A model generated the notes under the pieces. The model was not told the DNA's origin. It ran no database searches and was given only the letters and a program-made list of their open reading frames with translations. Position numbers and translations under genes: made by a program. From assembly GCF_014651915.1 (NCBI RefSeq), contig NZ_BMXU01000001.1:1116001-1180000 (forward strand): a DNA stretch of 64,000 nucleotides. Direction: 5' to 3'. The DNA is from Parvularcula lutaonensis. GTDB taxonomy: Bacteria; Pseudomonadota; Alphaproteobacteria; Caulobacterales; Parvularculaceae. This document shows positions 1 through 64,000 of the stretch, piece by piece; position 1 is the first letter of the stretch; every line of letters begins with the position of its first letter.

Positions 1-443
1 GGGCAAGGTTCCGCCATGACGCCCGCCTTCACAGACAACTGCCAGCCCTCGCCGCCTTCAACGCGCGACGTGATCGTCAGCCGCGCGACGGCGCCGATCG
101 AGGGCAAGGCTTCACCGCGAAACCCCATCGTATCGATGGTCAGGAGGTCGACCTCCCCATCGCCCGTGGCGTTGAGCTTCGATGTGGCGTGTCGCTCGAG
201 CGCGAGGGGTAGCTCCTCAGGCCCCATGCCGCAGCCATCATCGGTGACGGCGATCAGCTTGCGCCCGCCCTCTTCGATCTCGACCGCGATTCTGGTCGCC
301 CCAGCATCGAGGGCGTTCTCGACAAGTTCCTTGACGGCAGCAGCGGGCCGCTCGATCACCTCACCCGCGGCGATCCTGTTCACCGCGCCGGCAGGCAGGC
401 GGCGAATACGGGGGTGTAGACTCGCGCGTTCTGTTGGCGACAT
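1..443 (-). CDS. mutL: DNA mismatch repair protein MutL, N-terminal part (runs off the window)
   Basis: The minus-strand frame opens with ATG at 443 and is still open at base 1, giving about 147 residues of the GHKL ATPase domain. Visible MutL motifs are [10 protein letters not shown] followed by [12 protein letters not shown] (ATP-binding motif I with its catalytic Glu and Asn), DDGCGM (motif II) and HATSKL...[12 protein letters not shown] (motif III). MutL couples MutS mismatch recognition to downstream repair. The rest of the ATPase domain and the C-terminal dimerisation domain lie outside the window. It is divergent from the lipoprotein gene at 682. A GANTC site and a GTTAAC palindrome lie within about 20 bases upstream of the start, but I cannot show they are functional. 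Confidence 0.95.
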
Positions 444-681
444 CCGCACTCGTTAACGCGACTCATGAAGCAGTCCCAACCACCGCGTTTTGCACAATCC
501 CAAGCGCAGCTTGCTGTGCCCAACAGAGTGGTGCGCTGGACCGCGCGCCGTGATGACACTGCCTCCCGAGCTGCAATGCAGTTGGTTGCTCGCCAAGGAA
601 AAAAATCTACACTGCCATTACTTCTGACCTTTTGCCCTATTTTGATAAAGTCTCTAATTGATCAGACCTCATCCGGGACTC

Positions 682-1638
682 ATGATGCGTTATTATCTAC
701 TTATTTCACTTATTTTCTCAGTTCTCCTTCTTTCGTCCTGCGGATCTGACGGCCAATCACTGGGACCAATTGAGAATTCGCAGTCAGCAAGCACGACGGT
801 TCTTTCCACCGCGAGAAATACGGCATTCATCGTCCCCGCGCAGAGCGAGGATTTCTTCGGAAAGGTGACGAACGACCCTCTCTACGGCCCGCGCTATGCA
901 CAGGTCGTCGTCAGGAAAGCCGACAACGTCATCGCGTCGAATGGGCCGTTCGCCTGCGACAGTAAATCGATCCTCAGCCAGTTCATGAAGGGCTTGGGCA
1001 TTCGCAGCGATGGTCAGGCTGCAGTCACCGTCAGTGTGCGGCATAGCCGGAATCCGACAGTCTATCTCGCAAAAGACCTTCCGATCTATGTGGCGACGAA
1101 AAGAGGTAACGAATGCAATGATTTCTACCTGACGAAGGCCATAACGCCCTTCGTCAAACCGCTCTCGCAGGAGACGGTCCTGCTCGAATTCGAAGTGCGC
1201 CACTCAAGGAAGGACCAGTCCAGCATCGGCGAAATCTTCTCGCTGGCCCAAGAAATATCTTCATTGGTGAGTCAGAACGCTACCGACGGTCTCGTCAGTG
1301 ACCTGACCAAATTCACCACGAGCGGCCTTGCGGAGAAAACCGAAGCGCTGCTGGCCCGCTTCAAGGATTCGACCGGCGTCATATCCGGTGCGGTCGAGAT
1401 GCCCCTCAGCCTCAACAGCCGCAACATCAGAAGCGATCGCTACACGTTTTCCCTCATCAAGCCGCAGGGTAGAAATGGCGGCATTTCCTTTGACCCCAGT
1501 CGGACCGAGGTGATCCCAATCATCCTCGAAGCGTCCTTCGCGCCCTCTATCTTCGCAGGCTGCCCGACCCACCGCATGGTGGCCGAGAACGCTGCCGATG
1601 CCGGGTCGATCACACAGCGCGCAGCTTCGATTCATTGA
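682..1638 (+). CDS. putative lipoprotein, unrecognised family
   Basis: I do not recognise this family. The protein is about 318 residues. I chose ATG 682 (685 is equally possible) because it places a typical lipoprotein signal at the N-terminus: a charged residue, a hydrophobic stretch, then lipobox LSSC with the lipidated Cys near residue 20. The remainder is a soluble domain with a few Cys and no catalytic motif I can name. No strong Shine-Dalgarno sequence precedes either ATG. The upstream 100 bases are clearly AT-richer than the surroundings. Its stop overlaps the TTG start of the next gene, so the two are probably co-translated, or they are one gene broken by a frameshift. Confidence 0.6.
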   Translation: MMRYYLLISLIFSVLLLSSCGSDGQSLGPIENSQSASTTVLSTARNTAFIVPAQSEDFFGKVTNDPLYGPRYAQVVVRKADNVIASNGPFACDSKSILSQFMKGLGIRSDGQAAVTVSVRHSRNPTVYLAKDLPIYVATKRGNECNDFYLTKAITPFVKPLSQETVLLEFEVRHSRKDQSSIGEIFSLAQEISSLVSQNATDGLVSDLTKFTTSGLAEKTEALLARFKDSTGVISGAVEMPLSLNSRNIRSDRYTFSLIKPQGRNGGISFDPSRTEVIPIILEASFAPSIFAGCPTHRMVAENAADAGSITQRAASIH

Positions 1639-2480
1639 GCGACGTTCTCGACAAGAAACTCGATGGCGAACCGATCATCACCCTGACCGAAGAAAGTCCG
1701 CAGGCGATCGGATACCGATTGAATATGCTCGACGGCAAGGCGCGCAGCGGCCAAGATATCCGTCCTGAGCTCAGCACACTTTGTGCCGAGATGCGGACCA
1801 GCTTCGAACCTTCCGCGGACCTCAACACGGTCGATCAGGAGATCATGCGCCTCGCAGTCTTGGACGAATATGTCAGCTATCGGAGCAAGCCCGAGGTGCG
1901 GCATCAGGAGTGCATCAATGATGATACGGAGCGAAAGCTCTCCCTTCTTTCCCCGTCTCAATACCGGTTGATCGGGGACAGGCCCAATGAGATCGTTGTC
2001 CGGGAGCGCATCACGGAGTTCGCGAGAACTCTCGAGCGGAACGATGAGGCTGCCATCAAGAATGCATTCTCAAGTGACGGCCGCGTGGTCATCGAAGCGC
2101 CATTCATGCTCGAAGCGGGCTATCCCAGCCAGCGCAACATGCCCCAAGCAGCAGGACTCTTGGTCGATATCGACTTCTACGGTCCCGAATACTGCCACGA
2201 GATTCCGCGTCCTAGGGACGGCTCGAGAAGCCGGACGCCGATCGGCTTTTACAAGAACATCAAGATCGAAGGCACTATCAAAGCTGTCGCCATGGTCGTC
2301 GACTATCACGACGACAACCAGGCGCTCGTTCGCGATCTCTTCTTCACGACGCCGGACATGATGTACAGGCGTTTGGACCGCGATGGATCTGCGGCGAATT
2401 CCGTGCTCGTCACCAACAAGAACTGTATCTCGGCGGATGACGTTCCGCGTTTCAAGGAGCTTGCAGGGATCGACGGATAG
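1635..2480 (+). CDS. hypothetical protein, coupled to the upstream lipoprotein
   Basis: This frame of about 281 residues begins at TTG 1635, overlapping the TGA stop of the preceding lipoprotein gene. It has no signal peptide of its own, no transmembrane segment and no motif I recognise. Scattered Cys residues suggest an extracytoplasmic fold if it is exported. The frame is also open upstream of the TTG, reading a plausible peptide (TARSFDSLSDVLDKK), so a -1 frameshift, natural or a sequencing error, could join it to the lipoprotein as one long secreted protein. There is no good ribosome binding site in front of the TTG, which fits coupling or fusion better than independent initiation. The true start is uncertain. 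Confidence 0.5.
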   Translation: MSDVLDKKLDGEPIITLTEESPQAIGYRLNMLDGKARSGQDIRPELSTLCAEMRTSFEPSADLNTVDQEIMRLAVLDEYVSYRSKPEVRHQECINDDTERKLSLLSPSQYRLIGDRPNEIVVRERITEFARTLERNDEAAIKNAFSSDGRVVIEAPFMLEAGYPSQRNMPQAAGLLVDIDFYGPEYCHEIPRPRDGSRSRTPIGFYKNIKIEGTIKAVAMVVDYHDDNQALVRDLFFTTPDMMYRRLDRDGSAANSVLVTNKNCISADDVPRFKELAGIDG

Positions 2481-2530
2481 CGGCCCCTGCAGCCTGATTG
2501 TTCACCGCGGCGGGAGACGGGAAACGAAAG

Positions 2531-3970
2531 CTACATCAGGCGGTCCTTGACCCACGGAACCAGCTGGTCTGCAGCCACGGTCTCCTGGCCGGGACGCTCC
2601 TCAGTCCATTCCTCGCGGCTTTCGATGTTCTCAGAGGCCGCCTTCCCAGCGCGCAGGTCCTTGATGGTGACCTGGTCGTTCGCGCGTTCGTCCTCGCCGC
2701 AGATGACGACGATCGGCGCGCCGCGCTTGTCAGCATAGCGCATCTGGGCCTTCATTCCTGCGCCGCCGAGATACACCTCCGCGGCGATGCCCTCTGCCCG
2801 CAGGGCTTTCGCCATGCGGTGGTAGCGCGGCATCTGGTCACTTTCGAGGGCGAGGACCACGACAGGACTGACCGGCTCGGGCAGGGCCGATTTCGATTTC
2901 AGTGCCGTCAACAGACGGCTGACGCCTACGGAGCATCCGACCGAGGGCACGTCCTGCCCCTTGAAGCGGGCAATGAGGCCGTCATAGCGGCCGCCTGAGC
3001 CCACCGAGCCAAACTGCACCGTCTGGCCCTTTTCGTTCTCGACGTCGAAGGTCAGCTCCGCCTCGAAGACAGGGCCGGTGTAATAGTCGAGGCCACGGAT
3101 GACGGAGGGGTCGAGTTTCACCCGCTCGCCATAGCCAAGCTCCGTCAGGGTGGAGATGATTTGGGCCAGCTCCTCGGTCCCCTCGGCACCGATCCTGTTA
3201 GCGGACAAGGCCTCTGCCATGTCGCCGCCTTCCATGAAGCGCAGCACCGAGTCGATCTGACCGGGCTCGAGCTTTGCGCCTTCGGTGTAGTCGCCGCTTT
3301 CATCCTTGCGGCCTTCACCGAGGAGGAGCGCAACACCGTCAGGACCAAGACGGTCGTATTTGTCCATCGCTCTCAGGACCGTGCCGGACCGGCCCTTGTC
3401 CTCGGGATCAAGACCGATGATCTCGAGCAGCCCCGTCATCACCTTGCGCGAGGAAAGCCGGATTTCGACGTCCTTGTCGTCAACGCCAGCAGCAGACAGG
3501 GCATCGATGAACATCATGATGATCTCGGCGTCCGCATGGGGCGGCGGCGCGAAACAGGCATCGGCGTCGATCTGCGTGAACTCACGGAAGCGGCCGGGAC
3601 CCGGCTTCTCGTTCCGCCAGACGGTCCCCACCGCATAACGACGATAGGGCCGCGGCAGCGCATCCATGTTCTCCGCCACATAGCGAGCGAGCGGCGCGGT
3701 CAGGTCGTAGCGCAGGCTCATCCACTGCTCGTCATCGTCCTGAAGCGAGAAAACACCGGCATTGGGGCGGTCGACATCGGGCAGGAACTTGCCCAGCGCA
3801 TCGGTGTATTCGAAGGCGGGGGTCGAGAGCGGCGCGAAGCCGTAGCTCTCATAGACCTTGCCGATGCGTTCCAGCATCAGGCGCTCGGCGATCAACTCGG
3901 CGCCTGAGCGGTCCGGGAAACCCCGGGGTTTGCGCGCCTTGGGGCGCAGCACTTTGTTCTTCTTGGCCAT
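2531..3970 (-). CDS. hisS: histidine--tRNA ligase
   Basis: Class II aminoacyl-tRNA synthetase that charges tRNA-His in the cytoplasm. The 479-residue protein has motif 2 (RNEKPGPGRFREFTQID), the histidine-specific GLDYYTG segment, motif 3 around GSGGRYDGLI and GVSRLL, and a C-terminal anticodon-binding domain (VVVLAL..., VVICGEDE). Length is within the family range though somewhat longer than the E. coli enzyme, with a basic N-terminal extension (KKNKVLRPKARKPRG). It starts at ATG 3970 and is divergent from the fructosamine-kinase-like gene, with about 60 bases between the starts. Downstream it faces the coupled hypothetical gene tail to tail, about 50 bases apart, with no obvious terminator. 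Confidence 0.97.
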   Translation of the reverse strand: MAKKNKVLRPKARKPRGFPDRSGAELIAERLMLERIGKVYESYGFAPLSTPAFEYTDALGKFLPDVDRPNAGVFSLQDDDEQWMSLRYDLTAPLARYVAENMDALPRPYRRYAVGTVWRNEKPGPGRFREFTQIDADACFAPPPHADAEIIMMFIDALSAAGVDDKDVEIRLSSRKVMTGLLEIIGLDPEDKGRSGTVLRAMDKYDRLGPDGVALLLGEGRKDESGDYTEGAKLEPGQIDSVLRFMEGGDMAEALSANRIGAEGTEELAQIISTLTELGYGERVKLDPSVIRGLDYYTGPVFEAELTFDVENEKGQTVQFGSVGSGGRYDGLIARFKGQDVPSVGCSVGVSRLLTALKSKSALPEPVSPVVVLALESDQMPRYHRMAKALRAEGIAAEVYLGGAGMKAQMRYADKRGAPIVVICGEDERANDQVTIKDLRAGKAASENIESREEWTEERPGQETVAADQLVPWVKDRLM

Positions 3971-4033
3971 GGCCCGCCGTTAGCGGCGAAGGCACGGGTT
4001 GTGAAGCACGCGAAAACGCAGGACCGTCACCTG

Positions 4034-4885
4034 ATGAGCTGGAAAGACGCCCTCCCCGCCCCAATCGCGCGTTCCGAGCTCATTGGCACGGGCTCCAGCG
4101 AGGCTGGCATCACCGTCTCGCGGCATTGGCTGGCCGATGGCAGCTCAGTTGTCAGCAAAGTCGCCTCTGGCCCAACCGAGGAGCTGCCGATCGAGGCCGA
4201 GATGCTGCGCTATCTCTCCGAACGCACGCAGCTGCGGGTTCCTGAGGTGCATTTCTCCGATGCCTCGGCCATCGTCATTGAATGGCTCCCGTCGGGGGCC
4301 CGTCTGTCGGGAACGGCGGAACACGAAGCGGCCGATGCTCTCGCAGCACTTCACGGCATCAGTGCCGACCGCTACGGCTTCGACTGGCCGACGGTCATTG
4401 CTGGTATCCCGCAGGACAATTGCTGGCAGGATGATTGGTACACGTTTTATGCAGAGCAACGGCTGGTCCCTCTCGCCCGTCAGTGCGTCACCACCGGGCG
4501 CGCAAGGTCAGACATCCTCAAGCTGACCGATAAGCTCGCCGGTCGGCTCCCGAACCTGCTTGACACGCCGAAGCCGCCGGGACTGGTGCATGGGGACCTT
4601 TGGAGCGGGAACATCATCGTGAGTCCCGATGGGTTCAGCGGCCTTATCGATCCCGCCATCTATTTCGGAGACCCCGAGATGGACCTCGCCTTCGGCACGC
4701 TTTTCGGGGCTCTTGGTGACGGCTTTTTCGCCCGTTATAGAGAGCATCGTCCGTTATCGGATGACTTCTTCGAGGTGCGGCGCGATATCTACAATCTCTG
4801 GCCTCTCCTCGTCCATGTGCGCCTTTTCGGGGGACACTACGAGGGACAGGCGATGCAAGTCCTTGAACGCTTCGCAGGGGCGTGA
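4034..4885 (+). CDS. fructosamine kinase family protein
   Basis: About 283 residues with a protein-kinase-like phosphotransferase fold of the fructosamine-3-kinase/APH type. Family landmarks are HGDLWSGN (catalytic loop with its Asp and Asn) and IDPAIYFGDPEMDLAF (metal-binding DPA segment and the Glu-Asp following). Such enzymes phosphorylate sugar adducts on protein amines, probably helping to reverse glycation. The substrate here is inferred only from family. An upstream in-frame GTG at 4001 would add 11 residues; I prefer ATG 4034 (MSWKDALPAPI), which has an AGGA about 12 bases ahead. It is divergent from hisS and faces the flgI end. Confidence 0.85.
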   Translation: MSWKDALPAPIARSELIGTGSSEAGITVSRHWLADGSSVVSKVASGPTEELPIEAEMLRYLSERTQLRVPEVHFSDASAIVIEWLPSGARLSGTAEHEAADALAALHGISADRYGFDWPTVIAGIPQDNCWQDDWYTFYAEQRLVPLARQCVTTGRARSDILKLTDKLAGRLPNLLDTPKPPGLVHGDLWSGNIIVSPDGFSGLIDPAIYFGDPEMDLAFGTLFGALGDGFFARYREHRPLSDDFFEVRRDIYNLWPLLVHVRLFGGHYEGQAMQVLERFAGA

Positions 4886-4936
4886 ACCTGATGCCCCATG
4901 GACGGCGAAGCCTTGTCTACAAGGACGACAAAGGAT

Positions 4937-4969
4937 GGGCCATGGCCGGTTTGATCCTGGCCATGGCCC
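4937..4969. terminator. inverted repeat between convergent genes, possible terminator
   Basis: GGGCCATGGCC at 4937-4947 and GGCCATGGCCC at 4959-4969 form an 11-base perfect inverted repeat with an 11-base spacer. It lies between the ends of the convergent fructosamine kinase and flgI genes. No U-tract follows on either strand, so an intrinsic terminator is possible but not demonstrated. Confidence 0.4.
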
Positions 4970-5019
4970 GCCGTCAGGGCGTTTGGGAGGTTGATCCATC
5001 CCAGGGGAGGCCCGTCGGG

Positions 5020-6111
5020 TTACTGAAGAACAATCTCCGCATGAAGAGCACCGGCAGCGCGAAGCGCTTCGAAAATCTCGATCATGTCGCGCGGCGGCAC
5101 GTCGAGAGCGTTGAGCCCTTCGACGAGGTCACGCAGCGATGCACCGCCCTCAAGCGCCGACACGGTCCTGTTCCCCCCCTCGCTCACAGCGATGCTCGTG
5201 CGCGGCAGGACCACGGTTTCTCCGGCAGCGAATGCATTGGGCTGGGAAGCGACCGGGGTCTCCGCCACGCTGATGGTAAGGGCGCCCTGCGCCACCGCGA
5301 CAGGGGCAATTCGGACATTCTCGCCAAGGACGATCGTTCCCGACCTCTGGTCGATCACGACCCGCGCTCGCCGCGCCGGGACAAGCGGCAGTTCTTCCAC
5401 CCTGGCGATGAGCTGCGCCGGTCCGAGATTGCTGGCGGGCACGTCGATGACCACCGTCCCGGCGTCGATCATCCTCGCAAGTCCCATTCGGAACTCACGA
5501 TTCAGCGCATCCTCGATCCGGCTTGCCGTGGTAAAGTCGGGATCGCGAAGCGCGAGACGAATTTCATCCATGTTGCTGAAGACGAAGGGCACTTCCTGCT
5601 CGACGCGGGCACCGCCGGCGATCGTCGCGAGGGTCGGGTTGCCTTGGCTCGCGCGGGATGCCTGGCCCTCCACGTCAAAGCCGCCGACAATCAACGGCCC
5701 CTGCGCGACGGCGTAGACCTCATTGTCAGCTCCCAGGAGAGGTGTCATCACGAGCAGTCCGCCCTGCAGGCTTTCGGCATCGCCGATGGAACTGACAGCG
5801 ACGTCGATCCGGCTTCCGGTCCTGGCGAAAGGCGGCAGGGTGGCCGTGACGATCACGGCGGCAACATTGTCCGGCCGGAAATTCTCATCCTGCATGTTGA
5901 CACCCAGGCGTTCGAGCAGGCTGAGGAGCGCTTCCTCCGTATAAGGCGAGTTCCGCAGGGTGTCGCCCGTACCGTTGAGGCCGATGACGATGCCGTAGCC
6001 GATGAGGTCGTTACCCCTCACCCCTTCGACATCGACAAGGTCCTTCAGGCGTACCGACTGGGCAGACGCCGTCGCAGCAAGAGCGAGAATGATGGTCAGA
6101 AAACGGATCAT
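5020..6111 (-). CDS. flgI: flagellar basal body P-ring protein FlgI
   Basis: Forms the periplasmic P ring around the flagellar rod. The 363-residue protein begins with a cleavable signal peptide (MIRFLTIILALAATASAQ) followed by the conserved FlgI start VRLKDLVDVEGVRGNDLIGYGIVIGLNGTGDT. It ends with the typical GASLRDLVEGLNALDVPPRDMIEIFEALRAAGALHAEI segment. Length is normal for the family. It overlaps flgL by four bases and is the last gene of the motB-flgE-flgK-flgL-flgI block, so it is separated from flgH and flgA, which usually accompany it and here lie about 16 kb away. Confidence 0.97.
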   Translation of the reverse strand: MIRFLTIILALAATASAQSVRLKDLVDVEGVRGNDLIGYGIVIGLNGTGDTLRNSPYTEEALLSLLERLGVNMQDENFRPDNVAAVIVTATLPPFARTGSRIDVAVSSIGDAESLQGGLLVMTPLLGADNEVYAVAQGPLIVGGFDVEGQASRASQGNPTLATIAGGARVEQEVPFVFSNMDEIRLALRDPDFTTASRIEDALNREFRMGLARMIDAGTVVIDVPASNLGPAQLIARVEELPLVPARRARVVIDQRSGTIVLGENVRIAPVAVAQGALTISVAETPVASQPNAFAAGETVVLPRTSIAVSEGGNRTVSALEGGASLRDLVEGLNALDVPPRDMIEIFEALRAAGALHAEIVLQ

Positions 6112-7097
6112 CGCAGGAAATTCGTGAGCCTGAGGCCGGCAAGTCGACCGGTGATCGTATAGGCGGCCTGGAGGCGGGCTTCGAGGGCCTGGGTTTCCGA
6201 AGCGGCTTCGAACGGGTCACGCCCGAGTATCGTCTCGACAGTCTCATTGGCGTCGAAAAGGAGGGCCTCCTGTCGAACCATCTCCCGGTCGATGGCGTTG
6301 CGTGCAAGACCGATGCTCGCTTCTTCCGCCGTCAGGGCGTCGCGCGCCGTCTGGGTCACTTCCGCCGAGCGGAGAAGGAAGGACGATCGCTGGTCTTCCT
6401 GCACGCGCTCGTTGAAGGCCTGCATGGCCAGGCCCTTGAAGACCTGGCGCATCGGGCCGGAGTCGGCGGTGATGATCGGCGCTAGCTGCTGCCCATCAGA
6501 GAGTTGCGCCCCAAGCGGCTGCCCGCCGAGATAGACGTTGATCTCGAAGCCGCCACCGGGAGCGAATACGGAATCGATCGCCGCTTCGACGCTGGCAGCG
6601 TCGGTCAGTGTGCCAATCGCCGCATCCACCTCTGCCAGGAAAACAGAAACATCGGCCATGACCTGTCCTGCGCCCAGGTCCCCGCCGAAAAGTGCGCGCC
6701 CGCCGAACCGGGCTTCGAGGGTGGAGAACATCGTGGCGAGGCTCGTCCGCGCCTCGGTGGCCGCGAAGCCATCGGCATCAACGCCTGCGGCAAGATCGCC
6801 TGCTGCCTGCGCGCTGACCAGTGTCGACCCTGCGAGGTCGTTCACGGTGCGTAGGGTCAGACCGGCCGTCCTGAACCGGCCCTCGAGCACATTAAGACGG
6901 GCCCGCTCAGGCTCGAACGCTTCGATCGCGGCCTCGGCACGGAGAAGGATATTGTTGTCCCCGCGGACCGCAGCGTTGACATCCTGCCGCCGCCCCGTCG
7001 CTAGTTCGGTGGCGACTTCGTCAAGGCGGGTACGGAGATTTGCGATCTGGTTACTGAATGCGGACTGGTAAAGGGCGTCGGGAGAAGTCAGGAGCAT
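6108..7097 (-). CDS. flgL: flagellar hook-associated protein FlgL (HAP3)
   Basis: Second hook-filament junction protein, exported through the flagellar type III system and lacking a signal peptide. The 329-residue sequence has the flagellin-like N-terminal coiled coil (YQSAFSNQIANLRTRLDEVATELATGRR) and a C-terminal helical half, with the conserved A.ASIGLARNAIDR segment and ending in LRLTNFLR. The start at ATG 7097 lies three bases after the flgK stop, and its end overlaps flgI by four bases, so translation is likely coupled. Assignment rests on the N/C-terminal pattern and on position directly after flgK. Confidence 0.92.
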   Translation of the reverse strand: MLLTSPDALYQSAFSNQIANLRTRLDEVATELATGRRQDVNAAVRGDNNILLRAEAAIEAFEPERARLNVLEGRFRTAGLTLRTVNDLAGSTLVSAQAAGDLAAGVDADGFAATEARTSLATMFSTLEARFGGRALFGGDLGAGQVMADVSVFLAEVDAAIGTLTDAASVEAAIDSVFAPGGGFEINVYLGGQPLGAQLSDGQQLAPIITADSGPMRQVFKGLAMQAFNERVQEDQRSSFLLRSAEVTQTARDALTAEEASIGLARNAIDREMVRQEALLFDANETVETILGRDPFEAASETQALEARLQAAYTITGRLAGLRLTNFLR

Positions 7098-7100
7098 GGA

Positions 7101-8507
7101 TCAGATCTCCAGCAGTTGGCGGAGCATTTCGTCCGCAGTTTGGATGACGCGAGCATTGGCGGCGAAGGCCTGCTCCACGAGAAGAAGCTCCTGGAGCTCC
7201 CTGTCCGTATCGACGCCGGTTTGCGCACCGACTTCGCGGGCGAAGGTCTCGCGGGCACCGCGGGCCGCCTCGCGGATACCTTCGGCACGCAGGGCCTGGG
7301 TTCCGAGCTCCGTACCGAGGGCGCCGAGGGTCTCCAGATAGCTGAGCGCACTGCTGGTCCCCGTCGCGGCGGGAAGCGGCCTGCCATTGTCGAGTTCAGC
7401 CTTGAGCGCGCCGAGTATTCCGTCGCCGGCAGATGGTCCGGCAATTACCGCACCCATTCCATCTCGAACACGGAACAACTGCCCGCCTTGCGCCGGATCC
7501 GCCGCTGCATTGACCTGCAGCCGCTGCGCGGCACTGCTGGTGCCAGCGGAGAGAACGAACAAGCCGTCCGGGCTCGTCCCATCGGCAATCGCAGACCGAG
7601 CGGCAAGTTCCGCGGCGGCTGCGTCGAGCCGGCTGGCATAGTCCTGCGCAATCACGTCGCGGACTGCGAATTCGGCGGCCAGCCCTCCGTCCTTCAGCCC
7701 TTGCAGCGTTCCCGGAGTAATGTCGTAGCCGCCGACCGTCAGCCCCGAGAAATCGCCATTGGCATAGGAAAGCTCGAAGCTCGCCGAGCCTGCTGCGGTG
7801 AAGTCGAGATATTGGGGTTCATCTCCCAGGAGGAGAAGTCCGCCTTCGGTCCGCAGCTCGATCCTGCCGCCATAGGTGCCGTTCACATTGACATCGAGTT
7901 CGGCGGCAATCTCCGACACCAGGGCCTGCTGTCTCTCGGCAACGGTTTCCAGCGCGACGCCTCGCGGGCGGAGGGCCTGCTGGTTGAGATTGTCCAGTTC
8001 GACAAGCGCGTCGTTCAGGCGGTTTACCTTGGTAGCAATGGCACTATCCGCAGCCAGGCGCATGGCCTGGGCTTCGGTATCGAGCTGCTGGAAGGTGCCT
8101 GTCACGTCCTGCGCAGCACGGAGGAATGCGAGCTGTGTGGAGCCGCTTTCAGGGGTCAGGCGGAGATCAGCTAGTGCCTGTTCAAACCTGGCGAAGGACG
8201 CGTAAAGACCATTCGGGTCTCCGGGCTCCCCAAACGCCGCGTTGATCTGCTTGAGGGCATCGGCACGAACCTCCGCGCCCCCCTGCTCCGTACCGGCACC
8301 AAGCAATTGCCGTTCGAGGTGGCCAGTCTCGGCCCGCTCGATCCCGACGGCGCGCACTCCGCCCGGCTGGGCTGCGGCGACGCTGAGACTGCGGCGGGCG
8401 TAGCCAGCGGTGTTGGCATTGGCGATGTTGAAGGACAGCACCTCGGCCCGCAGCGATGCCGCGTTGAGACCCGACAGGCTGTTCGTCATGATGGCTGAAA
8501 AGGTCAT
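7101..8507 (-). CDS. flgK: flagellar hook-associated protein FlgK (HAP1)
   Basis: First hook-filament junction protein. The 468-residue sequence opens with the HAP1 signature SLSGLNAASLRAEVLSFNIANANTAGYARR. It closes with the conserved ELQELLLVEQAFAANARVIQTADEMLRQLLEI, the two coiled-coil ends that polymerise with the hook and with FlgL. The central domain is variable. A short AAGAGA sequence about 5 bases before ATG 8507 can serve as ribosome binding site. It lies about 28 bases downstream of flgE and 3 bases upstream of flgL. Confidence 0.95.
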   Translation of the reverse strand: MTFSAIMTNSLSGLNAASLRAEVLSFNIANANTAGYARRSLSVAAAQPGGVRAVGIERAETGHLERQLLGAGTEQGGAEVRADALKQINAAFGEPGDPNGLYASFARFEQALADLRLTPESGSTQLAFLRAAQDVTGTFQQLDTEAQAMRLAADSAIATKVNRLNDALVELDNLNQQALRPRGVALETVAERQQALVSEIAAELDVNVNGTYGGRIELRTEGGLLLLGDEPQYLDFTAAGSASFELSYANGDFSGLTVGGYDITPGTLQGLKDGGLAAEFAVRDVIAQDYASRLDAAAAELAARSAIADGTSPDGLFVLSAGTSSAAQRLQVNAAADPAQGGQLFRVRDGMGAVIAGPSAGDGILGALKAELDNGRPLPAATGTSSALSYLETLGALGTELGTQALRAEGIREAARGARETFAREVGAQTGVDTDRELQELLLVEQAFAANARVIQTADEMLRQLLEI

Positions 8508-8535
8508 CGGATCTCTTCTTTCCGTCTAGAAACGA

Positions 8536-9846
8536 CTAGCGCAGGATGTTCGTTGTTTCCTGCAGGACCTCGTCCACCGCGCGAATGACGTTGGCGTTGG
8601 AGGCATAGGCCCGCTGGGTCTTGATGAGTTCTGTCAGCTCCGTACCGAGATCGGTTGTCGATTCGGCAAGGGCATAGCCGACCATCGCTCCGACGGAGCT
8701 GTCGCCTGCGTCAAACAGGAAGAAGTCACCTGACTCCTGGCTGATGGCGAAGTTCTGGTTGTCCTCTGGACGCAATCCGTCAGCATTGGGAACATCGACC
8801 ACCGGAATCTGGTAGATAAAGCGGCGGAAACCCGTGTCGTAAACCGCCTCCATGCGGCCCTGCTCATCCACTTCGACGCGCGAGAAGTCGCCGGCCGGGG
8901 CACCGTTCCTGACGACGTTCACCGGACGGAAGGTCGACGAAAACTGGCTGAGCCCTCCGGCCTCACCGGGCTTACCGATATTGATGGTCAGCGGGTTGCC
9001 CGCGCTCAGCCAGCTCACAGAGATGTCTCCGGTCAGCGGGTCATAACTGGCCCCGCCGCCACCGGTGACGCTCGCAATGGTGCCGCCATTGGGGTTCGTG
9101 TCGTTGAAGGTGATCGTCAGCGACCCAAGCGACACGGGTGGTGTCTGGCTCTGGTCCGTCAGGTCCATCGTCCACTGGTTGGAGAAACCCGCCGCAGGGA
9201 CGACTGGCGTGAAAGTCGCGTCGATCGTCTGGATACGTCCGAGATTGTCGAAGGCTTCGATCGGCAGGACATAGGGCTGTGGTGTCGTGCCTGCGGCCGT
9301 GTCGTCAGCCGGCAGGTTGACGCCGATCGAGACATTGGTCGTGGGTTCTGCCGCGAGTGAGCTGAGATTGATGTTCACTGGCTCGAGGTCTGCGGACGAG
9401 CGGCGCGAAACGTTGCCGATCGTGCCATCCGCCTGCACCGGCCAGCCCAGAAGTGCCGTGCCGCCAGGGGTGATAAGGTAGCCGCTCTCGTCGGCACGGA
9501 AAGAGCCTGTCGCCGTCAGGAGGAGCGGACGCTCGCCGGGCTGGTCATTGATATTCAGCTCTTGCGTCACCGGCAGGAAACCCGGACCCGCAAGGGCGAT
9601 ATCGGTGCTGCGACCGGTGGAGAAGAGCGCCCCCTGTTCGGAGGCAAGCCGGGTCGTCTCTACGCGGACCCCACCTGCGGTGAAGGCGGAGGGGTTGTCA
9701 GCAATCACCATACTGAGGAAATCGGCTGTCGCTCGCTTGTACCCGATCGTGCCTGAGTTCGCGACGTTGTCAGATATGGTCGCGAGTTTCGTCGCGTTGA
9801 CCGACAGGCCCATCACGCTGGCATTCAGGGAGGAGGAAATCGTCAT
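8536..9846 (-). CDS. flgE: flagellar hook protein FlgE
   Basis: Structural subunit of the flexible hook. The 436-residue protein has the axial-protein N-terminus SLNASVMGLSVNATKLATISDNVANSGTIGYKR and the C-terminus ELTELIKTQRAYASNANVIRAVDEVLQETTNILR, both characteristic of hook and rod proteins. The long variable middle region distinguishes FlgE from FlgF and FlgG. ATG 9846 is preceded by AGGAGC. Only 42 bases separate it from motB, and that gap begins at an exact TTAA-N7-TTAA site, suggesting its own CtrA-dependent promoter as well as read-through from motB. Confidence 0.95.
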   Translation of the reverse strand: MTISSSLNASVMGLSVNATKLATISDNVANSGTIGYKRATADFLSMVIADNPSAFTAGGVRVETTRLASEQGALFSTGRSTDIALAGPGFLPVTQELNINDQPGERPLLLTATGSFRADESGYLITPGGTALLGWPVQADGTIGNVSRRSSADLEPVNINLSSLAAEPTTNVSIGVNLPADDTAAGTTPQPYVLPIEAFDNLGRIQTIDATFTPVVPAAGFSNQWTMDLTDQSQTPPVSLGSLTITFNDTNPNGGTIASVTGGGGASYDPLTGDISVSWLSAGNPLTINIGKPGEAGGLSQFSSTFRPVNVVRNGAPAGDFSRVEVDEQGRMEAVYDTGFRRFIYQIPVVDVPNADGLRPEDNQNFAISQESGDFFLFDAGDSSVGAMVGYALAESTTDLGTELTELIKTQRAYASNANVIRAVDEVLQETTNILR

Positions 9847-9888
9847 GCTAAGCTCCTGATCTCTACCTTGGGTTGTAGCTCAACACGG

Positions 9889-9903
9889 TTAATGGGCGTT
9901 TAA
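9889..9903. promoter_or_regulatory. CtrA-type binding site upstream of flgE
   Basis: TTAA at 9889-9892, a seven-base spacer and TTAA at 9900-9903 match the full CtrA consensus TTAA-N7-TTAA exactly. The site overlaps the last codons of motB and lies about 43 bases upstream of the flgE start codon. CtrA itself is encoded at 49342 in this window. Consensus and role are established for Caulobacter-type flagellar genes; regulation here is inferred. Confidence 0.65.
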
Positions 9904-10659
9904 TGGGATCGACTCTGGATTGAGAAGAATGATCGAGATCCGGCGGTTCTGGGGCGCGGCAACATCGTCCGAGATCGGAAGACGGTCGGCCTGGCCCGCG
10001 ACTTCGTAGAAGGCGCGCTCGGGGACGCCCTTCTTGATCGCGAGGCGTCGCGCGGCATTCGCCCTGTCTGCTGACAGCTCCCAATTGCTGTAGTCGCCAT
10101 CGGCAAAGCGCAGCGCATCGGTGTGGCCGACGATCTTGATCATCCGGTCACTGGTGGCGAGCATCGGCGCGACGCGGGAGATGACCTCGTCAAGGCGCCG
10201 CGTGGTAACCGCCTTGCCAACCGGGAACACAGGCTCCTCGGATGTATCGAGGAGATCGATGACAATACCCTCGCTCGACCTCGTCAGGCGGACGGTTTCG
10301 CTCTCCACGGCCTCCTTCAGGCTAAGACTCAAGGCCTGGAAGAGCTCGCCCTCGAATTCCATCGTCTCGCCAAGACCGCCATGATTGTCCGAAGCAAGCG
10401 TGTCGCTGGAGAAGACACTGTCCCCCTGCAGAAGGTCCGTGCCGCCACCGGACACGGCGCTGATCGGGATCGACGGGTCGAAGAAATCGGCCAGGCCCTT
10501 GCGCTGCTCTTCTGTCGTGGCGTTGAGCAGCCACATCAGCATGAAGAACGCCATCATTGCCGTGACGAAGTCGGCATAGGCCACCTTCCACGCACCGCCG
10601 TGATGGCCCTCCGCAGCGAAGACCCGCTTGCGCCTGATTATAACCGGCCCGTCAGCCAT
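9889..10659 (-). CDS. motB: flagellar stator protein MotB
   Basis: Peptidoglycan-anchored stator subunit that works with MotA to convert proton flow to rotation. The 256-residue protein has a single transmembrane helix in the motif WKVAYADFVTAMMAFFMLMW, with the proton-binding Asp at residue 30. A C-terminal OmpA-like peptidoglycan-binding domain follows (IKIVGHTDALRFADGDYSNWELSADRANAARR...AGQADRLP), with the usual NRRISIILL ending. It heads the minus-strand block ending in flgI and is not next to motA, which lies about 13 kb away. It is divergent from the FliM-like gene with 90 bases between. Confidence 0.96.
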   Translation of the reverse strand: MADGPVIIRRKRVFAAEGHHGGAWKVAYADFVTAMMAFFMLMWLLNATTEEQRKGLADFFDPSIPISAVSGGGTDLLQGDSVFSSDTLASDNHGGLGETMEFEGELFQALSLSLKEAVESETVRLTRSSEGIVIDLLDTSEEPVFPVGKAVTTRRLDEVISRVAPMLATSDRMIKIVGHTDALRFADGDYSNWELSADRANAARRLAIKKGVPERAFYEVAGQADRLPISDDVAAPQNRRISIILLNPESIPLNAH

Positions 10660-10709
10660 ACCGCACCCAACCCGCTTCGCAATCCACGGTTGAGGCTATC
10701 AGGCGCCTG

Positions 10710-10724
10710 TAAAGTGAAATTTAA
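10710..10724. promoter_or_regulatory. near-consensus CtrA-type site in the motB/fliM-like divergent promoter
   Basis: TAAA-N7-TTAA at 10710-10724, read on the minus strand as TTAA-N7-TTTA, matches the CtrA consensus at seven of eight positions. It lies 26 bases before the FliM-like start and about 50 bases before the motB start. Sites of this quality can occur by chance, so position is the main support. Confidence 0.4.
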
Positions 10725-10749
10725 CAAGTATAGCGTGTAGAGTCTGAAC

Positions 10750-11607
10750 ATGGCTCGTACAATTTCAATCAGATCACTGATCAGGGAAAGACCATCGTCC
10801 GACGCGGCGGGGACAGGGCAGGCGCGCCTGCCCGACTGCCTGCAGGACAGCCTGCCCCTTTGGAGCGTGCTGGCGCAGCGCGCTGGCGAAGTGCTCTCCC
10901 CTCTCCTCGGATGCGACGTGACAGTCCGGAGCCACCTCTCCGCGACCACCCATGAAGAGCTGCGCCGGTCGGCGGAGAAACCAGGCCTTTTCCTGCCGCT
11001 CGAACCCCTGACCAGTGGCGCGATGTTCCGTTTCCCGGGCGAGACCGCGATCGATCTGAGCGCCTTTCTTTTGCGGGCCGCCGACAGCACACTGACCAAA
11101 CCCGAGATGCCGGACGGCCTCGATGACGTCCTGACCCGGGAAGTTGCGATTGCACTGGCAGGGCTGGTCGAGGACGCTTTTGGCCTTCGTCTCCGCCTCG
11201 CTGCCGAGGGTGAAGGCGAGACGAGCTGGCCACTGACCCCGCCGCCGGGCGGAACGAAGCTGCTTGCAACCTTCACGATCGAGCCGGAGGGAGGGGAAGC
11301 GCGCGAAGTCCAACTGGTCTTTCCCACACTCGAAGAAGCGCATTTCGCCAAAATTCTCGACCGCAGCGATCGCGGGATCGACCTCTCGGGCGTCACCCTG
11401 CCGGTCACGGTCGTTCTCAGCCGTTGGACCGCCGACGCAGTGACCATCGCGGGCCTCGCGCCCGGCAACGTGATCTCCATCCCGGGGGGCGACCTTGGGC
11501 GTGTGATGCTGGAGGCGGACGGTGCGGACTGCGCGAAAGACATAGCGATCGGCGCTCTTGGTACGGAGCGTGGTCGCCACTCGGTGAAGGTCCTCTCCAC
11601 TCTCTAG
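10750..11607 (+). CDS. FliM-like flagellar motor switch protein
   Basis: About 285 residues. The C-terminal quarter is a SpoA/surface-presentation domain as in FliM and FliN (DLSGVTLPVTVVLSRWTADAVTIAGLAPGNVISIPGG...), ending with GALGTERGRHSVKVL. The upstream 200 residues resemble a divergent FliM middle domain, with segments such as LDDVLTREVAIALAGLVEDAFGL. The conserved N-terminal CheY-binding peptide of FliM (LSQ-D-IDALL type) is not visible; the N-terminus is instead MARTISIRSLIRERP. It is the only plus-strand gene within a long minus-strand flagellar run, and its stop shares a CTAG with the flhB stop. It probably serves as the C-ring switch component; assignment as FliM proper is inference. 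Confidence 0.7.
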   Translation: MARTISIRSLIRERPSSDAAGTGQARLPDCLQDSLPLWSVLAQRAGEVLSPLLGCDVTVRSHLSATTHEELRRSAEKPGLFLPLEPLTSGAMFRFPGETAIDLSAFLLRAADSTLTKPEMPDGLDDVLTREVAIALAGLVEDAFGLRLRLAAEGEGETSWPLTPPPGGTKLLATFTIEPEGGEAREVQLVFPTLEEAHFAKILDRSDRGIDLSGVTLPVTVVLSRWTADAVTIAGLAPGNVISIPGGDLGRVMLEADGADCAKDIAIGALGTERGRHSVKVLSTL

Positions 11608-12662
11608 CGCTTGAGGGCCCGTACCCGGTCGGCGAACCTGATCGCTGCAGCGACTGCCTTGAAATGCTCCGATGTGATCGGATCCCCGATTTCAATGGTA
11701 GCGTGGAGCGCCCTTGCGCAGGGCGGATCCTCGCGGACGGGAACGCCTGCCTCCTCCGCAGCCGCGCGCAGGCGGAGGGCGAGCTCGTCCGCGCCCTTCG
11801 CAATACAGACCGGAAGTTCTTTCCCGCTCCGGTCCCATTTCAGGCCAACGGCGTAGTGCGTCGGGTTGGTGATGAGGACGTCAGCTTCCTTCACTTCGCT
11901 GATCATCCGGCTCATGGCGATCTTTTCGGCACGGCGGCGGCGCTGGGCCTTGAGGGCCGGATCTCCCTCGCTTTCCTTGGTTTCGTCCTGCTGCTCCTGA
12001 CGCGACATCTTTAGCCGCTTCTCCCTCTGGGCGCGCACCAGGGGGATGTCGATCAAGGCGAAAAGAGCGGCCACTGCAACGCCCAACCCGAAGAAGACGA
12101 TCAGCTCACGCAACAAAAGTCCCGGTATCGCCTGCGCCGGTGCGGTAAACGCGGCACCGATACGCCGCACCTCCATCCACAGGATCGCGGCGCCTCCTGC
12201 TGAAAGGACAGCAATCTTCAAGCTGTTCTTGGAGAATTCGAGAAGCGCCTGCGGGCCGAATTTCTTTCCGGCTCCCTTCACCGGATTGATTTTGTTGATG
12301 TCCGGCTTGATCCTGTTCGGTGCGAATACGATGCCCTGCTGGACCGCCAGCGACAGCAGCACTGCTGCAGCAGGAAAGACGACCAGCGGAAGAAGAAAGA
12401 ACACTCCTGCGAGGATCAATCGTTCCGTCAGCGGACCACCCAGGAGCGCCGCCGCCGCTGGCTCCGGTCGCAGGAAGAAGGCACGGAGTTCAGTCGCAAG
12501 GTCGTCGGCGAAGGGCGCCACCACGGCGAGGGCGACGAGGAAGCCAGCGAAAGCCGCCGCCGTGTTCGCCTCCTGCGAGATGGGAACGTCGCCTTTCTTC
12601 CGTGCCCGGCGCTTCTTGTCCGGGGAGGCCTCGGCAATCTTTTCGGCTGCGTCGTCGCTCAT
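11604..12662 (-). CDS. flhB: flagellar export protein FlhB
   Basis: Membrane component of the flagellar type III export gate that switches substrate specificity from hook to filament. The 352-residue protein has a basic N-terminal cytoplasmic segment (DKKRRARKKGDVPISQEANTA), four predicted membrane segments, and the conserved cytoplasmic autocleavage motif NPTH in ADVLITNPTHYAVGLKW. It ends normally (AIRFADRVRALKR). The start overlaps fliR by four bases. Its stop is nested with that of the convergent FliM-like gene in a single CTAG. Confidence 0.97.
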   Translation of the reverse strand: MSDDAAEKIAEASPDKKRRARKKGDVPISQEANTAAAFAGFLVALAVVAPFADDLATELRAFFLRPEPAAAALLGGPLTERLILAGVFFLLPLVVFPAAAVLLSLAVQQGIVFAPNRIKPDINKINPVKGAGKKFGPQALLEFSKNSLKIAVLSAGGAAILWMEVRRIGAAFTAPAQAIPGLLLRELIVFFGLGVAVAALFALIDIPLVRAQREKRLKMSRQEQQDETKESEGDPALKAQRRRRAEKIAMSRMISEVKEADVLITNPTHYAVGLKWDRSGKELPVCIAKGADELALRLRAAAEEAGVPVREDPPCARALHATIEIGDPITSEHFKAVAAAIRFADRVRALKR

Positions 12663-13429
12663 GAACCGAGGACCCCCGCTACACGGCCGAGCCAGACAGT
12701 CAGCATTGCCACAATCGACAGCGTAAGAAGCGTGAGCCCGCCAAGGGTCACGGCCGGAAGCCCCACAAAGGTTATCATGAGCTGCGGCATCGCCCGGTTC
12801 AGGAAGCCCAGGATGATGTAGTAGGCGAAGTTGAGGACCAGGAAAGGCAGCGTGAGCGTGATGCCGAACCGGATCGCTTCGGCTGCCAGCCCCGTCGCTT
12901 CCGCAGCGATGTCCGAACTCGGGAGGGTCGCGGCAAAGCCCAGAGGCATTGCTTCAAGATTGCCGATCAGCAAGCGGATCGCCTCGATTTCGAGATCGGC
13001 TGTCAGGAACAGCGTCGAGGCGCCGAGGGTCAGGATTGTCGACAGCAGGCTCGAGCTGTCGCCTTCGGCGCTGAACCCGAAGATCTGGCTGAGGGACAGG
13101 GTCTGGGCGATGATGGCGCCGCTGATCGACAGAGCGAAGAGCAAGATACGGACAGTAAAGCCCAAGGTCAGGCCGACGAGGATCTCTCCCACAATCAGAC
13201 CGACCAGTGCTCCTGTCGTCCCGGATTCGACGGGTGAAACGAGCGGAAAGAGGATTGACATGAGGCCGAGCGCCAAAGCGAGACGCACCTGGATCGGCAG
13301 CATTCGTCCGCCAATGCCAGGCAACATCAGCATGAGGATGGAAAGGCGTGAAAAGAGCCCAACGCCCGTCATCAGCTGCGCCTCGAACCGGAGAACGAGC
13401 GGCGCGAGGAGATCCAGGATCTCATTCAC
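12659..13429 (-). CDS. fliR: flagellar export protein FliR
   Basis: Polytopic inner-membrane export-gate subunit, 256 residues with about six hydrophobic segments. Family-like stretches include LMLMLPGIGGRMLPIQVRLALALGL and VGLIVGEILVGLTLGFTVRILLFALSISGAIIAQTLSL. It sits between flhA and flhB with four-base overlaps on both sides, indicating coupled translation. Recognition is from hydropathy, conserved glycines and gene order. Confidence 0.95.
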   Translation of the reverse strand: MNEILDLLAPLVLRFEAQLMTGVGLFSRLSILMLMLPGIGGRMLPIQVRLALALGLMSILFPLVSPVESGTTGALVGLIVGEILVGLTLGFTVRILLFALSISGAIIAQTLSLSQIFGFSAEGDSSSLLSTILTLGASTLFLTADLEIEAIRLLIGNLEAMPLGFAATLPSSDIAAEATGLAAEAIRFGITLTLPFLVLNFAYYIILGFLNRAMPQLMITFVGLPAVTLGGLTLLTLSIVAMLTVWLGRVAGVLGS

Positions 13430-15468
13430 GCCGTACCGAAGAGGACAGGCTTCGCGTGCCCCCTGATCTCGTCGAGGGAAAGGACCGGGTTGCGCATGCC
13501 ATGGGTGGCAAGGATACGGCGCACGAGGCGACGCATCGGACCGGCCACGGCCACGACCGGGACAACCCCGGCCTCTGCTGCCTTGTCGATCAAGCTGCCG
13601 ATAGAGCGCACAAGCTCTTTCATCGTCTCCAGCGAAGGCTCGCCGCCTTCGGACGTTAACCGCTCGGACCAGTCATCCCCGATCTGCACGGCCGGAATCG
13701 TTCCGTCATCGGACGTCAGCTTGCTGACGAAGCCAAAGGCTATGCGCCTGCGCACGTATTCGACGGTGTCGTCCGGGCCGAGATCCGCTCCGCGTGCCTC
13801 TGCACAGGCTTCGATGATGATCGGTAGCTGCCTGATCGACACCCGCTCCTGGAGGAGGTCGGTGAGCACCTGTTGGAGGAGTCCCATCGGGACGCGCTCG
13901 GGGATCATTTCGTCGATGAACCTGCGGTTCGCCTGGGCCCTTTCCGGGTCAGTGGGCTGGGTGAAGGCGTCGAGGATGGTGCGCAGGGCCCTGCGGGTCA
14001 TCAGCCTGCCAAACTCGGCCTGCACGCTTTCAAGAAGGTGCGTGGCGAGGACCTCGGCGGGCTCGACCACGGTGTAGCCGCCGAGGACCATTTGCTCCTT
14101 GCCCGCAAAATCGACCCATCGTGCCGCAGCGCCATAGACCGGTTCCTTCGTGTGTTCGCCTTCGACGTCAGGGCGCTGATCGTCAGCGATCAATGCGAGC
14201 CACTTGCCCGCGCGGAGATTGCCCCGCGCCGCGCGAACCCCTTGAATCTTGATCTCGTAGGTCTCGGGAGGGAGAGACGCGCGGTCTGTCACGCGGACCG
14301 GCGGCAGGATGAAACCGAACTCCTGGATGATGAAGCGCCTGATCTTGTCCACGCGTGTGTCAAAGCCCCCCTGGTCCCGGATCACCGCGGCCACGAGGTC
14401 GGGCGACAGCTCGACATGGATCTCGTCGACATCGAGCAGGTCGCCGAAATTCGCTTTGGGCTCGGCCGGAGCGGGCGTGACCGCCTCTGGCTCATCCTTT
14501 CTTCTTCCCCGTAATCGCCAGGCGAGGTAGAACAGGATACCCGCGCCGAAGACGAATGGGAGAAACGGCAGGCCGGGAAACAGCGCAAAGGCCACCATCA
14601 CGACACCAACGGTCACGAGCGCTTCTGGACGGCCACCGAGTTCCCGAACGAGAGCAAGGTCGACGGCCTCCTCGCCCCTGCCCTTCGACAGGAGGAGCGC
14701 TGCTGCGACCGAGATGACGACGGCCGGGATCTGGCTGACGAGCCCGTCGCCTACGGTCAGGACGGAGTAATTCTGAACGGCTTCGCCGAAGCTGATCCGG
14801 TGGACCAGCATACCCACGGCAATGCCTGCTATGAGGTTGAGAAGCGTGATAAGGAGACCCGCTACGGCGTCCCCCTTCACGAATTTCGAAACACCATCGA
14901 GCGAGCCTAGGAAGGCCGTCTCCTGTTGCTCACGTGCACGGAGGACTTTCGCTTCCTCATGGGTGATCGCTCCGGAGGAAACATCGGCATCGATGGCAAG
15001 CTGCTTGCCCGGCATGGCGTCGAGGGCAAAGCGGGCGCCGACCTCGGCCATCCGGCCTGCACCCTTCGTGATGACGAGAAAGTTGACGATCACCAGCACC
15101 GCGAAAACGATCAGGCCGATGGCGATGCTGCCGCCCATGATGAACATGGCGAAGCCTTCGATGACCCCGCCGGCTGCGCCGGTGCCTGTATGCCCTTGGC
15201 CTATGATGAGCTTTGTCGAGGAGATGTTCAGTGCCAGCCGCAGCAGCAGCGACACCAGCAGGATCGCCGGAAAGCTCGAGAAATCAAGGGGCCTTTCCAC
15301 GAACAAGGTGGTCGTGAAGATCAGGATCGCGAAGGCGAAGCTTGCCATCAGGCCGATATCCAGCACGATAGGCGGCACCGGCAGGACCATCATGATCAGG
15401 ATGGCCATGAGACCAACCGCCAGCGCCACGGCCGGGTTGATCGTGAGTTTACTGAGCAGCTCTCCCAT
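13426..15468 (-). CDS. flhA: flagellar export protein FlhA
   Basis: Largest export-gate protein, 680 residues. The N-terminal half holds about eight membrane segments and the FHIPEP signature region (SLLLRLALNISSTKLI..., ITKGAGRMAEVGARFALDAMPGKQLAIDADVSSG). The C-terminal cytoplasmic domain docks substrates and chaperones (EFGFILPPVRVTD, QVLTDLLQERVSIRQLPIIIEA). Length and motifs are normal. Its 3' end overlaps fliR, and fliQ lies 14 bases upstream. Confidence 0.97.
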   Translation of the reverse strand: MGELLSKLTINPAVALAVGLMAILIMMVLPVPPIVLDIGLMASFAFAILIFTTTLFVERPLDFSSFPAILLVSLLLRLALNISSTKLIIGQGHTGTGAAGGVIEGFAMFIMGGSIAIGLIVFAVLVIVNFLVITKGAGRMAEVGARFALDAMPGKQLAIDADVSSGAITHEEAKVLRAREQQETAFLGSLDGVSKFVKGDAVAGLLITLLNLIAGIAVGMLVHRISFGEAVQNYSVLTVGDGLVSQIPAVVISVAAALLLSKGRGEEAVDLALVRELGGRPEALVTVGVVMVAFALFPGLPFLPFVFGAGILFYLAWRLRGRRKDEPEAVTPAPAEPKANFGDLLDVDEIHVELSPDLVAAVIRDQGGFDTRVDKIRRFIIQEFGFILPPVRVTDRASLPPETYEIKIQGVRAARGNLRAGKWLALIADDQRPDVEGEHTKEPVYGAAARWVDFAGKEQMVLGGYTVVEPAEVLATHLLESVQAEFGRLMTRRALRTILDAFTQPTDPERAQANRRFIDEMIPERVPMGLLQQVLTDLLQERVSIRQLPIIIEACAEARGADLGPDDTVEYVRRRIAFGFVSKLTSDDGTIPAVQIGDDWSERLTSEGGEPSLETMKELVRSIGSLIDKAAEAGVVPVVAVAGPMRRLVRRILATHGMRNPVLSLDEIRGHAKPVLFGTA

Positions 15469-15482
15469 ACCCGTCTACCCTG

Positions 15483-15746
15483 CTAGCTGAAGAAAAGTGG
15501 CAACACTTTCGTCTCGAAGAAACCGAGCAGGCTCACCGCCATGAACCCGGCCGTGAGCCAGAACACGATGATGATCACGAGAAGCTTCGGCACGAAAGTC
15601 AGTGTCAGCTCCTGGATCGAGGTCAGCGCCTGCATCAGGCCGATCGCCAGGCCGGCCAAGAGTGCAGCGATCAGGATCGGGGCCGCCATGAGGCTTGCGG
15701 TCCTGAGCGCCGCCCTCAGGAGAGTGAGAACATCAGCCTCGGTCAT
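15483..15746 (-). CDS. fliQ: flagellar export protein FliQ
   Basis: Small export-gate membrane protein of 87 residues with two transmembrane helices (MAAPILIAALLAGLAIGLMQALTSIQELTLTFVPK and LLVIIIVFWLTAGFMAV). The central LAIGLMQALTSIQELTL segment is the family signature. It overlaps fliE by four bases and precedes flhA by 14 bases. fliP, its usual neighbour, is not in this cluster. Confidence 0.95.
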   Translation of the reverse strand: MTEADVLTLLRAALRTASLMAAPILIAALLAGLAIGLMQALTSIQELTLTFVPKLLVIIIVFWLTAGFMAVSLLGFFETKVLPLFFS

Positions 15747-16012
15747 ATCGGCATCCGGAGGATTTCCTGGTAGGCTGCGACCACCCGGTCACGAACGGTG
15801 ATCGCGGTCTGGAGCGCAAGCTCGGCCTGGCTCAGGGCTTCGACGACGGACTGTGCGTCGATGTTCTTCGTCGCAAAACCCTCAACGGCAGCGTCCGCCC
15901 TGTCGAAAACCGCGGCGAAACGCTCGCCGAGGGCCTTGAGCTCTGACCCGGAACCCGGCTGCACCGCCATCGATCCATAAGCGCTGGCAGCAGCCACTTC
16001 ATTGATGTTCAT
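15743..16012 (-). CDS. fliE: flagellar hook-basal body complex protein FliE
   Basis: Adapter between the MS ring and the proximal rod, 89 residues. The C-terminal part carries the recognisable FliE pattern VVEALSQAELALQTAITVRDRVVAAYQEILRMPI. ATG 16012 is preceded by GGAA formed around the flgC stop, only nine bases away. It lies in the conserved flgB-flgC-fliE order. Confidence 0.94.
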   Translation of the reverse strand: MNINEVAAASAYGSMAVQPGSGSELKALGERFAAVFDRADAAVEGFATKNIDAQSVVEALSQAELALQTAITVRDRVVAAYQEILRMPI

Positions 16013-16021
16013 TATTAATTC

Positions 16022-16405
16022 CTATCGTTCGAGGACGGAGAGAAGGCCGCGGTAGAAACCCTGGGCCTGACGGAAGACCTGGAGGTTGGCATCGAAACTC
16101 CGCCGCGCCTCGCGAGCATCGGCAAGCTCGACCATCGCGTCGACATTGGAGAGGGTCACCATACCCCTGTCATCTGCAAGCGGATGGTAGGGGTCGTAGC
16201 GCTCCTTCCCTGCCTCGCGGCTGAGGTCGAGCCGGGATAGCTCCACGCCGCCATCCTTCATGGCCTCGAAGAAGAGGAGCTTCCGCCGATAGCCGGGTGT
16301 GTCGATATTCGACAGGTTCTCGGCCGTCGTTCGCATACGGAAACTTTGGGTCTCCATACCGGAGGATGCAGCGCCCATGGCGCCGAAGATCGGATCAGCC
16401 ATCAT
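16022..16405 (-). CDS. flgC: flagellar basal-body rod protein FlgC
   Basis: Proximal rod protein of 127 residues, exported without a signal peptide. It shows the rod/hook N-terminal motif (ASSGMETQSFRMRTTAENLSNIDTPGYRRK), the FlgC-specific YDPYHPLADDRGMVTLSNVDAMVELADA, and the C-terminal ARRSFDANLQVFRQAQGFYRGLLSVL. It overlaps flgB by four bases. Confidence 0.95.
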   Translation of the reverse strand: MMADPIFGAMGAASSGMETQSFRMRTTAENLSNIDTPGYRRKLLFFEAMKDGGVELSRLDLSREAGKERYDPYHPLADDRGMVTLSNVDAMVELADAREARRSFDANLQVFRQAQGFYRGLLSVLER

Positions 16406-16719
16406 CCTTGCGGCCCTCCGATGGCGATTCTCATCATGCTGAGCGTGCTCTTCCAGACGGCAAGAGCGGCGTCATGGCGCCCCCTGGCCTCGCCCATGGC
16501 GAGCATCTCGCGCTCGATACTGACGAGCCCGCCCTCGTCCCGTGCGCGAAATTCGGGCGAGCCCGCACCGCGAAGGCTTGCCTGAAAGTCAGCCGCAGCC
16601 TTCGCTCGCGCACCCGGAATATCCGCTCGCGCAATATTGTCAGCCGTCACCGCATGCGCGTGCGCGGCATGCCGCGCCATCGCGCTCGTCAATTTCAGGA
16701 TGGATACGCCGTGGTCCAT
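16402..16719 (-). CDS. flgB: flagellar basal-body rod protein FlgB
   Basis: Proximal rod protein of about 105 residues. ATG 16719 is chosen over the longer frame at 16755 because a strong GGAGGG lies six bases upstream. The N-terminus (ILKLTSAMARHAAHAHAVTADNIARADIPGARAK) matches the rod-protein pattern, with the usual asparagine and Pro-Gly positions, and a helical C-terminus follows. It opens the flgB-flgC-fliE-fliQ-flhA-fliR-flhB block, about 76 bases after the end of flbT. Confidence 0.88.
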   Translation of the reverse strand: MDHGVSILKLTSAMARHAAHAHAVTADNIARADIPGARAKAAADFQASLRGAGSPEFRARDEGGLVSIEREMLAMGEARGRHDAALAVWKSTLSMMRIAIGGPQG

Positions 16720-16795
16720 CAACACCCTCCGCAAGTTCACGGATCCGGCGTACACAACTCAAGGTAAGCAAAAGGTTAACAGCTTCCTTACCAAT

Positions 16796-17212
16796 TCACC
16801 CGGAGGTTGCTGTTGGCCCGGTCCCCCCGCCAGCGAGCAGCAGCACCTCCTCGGGCAGGAGGGGGCGCAGGGTCCGCAGCACCTTGAAGAAGCGCTGCTC
16901 CGAGGCGTGACGCAAAGCGTGTGCGATCGGCGGTGGATGGCCCAGCGCCTCCCCCGCTTCCGTCAGCAGGCGAAGGAGAAGAGGCAGATCCGCACCGCCT
17001 TCGTCCTTGCCGAGCAGCAGGAGCTGCGCCGTGTAGTAGGCGCGGGTGAGCGGCGTTTGGACTTGGTCCGGGTGCAGCGCATCACTGAGGCGCAGCACCC
17101 CCGCCTGCTCGTCGCGCACCCTGATCTGGGCACGCTTTCCACCGTTCTGCAGCACGAGATCCCCAACCAGGAAGGTCTCCCAGGGGCGAAGATTCAGAAT
17201 GAGACCGGTCAT
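16796..17212 (-). CDS. flbT: flagellin translation regulator FlbT
   Basis: Alphaproteobacterial post-transcriptional regulator that in Caulobacter binds the flagellin mRNA 5' leader and represses its translation until the hook is complete. The 138-residue protein matches the family at the N-terminus (LNLRPWETFLVGDLVLQNGGKRAQIRV), the central PLTRAYYTAQLLLLG, and the helical C-terminus (ALRHASEQRFFKVLRTLRPLLPEEVLLL). It follows flaF by three bases and lies directly downstream of flagellin, the usual arrangement. Confidence 0.92.
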   Translation of the reverse strand: MTGLILNLRPWETFLVGDLVLQNGGKRAQIRVRDEQAGVLRLSDALHPDQVQTPLTRAYYTAQLLLLGKDEGGADLPLLLRLLTEAGEALGHPPPIAHALRHASEQRFFKVLRTLRPLLPEEVLLLAGGGTGPTATSG

Positions 17213-17215
17213 GGG

Positions 17216-17605
17216 TCAGGCGCCGAGAAGCTCGCGGCTGGGCGATGCCGGCGACCGCGGGGGCGCAGAATGCCTCAGCCCGGCAATGATGCTCTCGTTG
17301 ATTTCAATCAAGCTGCGGAGCACATCAGGGTTCTTCGACGCCGCCTGTGTGTTGCGCTCGACAAAGCCCGCGATCGAAATCATCGACGCCTTGAGGTCGT
17401 TCGAACAGAGATTGTTCGGATTGGCCAGATCGCTGGCGAAGGTCATCCAGATCGCGCGGTTCCGCTGCAGGGCTTCGTGGAGCTGGGCGAGGCCAGCCAC
17501 GTCGCTCGGGTCTGCCGCGCGCATCCGGGTCGTCACGCGCTCGAGCACCTCCCGCTCAAGGTCGCGGCCCGAAGCCGTTTCGCGTTGTACGACGCCGTAT
17601 TCCAT
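17216..17605 (-). CDS. flaF: flagellar biosynthesis regulator FlaF
   Basis: Alphaproteobacterial protein required for flagellin synthesis or secretion, acting opposite FlbT. The sequence of about 129 residues carries the FlaF core ALQRNRAIWMTFASDLANPNNLCSNDLKASMISIAGFV. ATG 17605 is preferred to GTG 17614 because an AAAGG lies nine bases before the ATG. The C-terminal tail (HSAPPRSPASPSRELLGA) is an unconserved extension. It lies between flagellin and flbT. Confidence 0.92.
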   Translation of the reverse strand: MEYGVVQRETASGRDLEREVLERVTTRMRAADPSDVAGLAQLHEALQRNRAIWMTFASDLANPNNLCSNDLKASMISIAGFVERNTQAASKNPDVLRSLIEINESIIAGLRHSAPPRSPASPSRELLGA

Positions 17606-17654
17606 ACGGTGCACCTTTCTTTGTCAGGCTAACGCCTGGGGGTAAATCTGGTTC

Positions 17655-17699
17655 AAAAAGGGTGCCGCCGGGGTGCACGATCAAAAAATCCCCGGCGGC
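17655..17699 (-). terminator. intrinsic terminator downstream of flagellin
   Basis: Arms 17664-17673 and 17690-17699 form a ten-base-pair GC stem (GCCGCCGGGG with its complement). It is followed on the minus strand by a CCC and a run of five T at 17655-17659. It lies just after the flagellin stop and would uncouple the abundant flagellin message from flaF-flbT. Confidence 0.75.
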
Positions 17700-17707
17700 T
17701 CAGAGGC

Positions 17708-18940
17708 TTACTGGAACAGCGCCAGCAGGGCCTGCGGTGCCTGGTTGGCGATCGCGAGAGCCTGGATATTGAGCTGCTGCTGAACCTGCAGCGCCTGCAG
17801 GCGGGCCGAGGCTTCCTCGAGATTGGCGTCGGTCAGGGACGAGATGCCGCTCTGGAGCGAGGAAACGAGGCTATCGATAAAGGTCGACTGGATGTCGATG
17901 CGGTTCTGGACCGAGCCAAAGGCCGCGGTGGCGTCGATCGCCGACTGGATCATGTCTTCAACATCCAGCAGGGCCTGATCGATGTCCGCGTCGACGGTGG
18001 TGTCGACGTCGATCGAGAACAGGCGGCCAAGATCACCGCCCGCAACGCCATCGTTGAACGAGTCACCTGCGAGCGCGACGGCCGTGGCTTCATTGTTGGT
18101 GATGTTGATGACCGCGTTCTGGGTCAGCGGATCGGTCCCGACGGTAAGGGTGAAGTCGACATCGGGCGAGGAACCCGGCGTCGTGGCTTCGAGAGCGGCG
18201 AACTGGACGCCGAATTCATCGACAAGTGCCTGGGCGACATCGTTCACGGTGTCACCCTCGCTGGCAATGTATTGCACCGTGGTCGACGCAATCGTCGCCT
18301 CGAAGCTGTAGCCGGCATTGATCGTTCCGGCGGTGAGCGTGAGGGTTTCCGTAGCACCCGCCGCGATGCTCGCCGACGATGCCGTGTTCAGGCCGGCACC
18401 CGCGGTGATCTGGGTCGTCCCGAAGACCCCCTCGACCTGACGCAGATCCGCGCGTGCCACGGAGATCTCCGCCGTCGTCACGTTGCCCGTCGAGTCGCGG
18501 TTGAACGACGACAGGACTTCAATATCCGCACCGCCTTTGAGAAGGTTCAGGCCGTTGAACTGCGCCGCATCGACGATCGAAGAGATCTGGTCCTTGAGGG
18601 CGACGATGTCCCGCTGGATCGCCGTGCGATCGACATTCTGTTCCTTGGCGGAAACGATTTCGGCTTTGATCTGGGTCAGGAGGTTGCTGACCTGCTCCGA
18701 CGCCGCCCGCGCGACCTCGACGGTCGAGGTGCCGAGGTTGAGGCTGTTGGTGATCTGCTGGAAGCCCATCACATCAGAATTCATCACCGTGCTGATGGCC
18801 CAGACTGATGCGCTGTCCTTCGCGTTCGCGATGCGCTTGCCCGTCGAGATCTGGTCCTGAATCTTGAACAGGTTCTCGTTGACCTTGCTGAGGTTCATCA
18901 GGGCGACTTGGGCGCTCTGGTTGAAGTTAATCGAAGGCAT
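17708..18940 (-). CDS. flagellin
   Basis: Filament subunit of 410 residues. The N-terminal D0/D1 coiled coil (INFNQSAQVALMNLSKVNENLFKIQDQISTGKRIANAKDSASVWAIS) and the C-terminal D0/D1 (FGSVQNRIDIQSTFIDSLVSSLQSGISSLTDANLEEASARLQALQVQQQLNIQALAIANQAPQALLALF) are clear. The middle, roughly residues 165-330, is a Thr/Ala/Asp-rich surface domain. It is the only flagellin in this window and is followed by flaF and flbT, whose products set its expression. Many alphaproteobacteria have several flagellin genes, so others may exist elsewhere. Confidence 0.96.
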   Translation of the reverse strand: MPSINFNQSAQVALMNLSKVNENLFKIQDQISTGKRIANAKDSASVWAISTVMNSDVMGFQQITNSLNLGTSTVEVARAASEQVSNLLTQIKAEIVSAKEQNVDRTAIQRDIVALKDQISSIVDAAQFNGLNLLKGGADIEVLSSFNRDSTGNVTTAEISVARADLRQVEGVFGTTQITAGAGLNTASSASIAAGATETLTLTAGTINAGYSFEATIASTTVQYIASEGDTVNDVAQALVDEFGVQFAALEATTPGSSPDVDFTLTVGTDPLTQNAVINITNNEATAVALAGDSFNDGVAGGDLGRLFSIDVDTTVDADIDQALLDVEDMIQSAIDATAAFGSVQNRIDIQSTFIDSLVSSLQSGISSLTDANLEEASARLQALQVQQQLNIQALAIANQAPQALLALFQ

Positions 18941-19039
18941 TTGGTTCTCGTCTCACTGGTTGCCAGCGCGGATCCCTCGTCCCCGGGCCCACTGGCGGCC
19001 GCAACTTCCAGTTGCCTTGCCATCCTTAGGTTGTGAGCC

Positions 19040-19054
19040 TTAATAGCCCGTGAA
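19040..19054. promoter_or_regulatory. near-consensus CtrA-type site upstream of flagellin
   Basis: TTAA-N7-TGAA at 19040-19054 matches seven of eight consensus positions and lies about 100 bases upstream of the flagellin start. A perfect six-base inverted repeat (GCAACT at 19001-19006, AGTTGC at 19010-19015) lies closer to the gene. Flagellin is usually a late class gene, so direct CtrA control would be unusual; treat this as weak. Confidence 0.3.
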
Positions 19055-19093
19055 GCCGGGAAGATTCAGTCGCAAATAACCGGGACTGGAAGG

Positions 19094-19354
19094 TCAGGGC
19101 AGCTCGCCCTCGGCGCCTCGGAGCTGTTGGTAAAGACGGTCCGCGAAGCGCGTGTCTGCAGCGGCGATATCCTCTGCAACCCGCTGCAGGACATGGTCTG
19201 TCAGGCTATCGAGCGTGTCGCTTCCGGTAGAGAATGCTTCGGCGAAACCTCCATGGCGCAGCAGCTGGGTGAACAAGGCCGCCTGCAGCTCTGTTGCCGA
19301 TTTTCGGATCGGATCTGGCGAGACGGCAGCGACGTCGAGTGTGACCGGATTCAT
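19094..19354 (-). CDS. small putative rod-binding (FlgJ N-terminal-like) protein
   Basis: An 86-residue product starting at ATG 19354, which has AGGGGAG six bases upstream. The longer frame starting at 19597 lacks such a site and overlaps the divergent fliK. The sequence ELQAALFTQLLRHGGFAEAF...LDSLTDHVLQRVAEDIAAADTRFADRLYQQL resembles the rod-binding domain found at the N-terminus of FlgJ, without the muramidase domain. Such short forms serve in alphaproteobacteria as rod-assembly factors. Similarity is weak, and the flagellar neighbourhood provides most of the support. Confidence 0.55.
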   Translation of the reverse strand: MNPVTLDVAAVSPDPIRKSATELQAALFTQLLRHGGFAEAFSTGSDTLDSLTDHVLQRVAEDIAAADTRFADRLYQQLRGAEGELP

Positions 19355-19424
19355 AAAGAGCTCCCCTTTAGATTGCCGTTCATGGTTTATGCGCGTAAAG
19401 GTTGTCGTAAGGTTTAGATGATAT

Positions 19425-20630
19425 ATGACAGTCATGCAGACACCCCCAAGCAGCACGCTTGCCAGCATGATCCCGGCGAGCACCGCCCAGAACACGGCAG
19501 TCAATCCGTCTACCGATGAAGCATCCTCCGCCTTCCACGGCCTTGTGGAAGGGGTGGTGATCGAACCACAACCCTTGGTCACGAAGAGCGCCCTCAACCT
19601 GACAGAGGCCAGTGCCGAGGTGATGCAGCGAGCACGGAGTCCGCTGACTGATGGACCTTCGTCGGCGCTTCTCGATCGGGTCCAGGTGCCCGGCCTTCGC
19701 CAAGCGGTCGATCATGCGGGGATACCCGCGCAGCTGACCGTGTCCGGCAGCGAAATGGTGCCTTCAACAGGAATGGCCGCACCGCGGAAAGTTTCGCCCA
19801 TCGCCCATCATCTGCAACCGACGCCACCTGCGCAGCTTCCGGCCGGCATGTCGCCCGCCGCAACGGGCGGTGTGGATCATGCCGGTGAAGCATCCCGATC
19901 GCCGCTTGCCGCGCAGCCTGTCGCTTCTCGTCAGGCACCGGATGATGCAGGCGCTTCCCTTCTCAGGGCGCAGCGCCCTGAAACCTCCGTCGATGCAACA
20001 AAGAGAGCCGAGCAGTCGGTCAGGACCGAGGGCTCGGAACGGTTGGCGCGCGAAACCTCGCCACTGCCACTCGATGGCTTGAGCGGGGCACGGATAAATA
20101 TTTCCGAGGCCATCGCAACCGAGCTCCCAAGGCCCATGGCGGGTCCCGTGAAGTCAGTCGTGGTCGAAACGGCTGCCGCTGGTCTTCCGCTGGACCTCGC
20201 CTCGTCCCATTCCCTGAAGCCTGGCGCAACGCAGCCGATGACCGAGGCTAGAATGCCGAGCCCGGTGACGGACCAGATCCGTACGGCAATCGAAGCCCGC
20301 GGTCCGCAGCAGCGAATCGAGGTCCAGCTCGATCCGCCGGAGCTCGGTCGTGTACAGATCGAATTTGAAGTCAGCCGTTCAGGCTCGCTCCGCGCCATCA
20401 TCACGGCGTCAGAGATGGACACGGCGGATCTGCTTCGCCGCCACGGAGGCTCCTTCGCTGAGGACCTGCGCGACCAGGGCTTCGAGGACGTCGATCTTGC
20501 CTGGGGCGACGACCGCGAAAGTGACCCAGCCCCGTACGCCACGCCCCCGGATCTCCGCGCAGCCTCACCACAAATGACGGTGGGCCACGCGCGTCGCGAC
20601 TCTGATGCCCTTCTCGACATCCAACTCTAG
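19425..20630 (+). CDS. fliK: flagellar hook-length control protein FliK
   Basis: Secreted molecular ruler that triggers the FlhB specificity switch. The 401-residue protein has a low-complexity Pro/Ala/Ser-rich N-terminal two-thirds. A conserved C-terminal domain around residues 285-355 follows (IRTAIEARGPQQRIEVQLDPPELGRVQIEFEVSRSGSLRAIITASEMDTADLLRRH), containing the LDPPELG core. It is divergent from the small rod-binding-like gene and is followed nine bases later by flgD, forming a two-gene hook assembly operon. Confidence 0.92.
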   Translation: MTVMQTPPSSTLASMIPASTAQNTAVNPSTDEASSAFHGLVEGVVIEPQPLVTKSALNLTEASAEVMQRARSPLTDGPSSALLDRVQVPGLRQAVDHAGIPAQLTVSGSEMVPSTGMAAPRKVSPIAHHLQPTPPAQLPAGMSPAATGGVDHAGEASRSPLAAQPVASRQAPDDAGASLLRAQRPETSVDATKRAEQSVRTEGSERLARETSPLPLDGLSGARINISEAIATELPRPMAGPVKSVVVETAAAGLPLDLASSHSLKPGATQPMTEARMPSPVTDQIRTAIEARGPQQRIEVQLDPPELGRVQIEFEVSRSGSLRAIITASEMDTADLLRRHGGSFAEDLRDQGFEDVDLAWGDDRESDPAPYATPPDLRAASPQMTVGHARRDSDALLDIQL

Positions 20631-20639
20631 GAGAACTTC

Positions 20640-20891
20640 ATGGATATTGCCGCTCTCAGCGCCAGCACGAGCACCGATCCCGCCATCGGCGGGGCGCGCA
20701 CAGACCAGTCGCAGGAGATGAGCGAGTTCCTCCGCCTCCTGACGGCACAGATCGAGAACCAGGATCCGATGGAGCCGTTGGAGGCGAACCAGTTCATCGA
20801 GCAGCTCGCCACCATCAACGCACTGGAGCAACAGATCCAGACGAACGCCTATCTTGAACAGATGGTCGATCTGCTCCGCGATAGTAGCTAG
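20640..20891 (+). CDS. flgD: very short FlgD (hook-capping protein N-terminal domain only)
   Basis: Eighty-three residues carrying the FlgD N-terminal signature QEMSEFLRLLTAQIENQDPMEPLEANQFIEQLATINALEQQIQTNAYLEQMVDLL. FlgD caps the growing hook and recruits FlgE. The C-terminal Tudor/Ig-like domains found in longer homologues are absent, and the frame ends naturally rather than at an obvious disruption. ATG 20640 has AGGAG close upstream. The stop shares a CTAG with the convergent fliL-like gene, so there is no remnant of the missing domain downstream in the same frame. Confidence 0.85.
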   Translation: MDIAALSASTSTDPAIGGARTDQSQEMSEFLRLLTAQIENQDPMEPLEANQFIEQLATINALEQQIQTNAYLEQMVDLLRDSS

Positions 20892-21316
20892 ATGATGCGC
20901 TTGCGGAGGAAGTCCTGGATGAGGACGTCCTCCACGGCCTCGGGATATAACGCCTCGACCGCGTCCCTGATGGTCGTCTTGATGAGGTCAGAGAGCGCCG
21001 GGTCCGTGATTCCCATGTCGAAGTGACCGTCATGGCTCAGGCCGATGAGCGCGGTCAGGATCCTGTCCCGCAACAGCGACTCGCTTTCTTGCGCCTCGAG
21101 CGCATCCTTCCCCTTCATCTCGATGTTGACGCGCAACACCACGACACTGACGGTCCGGTGATTTTCCGACACGGGGACCACGAAGGGACGGTTGAGTTTC
21201 ACGGTCGAACTCACCGCGACTTTCTTCGATTTCGGCGCAGCCTCCGCATCGGTGGGCGCCGTTACTGCTGCCACCAAAGCGAGAGCGAGCGTCGCAGCAA
21301 ATTTTCCGTACACCAT
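20888..21316 (-). CDS. fliL: FliL-like flagellar basal body-associated protein
   Basis: About 142 residues from ATG 21316, chosen for the GGAGGA six bases upstream; the longer frame to 21421 has no comparable signal. An N-terminal hydrophobic segment (FAATLALALVAAVTAPTDAEAA) could be a signal peptide or anchor. The body (NRPFVVPVSENHRTVSVVVLRVNIEM...LLRDRILTALIGL...VEDVLIQDFLRKRII) matches the stomatin-like FliL domain associated with the stator. The first helix looks like a cleavable signal, unlike the usual FliL anchor, so the symbol is tentative. It closes the motA-flgF-flgG-flgA-flgH operon. Confidence 0.7.
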   Translation of the reverse strand: MVYGKFAATLALALVAAVTAPTDAEAAPKSKKVAVSSTVKLNRPFVVPVSENHRTVSVVVLRVNIEMKGKDALEAQESESLLRDRILTALIGLSHDGHFDMGITDPALSDLIKTTIRDAVEALYPEAVEDVLIQDFLRKRII

Positions 21317-21341
21317 AATATTCCTCCTTGCTTGATCCCGG

Positions 21342-22004
21342 TTAGAAGGGAACGATGAGGTCCAGCAGCCTGTTCCCGACGCCTTTGCGCCCAGTGGCCG
21401 AGATCGGGCCCCGGCCGACATAGCGGATGTCTGCCTCTGCGATCCGGTCGTGTTGCACCGTATTTTCGCGGGATATGTCTTCGGGGCGCACGATCCCGGC
21501 GACCATCAGCCTACGGACATCGCTGCCGACCTGGACCTGCTGGCGTCCCTCGATGATGAGGTCGCCATTTGGCAGACGGCCGGTGATCCTCGCGGCAAGG
21601 CGAAGGGTGATCCGGTCCTGCCGACGCAGGTTCCCCTGCCCACGCAGGCGCTCCTCGCTGACGAGATCGACGCCGGGGTTCAGGTTCGCGCCACCGGGAA
21701 GAGCATTGTCCGCCCACTGCGGAAGCCCCAGGGCTGCAGGCGACTCGAAGCGTCGCTCGTTCGTACGGTTGCGCTGGGTATCGTTGAGGATCTGCGCCTC
21801 GTCGTCGATCGACACGAGGACGGTCAGGAGATCACCGACCTCCCGTGCACGCCGGTTGCCGAAGAGGCTCTCGGGATCCTGGTTCCACAAGGAGGCATCC
21901 TGCGAGGGACGGTTCTCCAAGACAATCCTGTCCTCCGCAGGAAGAGGTTCGCGCGTGGCACACGCCGCGATGAGGAGGGTCGAGGCAAGAAAGAAGCGCT
22001 TCAT
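21342..22004 (-). CDS. flgH: flagellar L-ring lipoprotein FlgH
   Basis: Outer-membrane L-ring subunit of 220 residues. A lipoprotein signal (MKRFFLASTLLIAAC) carries the modified Cys at residue 15. Family motifs follow: SLWNQDPESLFGNRRAREVGDLLTVLV near the N-terminus, GQGNLRRQDRITLRLAARI and LPNGDLIIEGRQQVQVGSDVRRLMVAGIVRPEDI in the middle, and EADIRYVGRGPISATGRKG at the end. It overlaps flgA by four bases. Confidence 0.97.
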   Translation of the reverse strand: MKRFFLASTLLIAACATREPLPAEDRIVLENRPSQDASLWNQDPESLFGNRRAREVGDLLTVLVSIDDEAQILNDTQRNRTNERRFESPAALGLPQWADNALPGGANLNPGVDLVSEERLRGQGNLRRQDRITLRLAARITGRLPNGDLIIEGRQQVQVGSDVRRLMVAGIVRPEDISRENTVQHDRIAEADIRYVGRGPISATGRKGVGNRLLDLIVPF

Positions 22005-22393
22005 CCATGCACCGCCACACGACCGGGAGCCGTCACGACACCCGAGACAGGCTTGCGCCTTCCGGGCAGCACGACCTCGACCGTGGTGCCGATCGTGCCA
22101 TTGCTGAGGGACCGACCTTCGGTCCGCAAGGTCAGGGTACCGCGCTCGAAGACGACAATGACCGTCTGCTGGCGACTGACGGCAATCGGCTCACGCACAT
22201 CGAAAGGCCTGACCCGCGCCCCCTCGAAGAGCGGACGGCGCGCTTCCTTCCCAATGAAGAAGGCGAGCGCCTCTTCCGCTCCGGTGAGATCTCCGGCCGT
22301 GATGACCTCCCCGCGAGCAATCGGGCGGGAGGCTTCCACCTCTCCAGCAGCTGCACCGACGAGGAGGAATGCGAGTCCTGCCAACAGCATCAA
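22001..22393 (-). CDS. flgA: flagellar P-ring assembly chaperone FlgA (short form)
   Basis: Periplasmic chaperone needed for FlgI polymerisation. The 130-residue protein has a signal peptide (MMLLAGLAFLLVGAAAGEVEA), an SAF-like domain (RPIARGEVITAGDLTGAE), and the C-terminal FlgA pattern (REPIAVSRQQTVIVVFERGTLTLRTEGRSLSNGTIGTTVEVVLPGRRKPVSGVVTAPGRV). It is at the short end for the family, as in other alphaproteobacteria. It is tightly overlapped with flgG and flgH. Confidence 0.9.
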   Translation of the reverse strand: MMLLAGLAFLLVGAAAGEVEASRPIARGEVITAGDLTGAEEALAFFIGKEARRPLFEGARVRPFDVREPIAVSRQQTVIVVFERGTLTLRTEGRSLSNGTIGTTVEVVLPGRRKPVSGVVTAPGRVAVHG

Positions 22394-23175
22394 CGGATCC
22401 TCGTCGTTGCGGCGAGCATTTCATCAGCAGCCGTCATGACCTTGGAGTTCAGCTCATAACCGCGCTGCGCCTCGATCAGGTCCGCGATCTCCGCCACCAC
22501 GTCGACCGAGCTGTCCTCGAGGAACCCTTGGCGCATGAAACCGGCACCATCGAGCCCGGCAAATCCGCCCAGCGGCGGCCCGGACGCTTCGGTCTCGCGG
22601 AACAGGTTCCCGCCGAGGGCTTCTAGGCCCTGGTCGTTGGTGAAGGTCGTGATACCGATGATGCCGAGGTTCTGGGGCGGCGTGCCGTCTGCAAAGACGG
22701 CGAAGACCTCCCCGTCTGGGGTCACGCGGACGGACCTTGCGACCTCTGGGACCGCAATCCCGCCCGAGATGGGAAAGCCTTCGGCAGTCACAATCGTCCC
22801 GTCAGGCGAGAGCGAGAAACGACCGTCACGGGTATAAACGGTCTCGCCGGAAGGAAGTTCGACGTCGAAGAACCCGCGCCCCTCGATCGCGATGTCGAGA
22901 TCGCCGCCCGTGGTCGTCAAAGACCCCTGCTGCTGCTCGGCCACAACGGAGGCGGTCCGCACGCCGATGCCAAGCTGGATGCCGCCCGGCACAATGGTTC
23001 CAGTCCGTGAGCTGAGCACCCCCGGCGTCACTTCCTGACGATAGAACAGGTCGGCGAAGGCCGCCCGGCGGGGCGCATAGGCCGTGGTCGACATGTTGGC
23101 GATGTTGTTGGCGATGGTGGAGACGCGCGTCTGTTGCGCGGCCATGCCAGTGGCGGCGATGTTGAGGGCGTTCAT
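22390..23175 (-). CDS. flgG: flagellar distal rod protein FlgG
   Basis: Distal rod subunit of 261 residues. Hallmarks are the N-terminal NIAATGMAAQQTRVSTIANNIANMSTTAYAPRRA, the central LDIAIEGRGFFDVELPSGETVYTRDGRFSLSPDG, and the C-terminal GFLEDSSVDVVAEIADLIEAQRGYELNSKVMTAADEMLAATTRIR. Length is the family norm. It is eight bases downstream of flgF and overlaps flgA. Confidence 0.97.
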   Translation of the reverse strand: MNALNIAATGMAAQQTRVSTIANNIANMSTTAYAPRRAAFADLFYRQEVTPGVLSSRTGTIVPGGIQLGIGVRTASVVAEQQQGSLTTTGGDLDIAIEGRGFFDVELPSGETVYTRDGRFSLSPDGTIVTAEGFPISGGIAVPEVARSVRVTPDGEVFAVFADGTPPQNLGIIGITTFTNDQGLEALGGNLFRETEASGPPLGGFAGLDGAGFMRQGFLEDSSVDVVAEIADLIEAQRGYELNSKVMTAADEMLAATTRIR

Positions 23176-23183
23176 TCTCTCTC

Positions 23184-23897
23184 CTAGTTTCGTCCGAGGG
23201 CTTCGATGAGCGCCTGGATCCTTTCATGTTCATCCGTTTGCAGAGCAGCACCTGCTTCATAGAGGCGCTGGGTCTCGATCAGCCGCGCCATCTCCTCAAC
23301 GGGAGAAACGTTCGAGCTTTCGAGGAAGCCCTGGCGGACGCGCGGTGTATCTTCGAAGCGCAGGGCCCCGGTCGTGCGCCAGAGATTGTCGCCCGCACGG
23401 ACAAGGTCCTCCGCTTCAGCAGAAAGGACGCCAATCTGGGCAACCCCGAACCCGTCGGCGGTGATCGTTCCATCGGGGCCCACTGAGATCTCCGACGTGT
23501 TCGGAGGAAGCGTGACGGGAGCGCCGCCTTCGTCGAGGACGGGATCACCCATCGGCGTGACAAGATTGCCTTCATTGTCGAGCATGAAATGCCCCGCGCG
23601 AGTCAGCAGCACGTCGCCGTCTCGCCCGACACCGAACCAGCCGGCCCCTTCGATGGCGAGATCGAGGGCGCCGCCGGTCTTCCGCATCGTGCCCGTGGAA
23701 AGGTCGGTATAGTGCCCGCGCAGAGAGCCCATCGACGCGGAAGCCTGTTCAGGCAGTTCACGGACAAACTCGGCGAAGACAGCAGCCTCCCGGCGGAAGC
23801 CATCCGTGGAAGCGTTCGCGATATTGTTCGCGATCACCGAGAGCTCCTGCAGGAGCCCCGACTGGCGCGTGAGGCTGACGGAAATGGCGTCGGTCAT
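23184..23897 (-). CDS. flgF: flagellar basal-body rod protein FlgF
   Basis: Rod protein of 237 residues, homologous to FlgG but shorter. It has the N-terminal rod motif (SVIANNIANASTDGFRREAAVFAEFV), the central LDLAIEGAGWFGVGRDGDVLLTRAGHFMLDNEGNLV, and the C-terminal GFLESSNVSPVEEMARLIETQRLYEAGAALQ. It is followed eight bases later by flgG and preceded by motA with only a three-base gap. Confidence 0.95.
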   Translation of the reverse strand: MTDAISVSLTRQSGLLQELSVIANNIANASTDGFRREAAVFAEFVRELPEQASASMGSLRGHYTDLSTGTMRKTGGALDLAIEGAGWFGVGRDGDVLLTRAGHFMLDNEGNLVTPMGDPVLDEGGAPVTLPPNTSEISVGPDGTITADGFGVAQIGVLSAEAEDLVRAGDNLWRTTGALRFEDTPRVRQGFLESSNVSPVEEMARLIETQRLYEAGAALQTDEHERIQALIEALGRN

Positions 23898-23900
23898 GGG

Positions 23901-24767
23901 TCAGGCGGCTTTCTTCATGGAACGAATTGCATCGTCGAGTTCGAGGAAGCTCGGCCGCACCTTGTCCGGGGCGTTGCGCCTGCCGACCTCCACGCACATC
24001 ACGGCGGGGTGCTGGTGCAGCCAGTGGACGAGGACTTCGCGGATCAGCCCGTAGAAGGCCTGCTCTTCCTCCCTGAGCTGCTTAATACGCTCCGCCCACG
24101 GACCGACGATCCCATAGGCGAGGAAGACGCCGAGGAAGGTGCCGACCAGCGCCGAGCCGATCATCTGGCCGAGGATCTCCGGCGGCTTGTCAATTGAAGC
24201 CATGGTCTTGATGACGCCGAGAACGGCCGCGACGATCCCCAGGGCTGGCAGCGCGTCGGCCATGCGGCCCAGCGCATGGGCGCCGTGCAGGCTGTCTTCT
24301 TTCATCTGCAAAAGCTGCTTTTCGAGCATCTCTTCGACCTGGAAGGCATTGTCGAAGTTCATGATCATCGAGCGCATGGTGTCGCAGATGATCTCGATGG
24401 CATGCTTGTCCTTCGCGATGTTGGGATATTCTTGGAAGATCGGAGAGTTACCGGGATCTTCGATCGCCTTTTCGAGCTCCGTTGGATCCTTTGCGCCGAG
24501 GTTGAGCAGCGTGTGGAGCAGGCACAGGAGATCCTGGTAATCCTTCTTCCCGAACCTCGGTCCACTGATGAGTGCCTTCATGTCGGCACCCGTGTGCTTG
24601 ATCACCGCCATGTTGTTGCCGGCGATGAAGGCGCCCATCGCGGCGCCACCTATGATCATCATCTCGAACGGCAGCGCCGCGATGATGATACCGAGTTTCC
24701 CTCCGGCGAGCGCGTAGCCGCCGAAGACCATGATGAGCGTGAGGAGAACACCGAGGAGCGCAACCAT
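23901..24767 (-). CDS. motA: flagellar stator protein MotA
   Basis: Proton-channel stator subunit with four membrane helices. I place the start at ATG 24767 (MVALLGVLLTLIMVFGGYALAGGKLG), giving 288 residues, the usual alphaproteobacterial size; 24788 or 24851 would add 7 or 28 residues that are not membrane-like. Recognisable segments are FEMMIIGGAAMGAFIAGN, the cytoplasmic loop EYPNIAKDKHAIEIICDTMRSM, and the last helices DALPALGIVAAVLGVIKTM and IGSALVGTFLGVFLAYGIVGP. It heads the motA-flgF-flgG-flgA-flgH-fliL operon. Confidence 0.95.
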   Translation of the reverse strand: MVALLGVLLTLIMVFGGYALAGGKLGIIIAALPFEMMIIGGAAMGAFIAGNNMAVIKHTGADMKALISGPRFGKKDYQDLLCLLHTLLNLGAKDPTELEKAIEDPGNSPIFQEYPNIAKDKHAIEIICDTMRSMIMNFDNAFQVEEMLEKQLLQMKEDSLHGAHALGRMADALPALGIVAAVLGVIKTMASIDKPPEILGQMIGSALVGTFLGVFLAYGIVGPWAERIKQLREEEQAFYGLIREVLVHWLHQHPAVMCVEVGRRNAPDKVRPSFLELDDAIRSMKKAA

Positions 24768-25065
24768 GCCCTTCCGATACTCCACCATTGGTTGCCGAAC
24801 GCTTAACGAAACCTTTTTTTGCTCGCCCCTGGCGCGTGCCGCGCGCTCCACTCCCGGGGCTCTGCAGGTCCTTCCCGGATCACCAACCTGTGACAGGCTG
24901 TCTCAGTCTCGTGAGCGCTTTGTGATGTTTGCGCCACAACTCGCAAAAAGCCTGATGTGAAATCGTCTGTGTGCAATGCGAAATTGCAGTATCTGCCTTG
25001 TTTTCGCCCTGCGGCTCACCTCCTTGATAGGCCAACAACACTATAAGCAAGGGAGACCAACGCTC

Positions 25066-27354
25066 GTGACATTATCCACTAGACTTCGGCTTTGCCTTTC
25101 CGCCTCCATGATCGCTGGCATCGCCTCCGCTCCGGCCCTGGCCCAGGACGAAGAGGACCGGGGCTCCATCAGTGACCTGACCGACGTCATCACGGTGACG
25201 GCGACCAAGAGCGCGGACCCCGAGGACGTGCAGGACGTCCCGGTTGCCGTGACGGCGTTCAACAGCGGCACGCTCGATGCCCTCAATGTTCGCGACCTCG
25301 AAGACCTGACCTTCTCCGCCCCGAACGTCTCGCTCGACGACATCGGCACGGCACGCGGCCAGGCCAATTTCTCGATCCGCGGCCTCGGCGTGAACTCGTC
25401 CATCGGCTCGATCGACCCAGCGGTCGGTGTCTTCGTGGACGGCGTCTATATGGGCATCAATTCGGGGATCGTGTTCGATCTCTTCGATCTTGAATCGATC
25501 GAACTTGTCCGGGGTCCTCAAGGCATCCTCTTCGGTCGCAACACGACGGGCGGCGCCGTGCTCGTCAACACCGGCAATCCGACCGATGAGTTCGAGGGCC
25601 GGATAAGCTACATCTATGAAACGCCGATCGACGACGACCGCGGCGGTGCGAACCACTACATCATGGGCACGGTTTCAGGTCCGATCGTCGAGGGCAAGCT
25701 CAACGGCAAGTTCGGTGCCTTCTACAACGACGACAAGGGCTACTTCCAGAACCAGCTCGATGGCGGCAACCTCGGTGCGGCGGATACCAAGATCCTCCGC
25801 GGTGCGCTGGAATGGATGCCGACCGACAACCTCTCTTTCCTCGCTAAGGCTGAGCTGTTCGATAGCTTGTCCGACGGTCCGGTAGCCCAGAACCGGGGCA
25901 TTTTCGAACGTGACAGCTTCGATGTCTCGATCGACGAGGTCGGGTTTGCCGATGTCGAGGCCCAGACACTTTCGCTGCGCACGGACTGGGAGCTTGATTT
26001 CGGCACACTGACGAATATCACCGGCTACCGGAACTTCACCCAGAACACCCTCGGCGATATCGACTCGACGCCAGCGTTCCTCTTCCACTCGGACACCCAG
26101 ACCGAGCAGGAGCAGATTTCGAACGAGTTGCGCTACGCTGGCACATGGGGCGCCTTCGATGTGAAAGCTGGACTCTTCTACTTCCACCAGGACATCGGTG
26201 TGAACGAGAACCGGGACCTTCCCTTCCTGCCGCCGCCGCTTGGCAATACCACCTTCACCGGTGGCGGGGTCCAGGACCAGGACGTGTACGGCGTGTTCAC
26301 GCAAGTCGACTGGAATGCGACCGACGCGCTGAAACTCACCGGTGGCCTGCGCTTCTCCTATGAGGAAAAGGATGTCGCCATCGCCTATGTCATCCCGCGT
26401 ATCCCACCCTGCGATGTCCTCGCCGGCACCTGCCCGACCAACGACATCCTCAGCACGGGCTTCGAGGATGATGACGCCTGGCAGAACCTGTCGCCGAAGC
26501 TCGGCTTCCAGTGGATGCCGTCAGGGGATGCGCAGGTTTATGGCTCATGGACCCGCGCCTTCCGTTCCGGCGGCTACAATTTCCGCATCACGGACCCGAG
26601 GGCTTTCATCAACCAAGTGATCACGCAGACCGAGATCGCCACGGATGAAGAGCAGGTCGACAGCTTCGAGCTTGGCACCAAGCTCCAGGGCCTCGAAGGC
26701 CGCGGCCAGCTCAACGCCGCCGTGTTCTTCACCCAGATCGCGGACATGCAGCGTGAGGTGAACCTGTCCGACCCGACCGCAGGTGTCTCGCAGCTGATTA
26801 CCAACACTGCGGACGCGGACATCTTCGGCATCGAGCTCGAGGGCCAGTACCTCCTGACCGATAGCCTGCTCGTGATGGGCAATTTCGGCTGGATCGATGC
26901 TGAGTACACGGATGTTCGTTTTGACCTCAACGGGGACGGTCTCGTCACCGACGCGGACGAAAGTCTCGCCATCCCTCGCGTGCCGGAATTCACCTATGGC
27001 GCAACGCTGGTCTGGGAAGTCCCGGCGGGTGACATGGGCGACTTCACAACGCGTATCGGCTACCAGCACCGTGACGAGTTTGCGTACACGGACAACAACT
27101 TCGGCTGGATCCAGGAAGCCGACATGCTGGAGTTCAACGTGACGTGGGAAACCCCGCGTGAGGGCCTGACGTTGTCCTTCTTTGGCGAGAACCTTCTCGA
27201 CACCGTTCAGGCAGGCGGCGACACCCAGATCCCGTTCGGTGGGCCCCTGTCCGACGGAACCAACGAGCCGTTCGGCCAGTATCCCGCCGCCGGAACGCTG
27301 TCACCGCTCAAGAAGGGTCGGCTGCTTGGCTTCCAGGCAACGCTCGAATTCTGA
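25066..27354 (+). CDS. TonB-dependent receptor
   Basis: Outer-membrane active transporter of about 762 residues. GTG 25066 is preferred because it yields a clean signal peptide (TLSTRLRLCLSASMIAGIASAPALAQ) and follows GGGAG ten bases upstream; the ATG at 24976 would put 30 extra residues before it. A TonB-box-like segment (DVITVTATK) precedes the plug domain (VPVAVTAFNSGTLDALNVRDLEDLTFSAPNVS..., GPQGILFGRNTTGGAVLVNTGNP). The barrel ends in the terminal Phe of ATLEF. This class is abundant in Caulobacter relatives and takes up diverse substrates. No substrate-specific neighbour is visible. Confidence 0.93.
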   Translation: MTLSTRLRLCLSASMIAGIASAPALAQDEEDRGSISDLTDVITVTATKSADPEDVQDVPVAVTAFNSGTLDALNVRDLEDLTFSAPNVSLDDIGTARGQANFSIRGLGVNSSIGSIDPAVGVFVDGVYMGINSGIVFDLFDLESIELVRGPQGILFGRNTTGGAVLVNTGNPTDEFEGRISYIYETPIDDDRGGANHYIMGTVSGPIVEGKLNGKFGAFYNDDKGYFQNQLDGGNLGAADTKILRGALEWMPTDNLSFLAKAELFDSLSDGPVAQNRGIFERDSFDVSIDEVGFADVEAQTLSLRTDWELDFGTLTNITGYRNFTQNTLGDIDSTPAFLFHSDTQTEQEQISNELRYAGTWGAFDVKAGLFYFHQDIGVNENRDLPFLPPPLGNTTFTGGGVQDQDVYGVFTQVDWNATDALKLTGGLRFSYEEKDVAIAYVIPRIPPCDVLAGTCPTNDILSTGFEDDDAWQNLSPKLGFQWMPSGDAQVYGSWTRAFRSGGYNFRITDPRAFINQVITQTEIATDEEQVDSFELGTKLQGLEGRGQLNAAVFFTQIADMQREVNLSDPTAGVSQLITNTADADIFGIELEGQYLLTDSLLVMGNFGWIDAEYTDVRFDLNGDGLVTDADESLAIPRVPEFTYGATLVWEVPAGDMGDFTTRIGYQHRDEFAYTDNNFGWIQEADMLEFNVTWETPREGLTLSFFGENLLDTVQAGGDTQIPFGGPLSDGTNEPFGQYPAAGTLSPLKKGRLLGFQATLEF

Positions 27355-27378
27355 TCCGCAAGAATCTTCTGAATGCAG

Positions 27379-27405
27379 AAGGGCGGCCTGCGGGCCGCCC
27401 TTTTT
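27379..27405 (+). terminator. intrinsic terminator after the TonB receptor
   Basis: GGGCGGCC at 27381-27388 pairs with GGCCGCCC at 27393-27400 around a four-base loop, flanked by AA and a T run at 27401-27405. It ends at the stop codon of the convergent metA gene, so it may act in both directions. Confidence 0.85.
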
Positions 27406-28319
27406 CATTCCGTAGACGTCCATTCGAAGGGGACGTTCTGGTAGATTTCATGCACCCAGTTGGTGAAGAACAGGTGCCCATAGGGCTTCCAGCTATGAAG
27501 CGGCATCTGTGACGGATCGTCACCGGGAAAATAGCCTGCGGGGAGTGAAGGCTCCTCCCCGCGTTCGAGATCGCGCTTGTATTCCTCGCGCAGTGTCGCA
27601 CGGTCATATTCGAGGTGATTGAGAATGTAGAGCCGCCGCTTCGCGGGTTCCTCGATCAAGCCGATGCCGGTTTCTTCCGAGCTGAGCAGCACGTCGAAAG
27701 CATCGTTCCCTTCGACGGCTGCGGCGTCAATCGTCGTCCAGCGAGACACCGGCATTGGAACCTCCGCGCCAAGCCCGGTGAGGTAAGGCGAGCCGGTCTT
27801 ATGGTTCGTGTGCTGATAGACGCCGAAAGCTTTTCTCTCGAGCCGGGTCCGGTCGATACCGTGAAAGTAATGCATCGCCGCCATCGCACCCCAGCAGACG
27901 AAGACAGGGGCAAAGACGTGGTCTTCGGTCCAGTCGAGAAGCGCGGTCAGCTCGGCCCAGTAGGTCACCTCTTCAAAAGGCACCATGCCGAGGGGCGCGC
28001 CGGTCACGATGAAGCCGTCGAAGCGCTCCTCCTTCAACTCCTCCCAGTCGCGATAGAAGGCATCGAGATGTGCAGCTGACCGCTCCGTCGGCTGATGGGA
28101 TTTCAGGCGAACGAGGCTGAGCTCGATCTGCAGGGGCGAGCCACCGAGGAGGCGCGCGAACTGCGTCTCCGTCTCTGGCCTGTTCGGCATCAGGTTGAGA
28201 AGCCCGATCCTGAGCGGGCGAATGTCCTGCCGGATAGCCGTTGAGCGGCTCATCACGCGCACGCCCTCCCCTTCAAGAATAGGGCGGGCAGGCAGGTTGT
28301 CAGGAATACGGATCGGCAT
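27405..28319 (-). CDS. metA: homoserine O-succinyltransferase (MetA family)
   Basis: First committed enzyme of methionine synthesis, acylating homoserine. The 304-residue protein aligns position for position with E. coli MetA: catalytic Cys142 in FVCWGAMAA, and His235 and Glu237 in LNHLEYD. Acyl-donor choice in this family depends on residue 111, Gly for succinyl-CoA and Glu for acetyl-CoA. Here it is Gly111 in TGAPLGMV, so succinyl transfer is predicted. The gene is monocistronic, convergent with the TonB receptor and divergent from the YfiR-like gene. I looked for a SAM-II riboswitch in its leader and did not find the conserved core. Confidence 0.95.
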   Translation of the reverse strand: MPIRIPDNLPARPILEGEGVRVMSRSTAIRQDIRPLRIGLLNLMPNRPETETQFARLLGGSPLQIELSLVRLKSHQPTERSAAHLDAFYRDWEELKEERFDGFIVTGAPLGMVPFEEVTYWAELTALLDWTEDHVFAPVFVCWGAMAAMHYFHGIDRTRLERKAFGVYQHTNHKTGSPYLTGLGAEVPMPVSRWTTIDAAAVEGNDAFDVLLSSEETGIGLIEEPAKRRLYILNHLEYDRATLREEYKRDLERGEEPSLPAGYFPGDDPSQMPLHSWKPYGHLFFTNWVHEIYQNVPFEWTSTE

Positions 28320-28367
28320 CGGCAGGAATTAGGGTCGCGAGCAGCCAAGGTCCAGCATTCCATGCGC

Positions 28368-28397
28368 TCTCGTCGTCCAGTTGCAGCTGTGACGAGA
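28368..28397. other. inverted repeat in the metA upstream region
   Basis: TCTCGTC at 28368-28374 and GACGAGA at 28391-28397 form a seven-base perfect inverted repeat with a 16-base loop that itself contains CAGCTG. It lies about 50-80 bases upstream of the metA start codon and could be a leader hairpin or an operator. It does not match a known SAM riboswitch core that I recognise. Confidence 0.3.
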
Positions 28398-28512
28398 CAT
28401 CCACCGGAGGCATCCAAGCACTGGGAAAGTCTCAACCAAGGCCACCCCTTACCTTTTTAGAAATTTTACGCGCCGCTCCTAGTGGCGCCGCCCCAAGTTG
28501 AAGGAATTCACG

Positions 28513-29049
28513 ATGGCAGACATGAAAACTCGGCTGGTGGCCAAGGTCGTGACTACGGTCATGCTTGCCATCTGGGCCGGACTAGCCCCCGCCCATGCAG
28601 GTTCGAGCGACTTCCAGGTCCTCGCCCGCATGCTTCACTTCATTGAAGGCGTCCCCGATGGCGAGCGCACCGTCGGCGTGGTCATCGATCCCGCTGTCCC
28701 TGGCGCCGTTACCGCTGCCGAGGAACTCAAAGCCGCGTTCGGCACAGGCAAGACCTTCGAGAACATCACCCTGACCGCGAAAGCCATTTCGCCGAGCGAA
28801 ATCGGCAGCGTGGACATCGTCTTCGTTCCCGAGGGCCTCAGCAAGCACCACGCCATGATCTCTGCCGAAGCACAAAAGAAGGGTGCCCTGACGATCACGA
28901 ATGACCCGGCCTGCGTGGAAAGCCAGGACTGCGTCATCAGTGTGCGCCGACGTGCACGGACGGAAATCCTATGGAGCCGCGGCGCGGCCCAACGCGCTTC
29001 CGTCGGTCTCGGCGAAACCCTCAAGGCGCTCGTCGAAGAGCGTCCGTAA
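28513..29049 (+). CDS. YfiR/DUF4154-like periplasmic protein
   Basis: About 178 residues from ATG 28513, which has AAGGAA six bases upstream. A signal peptide (VVTTVMLAIWAGLAPAHA) is followed by a compact periplasmic domain beginning FQVLARMLHFIEGVP, resembling the DUF4154/YfiR fold. A Cys pair is present (DPACVESQDCVISV). YfiR in Pseudomonas restrains a periplasm-sensing diguanylate cyclase; no such cyclase is visible here. It is followed 34 bases later by a TonB-dependent receptor, so the pair probably works together in sensing or uptake. The family call is moderate. Confidence 0.65.
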   Translation: MADMKTRLVAKVVTTVMLAIWAGLAPAHAGSSDFQVLARMLHFIEGVPDGERTVGVVIDPAVPGAVTAAEELKAAFGTGKTFENITLTAKAISPSEIGSVDIVFVPEGLSKHHAMISAEAQKKGALTITNDPACVESQDCVISVRRRARTEILWSRGAAQRASVGLGETLKALVEERP

Positions 29050-29083
29050 CCTTCCGCGCGCACCCTCGATTTTGGAGAGACCC

Positions 29084-31009
29084 ATGAAGATTCGCGCCTT
29101 TCTCGCGACCTCGACCCTTCTGTGCGCGGCTGGCAAGGCCTCGGCGCAGACCATCGACTACGGCTCGATCGAAATGCTGTTCGGCGAACCCGTGACCACC
29201 AGCGCCACCGGTTCGGCCAAGCGCCTGTCCGAAGCACCCGCGACGATGGAGATCATCACCGCTGACGAGATTCGCAGCTCCGGCGAGACCGACCTGCCTG
29301 GGATTCTCTCGCGGGTCAGCGGCATCTCGACCCAGCGCTTCTCGCGGAACTCGGCCGACGTCGCCGTCCGCGGCTACAACCGCAGCTTCACCCCGCGGCT
29401 CCTCGTTCTCGTGAACGGTCGCCAGGTCTATCTCGACACCTATGGCTATACCCAATGGGACCTGATCCCGGTGCAGCTCCAGGAGATCCGTCAGATCGAA
29501 ATCGTCAAAGGTCCGAACACCGCACTGTTCGGTTTCAACGCTGTCGGCGGCGTGGTCAACATCATCACCTTTGATCCGACCTATGACGAACTCGGCACCG
29601 CCAGCCTGCGGGTGGACCAGGAAGGCGGCTTCCAGGGCTCCCTCGTGAAGAGCCTCAAGCTCGGCGAGCGGCTTTCGGCCCGCGGCTCGATCGGCGGCTA
29701 CCAGCTCGACGATTTCGACAATCCAGTCTTCGCGACCGATCCGGTGATCGCCGATGCGGACCCGGAGCGCTTCGCCGCCAGCGCTGACATCCGCTACCGG
29801 CTTGCCGACAAAACGATCCTCGGCTTCGAAGCGACCCGTTCGGAAGTGACGACCTATGAGCGCACGGCCATTCCGACCGTCGACCAGGCCGCCGACTATG
29901 AGACGTCGAGCTACCGCGCGACCTTCGACAGCGAAGGGGCATGGGGCCTTTTCTCATTCTCCGCCTATCAGAACCGGTCGGAGCGGACCTTCCGCTCACC
30001 CCTGGGCAATAGTCCGGCGCTCGCGGCCGAACTCATGGTCGTCAAGGCCCAGAACGTCTTCAAGCCGCTGCCCGCGCACACCCTGCGCGTTGCAGCGGAA
30101 TACCGCGATAGCAGTCTCGAGCTTGAAGGCGATATTCCTTCCCCGACGATTTCGCTGACCGCGTTCGACCTCAGCTACGACGTGGTGTCGGGCGCGGCGA
30201 TGTGGAACTGGCAGGCGTCCAGCCGCGTCTCCACGACATTGGCGGCACGGCTCGACCGGCTTGAGTGGACGACCGAGGACGTGACCGAGCCGAGCTACAA
30301 CGCCGCCGTGGTCGTCCAGGCAACCGACACCACCATGATGCGCTTCCAGGCGTCCCGCGGTCTCCAGATCCCGAGCCTCTTCGACATCCAGTTCGCCAAC
30401 AGTCTCGAGCCGGCCATCGTCGACAATTATGCCGTCGACCTCGACCACCGGATCGACGCCATGGGGGGCGGCATCAAGGCTTCGGTCTTCTACCAGCAGA
30501 ACGAGGACCTGCGGCAGGTCGTGGTCAACCCGGTGCTCTTCACCATCGCCTCGACCCAGGTCGCCGATTCCGATCTCTTCGGCATCGAACTCGCCGCCGA
30601 TGGCCGGGCCGGCCCGGTCAGGTGGGACGCTTCGTACACCTACCTTTCGGTTGAGGACGACCCCACCCCGGTTGCCCAGCTCACCCCGATCGGCGACTTC
30701 AACTTCGAGGGCCTGACCCCGGAGCACGAAGCCAAGGCGCAAGCGACCTATGAAGCCGATCGCCTCGAACTGGGCGGCGCGGTCCGCTATGTCTCGGAAC
30801 GCGAGTTCCTCGATCCCTTCAACATCGCAGGCGGCGGCCTGTCCGAACTCGACAGCTATATTGCCCTCGACCTCCGCGCCGCCTACGACGTCACGGAGCG
30901 CGTGGCCCTCGCCTTCGAAGGCCAGGACCTCACCAATGACGGCGACACCCAGGTCCCCGGCGGCACCATCGAGACCCGCGCCTGGGTCTCGCTGACCGTG
31001 AATTTCTAG
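29084..31009 (+). CDS. TonB-dependent receptor, downstream partner of the YfiR-like gene
   Basis: Outer-membrane receptor of about 641 residues from ATG 29084, preceded by TTGGAGAG. Signal peptide MKIRAFLATSTLLCAAGKASAQ. The plug domain is clear (APATMEIITADEIRSSGETDLPGILSRVSGISTQRF..., DVAVRGYNR, LLVLVNGRQVY, IEIVKGPNTALFGFNAVGGVVNIIT). A 22-strand-type barrel ends in LTVNF. The short LVNGRQVY style plug is shared with siderophore, vitamin B12 and uncharacterised colicin-type receptors. No iron or cobalamin genes are adjacent, so the substrate is unknown. Confidence 0.93.
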   Translation: MKIRAFLATSTLLCAAGKASAQTIDYGSIEMLFGEPVTTSATGSAKRLSEAPATMEIITADEIRSSGETDLPGILSRVSGISTQRFSRNSADVAVRGYNRSFTPRLLVLVNGRQVYLDTYGYTQWDLIPVQLQEIRQIEIVKGPNTALFGFNAVGGVVNIITFDPTYDELGTASLRVDQEGGFQGSLVKSLKLGERLSARGSIGGYQLDDFDNPVFATDPVIADADPERFAASADIRYRLADKTILGFEATRSEVTTYERTAIPTVDQAADYETSSYRATFDSEGAWGLFSFSAYQNRSERTFRSPLGNSPALAAELMVVKAQNVFKPLPAHTLRVAAEYRDSSLELEGDIPSPTISLTAFDLSYDVVSGAAMWNWQASSRVSTTLAARLDRLEWTTEDVTEPSYNAAVVVQATDTTMMRFQASRGLQIPSLFDIQFANSLEPAIVDNYAVDLDHRIDAMGGGIKASVFYQQNEDLRQVVVNPVLFTIASTQVADSDLFGIELAADGRAGPVRWDASYTYLSVEDDPTPVAQLTPIGDFNFEGLTPEHEAKAQATYEADRLELGGAVRYVSEREFLDPFNIAGGGLSELDSYIALDLRAAYDVTERVALAFEGQDLTNDGDTQVPGGTIETRAWVSLTVNF

Positions 31010-31032
31010 GACACGGTGGGAGACTGTGTGAG

Positions 31033-31055
31033 AGGCGGCCCGTGGGCCGCCTTTC
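31033..31055 (+). terminator. intrinsic terminator after the second TonB receptor
   Basis: AGGCGGCCC at 31033-31041 pairs with GGGCCGCCT at 31044-31052, followed by TTTC. The predicted stem has nine pairs and a tight loop. The short T tract makes it moderate in strength. Confidence 0.7.
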
Positions 31056-31175
31056 GTTGTCCTGGGGACGATCAAAGCCCTTGCCGCGGGTGGTTTCTTG
31101 CGGTAGCGGCCCCGAACTCCGCTGGACGGCGCCCTGGCGGAGGAATTGTCCACATGGCGCACGGAGACTGACGAG

Positions 31176-31445
31176 ATGTCGATTACGGCTGACCGCAAGG
31201 AAGAGCTGCTGAAGGAATACGCGACCAAGGAAGGCGACACCGGTTCGCCCGAAGTGCAGGTCGCCCTCCTCACCGAGCGGATCAACAACCTCACCGAGCA
31301 CTTCAAAGAGCACAAGAAGGACAACCACTCGCGTCGTGGCCTTCTGAAAATGGTTTCGCACCGCCGCAACCTGCTCGACTACGTGAAGCGCAAGGACGAG
31401 GAGCGCTATCAAAACCTCATCAACCGTCTTGGGCTACGTCGCTAA
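31176..31445 (+). CDS. rpsO: 30S ribosomal protein S15
   Basis: Primary 16S rRNA-binding protein of the small subunit. ATG 31176 ([12 protein letters not shown]) gives exactly 89 residues, the universal length; the longer frame from 31146 adds ten unconserved residues. Conserved segments are [38 protein letters not shown] and [30 protein letters not shown] lies about nine bases before the start. The usual partner pnp is not immediately downstream but about 1.85 kb away. Confidence 0.98.
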
Positions 31446-31478
31446 CAGGGCGGGCGTTGCGACAAGGGATAGCTGCCG

Positions 31479-32699
31479 ATGGATTCGACGGATCAGATCG
31501 GCAGCGGTCCCAAGGTCGCTTACCTCCTGAACACCTATCCCGTCCCCTCGGGCACGTTCATCCGGCGAGAGATTGCCGCGCTTGAGGGGCTGGGGCTGCC
31601 AGTCACCCGCTACGCCGTCAGGCCCTGGGATGACCAGCTGGTCGACCCGCAGGACCAGGCCGAGCGTGACAAGACCCACTACATCCTGAACCAAGGCGCT
31701 GTCGCGATCCTGAAGGCGAGCCTCGGCACGGCCCTGCGCGCGCCGGTTCGCTTCCTGAAAGCCCTGGGCGCGACAGGCACCCTGGCGAAGGGCCGCGGCC
31801 TGCGCGCCTTCGCCTACCTTGCCGAGGCCTGCTACCTCCGGGAGCGGACGAAAACTGACGGCATCACGCATGTTCACGCGCATTTCGGCACCAATGCGGC
31901 CGCCGTCGCGATGCTATGCCACCTCCTCGGCGGCCCACGCTACAGCTTTACCGTCCACGGGCCGGACGAGCTGCACGAGGCCCCGCTCAACGCCTTCGAG
32001 ATCAAGATCGCGCATGCCGATTTCGTGGCGGCGATCACGGACTTCGCCCGCGCCGAACTCCTGCGCATTGGCGGCTATCAGTATGCCGACAAGATCGATG
32101 TGATCCCCTGCGGCCTCGATCTCGGCGATTTCGGCGCCCAGGCCACGGCGCCGGAGAAGCCACATTTCGTCTGCGTCGGAAGGCTATGCCCTCAGAAGGC
32201 GCAGCGCCTGATCCCCGAGGCTGTCGCCCCGATCGCTAAAGACCACCCTGACCTGCATATCGAGCTGATCGGCGACGGAGACGACCGGCCCCTGATCGAA
32301 GCGGCCATCAAGCGGCATGGTCTCGAGCGCAACATCACGCTCACAGGCTGGGCGGACAACAAGAAGGTCCGTGAGCGGATTCTTGCCAGCCGCGCCCTCC
32401 TCCTGCCGAGCTTCGCCGAGGGGCTGCCCATTGTCATCATGGAAGCCTTCGCTCTCCGCCGTCCTGTGATCTCGACCTATATCGCCGGCATACCGGAGCT
32501 TCTCGATAGCCAGTGCGGCTGGATCGTGCCCGCAGGCTCGGTGACGAAGCTGCGCCGAGCGATTGAAGAGGCCATTATCGCAAGCCCGAAATCCATCGAA
32601 GCGATGGGCCGGGAGGGGCGGGCCCGAATCGAGGCCCGTCACCAGGTCCAGCAGGCGGCTCGTCGCCTGGCCGAGCACTTTCAGCGACCGGTTTCCTGA
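31479..32699 (+). CDS. glycosyltransferase family 4-type protein
   Basis: GT-B fold glycosyltransferase of 406 residues. The N-terminal domain (KVAYLLNTYPVPSGTFIRREIAALEGLG) is typical of WcaL/exopolysaccharide-type enzymes. The centre has HVHAHFGTNAAAVAM and YSFTVHGPDEL, and the C-terminal nucleotide-sugar domain has FVCVGRLCPQKAQRLIPEA and the E-x7-E region (PSFAEGLPIVIMEAFALRRPVI). It likely adds a sugar to a cell-surface polysaccharide or lipid; donor and acceptor are unknown. It starts 33 bases after rpsO, separating it from pnp. No other polysaccharide gene is nearby. Confidence 0.88.
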   Translation: MDSTDQIGSGPKVAYLLNTYPVPSGTFIRREIAALEGLGLPVTRYAVRPWDDQLVDPQDQAERDKTHYILNQGAVAILKASLGTALRAPVRFLKALGATGTLAKGRGLRAFAYLAEACYLRERTKTDGITHVHAHFGTNAAAVAMLCHLLGGPRYSFTVHGPDELHEAPLNAFEIKIAHADFVAAITDFARAELLRIGGYQYADKIDVIPCGLDLGDFGAQATAPEKPHFVCVGRLCPQKAQRLIPEAVAPIAKDHPDLHIELIGDGDDRPLIEAAIKRHGLERNITLTGWADNKKVRERILASRALLLPSFAEGLPIVIMEAFALRRPVISTYIAGIPELLDSQCGWIVPAGSVTKLRRAIEEAIIASPKSIEAMGREGRARIEARHQVQQAARRLAEHFQRPVS

Positions 32700-33299
32700 A
32701 GCCCGTATCGGATGAGCAATCACTCACCGGACGACGACGGATAGCCCACAGCCCAAGATCCCGGCCGTCCTGTAGCAGGCAGAGGATACAGGACGGCCGG
32801 GCCATGCACGTGGCGGGACAAGGCAGAACCCGCCACACACCGCTGGCCGTCGCCTGCGGTCGCAAGGTCGGAACCCGGAGGGTCCCAGAGCAAGATGGTG
32901 CAGAATCCGTGCAGGGCCAGCCGGGCCCTGCACCTCCCAAATGGAGGCCACACCATCTTCCCGATATGCAGATCCCAGGGAAGTTCTGACGGTTTACACC
33001 GAAGCCAGCCCGAATTTCTCTCGGCGGAACTGCATGGACGCGCTCCTGTCACCGGAACAGGTCTATTGCAACCGCTGGTTTTCAGAAAGCCTCTCTACCG
33101 CCCTAGATTGTGCACAACTCGGGTTATCTAGGCTTCGTGCTCCACACCACGGTCGCCCCGCTGAGAAAGATCACGGCGCGCCGGACGCTGGCGTTGCGTT
33201 CCGTAGCGCTTCCCGCCATGAGCGTCCCACGCGCATTCCAAGCGACGGCAAAGACTGCCCTGGCAATCCGGTCAGGGTCGAAAGACAGAAACGAAAAGT
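32700..33299. other. 600-base gap upstream of pnp
   Basis: No convincing protein-coding frame: the short frames present lack ribosome binding sites and recognisable sequence. The left part (32760-32959) is unusually rich in perfect hairpins and is listed separately. The right part contains a seven-base-pair hairpin (33102-33108 with 33126-33132, CCTAGAT/ATCTAGG) within the probable pnp leader. The remainder shows nothing I can identify. Confidence 0.6.
32760..32959 (+). ncRNA. candidate structured RNA or leader element before pnp
   Basis: Within 200 bases there are several long perfect stems. Arms 32760-32774 and 32787-32801 give a 15-base-pair hairpin. Arms 32810-32817 and 32829-32836 give eight pairs. 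A domain closed by 32892-32900 with 32951-32959 (AAGATGGTG/CACCATCTT, nine pairs) encloses a ten-pair hairpin (32909-32918 with 32924-32933) and a four-pair CTCC/GGAG hairpin. A small hairpin with a GGA loop lies at 32870-32885. No T tract follows the long hairpin. I tested it by eye against tmRNA, RNase P RNA, SRP RNA and the cobalamin, TPP and FMN riboswitch cores without a match. The strand is uncertain because stems are symmetric; plus is chosen for synteny with pnp. Confidence 0.45.
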
Positions 33300-35420
33300 A
33301 TGTTCAACATCACCAGGAAAACCATGACGTGGGCCGGCCGTGAGCTGACCCTCGAATCGGGCCGCATTGCCCGCCAGGCTGACGGCGCCGTGCTCGTCAC
33401 CTATGGCGAAACCACCGTCCTCGCGACGGTCGTCGGCCGACGCGAGGCAAAACCCGGTCAGGATTTCTTCCCGCTGACGGTCAACTACCAGGAAAAAGGC
33501 TACGCAGCCGGTCGCATTCCGGGCGGCTTCTTCAAGCGCGAAGGCCGTCCCACCGAGAAAGAGACGCTGACCTCGCGCCTCATCGACCGTCCGATCCGCC
33601 CGCTCTTCGCTCCGGGCTTCAAGAACGAAGTCCAAGTCGTCCTCACCGTGATGAGCCACGACCTCGAGAACGACCCTGATATCGTCGCGATGATCGGCGC
33701 CTCGGCTGCGCTTACCATCTCCGGCATCCCGTTCATGGGTCCGATCGGTGCGGCACGCATCGGCTACAAGGACGGCGAGTACCTCGTGAACCCGACCATC
33801 GCGGATCTCGAAGGCTCCGAGCTCGATCTCGTCATGGCCGGTACCCAGGACGCCGTGATGATGGTGGAATCGGAGGCCAAGGAGCTGTCCGAGGACGTCA
33901 TGCTGGGCGCCGTGATGGAAGGCCACAAGGCTTCGCGTGAAGTCATCGACCTCATCATCAACTTCGCCGAAGAATGCGCCAAGGAGCCGTGGGATTACAC
34001 CCCGCCGGACTACTCCGACATCATGCCGCGCGTCCGCGCCGAGGCCGAAGCGGGCCTGCGCGAGGCCTATGCCCTGACCGACAAGCAAGAGCGCTACACC
34101 AAGGTTGGTGAGGTCAAGGCCGCTGCGAAGGAGAAACTCGCCGGTGAAGACGCCGAGGATCCGATCGACGAAGTGGTCCTCGGCAGCCTCCTCAAGGAGC
34201 TCGAATCCGAGATCGTTCGTGGCCAGATCATCGAGACCGGCAGCCGTATCGATGGCCGGACCACGACGGAAATCCGCCCGATCGTCGGCGAAGTCGGCAT
34301 CCTGCCGCGCACGCACGGTTCGGCCCTCTTCACCCGCGGCGAAACCCAGTCGATCGTCGTGGCGACCCTTGGAACCGCAGACGACGAGCAGTTCATCGAC
34401 GCCCTCGAAGGGACGTACAAAGAGAACTTCCTACTGCACTACAACTTCCCGCCCTACTCGGTCGGTGAGACGGGTCGCATGGGCTCGCCGGGCCGCCGCG
34501 AAATCGGTCACGGCAAGCTGGCATGGCGCGCTGTTCGCGCTGTCCTTCCGAGCCAGGACGAGTTCCCTTACGTGATCCGGCTCGTTTCGGAGATCACCGA
34601 GTCCAACGGTTCGTCGTCGATGGCGACGGTCTGCGGCTCGTCGCTCGCGATGATGGACGCAGGCGTGCCGATCAAGCGCGCCGTGGCCGGTATCGCCATG
34701 GGCCTGATCCTCGAAGGCGACAAGCATGCCGTTCTCTCGGACATCCTCGGCGACGAAGACCATCTCGGCGACATGGACTTCAAGGTTGCCGGCACGTCCG
34801 AAGGCGTCACCTCGCTGCAGATGGACATCAAGGTCGCGGGCATCACCGAAGACATCATGAAGACCGCTCTTGGCCAGGCCAAGGACGGACGGATGCACAT
34901 CCTCGGCGAGATGAACAAGGCGCTGGGCGAGAGCCGCTCTGACCTCGGCGAATTCGCGCCGCGCATCGAAACGATGACCATCCCCAAAGAGAAGATCCGT
35001 GAAGTGATCGGTTCTGGCGGCAAGGTCATTCGTGAGATTGTCGAGACCACCGGTGCCAAGGTGAACATCGACGACGACGGCGTCATCAAGATCGCCTCCT
35101 CCGACAAGTCGCAAATCGACGCCGCTGTCAAATGGATCAAGTCGATCACCGACGAGCCGGAAGTCGGGGAAATCTACCAGGGCAAGGTCGTCAAGACGAT
35201 GGACTTCGGTGCATTCGTCAACTTCTTCGGTGCCCGCGACGGCCTCGTCCATATCTCCCAGCTTGCGGACAAGCGCGTCGAGAAGACCACCGATGTCGTC
35301 AAGGAAGGCGACACGGTTTGGGTCAAGCTCCTCGGCTTCGACGACCGCGGCAAGACGAAGCTCTCGATGAAGGTTGTCGATCAGGAAACCGGCAAGGAAA
35401 TCGAGAAGAAGGACGACTAA
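33300..35420 (+). CDS. pnp: polyribonucleotide nucleotidyltransferase (PNPase)
   Basis: Phosphorolytic 3'-5' exoribonuclease of the RNA degradosome, 706 residues. Two RNase PH domains are clear: the first around [57 protein letters not shown], the second with [24 protein letters not shown] and [10 protein letters not shown]. The catalytic region has [19 protein letters not shown]. Then come a KH domain ([25 protein letters not shown]) and an S1 domain ([33 protein letters not shown]). Length is normal. In enterobacteria PNPase represses its own mRNA through a leader hairpin; the long structured upstream region makes a comparable control possible here. Confidence 0.98.
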
Positions 35421-35443
35421 TTCGTCCGCTCTTTGAACACATC

Positions 35444-35476
35444 AGGGCGTCCGGAGCGATCCGGGCGCCTTTTTTC
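35444..35476 (+). terminator. intrinsic terminator after pnp
   Basis: A stem formed by 35444-35454 and 35461-35470 (about ten pairs with one bulged G and a G-U pair) is followed by TTTTTT. It lies between the pnp stop and the next start codon. Confidence 0.75.
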
Positions 35477-35498
35477 TTGCCCCGATAGGATGCGCTCG

Positions 35499-36371
35499 AT
35501 GAACACGGTCCTCAGAAGGCTGGCCTTCCTCGCCATGCCCATCGCCGCCTCCGGCCTCCTCGGTACTGAAACCCAGCTGACGGAGCTCATCCGCAGCCTG
35601 TGGAACCTGATGATCCTGCCGATCGTCGCCTTCGCGGGAATTCTCGCATGGCGCGGCGAATGGCTGACGGCGGGCGCCCTCGGCGTGACGGCGACGGCCC
35701 TCTTCGCTCTCGTGGTCCCCCACTTCCGCGATGCTCCGCCCCCGGACGGGAGGGCCGATGTCAGAATCGTGTTCGCCAACATCCTCTATAGGCAGGTCGT
35801 ACTCGACAGGACGGCAGAGTGGGCGCTGGCGGAAGGCGCGGATGTCCTCGTCATCGCGGAAATGCCGCGGGGGCCAATGCCGGTCATGCCGCCCGGCTGG
35901 ACTCCGATGCCGCAGCGCTGCCTCCCCTCCCATATTTTCGTCTTCGTCCGTGAGGGAACCGTCAATTGCCGTGCGATTGGCGACAGTCGCCGGCCGGGGC
36001 TGCTATTTGACGCGCCAGCAAACCTCCAGGTCATCGGCCTGCACACCACCGTTCCGTTCAAAGTGAATGGCCTTGCCCGGAGAAAGCGCGAGCTTGCCGG
36101 GGTTGCTCATACAGCCCCGGAAGGTCCGCTGCTCCTCATCGGTGACTTCAATATCGTTCCTTGGTCGGACGACTTTGAACTTATGTCGTCGAGAGGCTTC
36201 ACGCGCCTGCCGATAGGCGCTCAGTCCACGTGGCTGTCAAGCTCGCCAGCACTCGGCCTGCCAATCGACCACGCGCTCGTCCGGGGAGACCTGGAGGCCT
36301 CTGCCCGGCCTGGACCGTGGATGGGCTCTGACCACCGTCCCCTTTTCGTCCAGATCAGCTTGCTCGACTAG
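35499..36371 (+). CDS. endonuclease/exonuclease/phosphatase family membrane protein
   Basis: About 290 residues from ATG 35499 (35490 is an alternative; anything earlier would overlap the pnp terminator). Two or three hydrophobic segments lie in the first 75 residues (LAFLAMPIAASGLLG, LMILPIVAFAGILAW, ALGVTATALFALVVPHF). A periplasmic or cytoplasmic EEP domain follows: VRIVFANILYRQ, LVIAEMP, LLLIGDFNIVPWS, LPIDHALV and GSDHRPLFVQI. These cover the metal-binding Asp/Asn and the catalytic Asp-His pair. Family members cleave phosphodiesters of DNA, lipids or phosphates; the substrate here is unknown. One expected Glu (in AEMP) is present. Confidence 0.82.
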   Translation: MNTVLRRLAFLAMPIAASGLLGTETQLTELIRSLWNLMILPIVAFAGILAWRGEWLTAGALGVTATALFALVVPHFRDAPPPDGRADVRIVFANILYRQVVLDRTAEWALAEGADVLVIAEMPRGPMPVMPPGWTPMPQRCLPSHIFVFVREGTVNCRAIGDSRRPGLLFDAPANLQVIGLHTTVPFKVNGLARRKRELAGVAHTAPEGPLLLIGDFNIVPWSDDFELMSSRGFTRLPIGAQSTWLSSSPALGLPIDHALVRGDLEASARPGPWMGSDHRPLFVQISLLD

Positions 36372-36443
36372 AGCCGCCCTCTTTCCACTTTAAAGTGCGC
36401 ACTCAAATCCTTACATGAAGCTCATGAAGTCAGGGAGGGACCC

Positions 36444-37409
36444 ATGGATATTCAGTTGATCGTGTTGGCAGTAGTCGTCGTCTTGGCGCTGCTGCTCGTC
36501 AAATCCGTCATCGTCATCGTGCCGCAGGGCTACAACTACACGGTCGAGAATTTCGGCCGGTACACGAAGACTCTCACCTCGGGCCTGCATATTCTCGTCC
36601 CGTTCATCCAACGGGTGGGGCGAAAGATGAACATGATGGAGCAGGTGATCGATATTCCGGGTCAGGAAGTCATCACGCGCGACAACGCCATGGTCACCGC
36701 GGATGCCGTGGCCTTCATCCAGGTCATGGACGCTCCGAAAGCGGCCTATGAGGTCAACAATCTCATCAACGCCATCACAAATCTCAGCATGACGAATATC
36801 CGTTCCGTGATCGGTAATCTTGAGCTGGACGAGGTCCTGTCAAACCGTGACGAGATCAATTCGCGCCTCCTGATGGTCATCGACGCCGCCACCAACCCTT
36901 GGGGCGTCAAGGTCACCCGCGTCGAGATCAAGGACCTCCTGCCCCCCGCGGACATCACCGAGGCCATGGCCCGCCAGATGAAGGCGGAGCGTCTCAAGCG
37001 CGCGGAGATCCTGCAAGCGGACGGTGACAAGCAGTCGGCGATCCTCCGTGCGGAGGGCGAGAAACAGTCCGCGATCCTCGAAGCCGAGGGCCGCAAACAG
37101 GCCGCCTTCGCTGATGCCGAGGCGCGGGAGCGCGAGGCTGAAGCCGAGGCCAATGCGACCAAGATGGTCTCCGAATCCATTGCCGAGGGCGATATCCAGG
37201 CCATCAACTACTTCATCGCGCAGAAATACGTCGAGGCCTTCGAGAGCCTCGCCACAGCACCGAACCAGAAATTCGTCCTTTTGCCGACGGAGCTGACCAA
37301 TCTCGCCGGGACGGTTGGGGGAATCGGTGCCCTTCTCGGCCAGAAAGACAGCGCGCCGAAAGGCCCGTGGACGAACAACCACGGCAAGGACGACGAAGCG
37401 AGGACCTGA
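36444..37409 (+). CDS. qmcA: SPFH/band 7 membrane protein, QmcA type
   Basis: Stomatin-like protein of 321 residues. One N-terminal transmembrane helix (LIVLAVVVVLALLLVKSVIVIVP) precedes the band 7 domain (GRYTKTLTSGLHILVPFIQRVGRKMNMMEQVIDIPGQEVITRDNAMVTADAVAF). A long charged coiled coil follows, with repeated EGEKQSAILEAEGRKQAA units. Such proteins form ring assemblies organising membrane proteases or microdomains. The partner nfeD follows with almost no gap, the classic pairing. Confidence 0.92.
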   Translation: MDIQLIVLAVVVVLALLLVKSVIVIVPQGYNYTVENFGRYTKTLTSGLHILVPFIQRVGRKMNMMEQVIDIPGQEVITRDNAMVTADAVAFIQVMDAPKAAYEVNNLINAITNLSMTNIRSVIGNLELDEVLSNRDEINSRLLMVIDAATNPWGVKVTRVEIKDLLPPADITEAMARQMKAERLKRAEILQADGDKQSAILRAEGEKQSAILEAEGRKQAAFADAEAREREAEAEANATKMVSESIAEGDIQAINYFIAQKYVEAFESLATAPNQKFVLLPTELTNLAGTVGGIGALLGQKDSAPKGPWTNNHGKDDEART

Positions 37410-37412
37410 GTG

Positions 37413-37874
37413 ATGGAGCTTCTTCTCGACCCGCCTTTCTGGGCCTGGTTCGTCCTTGCGGGGATCCTGCTGATCCTCGAGCTGATGACCGGAACGTTCT
37501 ACCTCCTCTGGCCTGCTGCGGCGGCGGGCCTGACGGGTCTCGCCACCCGCGCGCCGTTCACGCCGTCGGGCGCAGGGGAATGGCTCCTGTTCGCTGTGCT
37601 GACGGTTGTGCTGACCCTCGCCGCCCGAGCGATGGGCCTTAAACGGCGGCCTTCCCCTGATGACACACGGCCCTTCAACCGCGCCGATAGCCGGGTCGGC
37701 CAGCACGCCCGCGCCATCGCTGCCTTCGAAGCCGGGCGTGGCCGGGTCCGGCTTGGCGACACGGATTGGCAGGCCCGTTCCCCGGTCCCCGTTGCGGCAG
37801 GAGATGACGTCGTCATCACAGACGTCGATGGCTCCGTCCTGGTCGTCGCGCCAGCAGGGACGCAAACGCAGTAG
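37413..37874 (+). CDS. NfeD family membrane protein
   Basis: About 153 residues, starting at ATG 37413 a few bases after the qmcA stop; a GTG at 37410 is also in frame. Two or more hydrophobic helices (FWAWFVLAGILLILELMTGTFYLLWPAAAAGLTG, WLLFAVLTVVLTLAARAM) are followed by a C-terminal OB-fold domain (GRVRLGDTDWQARSPVPVAAGDDVVITDVDGSVLVV). This is the short NfeD form lacking the protease domain. It is predicted to work with the upstream QmcA-type protein. Confidence 0.9.
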   Translation: MELLLDPPFWAWFVLAGILLILELMTGTFYLLWPAAAAGLTGLATRAPFTPSGAGEWLLFAVLTVVLTLAARAMGLKRRPSPDDTRPFNRADSRVGQHARAIAAFEAGRGRVRLGDTDWQARSPVPVAAGDDVVITDVDGSVLVVAPAGTQTQ

Positions 37875-37953
37875 CCCGGTGAACCATCGGCAGGCTCGCC
37901 GTGTTCCATCACATATCTGCCCTCAAGCAGCACGGAAACAAACGAGTACGTAG

Positions 37954-38205
37954 ATGGAAGTCGGTATCATCACTGCCATCATTGTCGGCGGCCTCGCCGG
38001 CTGGATCGCGGAAAAACTCATGAAGTCCGATATGGGCCTGCTCGCCAATATCGGCCTTGGTATCGTTGGCGCGCTGTTCGCCAACATCCTGCTGGGTCTG
38101 ATCGGTTTCTCGCTCGGCGGCGTGCTGGGCTACCTGATCGCAGGCATTCTTGGTGCCTGCCTGATCATCTTCATCGCGCGGAAAGTGCGTAAGCCTTCAG
38201 CTTGA
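37954..38205 (+). CDS. GlsB/YeaQ/YmgE family membrane protein
   Basis: Eighty-three residues, almost entirely hydrophobic and Gly-rich, with three helices (IITAIIVGGLAGWIAEKLM, GLLANIGLGIVGALFANILL, VLGYLIAGILGACLIIFIARKV). This matches the transglycosylase-associated/GlsB stress-protein family. Function is poorly defined, usually linked to general stress. It is monocistronic with a strong terminator about 20 bases downstream. Confidence 0.9.
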   Translation: MEVGIITAIIVGGLAGWIAEKLMKSDMGLLANIGLGIVGALFANILLGLIGFSLGGVLGYLIAGILGACLIIFIARKVRKPSA

Positions 38206-38226
38206 GCGGTTGCCTTTCCGGGTGTG

Positions 38227-38255
38227 AAGCCGCGGCCATCGCCGCGGCTTTTTTT
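38227..38255 (+). terminator. intrinsic terminator after the GlsB-like gene
   Basis: AAGCCGCGGC (38227-38236) and GCCGCGGCTT (38241-38250) form a ten-base-pair stem with a CATC loop, followed by a run of T to 38255. The T run touches the stop codon of the convergent DUF2237 gene. Confidence 0.9.
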
Positions 38256-38623
38256 CATTGCGGCCGGTCCACAGCATGAGCCTTCAGGTCTGAAAGCGCG
38301 ACCCTGTCCAGCGCCCTCTCATGGCACGCGGCCAGCACAACTCCGGGGGCTCGACCCGCCTGCCGCGCCTCCTCCCATCGGCCGGCACAGACGCACCAGC
38401 GGTCTCCAGGCTTCAGCCCCGGGAATCCCCATTCGGGCCGCGGGGTCGAGAGGTCATTGCCCTTTTGTCGGGTGAAGGAAAGGAAGGCCTCATCCACGAC
38501 CGCGCAGACCGTATGGCTGCCTCTATCCTGCCGTCCTGTTTCGCAGAAGCCGGTGCGCGTGAAGCCGGTCATCGGGTTACAACCACAGACCTGAAGCTCC
38601 CCACCCAGAACATTCTTTGCCAT
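38255..38623 (-). CDS. DUF2237 family protein
   Basis: 122 residues with the strongly conserved DUF2237 pattern: NVLGGELQVCGCNPMTGFTRTGFCETGRQDRGSHTVCAVVDEAFLSFTRQKGNDLSTPRPEWGFPGLKPGDRWCVCAGRWEEA. Several invariant Cys (CGC, FC, VCA, WCVCA) suggest metal binding, but no activity is established for the family. Its ATG directly follows the TGA of the photolyase gene, so the two are co-translated. Co-occurrence with photolyases is the only functional hint. Confidence 0.9.
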   Translation of the reverse strand: MAKNVLGGELQVCGCNPMTGFTRTGFCETGRQDRGSHTVCAVVDEAFLSFTRQKGNDLSTPRPEWGFPGLKPGDRWCVCAGRWEEARQAGRAPGVVLAACHERALDRVALSDLKAHAVDRPQ

Positions 38624-40150
38624 TCAGTCCTCCAGCCGTTTGTAGAACTCCCGCGCCGACGCACGCAGCGAGAGCTTCTCGCTTTTGTCCTTTTCGTCGA
38701 GGTTCCGCATCACCATCCCCATCCGGTGGTTGGCGCGCAGCTTGTCCTCGTTCCGCATGATGAAGTCCCAATAGAGATAATTGAACGGACAGGCCTCTTT
38801 CCCGGTCCGTTCACGGACATTGTACCTGCAACTCGAGCAGTAGTTCGACATCCGGTTGATATAGGCACCGCTCGCGGCATAGGGCTTTGAACCCAGAACG
38901 CCGCCATCGGCCCAGATGGCCATTCCGTGGACGTTGGGCAATTCCACCCACTCATAGGCGTCGGCGTAGACGATCAGGTACCATTCATTGATCGCATCCG
39001 GGTGCACACCAAGCAGCAGTGCCAGATTGCCCGTCACCATCAGCCGCTGGATATGATGCGCATAGGCGTGATCGCGCGTGTTGCGCACGGCCTCGGCCAC
39101 GCAATGCATATCTGTCTCGCCGGTCCAATAGAAATCCGGTAGCGGACGATCGGCATCAAGGGCGTTCTGTTCTTTATATTCTGGCATTTTCAGCCAGTAG
39201 ATGCCGCGAACATATTCGCGCCATCCGATGATCTGGCGGATGAAGCCCTCTGCCGCATTGAGCGGGGCGTGACCCTCTTTATACGCCTCTTCCACGGCAT
39301 CGCAGACTTCCAGCGGCTCAAGCAGTCCCGCATTGAGATAGGCGGAGATCAGGCCGTGATTGAGGAAATCCTCCCCTGTCGCCATTGCGTCCTGATAGTC
39401 ACCGAACCCCGGCAGGCAATGCTCGATAAAGAAATCGAGGCGCTTGAGCGCCCCGTCGCGGGTCGTCTGGTAGCGGAACTGATCGAGTGTCCCGAAGTGG
39501 TCGCCAAAGCGGTCGTCGACGAGCTTCATCACCTCACAGACGGTTTCGCTGTCATTGATCGGCGGTGGCGGTGGCGGCTCATAGCCCTTGGGCAGCTTCT
39601 TCCGGTTCTCCTGGTCGTAGTTCCACTCGCCTCCCTCAGGCTTGTCGCCATCCATCAGAAGGCCCGTTTTCTTTCGCATCTCGCGATAGAAATACTCCAT
39701 ACGGAGCGTCTTGCGCTCATCTGCCCACGCCCTGAACTCAGGAAGCGAGCAGACGAAGCGGTCATCGCCCTTGATCGTGACGGGCCGGTTCAGCTTCCGC
39801 CCCCAGCTCTCCATGTCCTGCGCCAGCCGGTATTCACCGCAGGCGGTGCAGACCAGCTCGTCCACATCCTCATCGCTGAACGCGCGCTGCACCTCGCCGA
39901 AGAGCGAGCCCTGATTGTCCTCGTCGTCGAGCTTCACATAGCGGACGGTGTAGCCGTCATTGCGCAGGCCCTGGGCGAACTCCCGCATCGCTGCGAACAG
40001 GAACACGATCTTCTGCTTGTGATGGCGGACATAGGTCGCCTCCTTCATCACCTCGGCCATCAGGATCACATCCTGCGCAGGGTCCGCACCGCGCAGGGCG
40101 GCGACGTTGCGAGAAAGCTGGTCAGCGAGAACGAGACGCAAGGCGGGCAC
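38624..40150 (-). CDS. phrB: (6-4) photolyase of the iron-sulfur bacterial cryptochrome/photolyase family (PhrB type)
   Basis: Light-driven flavoenzyme predicted to repair (6-4) pyrimidine photoproducts. The 508-residue protein has the four cluster-ligand cysteines at 350 (TDMHC), 438 and 441 (YCSSC) and 454 (EACPF), exactly the positions described for Agrobacterium PhrB. It also has His365/His366 in AYAHHIQRLMVTGN, from the active site region. The N-terminal LVLADQLS domain is the antenna-chromophore-binding Rossmann domain. It is followed by the coupled DUF2237 gene and overlaps nothing upstream; about 110 bases separate it from the divergent small membrane protein. Confidence 0.95.
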   Translation of the reverse strand: MPALRLVLADQLSRNVAALRGADPAQDVILMAEVMKEATYVRHHKQKIVFLFAAMREFAQGLRNDGYTVRYVKLDDEDNQGSLFGEVQRAFSDEDVDELVCTACGEYRLAQDMESWGRKLNRPVTIKGDDRFVCSLPEFRAWADERKTLRMEYFYREMRKKTGLLMDGDKPEGGEWNYDQENRKKLPKGYEPPPPPPINDSETVCEVMKLVDDRFGDHFGTLDQFRYQTTRDGALKRLDFFIEHCLPGFGDYQDAMATGEDFLNHGLISAYLNAGLLEPLEVCDAVEEAYKEGHAPLNAAEGFIRQIIGWREYVRGIYWLKMPEYKEQNALDADRPLPDFYWTGETDMHCVAEAVRNTRDHAYAHHIQRLMVTGNLALLLGVHPDAINEWYLIVYADAYEWVELPNVHGMAIWADGGVLGSKPYAASGAYINRMSNYCSSCRYNVRERTGKEACPFNYLYWDFIMRNEDKLRANHRMGMVMRNLDEKDKSEKLSLRASAREFYKRLED

Positions 40151-40259
40151 GGCATTCCTCCGGTAGGAACTGCCATTTGGCGCGATTTCCGGTTTTGCCG
40201 AGGCGGCGAAGCGGCGCGGCCTGTGCTACAAGTCCCCGATCCAGTCGGGAGGGCACGCC

Positions 40260-40592
40260 TTGGACAGCCAGATCATGTTCATCCTTGTCGCCGCCGCGAT
40301 CGTCATCGCCGGCACCTTCATCCTGCGCTCGCTCGCCAGCGGCGTGATCAAGGTCGTGGGCCTGATGATCGTCGCCTTTCTCGGTCGCCGGGCCGATCTC
40401 GGCGCCACGGGCATGGGCTGGATCGAGGGGCAGGACGTAACCGTTATCGTGGCGGCGGCGCTTTTCGGTTGGGTTTCGGGGATCGTGCTTGGGGCGTTCG
40501 TGTTCAAGAGCGACGGCTTCGGTCGCCACTTCTTTATCCCGATCATCGCTGTCGGGCTGACTTACCTGGCTGCGATCTTCATCGAGCTTTAA
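40260..40592 (+). CDS. small hypothetical membrane protein
   Basis: 110 residues with three or four predicted membrane helices (IMFILVAAAIVIAGTFILRSLASGVIKVVGLMIVAFLG, VTVIVAAALFGWVSGIVLGAFVF, FFIPIIAVGLTYLAAIFIEL). I do not recognise the family. The TTG at 40260 is taken as start because a strong GGGAGGG lies seven bases upstream; ATG 40275 would shorten it by five residues. It is divergent from phrB and convergent with nuoD, separated from the latter by a palindromic repeat. Confidence 0.7.
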   Translation: MDSQIMFILVAAAIVIAGTFILRSLASGVIKVVGLMIVAFLGRRADLGATGMGWIEGQDVTVIVAAALFGWVSGIVLGAFVFKSDGFGRHFFIPIIAVGLTYLAAIFIEL

Positions 40593-40596
40593 GGAG

Positions 40597-40690
40597 CTGT
40601 CATCCCGGAAAGCGCGGAGCGCTTGTCCGGGACGCAAACTGTCCGCTGTAGGGGTCCTGGGCTCCGGCTTCGCCGGCCCCGGAATGACAG
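40597..40690. repeat. intergenic palindromic repeat downstream of nuoD
   Basis: CTGTCATCCCGG at 40597-40608 and CCGGAATGACAG at 40679-40690 are inverted copies with one mismatch. Internal self-complementary segments include AGCGCGGAGCGCT and CCGGCTTCGCCGG. The 94-base unit lies between the ends of two convergent genes and resembles short dispersed palindromes common in alphaproteobacteria. It may also terminate transcription. Confidence 0.65.
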
Positions 40691-40694
40691 CAAT

Positions 40695-41912
40695 TTACCG
40701 GTCAATCTCGCCGAACACGATGTCCAGCGTACCGATGATCGCCGAGACGTCGGCCAGCATGTGGCCGCGGTTCATCCAGTCCATCGCCTGCAGGTGGGCA
40801 TAGCCCGGCGCGCGGATCTTGCAGCGGTACGGACGGTTCTCACCGGTCGAGACGAGATAGACGCCGAACTCGCCCTTGGGCGCTTCGACGGCGGTGTAGA
40901 CTTCGCCAGCCGGGACCTTCGGACCTTCCGTATACAGCTTGAAGTGATGGATCAGTGCTTCCATCGACTCCTTCATTTCCGCGCGGCGCGGCGGGCCGAC
41001 CTTGCCGTCGGTGGTCATGACGGGACCGTCTTCGAGTTTCTCGATGCACTGGCGGATGATCTTCACCGACTGGTGCATCTCCTCGATGCGGCAGACATAG
41101 CGGTCATAGCAGTCGCCGTGCTTGCCGATCACGATGTCGAAATCGAGCTCGTCATAGATTTCGTAGGGCTGCGCCTTGCGCAGGTCCCACGGCACGCCCG
41201 ATCCGCGCAGCATCACACCGGTGAAGCCCCAGTCGAGGGCTTGCTGCTTCGACACAACGCCGATATCGACATTGCGCTGCTTGAAGATGCGGTTGTCCGT
41301 GATCAGGCCTTCGATCTCGTCCGAGACTTTCTTCCAGGTCTCGGTCCAGGCGTAGATGTCATCGATCAGCTGCTGCGGAAGGTCCTTGTGGACGCCGCCG
41401 ACGCGGAAATAGTTCGCGTGCAGACGGGCACCGCACGCGCGCTCGTAGAACGTCATCAGCTTCTCGCGCTCCTCGAAGCCCCACAGCGGCGGGGTCAGCG
41501 CGCCGACGTCCATCGCCTGGGTCGTCACGTTGAGGATGTGCGAAAGGATGCGGCCGATCTCGCAGAACATCGTCCGGATGATCTTGCCCCGGCGCGGCAC
41601 CTCGACACCGAGGAGTTTCTCCGCCGCGAGGACGAAGGCGTGCTCCTGGTTCATCGGCGCGACATAGTCGAGACGGTCGAAATACGGGATCGCCTGAAGG
41701 TAGGTCTTGTGCTCGATCAGCTTCTCGGTGCCACGGTGCAACAGGCCGATATGCGGGTCAACGCGCTCGACCACTTCGCCATCAAGCTCGAGGACGAGGC
41801 GAAGAACGCCGTGTGCCGCGGGGTGCTGCGGGCCGAAATTGATCGTGAACGGACGGTCTGCGTTGGCGTCCGAGGGGCTGTCTTCGACAGTGATGGTTCG
41901 GGTCGCGGACAT
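40695..41912 (-). CDS. nuoD: NADH-quinone oxidoreductase subunit D
   Basis: 49 kDa-type subunit of complex I, forming part of the quinone site. ATG 41912 gives about 405 residues and is preceded by GGAGGAGAA seven bases upstream; the longer frame to 41957 overlaps nuoC. Typical sequences: [72 protein letters not shown], and the end [18 protein letters not shown]. It is the last complex I gene of this cluster; nuoE to nuoN do not follow. Confidence 0.97.
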
Positions 41913-41913
41913 C

Positions 41914-42537
41914 TTATTTCTCCTCCGCCTTCTCGTCGCCGGGGAGGACGTAGTCACCGCCCTGCCACGGAGAGAGATAGTCGAAGTTGCGGTATTCCTG
42001 GGTCAGCTGCACGGGCTCGTAGACAACCCGCTGCTGCTCGTCATCCCAGCGCACTTCGGTGTAACCGGTCAGCGGGAAGTCCTTGCGAAGCGGATGGCCC
42101 TCGAAGCCATAATCCGTCAGCAGGCGGCGCATGTCGGGGTGGCCTTCAAAAACGATGCCGTACATATCGAAGGCTTCACGCTCGTACCAGTCGGCATTCG
42201 GGAAGACCGGCGTCACGGTTGGCACGGTGTCCCCTTCCGCAGTCTGCACCTTCACGCGGATGCGCGCATTGTTCTCCATGCTGAGCAGCATGTAGGCGAC
42301 ATCGAAACGTTTCCGGCGCTCAGGATAGTCAACACCCGCGAGCTCAATGAGCTGCGTGAAGCGACACATCGCATCCTCTTTGAGGAATTTCAGCGTCGGG
42401 ACGATCTGGTTGCAGGGCACCTGGATCGTCAGCTCGCCATAGGCAATCTGTGCACTGACGAGGTTATCGCCGAGCTGCGCTGCGACGTGGTCCTGCAGCT
42501 CAGCCAGGTCTTCAAGCATAGTTTGTGATTGGCTCAT
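41914..42537 (-). CDS. nuoC: NADH-quinone oxidoreductase subunit C
   Basis: 30 kDa-type peripheral subunit of complex I, 207 residues, encoded separately from nuoD. The conserved stretch [44 protein letters not shown] is the family signature. Its ATG at 42537 directly abuts the TAG of the upstream small secreted-protein gene, with GAGG about eight bases before the ATG. nuoD begins one base after its stop. Confidence 0.97.
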
Positions 42538-42933
42538 CTAATGATCCTCGCCACCACCGTTATCGATTAAAAAAACTGCTTCGTAGTCGCGCCGGACTAC
42601 GACAGCTTGCGGATCGACCGCATATCTCGGCTGTTCGAAAAACCGCGACGACCGCCGGGCGAAACAGTTGAAGAGGGCTTCATCGGGCACCCCCCTCGAC
42701 GGCTTCGAGATATTCGAAAGATCAAGAAACCTGGCGTTCGAGTAATTGTCGTCCGACATGATGTCGACGTATGCGGTGAGGCGCAGATCATCAGAAAAAC
42801 CAATATCCTGCATGCGTTCAAAGCACGAATCGAGCGGTGACGGTGCGATACGAACGGTCTCCGCGCAAGCCGCGGACACCAGAAGTGTCACGCACAAACC
42901 CATGCCAAACGCATTCAGCGATGCATTGGTCAT
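42538..42933 (-). CDS. small secreted protein embedded in the nuo operon, unrecognised
   Basis: 131 residues, no family I recognise. A convincing signal peptide ([15 protein letters not shown], likely cleaved before ETVRI) directs it to the periplasm. The mature part of about 105 residues has two Cys ([15 protein letters not shown]) that could form a disulfide. Its start overlaps the nuoB stop by four bases and its stop abuts the nuoC start, so it is fully integrated in the operon. The coding region is visibly less GC-rich than nuoB or nuoC, suggesting later acquisition. A role as periplasmic accessory of complex I is possible but only inferred from position. Confidence 0.7.
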
Positions 42934-43601
42934 CGCTCGATCGTCCCCTCACGGCGGATCTTCTTCTGGAGCTGCAGCAAGCCGTAGACCAGCGCCTCGG
43001 CGCAGGGGGGGCAGCCCGGGACATAGACGTCCACCGGCACGATGCGGTCACACCCGCGCACGACGGAGTAGCTGTAATGGTAATAGCCGCCGCCATTGGC
43101 GCAGCTGCCCATCGACAGGACGTAACGCGGCTCGGGCATCTGGTCGTAGACCTTGCGCAGAGCCGGAGCCATCTTGTTGGTCAGCGTGCCCGCGACGATC
43201 ATCAGGTCCGACTGGCGCGGGGAGGCACGCGGCGCCATGCCGAACCGCTCCATGTCGTAGCGGGGCATCGAGGCCTGCATCATCTCGACCGCACAGCATG
43301 CGAGACCGAAGGTCATCCACATGAGCGAGCCCGTCCGGGCCCAGTTGATGACGGCATCCGCCGGCGCCGTGAAGAAGCCCTTATCCGCGAGCTCGGCATT
43401 CACATGCTTGAAGAAAGGGTCTTCAGCCTTGGGGTCGTAGCCCACGACATCCGCGCGCCCTGCCGTGCCATAAGGCAGGTCGGAAGGCGTGAGCGGTCTC
43501 GGCTTCGGCATCGCCTGCAGCGGGTTGTCGCTCGGCGGGGTGATCGTTTCGATCTTCGTCGCCGTTCCCGGCTTGGTTTTCAGTTTGGTGTCGTCAGCCA
43601 C
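42930..43601 (-). CDS. nuoB: NADH-quinone oxidoreductase subunit B
   Basis: Carries the N2 iron-sulfur cluster next to the quinone site. The 223-residue protein has the cluster ligands [16 protein letters not shown] and [11 protein letters not shown]. An N-terminal extension of about 70 residues relative to minimal NuoB ([22 protein letters not shown]...) is unconserved; the frame starts at GTG 43601 with GAGGA nine bases upstream. nuoA lies 78 bases upstream, and the secreted-protein gene overlaps its stop. Confidence 0.96.
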
Positions 43602-43679
43602 GAAACGCGTCCTCTTTTCACAGAGAGATTAGGAACTCCGGCGCATGGCCGGGATGGGACAAAGCGGCCCTGGGGCGCT

Positions 43680-44075
43680 TCAGCGCCACTCCAGCGCCCC
43701 TTTCTTCCATTCGTAAAGGAACCCGATGAAGAAGACCGCGAGGAACACGAACATCGACCAGAAGGCGAAGATCTGGAAGTCGCGGTCGAGACCAAGCTCG
43801 GGGTTGAACAGCGTCACCGCCCAAGGGAACAGGAAAGCCACGTCGAGGTCGACGATGATGAACAGGATCGCGACGATGTAGAACTGCACGTCGAACTTCA
43901 TCCGCGCATCTTCGAAGGGCTCGAAGCCGCACTCATAGGTCGAGTTCTTCTGGAGGTCCGGGTGAGACGGCGCGACGGCCAGCGGGATCGCTAGAAAAAC
44001 ACCGCCGAGCACCAAGGCGAGCCCCAAGAAGATGATGATCGGGAGATAGTCGAGGAGAAACGAGGATTCGGCCAT
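43680..44075 (-). CDS. nuoA: NADH-quinone oxidoreductase subunit A
   Basis: Membrane subunit of complex I, 131 residues with three helices ([66 protein letters not shown]). The conserved loop [30 protein letters not shown] is present. It is first in the operon; about 146 bases separate it from the divergent desaturase start. Confidence 0.97.
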
Positions 44076-44208
44076 GGGCGCCTTCTAGCGGCGCAGGCCC
44101 ACGGTGCAAGGAAGAACGGTGCCGCAAGGGTGTCTCTCGCCTGAAATCCTATCGCCCGGACGGAACGTGAACGATAGGACGGGTTCAGTTCCGTTTCACC
44201 TGATGTGG

Positions 44209-44214
44209 TATAAT
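44209..44214 (+). promoter_or_regulatory. TATAAT -10 box directly before the desaturase start
   Basis: A perfect TATAAT occupies 44209-44214. A transcript starting six to eight bases downstream would begin at or next to ATG 44222, implying a leaderless or nearly leaderless mRNA. No clear -35 TTGACA is visible at the optimal spacing. Confidence 0.45.
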
Positions 44215-44221
44215 GCTTGTC

Positions 44222-45166
44222 ATGACCGCCAGGACCTTCAAACCGCGCGAGGTTTTCAGCCCCGAAGAGTGGGAGAAACTGATTGCGCCCGTCACATGGC
44301 AGGGCCCTGCCCTGGTGCTTAATGCCTGGGCCGTGATCGGCCTCTCCATGGCGGCTGTGAGTTTGACGGGACACAATCCGGTGGTGTTGCTCTTGGCGGT
44401 GATGGTGATCGGGAATCGCCAGCTCGGCCTTGCCATCCTGATGCACGAAGCGGCGCACGGGCTTCTTCACCGTAACAAGAAGCTCAACGATTTCATGGGT
44501 CAGTGGCTGGCTTCGGCGCCGGTCGGGACGGATCTCGATTTCTACCGCCCCTATCACTTGAGCCACCATCGCCATGTCCAGACCGACAAGGACCCTGACC
44601 TGCCCCTTGCCGCGCCCTTCCCGACGACCAAGGCATCCATGCGGCGAAAGATCCTGCGCGACCTGACAGGCCAGACTTTCGTCAAGCAGCGGCTTTTCGC
44701 CATTCGGGCTTTCTTCAATCCGGAGCTTGCCAACCTGCCGGGGGCCGAGACCATCGCAGCGCGGTCGGCGGTCCTCAGGTTCCTTGCCGTGAACACCGGC
44801 ATGTTCGCCGTGCTGACCCTCTCGGGCCACGGCATTCTTTACTTCACCTGCTGGCTGCTGCCGCTGGCGACCTGGAACCCGCTGGCGACGCGGATCAGGA
44901 ACATTGCCGAGCATGCATGTGTCGAGACGGACCACTCGAACCCGCTGACCCAGGCCCGGACCACGAAAGCCAACTTCATAGAGCGGGTGCTGTTCGCCCC
45001 TTACTGGGTGCACTACCACGCCGAGCACCACGCGATGATGTATGTCCCCTGCTTCCGCCTGCCGGCAGCGCACCGGATGCTGAAGGAAAAGGGCCTCCTC
45101 GAAGAAACCGAGATCGCACCGGGCTATCTCAGCGTTCTCAGGAAGGTCACGACCGCTCCGGCTTAG
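44222..45166 (+). CDS. fatty acid desaturase family protein
   Basis: Membrane di-iron desaturase or hydroxylase of about 314 residues. Three histidine boxes are present: HEAAHG, HLSHHRH and HYHAEHH. Hydrophobic helices lie between (VLNAWAVIGLSMAAVSL, PVVLLLAVMVIG, GILYFTCWLLPLATW). ATG 44213 would add three residues; 44222 fits the TATAAT position. Substrates in this family include fatty acyl lipids, sphingolipids and carotenoids; this one is undetermined. It is divergent from nuoA and convergent with hflC. Confidence 0.88.
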   Translation: MTARTFKPREVFSPEEWEKLIAPVTWQGPALVLNAWAVIGLSMAAVSLTGHNPVVLLLAVMVIGNRQLGLAILMHEAAHGLLHRNKKLNDFMGQWLASAPVGTDLDFYRPYHLSHHRHVQTDKDPDLPLAAPFPTTKASMRRKILRDLTGQTFVKQRLFAIRAFFNPELANLPGAETIAARSAVLRFLAVNTGMFAVLTLSGHGILYFTCWLLPLATWNPLATRIRNIAEHACVETDHSNPLTQARTTKANFIERVLFAPYWVHYHAEHHAMMYVPCFRLPAAHRMLKEKGLLEETEIAPGYLSVLRKVTTAPA

Positions 45167-45170
45167 CTCA

Positions 45171-45310
45171 CCTCTCCCCATGCGGAAGAGGTCGAAGTCT
45201 ATTGATTTCGGGTGAGGGGTTTCTCACCCGCTGAGTTTCTCGGCTGACAACCGGTTTTCTGGGCAGTGTTCCCTCACTCCGGCCCCTCTTCTCACCGGCC
45301 GGGAGAGGGG
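45171..45310. repeat. intergenic GC-rich inverted repeat (CTCTCCCC...GGGAGAGGGG type)
   Basis: ACCTCTCCCC at 45171-45180 and GGGAGAGGGG at 45301-45310 flank about 120 bases. Inside, 45273-45289 read on the minus strand is AGAGGGGCCGGAGTGAG, closely matching copies at 60101-60117 and, less well, 59402-59418. The stretch has no coding potential. Confidence 0.5.
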
Positions 45311-45316
45311 AGCAAC

Positions 45317-45345
45317 AAAAAGGGCGCTCCGAAGGGCGCCCTTTT
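45317..45345. terminator. bidirectional intrinsic terminator between desaturase and hflC
   Basis: AAAAGGGCGC at 45318-45327 pairs with GCGCCCTTTT at 45336-45345 across an eight-base loop, giving A and T tracts on both sides. It fits termination from either convergent gene. Confidence 0.8.
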
Positions 45346-45364
45346 CCATCCTGTCAGCTCGAGC

Positions 45365-46258
45365 CTACTGCCCGCGCTGGCTGTTGAAGTAGCGGAAGAA
45401 CTCCGATTCCGGCGACAGGATGATCGTCGTCTCGCCGTCCTGCAGCGCCTTTTCGTATGCCGTCAGTGAGCGGTAGAAGGCGAAGAACTCCGGATCCCGC
45501 GTATAGGCATCGGCGAAGATCGCGTTCCGCTCGGCGTCGGCGGCACCGCGGATGCGCTGGCTCTCTTCATCGGCCTGGGCAATGATCTGGACCGCCTGCT
45601 TGTCGGCAGCGGCGCGGATCTCGCGGGCACGGCGCTCGCCGTCGGCGCGGATGCGCTGGGCCTGCTGGTTGTAGTCCGAACTCATCCGTGCATAGACGTT
45701 CTGGGCGTTCTCCTCGGGGAAGTCGGCCTGGCGGATACGCACGTCGATGATCTCGACACCGAGCTGACGGGCCTCTTCGGCCACGGCTTTCTGGATAGCC
45801 GCCATCAGCTCGCCGCGGCGTTCGGTGATGATGTCCTTGATCTGGACCTCACCGAGCACCTGCCTGATCGCTTCGTTCAGGACCGCACCGATCCTGCTGT
45901 TGAAGCGGTTGCGCATGGCAACGGCATCGTCCGAGCCGCCGGACAGGCGCTGGAAGTAGAGAAGCTGGTCAGCGATCCGGTATCGGACGAATGCATCGAC
46001 GAGCAGGCGCTCCTCGTTCGCCACGATGACCTCCACCGGGTCAGCGTCGTAGTTGAGGTTCTTGGCGTCGAACTTGACGACATTCTGCCACGGAAGCTTC
46101 GTGTGCAGACCAGCGTCTTCGCTGTCCACTTGCGCGACCGGGTCACCGAATTGAAGGACGATGGCCTGCTGGTCCTCACGCACCGTGAAGAAAAAGAACG
46201 ACGCGGCGATCCCCGCGATAACGGCGAGCGCTACGATCACGGTCAGGATACGGTTCAT
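45365..46258 (-). CDS. hflC: protease modulator HflC
   Basis: Periplasm-facing SPFH protein that with HflK forms a cage around the FtsH protease. The 297-residue protein has an N-terminal anchor (ILTVIVALAVIAGIAASFFFF), then TVREDQQAIVLQFGDPVAQVDSEDAGLHTKLPWQNVVKFD, the band 7 core, and an Ala/Arg-rich coiled coil (RADGERRAREIRAAADKQAVQIIAQADEES). It ends in the typical LTAYEKALQDGETTIILSPESEFFRYF. It overlaps hflK by four bases. Confidence 0.96.
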   Translation of the reverse strand: MNRILTVIVALAVIAGIAASFFFFTVREDQQAIVLQFGDPVAQVDSEDAGLHTKLPWQNVVKFDAKNLNYDADPVEVIVANEERLLVDAFVRYRIADQLLYFQRLSGGSDDAVAMRNRFNSRIGAVLNEAIRQVLGEVQIKDIITERRGELMAAIQKAVAEEARQLGVEIIDVRIRQADFPEENAQNVYARMSSDYNQQAQRIRADGERRAREIRAAADKQAVQIIAQADEESQRIRGAADAERNAIFADAYTRDPEFFAFYRSLTAYEKALQDGETTIILSPESEFFRYFNSQRGQ

Positions 46259-47448
46259 TGCTGGCCTCCCGTCGCGTTGTTGCTTGTCCGCGAGCGCTGC
46301 CCTTCACGGGCGATCTCGTTGAGGTTGAGGTAGGGAAGCGTCCCGCCGGCCTCATCGTCGATCAGCACCTTGTTCATGTCACCAAGGATGCTTTCCATGG
46401 TCTCGAGATACATCCGCTGGCGCGTCACTTCGGGGGCCTTGGAGTATTCTTCGAGAATGGACGTGAAGCGCGAAGCGTCACCGCGGGCTTCGGCCACGAC
46501 GCGGGAGGCATAGGCTTCAGCCTGGAGGACTTTTTGCCGGGCCTCACCTTCTGCACGCGGAACAACCTGGTTGGCATAACCCTGCGCCACGTTGACGTCG
46601 CGCTCGGCCTGGGAGGTTGCGTCGATCACGTCCCGTTGGGCCGGAATGACTTCCACCGGCGGGCTCGCCTCTCCGAAGTTGACCCGGATCACCCGGATAC
46701 CGCTGTCATAGCTGTCAAGGGTCTGCTGAAGGATCTCGGCGGTGCGCTCGTTCACGATGGCACGGCCGCGGGAGACGATCGGGCCGAACTCGTTCGCGCC
46801 GACGACTTCGCGGAGGGCCGCCTCGGCAGCGCTTTTCACCGTGCCCTGAGGATCCTCGATGTTGAAGACGATCTTCGCGGCGTTCGGCAGCTCTTCGGAG
46901 CCCGGACTCCAGCCGCCATCGTCCTTGACCTGGTAGTTCACGTCCAGGGTCACATCGACGATGTTGAGGTCAGAGGTCAGCATCGAGACCTTGTTCGACC
47001 GGCCGCCAATCGAGACGTCACGGTCGCCTTCGGTGTCGACGATGGTCACGCTCTGCACCGGGAACGGGATGTGCCAGTTGAGGCCCGGACCGGACAGGCT
47101 CGTGAACTTGCCGAAGGTCGTCACGACCCCCCGCGCGCCCGGCTGCACCTGGTAGATGCCCGAGAACAGCCACAGCGCCAGGAGGCCGATGACGAAGATG
47201 CCGAGCACCTGTCCCGAAGGCATCTGGAAGCCCGCGCCTCCGCCGCCGCCGGTCCCGCCGCCACCGCGGCCCTTGCCGAAGCGTTCGCGGCCCGAGCGCA
47301 GCAGCTCTTCGAGGTCGGGCGTGCCCTGCCCCCGTCCGCCGCGGCCTCCGCCGGAGCCGCCTTGGCCTCCGCCGCCGCCATTATTTTGTGGTCGGCCCCA
47401 AGGGCCGGGATTGTTTGAGCCGTTCGAAGGCTTATCAGTCCAGGGCAT
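46255..47448 (-). CDS. hflK: FtsH protease activity modulator HflK
   Basis: Partner of HflC, 397 residues. The first 75 residues are Gly-rich and disordered, followed by one membrane helix (VLGIFVIGLLALWLFSGIYQVQPGARGVVTTFGKF). The SPFH domain (GPGLNWHIPFPVQSVTIVDTEGDRDVSIG, VDVTLDVNYQVKD) and coiled coil (AQGYANQVVPRAEGEARQKVLQAEAYASRVVAEARGDASRF) complete it. It is divergent from mrp across 118 bases. Confidence 0.96.
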   Translation of the reverse strand: MPWTDKPSNGSNNPGPWGRPQNNGGGGGQGGSGGGRGGRGQGTPDLEELLRSGRERFGKGRGGGGTGGGGGAGFQMPSGQVLGIFVIGLLALWLFSGIYQVQPGARGVVTTFGKFTSLSGPGLNWHIPFPVQSVTIVDTEGDRDVSIGGRSNKVSMLTSDLNIVDVTLDVNYQVKDDGGWSPGSEELPNAAKIVFNIEDPQGTVKSAAEAALREVVGANEFGPIVSRGRAIVNERTAEILQQTLDSYDSGIRVIRVNFGEASPPVEVIPAQRDVIDATSQAERDVNVAQGYANQVVPRAEGEARQKVLQAEAYASRVVAEARGDASRFTSILEEYSKAPEVTRQRMYLETMESILGDMNKVLIDDEAGGTLPYLNLNEIAREGQRSRTSNNATGGQQ

Positions 47449-47566
47449 CGATCCGCCGTGCTGAAGGGGGCCAGCCCTGATGTGATGAGCGACCCCGGTG
47501 AAAATGTGTGTCTATGGGTTGAGAGGTATATGTGGCGTTGAAAAGACTGTGCAATGACGGGAGCCA

Positions 47567-48634
47567 GTGGGCGCGATGATGCGGCGCATGCGAGAAGCTG
47601 CGAAAAAGGGCCGGGCGGAGGCCGCCTTGCGGAAGATCCTGTCCGCCGAAGGCTTGTCGGGCGAGGTGACGATCCGCAGCCTCGATGACCGGATGGCCGC
47701 GTCGGTGATCCTTCAAGATGCGGCTGAAATCGACGAAGGCGCGCTGTCCGAACGGCTGAAGGCCGCAGCGGGCCTTGATCGCGTGACCGTGGTGCGCACC
47801 GCCCATGGCGGTGGCGCGCCGACGCCGGCCCCGGCTCCCAAGCCCGCGGGCGGGCATGCGGATCCCCTGCACCTCGGCAGCAGGCCCGCCCAGCGTCCCG
47901 AACCCCAGCGGCCCGAAGGCGTGCGCGCAGTGGTCGCGGTCGCTTCCGGCAAGGGCGGTGTGGGGAAAAGCACGGTTGCGGCCAATCTTGCCCTCAGCCT
48001 CCGCGATCAGGGCCTCAAGGTAGGCCTTCTCGACCTCGACATCCACGGCCCGTCCCTGCCCGTTCTCTTTCCTTCTGGCGAGAAGCTGCGTTCCGAAGAC
48101 GGCAAGATCGTCCCTGCCGAAGTCGCCGGGCTGAAACTCGTCTCGATTGGCTACATGGTCGATGAGCGCAAGGCCGTCGCCTGGCGCGGGCCCATGGTGA
48201 TGAACGCCGCGCGGCAGATGATCGACGACAGCGGCTGGGGCGATCTCGACGTCCTCGTCGTTGATACCCCGCCGGGAACGGGCGATGCCCACCTTTCCAT
48301 GGTGCAGCGGCTCAAGCTCGACGCGGCGATCCTCGTCGCCACGCCCTCTCCGCTCGCCACTGCCGATGTCCGCCGCGGCGCGGAGCTCTTTCGCAAGGTT
48401 GGCGCGCCGGTCTTGGGCGTTGTGCTCAACATGACCGGCGGCCCTCTGGGCGATGACCTCGATGAGGGTCTCCTCGCCGAGCTCGACCTCGAGATCCTCG
48501 ACCGCCTTCCGCTCAGCCGCGAGACGGCACAGGTTCCGCTCGAGTCGCCGCAGGCGGAACTCCCCGCTGTTCTCAGGGTCTTGATGGCAAAACTGCCTGC
48601 GCTATCCCGTGACAATGCGCGCGGAAGCGCCTAG
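47567..48634 (+). CDS. mrp: Mrp/ApbC family iron-sulfur cluster carrier P-loop ATPase
   Basis: Cytoplasmic scaffold or carrier delivering Fe-S clusters. The 355-residue protein has a degenerate DUF59-like N-terminal region, then a deviant Walker A (VASGKGGVGKSTVAANLAL), LLDLDIHGPSLP, DVLVVDTPPGTGDAHLSM and LGVVLNM. The CPxC motif often found near the C-terminus of Mrp is not visible, so cluster binding may differ. The start is GTG 47567 or ATG 47576/47579; a GGGAG lies just upstream. It is followed 10 bases later by sspB. Confidence 0.93.
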   Translation: MGAMMRRMREAAKKGRAEAALRKILSAEGLSGEVTIRSLDDRMAASVILQDAAEIDEGALSERLKAAAGLDRVTVVRTAHGGGAPTPAPAPKPAGGHADPLHLGSRPAQRPEPQRPEGVRAVVAVASGKGGVGKSTVAANLALSLRDQGLKVGLLDLDIHGPSLPVLFPSGEKLRSEDGKIVPAEVAGLKLVSIGYMVDERKAVAWRGPMVMNAARQMIDDSGWGDLDVLVVDTPPGTGDAHLSMVQRLKLDAAILVATPSPLATADVRRGAELFRKVGAPVLGVVLNMTGGPLGDDLDEGLLAELDLEILDRLPLSRETAQVPLESPQAELPAVLRVLMAKLPALSRDNARGSA

Positions 48635-48644
48635 GGGGCCGCAA

Positions 48645-49130
48645 ATGGATGACACGACGGAACTCGACTACGCTTGGCTGACGCAAAATGCGATGCGCGG
48701 CGTCGTGCGCGACGTGCTGAACATCACGTCGGAGCTGGGTGACCTACCCGGCGAGCATCACTTCTATATCGAATTCGAGACAGAGCACCGCGGCGTCCAG
48801 CTGGCCGAACGTCTGCGTACGCAATATCCCGAGCGCATGACGATCGTCCTGCAGCACCAGTTCGACGACCTTGATGTCGACGAGGACAAATTCGCCGTCA
48901 CGCTGCAGTTCAAGGGCGTGCCGGAGCGGATCGTGATCCCTTTCGCCGCTATTACCCAATTCGCCGATCCATCGGCAAATTTTGTCCTTCAGTTTCAATC
49001 TGTCGAGGTCGGCGAGAGCGACGATGAAGCTGTCGATGACGGCCCGGACGACGATCCAACGCCCCCGGAGGATACACCCCCCACGGGTGGGGCCGACGTG
49101 GTCAGCCTCGATCGCTTCCGCAAGAAATAG
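48645..49130 (+). CDS. sspB: ClpXP adaptor protein SspB (alphaproteobacterial type)
   Basis: Tethers ssrA-tagged and other substrates to the ClpXP protease. ATG 48645 (MDDTTELDYAWL) follows a GGGGG, giving 161 residues. The fold is recognised from DLPGEHHFYIEFETEHRGVQLAERLRTQYPERMTIVLQHQFDDLDVDEDKFAVTLQFKGVPERIVIPFAAITQFADPSANFVLQF. An acidic disordered linker and a short C-terminal tail (VVSLDRFRKK), the likely ClpX-docking peptide, complete it. It lies directly upstream of ctrA, whose product is a regulated ClpXP substrate in Caulobacter. Confidence 0.93.
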   Translation: MDDTTELDYAWLTQNAMRGVVRDVLNITSELGDLPGEHHFYIEFETEHRGVQLAERLRTQYPERMTIVLQHQFDDLDVDEDKFAVTLQFKGVPERIVIPFAAITQFADPSANFVLQFQSVEVGESDDEAVDDGPDDDPTPPEDTPPTGGADVVSLDRFRKK

Positions 49131-49132
49131 CT

Positions 49133-49207
49133 GATTCTCTGACGGGAATCTCATCCCGCATCGGATAAGTTAACGCTTTACGCGGGAATCGAAGCGCCGT
49201 TAGACTC
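49133..49207. promoter_or_regulatory. cluster of four GANTC (CcrM) sites upstream of ctrA
   Basis: GATTC at 49133-49137, GAATC at 49146-49150, GAATC at 49186-49190 and GACTC at 49203-49207 lie within 75 bases, roughly 135-210 bases upstream of the ctrA start. In Caulobacter, CcrM methylation of a GANTC in the ctrA P1 promoter ties its transcription to replication fork passage. A TTAA half-site at 49170 and a weak TTAA-N7-GAAA at 49246 could allow CtrA autoregulation. Confidence 0.6.
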
Positions 49208-49341
49208 ACCCTTGCGTGCAGGCGGTGGACGGACCTCCGTGCCCGTTAATCTTTATGAAAGTAAATTCTTGTTAGCCTGAACAAAAGCTTCACAGGGGTC
49301 GCGCGCTGAGTGGCCGGGGGCAAACGAACGAGGAGTTTTCC

Positions 49342-50037
49342 ATGCGGGTTCTGCTGATCGAGGACGATGGCGCCACCGCTCAGTCGATCGAGCTGATGCT
49401 GAAGTCGGACGGCTTTAATGTGTATACGACCGATCTCGGCGAAGAGGGTGTCGATCTCGGCAAGCTCTACGACTACGACATCATCCTGCTCGACCTGAAC
49501 CTGCCGGACATGACGGGTTTTGACGTTCTGAAGCAGCTCCGTGTCGCGAAAGTCGGCACGCCGATCCTGATCCTCACGGGTCTTGGCGACACCGAAAACA
49601 AGGTCCGCGGCCTTGGCTTCGGCGCTGACGACTACATGACCAAGCCGTTCCACAAGGACGAGCTCGTCGCCCGGATCCACGCGATCGTGCGCCGCTCGAA
49701 AGGCCACTCGCAGTCGATCATCAATACTGGCGCCCTTTCGGTAAACCTCGACGCCAAGACCGTCGAAGTCGCCGGCCAGCGCGTTCACCTCACCGGCAAA
49801 GAGTACCAGATGCTGGAGCTCCTCTCGCTCCGCAAAGGCACCACGCTGACAAAGGAAATGTTCCTGAACCACCTTTACGGGGGCATGGACGAGCCGGAGC
49901 TGAAGATCATCGACGTCTTCATCTGCAAGCTCCGCAAGAAGCTCTCCGCTGCCACCGATGGCGAGCATTACATCGAAACCGTCTGGGGCCGCGGCTATGT
50001 GCTCCGCGACCCGGCGGAAGAAAAAGGCGCGGCCTAA
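49342..50037 (+). CDS. ctrA: cell cycle response regulator CtrA
   Basis: OmpR-type DNA-binding response regulator and master cell-cycle regulator of alphaproteobacteria. The 231-residue protein has the receiver domain with phospho-acceptor Asp51 ([15 protein letters not shown]), Thr and Lys switch residues (ILTGLGD, YMTKPF), and a winged-helix domain ([52 protein letters not shown]...[10 protein letters not shown]), nearly identical to the Caulobacter core. It ends in Ala-Ala (EEKGAA), as expected for ClpXP-dependent proteolysis. CtrA-type sites occur before flagellar genes in this window. Confidence 0.97.
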
Positions 50038-50073
50038 CCGCGCTCACCCCCACCAAACTTCAGACACTGACTG

Positions 50074-50099
50074 CGGGCCCTTCGGGGCCCGTTTTCTTT
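50074..50099 (+). terminator. intrinsic terminator after ctrA
   Basis: CGGGCCC (50074-50080) and GGGCCCG (50085-50091) enclose a stable TTCG tetraloop, followed by TTTTCTTT. It lies 36 bases after the ctrA stop. Confidence 0.9.
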
Positions 50100-50258
50100 G
50101 CCCCCGCCCAGAGCATCCGTGGCCCATTGCACCTGTGGCCCATACGCCATGAAGGCGGGATAATCCTGCGAAACCCGGCCCGTGCGTCAGGTTAATGTTG
50201 CATTAAAATGGCTAGATCCGCTTTATTCCTGCCATCTTATGCGGGCAGGGTATTCTCC

Positions 50259-51935
50259 ATGACAAAAACAATGATGGCTGCGCGTCTGGCAGCTGCGACA
50301 CTCTTTGGCCTCGTGGCCGCCTGTTCGGGCGGTGGCGGCGGAAATAGCGGCGGCGGCTTTACCCCTCCCCCGAGCGGTGGGGGCGGTTCCGGAGGCGGCG
50401 GGGGCGGTAGCTCGAACAACGAGCCAGACTGGACGCCGGGCACCTACGAGCCGGCCAGCACCTTCAAGGACCGCTGCGAGGTCGTCAGGACAGGTGTCGA
50501 TATCGAGGGCAACCCCTATCCCGACGTCGCAGGCTCCACCACGATCGAGAATTTCTGGCTGCGTTCATGGACCGAGGAGACCTATCTCTGGAATGACGAG
50601 GTCACCGACCGTGACCCCCGGACCTTCACCGACCGGGTCGCCTACTTCAATCTCCTGAAGACGACCGAAATCACCCCCTCCGGCGAAGAGAAGGACGACT
50701 TCCATTTCTCCGAATCCACCGAGGACTTCCTGGCCGCACGGAACTCCGCCGGCACCGCAGGTTATGGTTTCAGCCTCGCCGCGATCCGCAATTCGGTCCC
50801 GCGCGATTACCGCATCCGCTACGCCGACCCCAACACCCCGGCTTCGGAGATCGTCAACGGCCAGCAGCAGTTCCTTCGCGGGACGCGCATCCTCGAAGTG
50901 GACGGCGTCGACCTCGTCAGTGGCGGCTCGACCCAGGCGGAGATCGATACGCTGAACGCGGGCCTGTTCCCGGCCACCGCCGGCGAGACGCACACCTTCC
51001 TCGTCCAGGATGAGGGCGCCTCGACCACGCGGACCGTGACGATCGTTTCCGCGGACGTCTCGCGCAAGCCGGTCTTCGACACCCAGGTCATCAACACGGC
51101 GACGGGTGATGTCGGCTATATCATCTTCAACACGTTCAGCCCCTTCGCATCGGAGCAGGAGATCGTCGACGCCATCCAGGCCATGTCGAACGCTGGCGTC
51201 TCCGACCTCGTGCTCGACCTGCGCTACAATGGTGGCGGTCTCCTCGCCGTGGCGTCGCAGCTCAGCTACATGATCGCCGGGTCCGGGAAGACATCAGGCC
51301 GGAACTTCGAGCGGCTGCAGTTCAACGCGAATGCAGGCCCGAACAACCCGGTGACCGGCGAGTTTAACGCCCCCGTCCCGTTCTACGACACGACTGTCGG
51401 CTTCTCGACGGTCGCAGGCGTGCCGCTGCCCACCCTCGACCTCGACCGCGTCTTCATCCTGTCGACGGGCGGGACGTGCTCGGCATCGGAGGCAGTCATC
51501 AATGGCCTGACCGGCATCGATGTCGATGTCATCCTCATCGGCGACATCACCTGCGGCAAGCCTTACGGCTTCTACCCCACCGACAATTGCGGGCTGACCT
51601 ATTACACGATCCAGTTCCAGGGCGTGAACGACAAGGGCTTCGGTGACTATGCCGACGGCTTCGTGCCGGACGACAACAGCTTCTCCTTCGGCGCGCGCCT
51701 CCCCGGCTGCACGGTGGCGGACGATCTCGCCTTCGCGCTTGGCGACCAGAACGAGCCGTTGCTCGCCGCCGCGCTGCACTACCGGACCAATCTGAGCTGC
51801 CCGGCGGGCAGCGGTGCATCCTCGGTCGCGCAGAGCAGCTTCGAGACACAGAACAAGCGTGACCGGGTGATCCGCAGGCCGATCAGGCTGATGGAAGAGA
51901 ACCGCGACATGCGCCTGCCGAAGGGTCACCTCTGA
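50259..51935 (+). CDS. S41 family peptidase, predicted lipoprotein
   Basis: Tail-specific/C-terminal-processing-type serine protease of about 558 residues. ATG 50259 gives a lipoprotein signal with lipobox LVAAC (Cys22), then a Gly/Ser-rich linker of about 30 residues that would tether the domain to a membrane. A PDZ-like region (YGFSLAAI...FLRGTRILEVDGVDL) precedes the catalytic domain (DVGYIIFNTFSPF, DLVLDLRYNGGGLLAVAS). The Ser-Lys dyad is at Ser408 (GGTCSASE) and Lys434 (DITCGKPYG), with normal spacing. Several extra Cys near the C-terminus suggest disulfides in an extracytoplasmic setting. The small lipoprotein gene downstream overlaps its stop. Confidence 0.92.
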   Translation: MTKTMMAARLAAATLFGLVAACSGGGGGNSGGGFTPPPSGGGGSGGGGGGSSNNEPDWTPGTYEPASTFKDRCEVVRTGVDIEGNPYPDVAGSTTIENFWLRSWTEETYLWNDEVTDRDPRTFTDRVAYFNLLKTTEITPSGEEKDDFHFSESTEDFLAARNSAGTAGYGFSLAAIRNSVPRDYRIRYADPNTPASEIVNGQQQFLRGTRILEVDGVDLVSGGSTQAEIDTLNAGLFPATAGETHTFLVQDEGASTTRTVTIVSADVSRKPVFDTQVINTATGDVGYIIFNTFSPFASEQEIVDAIQAMSNAGVSDLVLDLRYNGGGLLAVASQLSYMIAGSGKTSGRNFERLQFNANAGPNNPVTGEFNAPVPFYDTTVGFSTVAGVPLPTLDLDRVFILSTGGTCSASEAVINGLTGIDVDVILIGDITCGKPYGFYPTDNCGLTYYTIQFQGVNDKGFGDYADGFVPDDNSFSFGARLPGCTVADDLAFALGDQNEPLLAAALHYRTNLSCPAGSGASSVAQSSFETQNKRDRVIRRPIRLMEENRDMRLPKGHL

Positions 51936-52294
51936 TGCGGACGTTCCTCAAAGCTTTCCCCTGCGCAGCCCTCGCCATGACGATGGCGTCGGCCTGTGCG
52001 TCCCTTGGCGGAGGCGAGCGCTACGCCGTCTTCGCGGAAGACACGGACATGGACAGTGTGAAGGCGCAGCTTGCCTCCGCGCTAGGCCGTGCTTCGGTCA
52101 CGCTCGGCGAAGGCGACCCGCGCGACGTGCCGCAGCTCGTGGTGCTTCCGCCCCCGCCGGGGCCCATGGAGAGCCGCAGCACCGTCGTGCCGATGGTGTT
52201 CGACATCAAGCGAGACGGCGACGCCTGCATCCTCTCGCGCCGAGACGACGGGATGACCGTCAGCCTCGAAGGCGTGACCTGCAAACCGGCCTGA
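51935..52294 (+). CDS. small putative lipoprotein coupled to the S41 protease
   Basis: 119 residues, unrecognised family. The signal sequence (MRTFLKAFPCAALAMTMASAC) ends in lipobox ASAC. The mature domain of about 98 residues contains a Pro-rich turn (VVLPPPPGPMES) and two Cys (ACILS, VTCKP) able to form a disulfide. Its ATG overlaps the protease TGA (TGATG), indicating coupled translation. It could be a partner, inhibitor or substrate of the protease; this is inferred from coupling alone. Confidence 0.7.
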   Translation: MRTFLKAFPCAALAMTMASACASLGGGERYAVFAEDTDMDSVKAQLASALGRASVTLGEGDPRDVPQLVVLPPPPGPMESRSTVVPMVFDIKRDGDACILSRRDDGMTVSLEGVTCKPA

Positions 52295-52318
52295 CCGTCG
52301 GGCGGCGGACGAAACGAG

Positions 52319-52346
52319 AAAAGCCCCGGAACCTCCGGGGCTTTTT
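52319..52346 (+). terminator. intrinsic terminator of the S41 operon
   Basis: AAGCCCCGGA (52321-52330) pairs with TCCGGGGCTT (52334-52343) around a three-base loop, with flanking A and T tracts. Confidence 0.9.
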
Positions 52347-52363
52347 CCATGGGCCGACGCAAG

Positions 52364-52389
52364 AAAAAAGCCGGCGAGGACGCCGGCCT
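52364..52389 (-). terminator. intrinsic terminator of secE-nusG
   Basis: GCCGGCG (52370-52376) pairs with CGCCGGC (52381-52387); read on the minus strand the stem is followed by six T (plus-strand A run 52364-52369). It lies about 27 bases after the nusG stop. Confidence 0.88.
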
Positions 52390-52415
52390 TCTCGATAAGG
52401 AACGCTGAAGACCGG

Positions 52416-52955
52416 TCAGCCCTCCTTGTCGACCTGGTGGTATTCCAGCTCCACCGGCGTGGCCCGGCCAAAGATCGAGACCGAGACCTTGAGGCGCGCA
52501 TTCTCTTGGTCGACATCCTCGACGACGCCCGAGAAGGACGCGAAGGGACCGTCGATGACCTTCACCGTCTCGCCGACATCATAGATGACCGACGGCATGA
52601 CCGGAGCCTGCTCGCTCTCTTCCATCGTGCCGAGGATACGATCGACCTCCTTCTGGCTGATCGGGAGGGGTTTCTTGCCCGAACCAAGGAAGCCCGTGAC
52701 CTTGTTGGTCTCGTTCACGACGTGGAAGGTCTGGTCGTTGAGGACCATCTTCACGAGGACATAGCCGGGGAAATAGCGCCGCTCCGTGTTGACCTTGCGG
52801 CCACGGCGCACCTCGACGACCTCTTCGGTCGGGACGAGGACTTCCTCGATCAGATCGCCAAGGCCCTTCTCTTCGGCAGAAGCCTTGATCGCTTCGGCGA
52901 CCTTCTTCTCGAAGTTCGAATAAGCGTGGACGATGTACCATTTCGCTTCGGACAT
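52416..52955 (-). CDS. nusG: transcription termination/antitermination protein NusG
   Basis: RNA-polymerase-associated elongation factor, 179 residues. The NGN domain (KWYIVHAYSNFEKKVAEAIKASAEEKGL..., RYFPGYVLVKMVLNDQTFHVVNETNKVTGFLGSGKKPLPIS) and C-terminal KOW domain (VGETVKVIDGPFASFSGVVEDVDQENARLKVSVSIFGRATPVELEYHQVDK) are complete. It forms an operon with secE ten bases upstream. Ribosomal protein genes that often follow (rplK) are not here; a terminator ends the operon. Confidence 0.97.
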   Translation of the reverse strand: MSEAKWYIVHAYSNFEKKVAEAIKASAEEKGLGDLIEEVLVPTEEVVEVRRGRKVNTERRYFPGYVLVKMVLNDQTFHVVNETNKVTGFLGSGKKPLPISQKEVDRILGTMEESEQAPVMPSVIYDVGETVKVIDGPFASFSGVVEDVDQENARLKVSVSIFGRATPVELEYHQVDKEG

Positions 52956-52965
52956 GGGCGGATCC

Positions 52966-53304
52966 TTAGAACAGATTCAGCGACAGGATCATCGGGATGA
53001 TCCAGCGCAGGACTTGGTCAACGGCAAAGAAGAACAGGCTCATGATCGTGACCATGATCAGAACCATGATCGTCGAGACAATGACCTCCCCACGGCTGGT
53101 CCAGGTCACCTTTCGCCCCTCGGCAATGACCTGCCGAAAGAACTCGACCGGGCCGACCTTTTTCTTCTTCAGCGGGGCTTCGGCGCGCTCGGAGCGGTTG
53201 CTCTCGGCACCGCCTTCGACGGTTTCGGTTCGCAGGCTGGCTTGCGCACCCGTACCGGCGACCCGGTTGGACTTCGGCTTGCGGCGGTTCTTCGACTTCG
53301 GCAT
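52966..53304 (-). CDS. secE: preprotein translocase subunit SecE
   Basis: Essential SecYEG subunit, 112 residues. A basic unconserved N-terminal extension of about 50 residues precedes the conserved amphipathic helix (VGPVEFFRQVIAEGRKVTWTSRGEVI) and a single membrane helix (STIMVLIMVTIMSLFFFAVDQVLRWII). The position before nusG is universal. No tRNA-Trp or tuf gene is found upstream within the 290-base gap. Confidence 0.96.
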   Translation of the reverse strand: MPKSKNRRKPKSNRVAGTGAQASLRTETVEGGAESNRSERAEAPLKKKKVGPVEFFRQVIAEGRKVTWTSRGEVIVSTIMVLIMVTIMSLFFFAVDQVLRWIIPMILSLNLF

Positions 53305-53588
53305 CGGCCTTCTTCGCTCATTGTTTTGCTGACAGCCGCCCTCGTTCCCCGGTGGGGATGGTAAGGCTTCCGGCTTGTCGGGAGAGACCCTGAGCTACGC
53401 TCTGCGGGCGCAAAGTCAAGGGCCACAATGCCCGGACAACAGGCATGGCGGTCGAGGCAGGAGGTTGTGCTGCTCCACGGAACTTCCCGGCCTAAGTTTC
53501 TGATTCATCTATCTGTTCACGCCTGCGTCAGAAACGTTGGCGTGATCGAACCCAAGGCGAACCTTCCTTCAGCCACCGTGTCCCCGGA

Positions 53589-53606
53589 CTGATCAATTTT
53601 GATCAG
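53589..53606. promoter_or_regulatory. perfect palindrome at the start of the CTERM-protein gene
   Basis: CTGATCAA (53589-53596), two bases, then TTGATCAG (53599-53606) form an eight-base perfect inverted repeat, only seven bases before the GAGGAG ribosome binding site. Size and position suggest an operator for a dimeric repressor or activator, or an mRNA hairpin that sequesters the start. A looser CACGCC/GGCGTG repeat lies about 50-70 bases upstream. Confidence 0.45.
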
Positions 53607-54270
53607 TAGTTTGAGGAGATCCTTCATCCGCAAGCTTCTGACGGCCGCAGCGATGGGCGCTGCCCTTTTCGCGACCGCCAATGCCGCAGCGATCAAGAAC
53701 GGTGAGACGACCGTGACCGTCGTCTTCGATGTCGAGGACAACAATCTGACGGCAAAGGCCGTCGAAGGGGCCAAGGTAAGCTTCGCAGGCAATGGCCAGC
53801 CGGTTTACGAGTTCCGCATCACCGGCGGCACGCTCAATGACGACCTCAGCGGGACCATCGAGCACTCGGGCGGCGCGCGCCTCGAAGCCTCGGGCGATCC
53901 GTCGACCTTCATCGAGCTGACCAATTTCACGTTCGACCTGGGCGCGGGTGAAGTCTACGGTGATGTCGAGGATTCGCTGGGCACGGACGTGACCCAGGCC
54001 CTGCTCTTCAACTTCACCCCGACGACGCGGTCGCCGGTCAGCGATCCGTTTGACGCGATCAATGACCTGCCTCTGATCATCAATTTCGACTCAGTCGCCA
54101 TTGCGGCTCTGACGGACCTGCTTGGCTCGACGGAATTCATGACGGGCGATGCCTTCGCCACCGCCGCGACGGATCCGAGCGCCGTGCCGATCCCGGCAGG
54201 TGCCATCCTCTTCGCTCCGGTCGCAGCCGGGCTTTGGGCACGCAGCCGCAAGAGGAAGCAGGCGGCCTGA
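53599..54270 (+). CDS. secreted protein with VPLPA/PEP-CTERM-like sorting tail
   Basis: The frame spans up to 223 residues. A signal peptide (IRKLLTAAAMGAALFATANAAA) leads into a beta-rich extracellular domain (TTVTVVFDVEDNNLTAKAV..., IELTNFTFDLGAGEVYGDVED...). The tail VPIPAGAILFAPVAAGLWARSRKRKQAA has the short motif, hydrophobic helix and basic cluster of VPLPA/PEP-CTERM substrates, which are processed by exosortases. The start is uncertain: GAGGAG at 53613-53618 points to codon ATC 53626, while TTG 53611 or TTG 53599 give longer forms. No exosortase or polysaccharide gene is nearby. Confidence 0.75.
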   Translation: MISSLRRSFIRKLLTAAAMGAALFATANAAAIKNGETTVTVVFDVEDNNLTAKAVEGAKVSFAGNGQPVYEFRITGGTLNDDLSGTIEHSGGARLEASGDPSTFIELTNFTFDLGAGEVYGDVEDSLGTDVTQALLFNFTPTTRSPVSDPFDAINDLPLIINFDSVAIAALTDLLGSTEFMTGDAFATAATDPSAVPIPAGAILFAPVAAGLWARSRKRKQAA

Positions 54271-54295
54271 GACCGCTACGGCCTCTCCAAAGACC

Positions 54296-54321
54296 AAGGC
54301 CCGCGCGAGCGGGCCTTTTTA
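54296..54321 (+). terminator. intrinsic terminator after the CTERM-protein gene
   Basis: AAGGCCCGC (54296-54304) and GCGGGCCTT (54309-54317) pair around a GCGA tetraloop, followed by TTTT. It ends close to the stop of the convergent ETF-QO gene. Confidence 0.88.
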
Positions 54322-54324
54322 TCA

Positions 54325-56004
54325 TTACATGTTCGGGTAGTTGGGGCCACCGCCGCCTTCGGGCGTGTGCCAGACGATGTTCTGCGCCGGGTCCTTGATG
54401 TCACAGGTCTTGCAGTGGACGCAGTTCTGCGCGTTGATCTGGAACCGCGTCTTTCCTCCGTCCTCGACATACTCGTAGACACCCGCCGGGCAGTAGCGCT
54501 GCGACGGTCCCGCATAGACCGGCAACTCGAGCTTCAGCGGAATGGTCTCGTCCTTGAGGCGGAGGTGGAGCGGCTGGTCTTCTTCGTGGTTGGTGAAGCT
54601 GTAGCTGACATTAGTCAGCCGGTCGAAGGTGAGGACACCGTCCGGCTTCGGATATTCGATCGGCTTGTGTTTCGAGGCAGGCTCGGTGCATTCCGCATCC
54701 GTCTTGCCATGCTTCATGACGCCGAAGAACGAGAAGCCGCGCGTCAGGACGTTGGTCCAGATGTCGAAGCCTGACAGCGCGATTGCGCCGAGGATCGTGC
54801 CGAACTTGGACCAAAGCGGCTTGGCGTTCCGTACAAGGCGCAGTTCCTCACGGACCCACGAGTTGTTGTAGCGGTCCTGGTACTCGAGCAGCTCGTCGCC
54901 CTCGCGCCCCGCCTGGACGGCCTCGAAGGCCGCTTCCGCAGCCATCATGCCGGTCTTCATCGCGTTGTGGTTGCCCTTGATGCGCGGGACATTGACGAAG
55001 CCTGCCGAGCAGCCGATCAGCGCGCCCCCCGGAAAGGTCAGCTTCGGGACGGACTGGAAGCCACCTTCGGTGATGGCCCGCGCGCCATAGGCGACGCGCT
55101 CTCCGCCCTCGAGATACTGGCGAACCTCCGGGTGCGTCTTGAAACGCTGGAACTCCTCATACGGAGAAAGATACGGGTTCTTGTAATTGAGGTGCGTCAC
55201 GAAGCCGACAGAGACGTAATTGTCGCCGAAATGGTACATCCACGAGCCGCCGCCCGTGTCGTTCTTCAGCGGCCAACCGAAAGTGTGCTGGACGAAGCCC
55301 TTCTTGAACTTCTCGTCCGGGACCTTCCAGAGTTCCTTGATGCCGAGACCGTATTTCTGCGGCTCGACATCCTTGTCGAGACCGAACTCCGCGATCAGCT
55401 GCTTGGATAGGGAACCGCGTGCGCCTTCTGCGAACAGGACGTATTTGCCGCGCAGTTCCATGCCCGGCTCATAGGTGTCCTTCTTGCGGCCATCCCTGCC
55501 GATCCCGACCTCGCCGACGATCACGCCTTGCACGGTGCCGTCGTCGCTCCGCACCGTGCGGCTCGCGGCCATCATCGGATAGACCTCGACGCCCATTGCC
55601 TCGGCTTTCTCCGCCAGCCAGCGGCAGACATTGCCCATCGAGACCACATAGCATCCGTGGTTCTTGAGCATTTTGGGCAGGCCGAAGTTCGGTAGCGGGA
55701 TCGAGCCTGACGGGCCGAGATAGAGGAACTGCTCCGAGGTCACCGGCGTGTCGATCGGGCAGTCATCCTCCTCGCGCCAGTCGGGCAGCAGTTCGTCGAG
55801 GGCACGGGGATCAAGCACGGCACCTGAAAGGATGTGCGCGCCGACTTCCGAACCCTTCTCGACCACCACGACCGAGATTTCCTGGCCGCGTTCGGCCTCG
55901 AGCTGCTTCAGCCGGATCGCCGCCGAGAGGCCCGCCGGACCTGCCCCGACGATGACCACGTCGAATTCCATGCTCTCACGTTCTACCGGCGTATCGTCGT
56001 ACAT
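54325..56004 (-). CDS. electron transfer flavoprotein-ubiquinone oxidoreductase
   Basis: Membrane-associated flavoprotein that passes electrons from ETF (fatty acid and amino acid oxidation) to ubiquinone. The protein is about 559 residues from ATG 56004. It has an N-terminal FAD-binding motif (FDVVIVGAGPAGLSAAIRLKQLEAERG), the conserved GAHILSGAVLDPRALDELLPDW, the ubiquinone-side GGFQSVPKLTFPGGALIGCSAGFVNVPRIKGNHNAMKTGM, and a C-terminal 4Fe-4S set (RYCPAGVYEY, CVHCKTCDIKDPAQNIVW). It is complete and monocistronic, divergent from the uracil-DNA glycosylase gene. The etfAB genes are not in the window. Confidence 0.96.
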   Translation of the reverse strand: MYDDTPVERESMEFDVVIVGAGPAGLSAAIRLKQLEAERGQEISVVVVEKGSEVGAHILSGAVLDPRALDELLPDWREEDDCPIDTPVTSEQFLYLGPSGSIPLPNFGLPKMLKNHGCYVVSMGNVCRWLAEKAEAMGVEVYPMMAASRTVRSDDGTVQGVIVGEVGIGRDGRKKDTYEPGMELRGKYVLFAEGARGSLSKQLIAEFGLDKDVEPQKYGLGIKELWKVPDEKFKKGFVQHTFGWPLKNDTGGGSWMYHFGDNYVSVGFVTHLNYKNPYLSPYEEFQRFKTHPEVRQYLEGGERVAYGARAITEGGFQSVPKLTFPGGALIGCSAGFVNVPRIKGNHNAMKTGMMAAEAAFEAVQAGREGDELLEYQDRYNNSWVREELRLVRNAKPLWSKFGTILGAIALSGFDIWTNVLTRGFSFFGVMKHGKTDAECTEPASKHKPIEYPKPDGVLTFDRLTNVSYSFTNHEEDQPLHLRLKDETIPLKLELPVYAGPSQRYCPAGVYEYVEDGGKTRFQINAQNCVHCKTCDIKDPAQNIVWHTPEGGGGPNYPNM

Positions 56005-56151
56005 CCTCAACCCACAGTGTTGTTTCTTTTGCAGCGCACATATGACGCCTGCGTTTCAGAAAAGCCAATGCACTGCGCCATCGGAAAAATCCATGTGCTG
56101 GGACAGCGCAGAGGCGTTGAGGTTCCGCGCCCGCTTCGGCAAACCGGGGCC

Positions 56152-56979
56152 ATGGCAGCCGCACCCGCCTCGCCCGAGGCCCTTGCAATCCTTGAATTCT
56201 ACCGTGATGCCGGCGTGACCACGGCGGAGGCGGACACGCCGGGCGGCCTGTGGGGATGGGACGAGGCTGCTGCGAAAACCCTTCGCCCGCCGCCCAGGCC
56301 TGACACGCCGAAACCAAAGGTGAAGCCGACGGGCGTCTCCGCGGGCCTTGAGGAAGCACTCGCCCAGGCCGAGCAGCTCGCCGCAAGCTGCACGACGCTC
56401 GAAGACCTCACCGAGGCCATCCGGGAATTCACCGGCTGCCCGCTTCACGAGAGCGCGCGCGGCGCGGTCGTCCATGACGGCGTTCTCGGCGCCGACATCC
56501 TCGTCATGGGCGAGGCTCCGGGGCGCGAGGAAGACCGGCAGGGCAAGCCCTTCGTCGGCCGCTCGGGCCAACTCCTCGACCGGATGCTCGCCGCCATCGG
56601 CGTGTCCCGCGTGCCCGAAGGCGACCAGCAGGCTGCCTGCATCACCAACGCGGTCTACTGGCGGCCGCCGGGCAACCGGAACCCGACCACCTCCGAAGTC
56701 GCTGTCTGCCTGCCTTTCGCCAAGCGCTTCATCGCCCTTTCCAAGCCGAAACTCGTCTTCCTAGCGGGCATTGTGCCAACCAAGGCCCTGTTCCCGGATG
56801 CGCCGAAGATCACGCGTGCGCGGGGTGTCTGGCGGGAGATCGAGCTTGAGGGATTAGCGCCGATCCCGGCGCTGCCGATCTTCCACCCGGCCTTCCTCCT
56901 GCGCCAGCCGGCGCAAAAACGCTGGGCCTGGCAGGACCTTCTGAAAGCGCAAGCGAAGCTTAACGAAACGCGGTCCTAA
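56152..56979 (+). CDS. uracil-DNA glycosylase, family 4-type
   Basis: Base-excision repair enzyme removing uracil from DNA, about 275 residues from ATG 56152. The active-site motif GEAPGREEDRQGKPFVGRSGQLLDRML, the ITNAVYWRPPGNRNPT segment and the C-terminal IFHPAFLLRQP region are all present. Cys96 (FTGCPL) and Cys186 (AVCLPF) lie at cluster-ligand positions, although the CxxC pair typical of thermophilic family 4 enzymes is not obvious. The N-terminal 60 residues are a Pro/Ala-rich extension. It is followed by the lytic transglycosylase gene. Confidence 0.92.
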   Translation: MAAAPASPEALAILEFYRDAGVTTAEADTPGGLWGWDEAAAKTLRPPPRPDTPKPKVKPTGVSAGLEEALAQAEQLAASCTTLEDLTEAIREFTGCPLHESARGAVVHDGVLGADILVMGEAPGREEDRQGKPFVGRSGQLLDRMLAAIGVSRVPEGDQQAACITNAVYWRPPGNRNPTTSEVAVCLPFAKRFIALSKPKLVFLAGIVPTKALFPDAPKITRARGVWREIELEGLAPIPALPIFHPAFLLRQPAQKRWAWQDLLKAQAKLNETRS

Positions 56980-57030
56980 TCTTCTGCTTCTATGGTGGGG
57001 GGCTGGACCGCCAATTGGAGAGAAACTCAG

Positions 57031-58749
57031 GTGTTTCGCTTCGTACTTGCAGGGCTTGCGCTGATCGCAGGCATCGCCACCGCCGCCGAGCCGGACGTCC
57101 TCACGCCGGCTGACGAGAGGCGCTACCGCGACATCTTCATGCTGCAGGAAGCCGGCAAGATGTCCGACGCCGATGCCCTCATCAAGAAGGTCGAGAACCC
57201 GATCCTTCTCGGCTACGTCTTCGAGCAGCGTTACATGCACCCGACGGCGTATCGCAGTTCGTATACGGAGCTGTCGCGCTGGCTTTCGAGCTATGCCGAC
57301 CATCCGAACGCCGCCCCGGTCTACCGCCTCGCGCTGAAGCGCCGTCCCAAGGGTGCATGGCCACAAAAGCCGGTCAGCCGCCGCTGGCGCACTGCGACCG
57401 GCGTCGACCTCAACCCTGCCCTCGAAGAAGACTACCGCCGGCAGGGCGAGAGCCGCAGGCGCCAGGTCTCGCGGATCGAAGGGCGCGTACGTTACCTCCT
57501 CGCCAAGGACCGCCCGACCCAGGCCCTCAACTACATAAACGACCCGCGCCAGTTTAACCTGCTGACCTCGCGCCAGACCGACCGCATCCGCGGCTGGATC
57601 GCCGAGAGCTACTACGTCAACGGCAAGCTCACCGAGGCCCGGCGCCTCGCCGAGAAGGCCGCCGACCGCTCGGGCGGCTCGGCCGTCATGGCGCAGTGGA
57701 CCGCAGGGCTGATTGCGTGGCGTCAGGGCAATTACGAGAAAGCCTTCCGCTACCATTCCGCGATGGCGGACGAGCCGCACCAGGAAAGCTCGCTCCGCGC
57801 CGCCGCCGCGTTCTGGGCTGCCCGCTCCGCGCTCGCCACGGGCCGGGGTGAAGAGGCGACGCTCTATCTCGACATTGCCAGCGACTATCCGCTGACCCTT
57901 TACGGCCAGCTCGCCCTCGCCCAGCTGGGCCGCGGCTCGGGTATAGACTGGTCGCCGATCGCTCTTGATGACGGGCAGCTCGACATGCTCCTCGACAAGA
58001 GCCCGCGTCTCTCCCGCGCCATCGCGCTCGCCGAGGTCGGGAAGTACCAGGAAGCCTCGATCGAGCTGCGCTACGCCCATGGCGAGCTGAAGCCGACGGA
58101 TGACGCGGCCCTTCTCGCCCTTGCAGGCCGCATCAATGCCCACTCGGCGCAGGTCCACATCGCCGAAGCCATGAACATCCGTGAAACCGGCGACCGTACA
58201 CTCTGGCCCGCGCTCTATCCGGTTCCGGAGGATCTCAAGCCCAATGGCGGCTTCAAGATCGACCAGGCGGTTCTGTTCGGCCTCATCCGCCAAGAATCCA
58301 AATTCATGACCCATGCGGAAAGCCGCGTGGGGGCGGCGGGCCTCATGCAGCTCATGCCGCGCACGGCCAGCTACATCACCGGCGACCGTGCCCTCGCCCG
58401 TCGCGGCAGCCGCGCATCGAAGAAGCTGTACGATCCCGGCTACAACATGCAGCTTGGCCAGTCCTATGTCGAAATGCTGCTCACGGAGTATAACAAGGGC
58501 GAAGGCGACCTCTTCGAGATGGCGCTCAGCTACAACTGGGGCCCCGGCAATTTCCGCCGCTGGAAGGCCAGCTCGGGGATCGCCGACCAACTCCTGATGC
58601 TCGAAAGCGTCCCGAACAAGGAAGCGCGCCACTTCGTCGACGTCGTGATGACCAATATCTGGGTCTACCGCGACCGGCTCGGCCAGAACGCCCCGGCCCG
58701 CGACGCCGTGGCGGCAGGCGGGCGCCCGATCTACCAGAGCGCACGGTGA
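57031..58749 (+). CDS. soluble lytic transglycosylase (SLT family)
   Basis: Periplasmic peptidoglycan-cleaving enzyme. GTG 57031 is preferred: it follows TTGGAGAG by nine bases and opens a signal peptide (FRFVLAGLALIAGIATAAE), giving about 572 residues. A long alpha-superhelical region (residues about 30-380, Slt70-like U domain) precedes the SLT domain with catalytic Glu422 in GLIRQESKFMTHAESRVGAAGLMQLMPRTA. It continues with YNMQLGQSYVEMLL and ALSYNWGPGNFRRW. It overlaps the next gene by four bases. Confidence 0.93.
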   Translation: MFRFVLAGLALIAGIATAAEPDVLTPADERRYRDIFMLQEAGKMSDADALIKKVENPILLGYVFEQRYMHPTAYRSSYTELSRWLSSYADHPNAAPVYRLALKRRPKGAWPQKPVSRRWRTATGVDLNPALEEDYRRQGESRRRQVSRIEGRVRYLLAKDRPTQALNYINDPRQFNLLTSRQTDRIRGWIAESYYVNGKLTEARRLAEKAADRSGGSAVMAQWTAGLIAWRQGNYEKAFRYHSAMADEPHQESSLRAAAAFWAARSALATGRGEEATLYLDIASDYPLTLYGQLALAQLGRGSGIDWSPIALDDGQLDMLLDKSPRLSRAIALAEVGKYQEASIELRYAHGELKPTDDAALLALAGRINAHSAQVHIAEAMNIRETGDRTLWPALYPVPEDLKPNGGFKIDQAVLFGLIRQESKFMTHAESRVGAAGLMQLMPRTASYITGDRALARRGSRASKKLYDPGYNMQLGQSYVEMLLTEYNKGEGDLFEMALSYNWGPGNFRRWKASSGIADQLLMLESVPNKEARHFVDVVMTNIWVYRDRLGQNAPARDAVAAGGRPIYQSAR

Positions 58750-59180
58750 AGACGGTCCATGTCAGCCGGACCATCAACGTCCCGGCTGACACCCTCTGGG
58801 ATCACCTGATTTGCTATGACACTTTTGCGGAGGTCGAGCCGGGCGGCATCGACCTCTCGCGGTTCCGTGGCCGGATCATGCGCGAGGGAGATGACATCAG
58901 CGTCCCGCTCAGGATCGGTCCCTTTCCCGCAGGGACCTGGACGATCGACGTGCTTCGCGTGGATCCCGACAACCGCGTCATCAAGACCGAGGAATGTGGC
59001 GGGCCGGTGAAGCGGGTTGCCCGCACCATGGTCGCCACCTGGCTCGCCGAAGACTACTGCCGTTACGACGATCATGTGGTCATCGACGCAGGCATGCTCT
59101 CCGGCCTGGTCGCCGCCCGCGTCCGCCGGGCCTGCCAGGCGCGCCAGGAACGTCTCGCGGCACTTCTCGAAAACGCCTGA
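58746..59180 (+). CDS. SRPBCC family protein (polyketide cyclase/dehydrase-like)
   Basis: 144 residues with the START/SRPBCC beginning [37 protein letters not shown] and a C-terminal helix ([27 protein letters not shown]). These folds bind hydrophobic ligands; no ligand can be inferred. The GTG start overlaps the transglycosylase TGA (GTGA), implying coupled translation. No signal peptide, so it is cytoplasmic. Confidence 0.8.
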
Positions 59181-59219
59181 TTGCGCGACGGCTTTTCCTT
59201 CTCTAGGGGAGCCATCCGT

Positions 59220-59296
59220 CGGGGCGTAGCGCAGCCTGGTAGCGCATCTGCTTTGGGAGCAGAGGGTCGCAGGTTCGAATCCTGCCGCCCCGACCA
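59220..59296 (+). tRNA. tRNA-Pro (anticodon TGG)
   Basis: Seventy-seven bases with a complete cloverleaf: acceptor CGGGGCG/CGCCCCG, anticodon stem TCTGC/GCAGA around loop TTTGGGA with anticodon TGG at 59254-59256, T-arm with GGTTCGAATCC, and an encoded CCA end. Confidence 0.97.
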
Positions 59297-59323
59297 TTTT
59301 CTCCGGAGATGTCGGGTCTGTTT

Positions 59324-59520
59324 TGTCTCACGGCGCGTGGCGCCTCCGACGGGGCGGACGACGTCCGAGCGGCTTTGCCGCTACTCCCCTCTCCCCGGGG
59401 GAGAGGGGCTGGGGGTAATGGGGCGACCCTCAGAGCAACATACCCAGCGCCCAAGAGCGCGACCGCGCTCCGGCCGGTCAGGCCGCCCCGTCGGAGGCGC
59501 CACCCACTGGGCGTGAGACA
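59324..59520. repeat. 197-base inverted-repeat element directly after tRNA-Pro
   Basis: Outer arms TGTCTCACG (59324-59332) and CGTGAGACA (59512-59520) are perfect inverted copies. Inner arms 59337-59357 and 59483-59503 are a 21-base perfect inverted repeat. The interior has a CCCCTCTCCCC/GGGGAGAGGGG palindrome around 59386-59409 and an AGCGGC/GCCGCT hairpin. No coding frame is credible. It resembles a small non-autonomous or palindromic mobile repeat; no target duplication is evident. Confidence 0.6.
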
Positions 59521-59570
59521 CGACAACGAAGCTCTTGCGAAAATCGCCTTCCTGCCCCATCAACCCCGCC

Positions 59571-59879
59571 ATGTTCGCGCGCATCTACAAACCCTCCCGC
59601 ACCGCCATGCAGTCCGGCAAAGCCAAGGCCGAGGACTGGGTGCTGGAGTTCGAGCAGGAATATGCCAAACGCCTCGATCCGCTGATGGGCTGGACCAGCT
59701 CCGGGGACATGCAGGCGGGCCAGGTCCTTCTGCGCTTCGACACCAAGGAGCAGGCCGTCGCCTACGCCAAGGAGCACGGCATCCCGCACCGGGTGATCGA
59801 ACCGACCTCCGGCAAACGCACCCTCAAGGCCTATAGCGACAACTTCACCACCAACCGCCGCAAGCCCTGGACGCACTAA
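59571..59879 (+). CDS. NADH dehydrogenase ubiquinone Fe-S protein 4 (NDUFS4)-like complex I accessory subunit
   Basis: 102 residues from ATG 59571 matching the ETC complex I conserved-region family: FARIYKPSRTAMQSGKAKAEDWVLEFEQEYAKRLDPLMGWTSSGDMQAGQVLLRFDTKEQAVAYAKEHGIPHRVIEPTSGKRTLKAYSDNF. The end NRRKPWTH is the invariant family C-terminus. NDUFS4 is a supernumerary subunit shared by alphaproteobacteria and mitochondria that stabilises the NADH-binding module. It lies alone between two tRNA genes, about 15 kb from the nuoA-D operon. Confidence 0.93.
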   Translation: MFARIYKPSRTAMQSGKAKAEDWVLEFEQEYAKRLDPLMGWTSSGDMQAGQVLLRFDTKEQAVAYAKEHGIPHRVIEPTSGKRTLKAYSDNFTTNRRKPWTH

Positions 59880-59921
59880 TCCTTCCCGCACCGGCGAGCC
59901 ATGCTATGTCGGCGCGAAGAG

Positions 59922-59998
59922 GCCCCTTAGCTCAGCTGGATAGAGCACTCGCCTTCTAAGCGAATGGTCACAGGTTCGAATCCTGTAGGGGCTACCAT
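59922..59998 (+). tRNA. tRNA-Arg (anticodon TCT)
   Basis: Seventy-seven bases with a cloverleaf: acceptor GGCCCCT/AGGGGCT (one G-U pair), D-arm GCTC/GAGC, anticodon loop CTTCTAA with anticodon TCT at 59956-59958, T-arm ACAGG TTCGAAT CCTGT and an encoded CCA. Confidence 0.95.
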
Positions 59999-60100
59999 TT
60001 TTGATTGCACGCGCCGCAGGCCCCTCCCATGGGCGGGCCGGCCGCCCGGCGCCCGGTTGGATGCTTGGGTGCCCAGCTCCTCCCCTTTCCATCCTGAAAG

Positions 60101-60117
60101 AGAGGGGCCGGGGTGAG
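60101..60117 (+). repeat. copy of the AGAGGGGCCGGGGTGAG intergenic repeat
   Basis: This 17-base motif lies in the gap between tRNA-Arg and the P1 peptidase gene and recurs inverted at 45273-45289 with one mismatch and more loosely at 59402-59418. CTCCTCCCC upstream provides a partial complementary arm. It belongs to a GC-rich intergenic repeat type often seen in proteobacteria. Confidence 0.5.
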
Positions 60118-60122
60118 CGCGC

Positions 60123-61091
60123 CTACTCCGCTGCGAAAACGCCGCGCGCGATCGCCCGTGCCACCACGTCCCCAGCGATGCTCCCCAGCTCCGTCAGTGT
60201 CCGGAGCGGCGCGTCCACCTTCTTCGCAGAGGTCGACAGGGCAAACACGATATCGCCATCGGCAGGTCCATGGGCAGGCCGCAGCGCCCGCGCCAGGCCG
60301 TCCTGCGCCATCACCGCAAGGCGCTTGAGGTCCGGCGCGGAAAGATCGGCATCGGTTGCAACCACCACCAGCGTCGTATTCTGCCGCGCCATGGCGGCCG
60401 CCTTCGTATCAGGCGGGAAGCCAATCGCCCTCGCCTTCTGCGGAAAGCCCCGTCCCCCGAACTCATCGCCAATCTCATAGGGCGCGGCCCAGAACTGTTT
60501 CGTGCCCTGCACGTAAGGCGAGCCGAAGCTGTTCACCGCGGCCAGCGCACCGACCGTGAAGCCTTCACCGGAAACGAAAGACGCTGTTCCCAACCCACCG
60601 GGATAGTCTCCGGCCGTCGCCCCGGCGCCAGCTCCCTCCGCACCGGGAACAACCTCCTCCGAAACCGCAGCCAGCGCCTCGCGTGCCAGCCGGGGATAGG
60701 GCGGCTCCTCGCCCCACGCCTTGTCCCCGCCATTGGCGAGATCGAAAAGGATGGCCGCAGGCACGATTGGCGCCACCGGCACCTTTTCATCCGACATCAG
60801 CGTAAAGCCCTGCCGCCTCGCCCCCAAGGCAGCGACCACTGCATCAGCGGCGCCAAGCCCGTAGACAGAACCGCCCGACAGAACGAGCGCATCGATCCTG
60901 TCCACCAGCGTGTCGAGCGCCAGGGCATCGGTCTCCCGCGTTCCCGGCCCGCCCCCGCGCACGTCGACGGCAGCGCGCATCGGCGTATCCGGCAGCAGCA
61001 CCGTCACCCCGGTCCGCACGTTCTCGTCCCGCGCCGAGCCGACCTTCACCCCTGCGACATCTGTGATGCTGTTGCGCGCGCCAGCCTTCAT
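60123..61091 (-). CDS. P1 family (S58/DmpA-type) peptidase
   Basis: N-terminal-nucleophile hydrolase family including L-aminopeptidase D-amidase/esterases and nylon oligomer hydrolases. ATG 61091 follows GAGAGG at normal spacing and gives about 322 residues; the longer frame upstream overlaps the divergent gene. Family segments: NSITDVAGVKVG, VDVRGGGPGTRETDAL, DALVLSGGSVYGLGAADAV and GATAGDYPGGLGTASF. VGALAAVNSFG follows, where self-cleavage is expected before the Ser of NS by analogy with the Asn-Thr site of NylC. No signal peptide, so it is probably cytoplasmic. Confidence 0.9.
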   Translation of the reverse strand: MKAGARNSITDVAGVKVGSARDENVRTGVTVLLPDTPMRAAVDVRGGGPGTRETDALALDTLVDRIDALVLSGGSVYGLGAADAVVAALGARRQGFTLMSDEKVPVAPIVPAAILFDLANGGDKAWGEEPPYPRLAREALAAVSEEVVPGAEGAGAGATAGDYPGGLGTASFVSGEGFTVGALAAVNSFGSPYVQGTKQFWAAPYEIGDEFGGRGFPQKARAIGFPPDTKAAAMARQNTTLVVVATDADLSAPDLKRLAVMAQDGLARALRPAHGPADGDIVFALSTSAKKVDAPLRTLTELGSIAGDVVARAIARGVFAAE

Positions 61092-61152
61092 CGCTTGCCT
61101 CTCGCCGTTCGATGCACAAGGTTGTGGCGTTGCGTCATTGCCCGGAGCAAGC

Positions 61153-62883
61153 ATGGACCGCAGAGCCGCCTTATCCGGCCTCTTCCTTCTCGCCCTCGCC
61201 GCCTGCGGCAGGGAAGCCGAGCCCGAATCAGCCGCCCCCTTCCCCGCCCCCCTGCCCGAGGTGCCGTGGATCGTCTCGGCAGCCCATCCGCTGGCCGTCG
61301 ACGCGGGCGCCGAGATTCTCGCCAAGGGAGGCTCGGCCGTCGACGCGGCGATTGCCGTCGAAGCCGTTCTCGGCCTCGTCGAGCCCCAGAGCTCGGGCCT
61401 TGGCGGCGGTGCGTTCATGCTCTTCTACGACGCTTCGTCCGGTGAGACGATCGCCTATGACGGACGCGAGACGGCACCCGCCTCCACCATCCCCACCGTC
61501 TTCTACCGCGAGGACGGCACGCCGATGGGCTTCTACGAGGCTGTCACGTCCGGCTTCGCCACAGGCGTTCCGGGCCTCGTCGCGATGATGGACCTTGCCC
61601 ACCGTCAGCACGGGAAGCTTGAATGGGCCGAACTCTTCGCCCCCGCCGAGCGGCTCGCACGCGAGGGTTTTCCCATGCCCCAGCGCCTTCACGACACCCT
61701 CGGCCGCTTTCCGCAATTCCGGGAAGATCCGGAGACCGAAATCTACCTCCTCGAGGACGGCTCGGTGAAGCCGATCGGCACAACCGTCACCAATCCTCTT
61801 TATGCGGAAACCATCCGCGAAATCGCCGAGGGCGGCGCTGCGGCCTTCTACACTGGCAGCATTGCCGATGCGATCATCGAGCGGGTGAACGGCAAGACGG
61901 GTGTCGAAACGCTGACCAAGGACGACTTCCTCTCCTACGTCCCCGAAATCCGCGAGCCGGTCTGCGCTGTGGTCTACGCGCACAACACCTGCTCGATGCC
62001 GCCGCCGGGATCAGGCGGGATTACCCTCATCCAGATCGCCACGATCTTCGAGGAAGTGGCAGGCCGGGCCGCGCCAGAGGACGCCCTCCTGGCCTATATC
62101 GAAGCCAGCCGGCTAGCCTATGCCGACCGTGGACGGTTCATCGGTGATCCGACGGCCATGGGCACCGACATGCTGTCTGCCGACGATCTCGTCCTTGCAC
62201 TGACGAGCCGTACCTATCTCTCCGAACGGGCCAGGCTGGTGGGCGACAAGCCTGCCGAGGAGGTCGCCCCCGGCAACCCGGATGGCTACCTGCTGCGCGA
62301 GGGCCGGATCGACGATACGGCCTACGAGGTCCCTTCGACGACCCATTTCTCGATCCGCGACAGCGAAGGCAACATCGTCTCGATGACGGCAACCGTGGAA
62401 TTCCCGTTTGGCAGCCAGATGATGGTCCGGGGAATGGTTCTCAACAATCAGCTGACGGACTTTTCTCGTATTCCCGAGGTCGACGGTGTCCCGGCGGTCA
62501 ATGCCCCCGGCCCCGGCAAGCGACCGATGAGCTCGATGACCCCGTTGATCGTTTTCGATGCCGATGGGGAACCTTACGCCGCGCTCGGCAGTCCCGGTGG
62601 CACCGCGATCATTGGCTATGTGGCCAAGCCGCTCCTGCGTCACCTGGCGACCGGCGAACCGCTCAGCGAAGCGATCAAGCGCCCGCATGTCGTGGTCCCG
62701 CGGGGTTCGGTGATCGTGGAGGAAGGTGGCGATGCCCTTGCAAAAGCCGCGGAGGAGCTCGGCTATTCCGTGACCCAGCGGCCGCTCTCATCGGGCATCT
62801 ACGGCTTCGCCCTCACCAATGGCGGGATCGACCTCGTGGTCGACCCCCGCCGAGAAGGCTCTGCAAAGACATCAGTGGACTGA
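61153..62883 (+). CDS. gamma-glutamyltransferase family protein, predicted lipoprotein
   Basis: N-terminal-nucleophile enzyme acting on gamma-glutamyl compounds such as glutathione. ATG 61153 has GGAG six bases upstream and gives 576 residues with a lipoprotein signal (LSGLFLLALAAC, Cys18). Family motifs: AAHPLAVDAGAEILAKGGSAVDAAIAVEAVLGLVEPQSSGLGGGAFML near the N-terminus, PPPGSGGITL mid-protein, the autocleavage Thr396 in PSTTHFSIRDSEGNIVSMTATVE, and GKRPMSSMTPLIV near the end. Substrate residues beyond these cannot be judged. It is divergent from the P1 peptidase with 61 bases between starts. Confidence 0.92.
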   Translation: MDRRAALSGLFLLALAACGREAEPESAAPFPAPLPEVPWIVSAAHPLAVDAGAEILAKGGSAVDAAIAVEAVLGLVEPQSSGLGGGAFMLFYDASSGETIAYDGRETAPASTIPTVFYREDGTPMGFYEAVTSGFATGVPGLVAMMDLAHRQHGKLEWAELFAPAERLAREGFPMPQRLHDTLGRFPQFREDPETEIYLLEDGSVKPIGTTVTNPLYAETIREIAEGGAAAFYTGSIADAIIERVNGKTGVETLTKDDFLSYVPEIREPVCAVVYAHNTCSMPPPGSGGITLIQIATIFEEVAGRAAPEDALLAYIEASRLAYADRGRFIGDPTAMGTDMLSADDLVLALTSRTYLSERARLVGDKPAEEVAPGNPDGYLLREGRIDDTAYEVPSTTHFSIRDSEGNIVSMTATVEFPFGSQMMVRGMVLNNQLTDFSRIPEVDGVPAVNAPGPGKRPMSSMTPLIVFDADGEPYAALGSPGGTAIIGYVAKPLLRHLATGEPLSEAIKRPHVVVPRGSVIVEEGGDALAKAAEELGYSVTQRPLSSGIYGFALTNGGIDLVVDPRREGSAKTSVD

Positions 62884-62887
62884 AGAC

Positions 62888-64000
62888 CTAAAGCGCCTCG
62901 ATCCGGGCCTTGGCCGCCTGGAGCTGTTCCAGCTCGGCCGTGAATGCGGCCACGCGCTCGCGCTCCTGCTCTACCACCTCGGCCGGAGCATTGGCGACGA
63001 AGCGCTCGTTCGAGAGCTTGCCATTCGCCTTCTTCAGCTCGCCTTCGGTCTTGCCGATGGCTTTCGCGAGCCGCTCCATCTCCGCCTTGAGGTCGATGAC
63101 ATCTGCAACAGGCAGGGCGTAGGTCACCCCGCCGCTGACGATCTGGACCGACCCCTTGGGCGGCTCGGAGGCATGGGTGATCGTCTCGATCCTCGCCAGC
63201 CGCTTGATTGCAGGGGCCTGGGCATCGAGCAGCGCCTTGACCTGGTCCGGGGCATCGACGGCAACCAGTTCGAGCTTCGCCGCAACAGGCACGTTGACTT
63301 CCGTCCGGGCACTGCGGATTTCAGAGATCAGCGCTATGGCCGCGGCGATCTCGCCGGCCGCACCATCATCGGCAAAGCTGCTCGCAGGCCATCGCTGGTC
63401 GTCGATCGTTTTCTTGCCCTCGTTCATCGCGTGGTAGAGCTCACGCGTCACGAACGGCATGAACGGCTCGAGGCAGATCAGAATCGTCTTGAGCGCTGCA
63501 CCCATCGCCTTGCGGGTCTCGGCCTGCGCGGCCTCGTCCCCCTCGTCGAGGATTGGCTTCGACAGCTCCAGATACCAGTCGCAGAAGGTGCCCCACGCGA
63601 ACTGATAAATCGCGGACGCAGCCTCGTCGAAGCGGAAATCGTCAAGCGCACGGCTCACCTCCCCCGCCATCTTCGCGCCCTCATGGGCGATCCAGCGATT
63701 GAGGGGAAGCTCGAACGTATGGGGATCGATCTCTTCGTCCGTGATCGGAACGGAGCGCAGCTGGAGGAATCGCGCGGCGTTCCAGAGCTTGGTCCTGAAG
63801 TTCCGATAGCCCTCGACCCGTTGCTTCGATAGCGACAGGTCCCGCCCCTGGGTTGCCTGGCTTGCGAGGGTAAAGCGCAGCGGGTCGGCGCCGAACTCGT
63901 CCATATACTCGATCGGATCAACGACATTGCCTTTCGACTTGGACATCTTCTGTCCGTGTTCGTCCCGGACAAGGGCGTGGATATAGACCGTGCGGAACGG
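62888..64000 (-). CDS. valS: valine--tRNA ligase, C-terminal part (runs off the window)
   Basis: The minus-strand frame is open to base 64000 and contains the class I KMSKSKGNVVDP motif preceded by FRTVYIHALVRDEHGQ. It continues through PIEYMDEFGADPLRFTLASQATQGRDLSLS, the anticodon-binding helical domain and the C-terminal coiled coil typical of ValRS (MERLAKAIGKTEGELKKANGKLSNERFVANAPAEVVEQERERVAAFTAELEQLQAAKARIEAL). The catalytic HIGH half lies outside. It is convergent with the gamma-glutamyltransferase gene, with only four bases between stops. Confidence 0.97.
   Translation of the reverse strand, partial: PFRTVYIHALVRDEHGQKMSKSKGNVVDPIEYMDEFGADPLRFTLASQATQGRDLSLSKQRVEGYRNFRTKLWNAARFLQLRSVPITDEEIDPHTFELPLNRWIAHEGAKMAGEVSRALDDFRFDEAASAIYQFAWGTFCDWYLELSKPILDEGDEAAQAETRKAMGAALKTILICLEPFMPFVTRELYHAMNEGKKTIDDQRWPASSFADDGAAGEIAAAIALISEIRSARTEVNVPVAAKLELVAVDAPDQVKALLDAQAPAIKRLARIETITHASEPPKGSVQIVSGGVTYALPVADVIDLKAEMERLAKAIGKTEGELKKANGKLSNERFVANAPAEVVEQERERVAAFTAELEQLQAAKARIEAL

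Follow-up and report, generated by a model that had tools for sequence, protein, structure and literature searches.

A hairpin cluster and a probable pnp-leader hairpin upstream of pnp in Parvularcula lutaonensis

Gene order and conservation upstream of pnp

The window, by which we mean the whole 64 kb stretch of Parvularcula lutaonensis DNA that was analyzed, carries pnp on the plus strand (33300-35420), and Pfam assigns RNase PH, KH and S1 domains to its product, polynucleotide phosphorylase (PNPase). The gene is preceded by a gap (32700-33299) in which none of the three frames scanned contains a Pfam domain. On its other side the gap is bordered by a glycosyltransferase gene of the group 1/4 type (31479-32699, plus strand; PF13692/PF00534), which lies between rpsO and pnp; rpsO is located immediately 5' of the glycosyltransferase gene and is not a direct neighbor of the gap. 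The N-terminal part of pnp was present in all 61 genomes searched, including the window's own, and is 89-95% identical between the window and nine same-genus genomes.

The interval upstream of pnp (31445-33300 in the window; also in L004, L007-L011 and L014) shows turnover of genes within a single genus. A glycosyltransferase gene is found within 1500 nt 5' of pnp in three of ten same-genus loci, namely in the window and, among the other nine, in L007 and L008. Many of the genomes compared have rpsO within the same distance, and in L005 and L006 rpsO is followed by 590 and 778 nt, respectively, before pnp. Labeled by eye, L004 has a transposase-like frame and L008 an OsmC-like gene 5' of pnp, and other opposite-strand frames are present there in L009-L011 and L014. 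In the latter four loci these open frames come within 175-274 nt of the pnp ATG, and in L008 an opposite-strand gene starts 193 nt from it. As the gene adjoining pnp is located on the opposite strand and close to it in five of the ten same-genus loci, pnp must have its own nearby promoter.

A block with the sequence GTTGC-N19-CATGAG (33193-33222, plus strand), which is conserved in the genus, is the putative pnp promoter, and transcription would start near 33229. GTTGC does not vary among the ten same-genus sequences and is followed at equal spacing by CA-x-x-AG or CATGGG; the expression used for this putative promoter matched eight of the ten loci, and the other two, L004 and L010, were assessed in the alignment. 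The block does not match the sigma-70 consensus, and such an arrangement could represent a promoter or an operator. A genome-wide promoter search was carried out with a spacer of N18 and has therefore no bearing on this block with its N19 spacer. Conservation of the gap at the genus level begins about 115 nt 5' of the pnp ATG. Extended similarity was detected by nhmmer in only two of the nine same-genus gaps: in L005 it starts at 33185, and in L004 the alignment extends back to 33040 and is weak upstream of about 33185.

The hairpin cluster at 32760-32959

Within the gap, the earlier note had pointed to a dense group of stems at 32760-32959, and this cluster, here called element A, is confirmed: the claimed stems of 15, 8 and 10 pairs, the nine-pair closing stem and the small hairpin are all present. 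Its three parts are given here without assignment to a strand. Hairpin 1 (32760-32801) consists of 15 perfect pairs around a 12-nt loop (arms 32760-32774 and 32787-32801) with no T-run behind it, and hairpin 2 (32810-32836) of eight perfect pairs around an 11-nt loop (arms 32810-32817 and 32829-32836). Domain 3 (32892-32959), defined from arms and folds, is closed by nine pairs taken from the fold (32892-32900/32951-32959), which enclose a hairpin of ten perfect pairs at 32909-32933 (arms 32909-32918 and 32924-32933) and a small hairpin of four pairs seen in the centroid fold (32934-32937/32943-32946).

Of all perfect hairpins with a loop of 3-20 in the 64 kb window, that of 15 pairs is the longest, and the gap contains two of the window's ten perfect hairpins with at least ten pairs (loop 3-20). 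Ten simulated windows had 0-3 perfect hairpins of at least ten pairs each and none of 15 pairs. Nevertheless, the claim that A is far more structured than the other gaps was overstated, as in a ranking by folding excess (both strands scanned) the 200-nt windows covering A take places 5, 16, 24 and 25 of 1276, which makes A strong, but not alone. Compared with shuffled sequences, the windows 59301-59500, 52301-52500 and 4801-5100 fold about as strongly as A or more so, and the sequence at 52319-52345 resembles a terminator hairpin.

The assertion that A does not match known structured RNAs agrees with our searches, in which A had no match to any Rfam family. At the Rfam gathering score the whole 64 kb window yielded two tRNAs only and no known riboswitch, ribozyme or other housekeeping RNA. 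A 301-nt query over A found no match in a sequence search of 60 relatives, all of which have pnp, and at E-values up to 1 only chance-like matches of about 15-40 nt appeared elsewhere (62 family genomes, own included, some incomplete). Sequence searches thus revealed no recognizable counterpart of A (61 other family genomes, 9 same-genus), and with nothing alignable in the 61 family genomes and the nine same-genus gaps, none of its stems shows a compensatory change in relatives. The earlier note had proposed A as a candidate new structured RNA or autoregulatory leader and had named a lack of conservation of the stems in relatives as a refutation; since no counterpart of the stems was found in these genomes, this interpretation is not supported for these coordinates. 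A decayed gene was rejected as well, as there was no Pfam match in three frames of the gap or in one frame antisense to the glycosyltransferase gene, and frames present at this place in relatives gave only short or weak tblastn pieces.

Folding of A exceeds that of shuffled sequences on both strands (MFE z = -4.56 on the plus and -5.35 on the minus strand; 200 dinucleotide shuffles each), and the closing stem extends to 12 pairs, including G-U, when the minus strand is folded. The larger excess on this strand and the 12-pair closing stem, which forms only there, would suit a stand-alone small RNA specific to this species, most likely transcribed from the minus strand with the extra G-U closing pairs. 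We consider such an RNA quite improbable, because neither a sigma-70-like promoter nor a terminator-like site (a GC-rich hairpin with a T-run behind it) occurs between 32600 and 33400 on either strand, and because A is without a counterpart in the 61 other family genomes and without an Rfam match. With no terminator-like site in the same region, A was also rejected as an intrinsic terminator.

A derivation of A from a mobile or palindromic element that inserted into a plastic spacer and has since decayed is likewise improbable. The turnover upstream of pnp would provide the setting for such an insertion, with the glycosyltransferase gene in three of ten loci, the transposase-like frame in L004, the OsmC-like gene in L008 and the other opposite-strand frames at the same place in L009-L011 and L014. 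However, A is present in a single copy in its own genome, has no match in phage and plasmid records or in the family genomes, and one exact A pattern was absent from viral contigs. Moreover, the inserted frames of the relatives left only short or weak pieces in the gap when compared by tblastn, the best of them (E-values 6e-4 and 0.001) close to the end that faces pnp. The single copy speaks against a dispersed palindromic repeat, so that the scattered repeat mentioned as an alternative in the earlier note finds no support, and the lack of matches in phage and plasmid records led us to reject a derivative of such elements.

With respect to pnp, A is located 341-540 nt upstream of the ATG, and as conservation in the genus begins only at about 115 nt, A probably lies outside the pnp mRNA. 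It is found upstream of the block where the pnp promoter probably sits, which argues against the proposal that A is the pnp leader. Taken together, we favor as the rather probable reading that A is a lineage-specific spacer outside the pnp unit and that the real pnp-leader element is a short hairpin directly before the gene (element B). A would then most likely belong to the 3' end region of an rpsO-glycosyltransferase transcript of presumed extent, and its GC-rich hairpins may protect the end of this RNA; alternatively, A may be a plain unselected spacer. A might nonetheless be functional in this one species.

A short hairpin with a conserved loop before pnp

Element B was recognized by folding and comparison. 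It is a hairpin of eight pairs on the plus strand (33257-33278) with the apical loop AAUCCG at 33265-33270, and in the window it stops 21 nt short of the pnp ATG. Behind it follows a purine-rich stretch (33280-33299, plus strand), which was read from the sequence, has similar stretches in relatives and presumably binds the ribosome. The ten same-genus sequences have CAATCCGG or CAATTCGG directly 5' of pnp, embedded in arms that are specific to each genome. In folds of relatives with this loop the stem ranges from 4 pairs (L012) to 19 pairs (L095, L123) and mostly has 7-12. The pnp leader as a whole folds no better than shuffled sequences (z +0.42), and the support for B therefore comes from comparison and not from energy. 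A search against Rfam yielded no match for B in the window or in ten relatives' loci.

For counting, B was defined by a loop AUNNG, or AUNNG preceded by A or G, with the inner two pairs formed and at least five of six pairs (one slip allowed), at a distance of 14-45 nt from the loop end to the ATG. In a first set of 139 upstream regions, merged by identity to 131 (the too-short upstreams L016, L020 and L021 were dropped, and G030 came back via L144), this rule matched 77 of 131 distinct pnp upstreams, compared with a mean of 4.6 and a maximum of 10 in 100 shuffles; the AUNNG rule had been read off this first set before it was counted on the same set. Windows shifted by 60, 120, 200 and 300 nt gave 11/130, 7/130, 5/102 and 3/102 matches, and the leaders of rpsO 4/122. 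A chance origin of B was rejected on the basis of the shuffles, the shifted windows and the rpsO leaders.

A class-wide sample contained approximately one genome per family and comprised 108 of 136 non-own genomes with a pnp match; G038, which is already part of the first set, was left out, as were a further 27 that were more divergent or truncated, and in four of the 108 the aligned pnp start is not ATG. Here the rule was matched in 32/108 (shuffles: mean 5.2, maximum 11; shifted windows: 11 and 12). After removal of two upstreams identical and five similar to the first set, 30 of the remaining 101 matched (shuffles: mean 4.7, maximum 11; shifted windows: 9 and 12), which is a smaller excess than in the first set. 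The strict loop AATNCG showed the same tendency, with 54/131 against 2-6 in shifted windows in the first set and 10/101 against 4 and 5 in the class-wide sample. These class-wide counts indicate that B is widespread but patchy, and that its loop is more variable outside the relatives of the window.

Counted by locus, the rule was matched in 32/35 cases in the family of the window and, in other families of the order, in 5/6 (f2), 5/6 (f3), 0/6 (f4) and 2/6 (f5). All loci of Azospirillum (6/6), Brevundimonas (3/3) and Henriciella (3/3) and one of two in Glycocaulis had the hairpin by this definition, and those of Hyphomonas (0/2), Maricaulis (0/3) and Microvirga (0/3) did not. The same-genus locus L014 misses the rule, but its fold has this loop too, on a bulged stem. 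At Henriciella/Hyphomonas-type loci (L026, L032, L042, L054, L111, L120 and L121) a B-like hairpin in the last 60 nt before pnp forms part of a larger, terminator-like hairpin that has a TTTT run and lies shortly after the end of rpsO, and this arrangement could act as an attenuator. Seven loci without B by rule, mostly from Hyphomicrobiales (L043, L060, L063, L088, L098, L100 and L102), have in common a block like TCTTGCTCATGGC about 30-60 nt 5' of pnp.

Evidence for a conserved stem was obtained from 49 distinct AATNCG sites chosen by their loop only, in which the inner four pairs are formed in 163 of 196 cases, compared with 110 on average and at most 130 when the 3' arms were dealt anew 1000 times. 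By this count, the stem of B is kept in relatives through compensatory change. Over 39 hexaloop rows the covariation score was 0.541 against a shuffled mean of 0.210, in rows that had been preselected for pairing. GATNCG and CATNSG loops, read as six-base loops, showed pairing no higher than re-dealing, as expected if these classes close one pair further in. The arms vary together around a constant loop, which points to an RNA and not to a DNA-binding site; a DNA-bound palindrome was rejected, as here the arms vary and the center is constant. The wider idea of the earlier note, an analogue of the enterobacterial leader control of pnp, is thus not supported at 32760-32959 but gains support for B at 33257-33278, whose loop is conserved and whose stem covaries across many alphaproteobacteria.

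In the 39 non-redundant hexaloop hits of the rule the loop reads A-A-U-N-C/G-G. Its first base is A in 39/39, although the rule allowed A or G, and its fifth base, which was free in the rule, is C in 35/39. These two positions also bear on the question whether B is non-regulatory and only protects the 5' region of the pnp mRNA or keeps the ribosome-binding site open. Such a role would be in line with the position of B just 5' of the ribosome-binding stretch, with which it does not pair in the centroid fold, but it would not need a specific loop, and we therefore see it as rather doubtful.

The hexaloop type was also converted into a covariance model (R1), built on 39 of 61 non-redundant hits, the window's own included; R1 matches at these training loci by construction, because they are among its rows. 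In the window's genome the pnp leader was the best of six matches with E-values up to 1 (29.0 bits, E 0.0025). Matches as high were found at non-pnp places in G061 (29.3 bits) and G021 (29.2 bits), and R1 by itself is not large enough to identify B away from the context of pnp. A second conserved B site elsewhere was rejected after inspection of 30 best-match R1 loci, of which five were examined closely; the non-pnp ones are mostly unlike each other. The related genomes of L158 and L170 have a common non-pnp match, in register and within long reading frames, and our guess is that it results from coding (Arg-Asn-Pro-Ala). Location in a long reading frame is a weak criterion, as long open frames cross pnp leaders too.

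A possible role of the hairpin in the control of pnp

B probably serves as a control site for pnp at the RNA level. It would start about 30 nt past the predicted transcription start and ends just before the presumed ribosome-binding stretch. An RNA-binding protein reading the loop would lower translation of pnp or the stability of its mRNA; bound to B, such a protein could get in the way of the 30S subunit or influence decay. A stem of eight pairs is short for an RNase III substrate, and B, with eight pairs in the window, does not have a stem long enough for RNase III as expected for the E. coli type. In E. coli, pnp is reported to be autocontrolled via a leader stem-loop that is cut by RNase III and then digested by PNPase (PMC7866481). 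In both cases a structured RNA is located just 5' of the pnp start, but B consists of eight pairs and a conserved loop, in contrast to the RNase III-cut stem-loop described for E. coli. In Rhodobacter sphaeroides, according to the same source, no effect of an RNase III mutant on pnp mRNA was seen, and at 42 degrees an RNase E mutant had over twice the amount of this transcript (PMC7866481). These data, as reported, fit a mechanism other than that of E. coli and are silent on the presence of B in R. sphaeroides.

Leader RNAs of genes for RNA-decay enzymes are known from other groups as well. The rne-II motif (RF01756), which as implied by its name belongs to a gene other than pnp, had no match in the gap. 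It is described from Pseudomonadales (PMC2864571), and the leader hairpin of E. coli rne is reported to be bound by RNase E itself (PMC3997798); B resembles both in that the gene behind the probable leader RNA encodes an enzyme of RNA decay. The Actino-pnp motif (RF01688) is listed for Actinomycetales (PMC2864571) and, judged by its name, shares with B that a conserved, presumably cis-regulatory RNA is tied to pnp. RF01688 gave no match with E-values up to 5 in 32690-33320, nor up to 1 in ten relatives' loci. In the open-licence literature, no title or beginning of an abstract among the matches listed describes a conserved alphaproteobacterial pnp-leader hairpin. As pnp leader RNAs are known already, B is best called an addition to them without an Rfam family.

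B could also be read by another factor, for example S15 or RNase E, which would link pnp to rpsO or to the degradosome. For S15, this is suggested by the presence of rpsO within 1500 nt 5' of pnp in many genomes and by the alphaproteobacterial S15 leader, which is reported to precede rpsO and to bind S15 with a conserved hairpin loop (PMC4137082). This leader is similar to B in its covarying stem, its highly conserved loop and its occurrence in the same class, but is located before rpsO and not before pnp (PMC4137082). For RNase E, the more than twofold increase of R. sphaeroides pnp mRNA in the RNase E mutant at 42 degrees (PMC7866481) would be compatible with such a link. However, the rule for B finds only 4/122 rpsO leaders, so the site before rpsO looks different, and we regard a reader of this kind as unlikely.

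The first candidate for the reader of B is PNPase itself, which might bind via its KH and S1 domains, because E. coli pnp is reported to be leader-controlled and a pnp-linked RNA motif is known in actinobacteria. Binding of PNPase to B would allow autocontrol without the RNase III-cut stem of E. coli. We tentatively propose, as one possibility, that PNPase controls its own synthesis independently of RNase III, with B as the operator that is read through its small apical AUNNG loop; such an operator would be widely inherited in alphaproteobacteria and unrecorded as an RNA family. The case may also serve as a warning that function in a gap does not have to reside in its most conspicuous hairpins, and B represents a concrete and easily mutated candidate for the control of PNPase in alphaproteobacteria.
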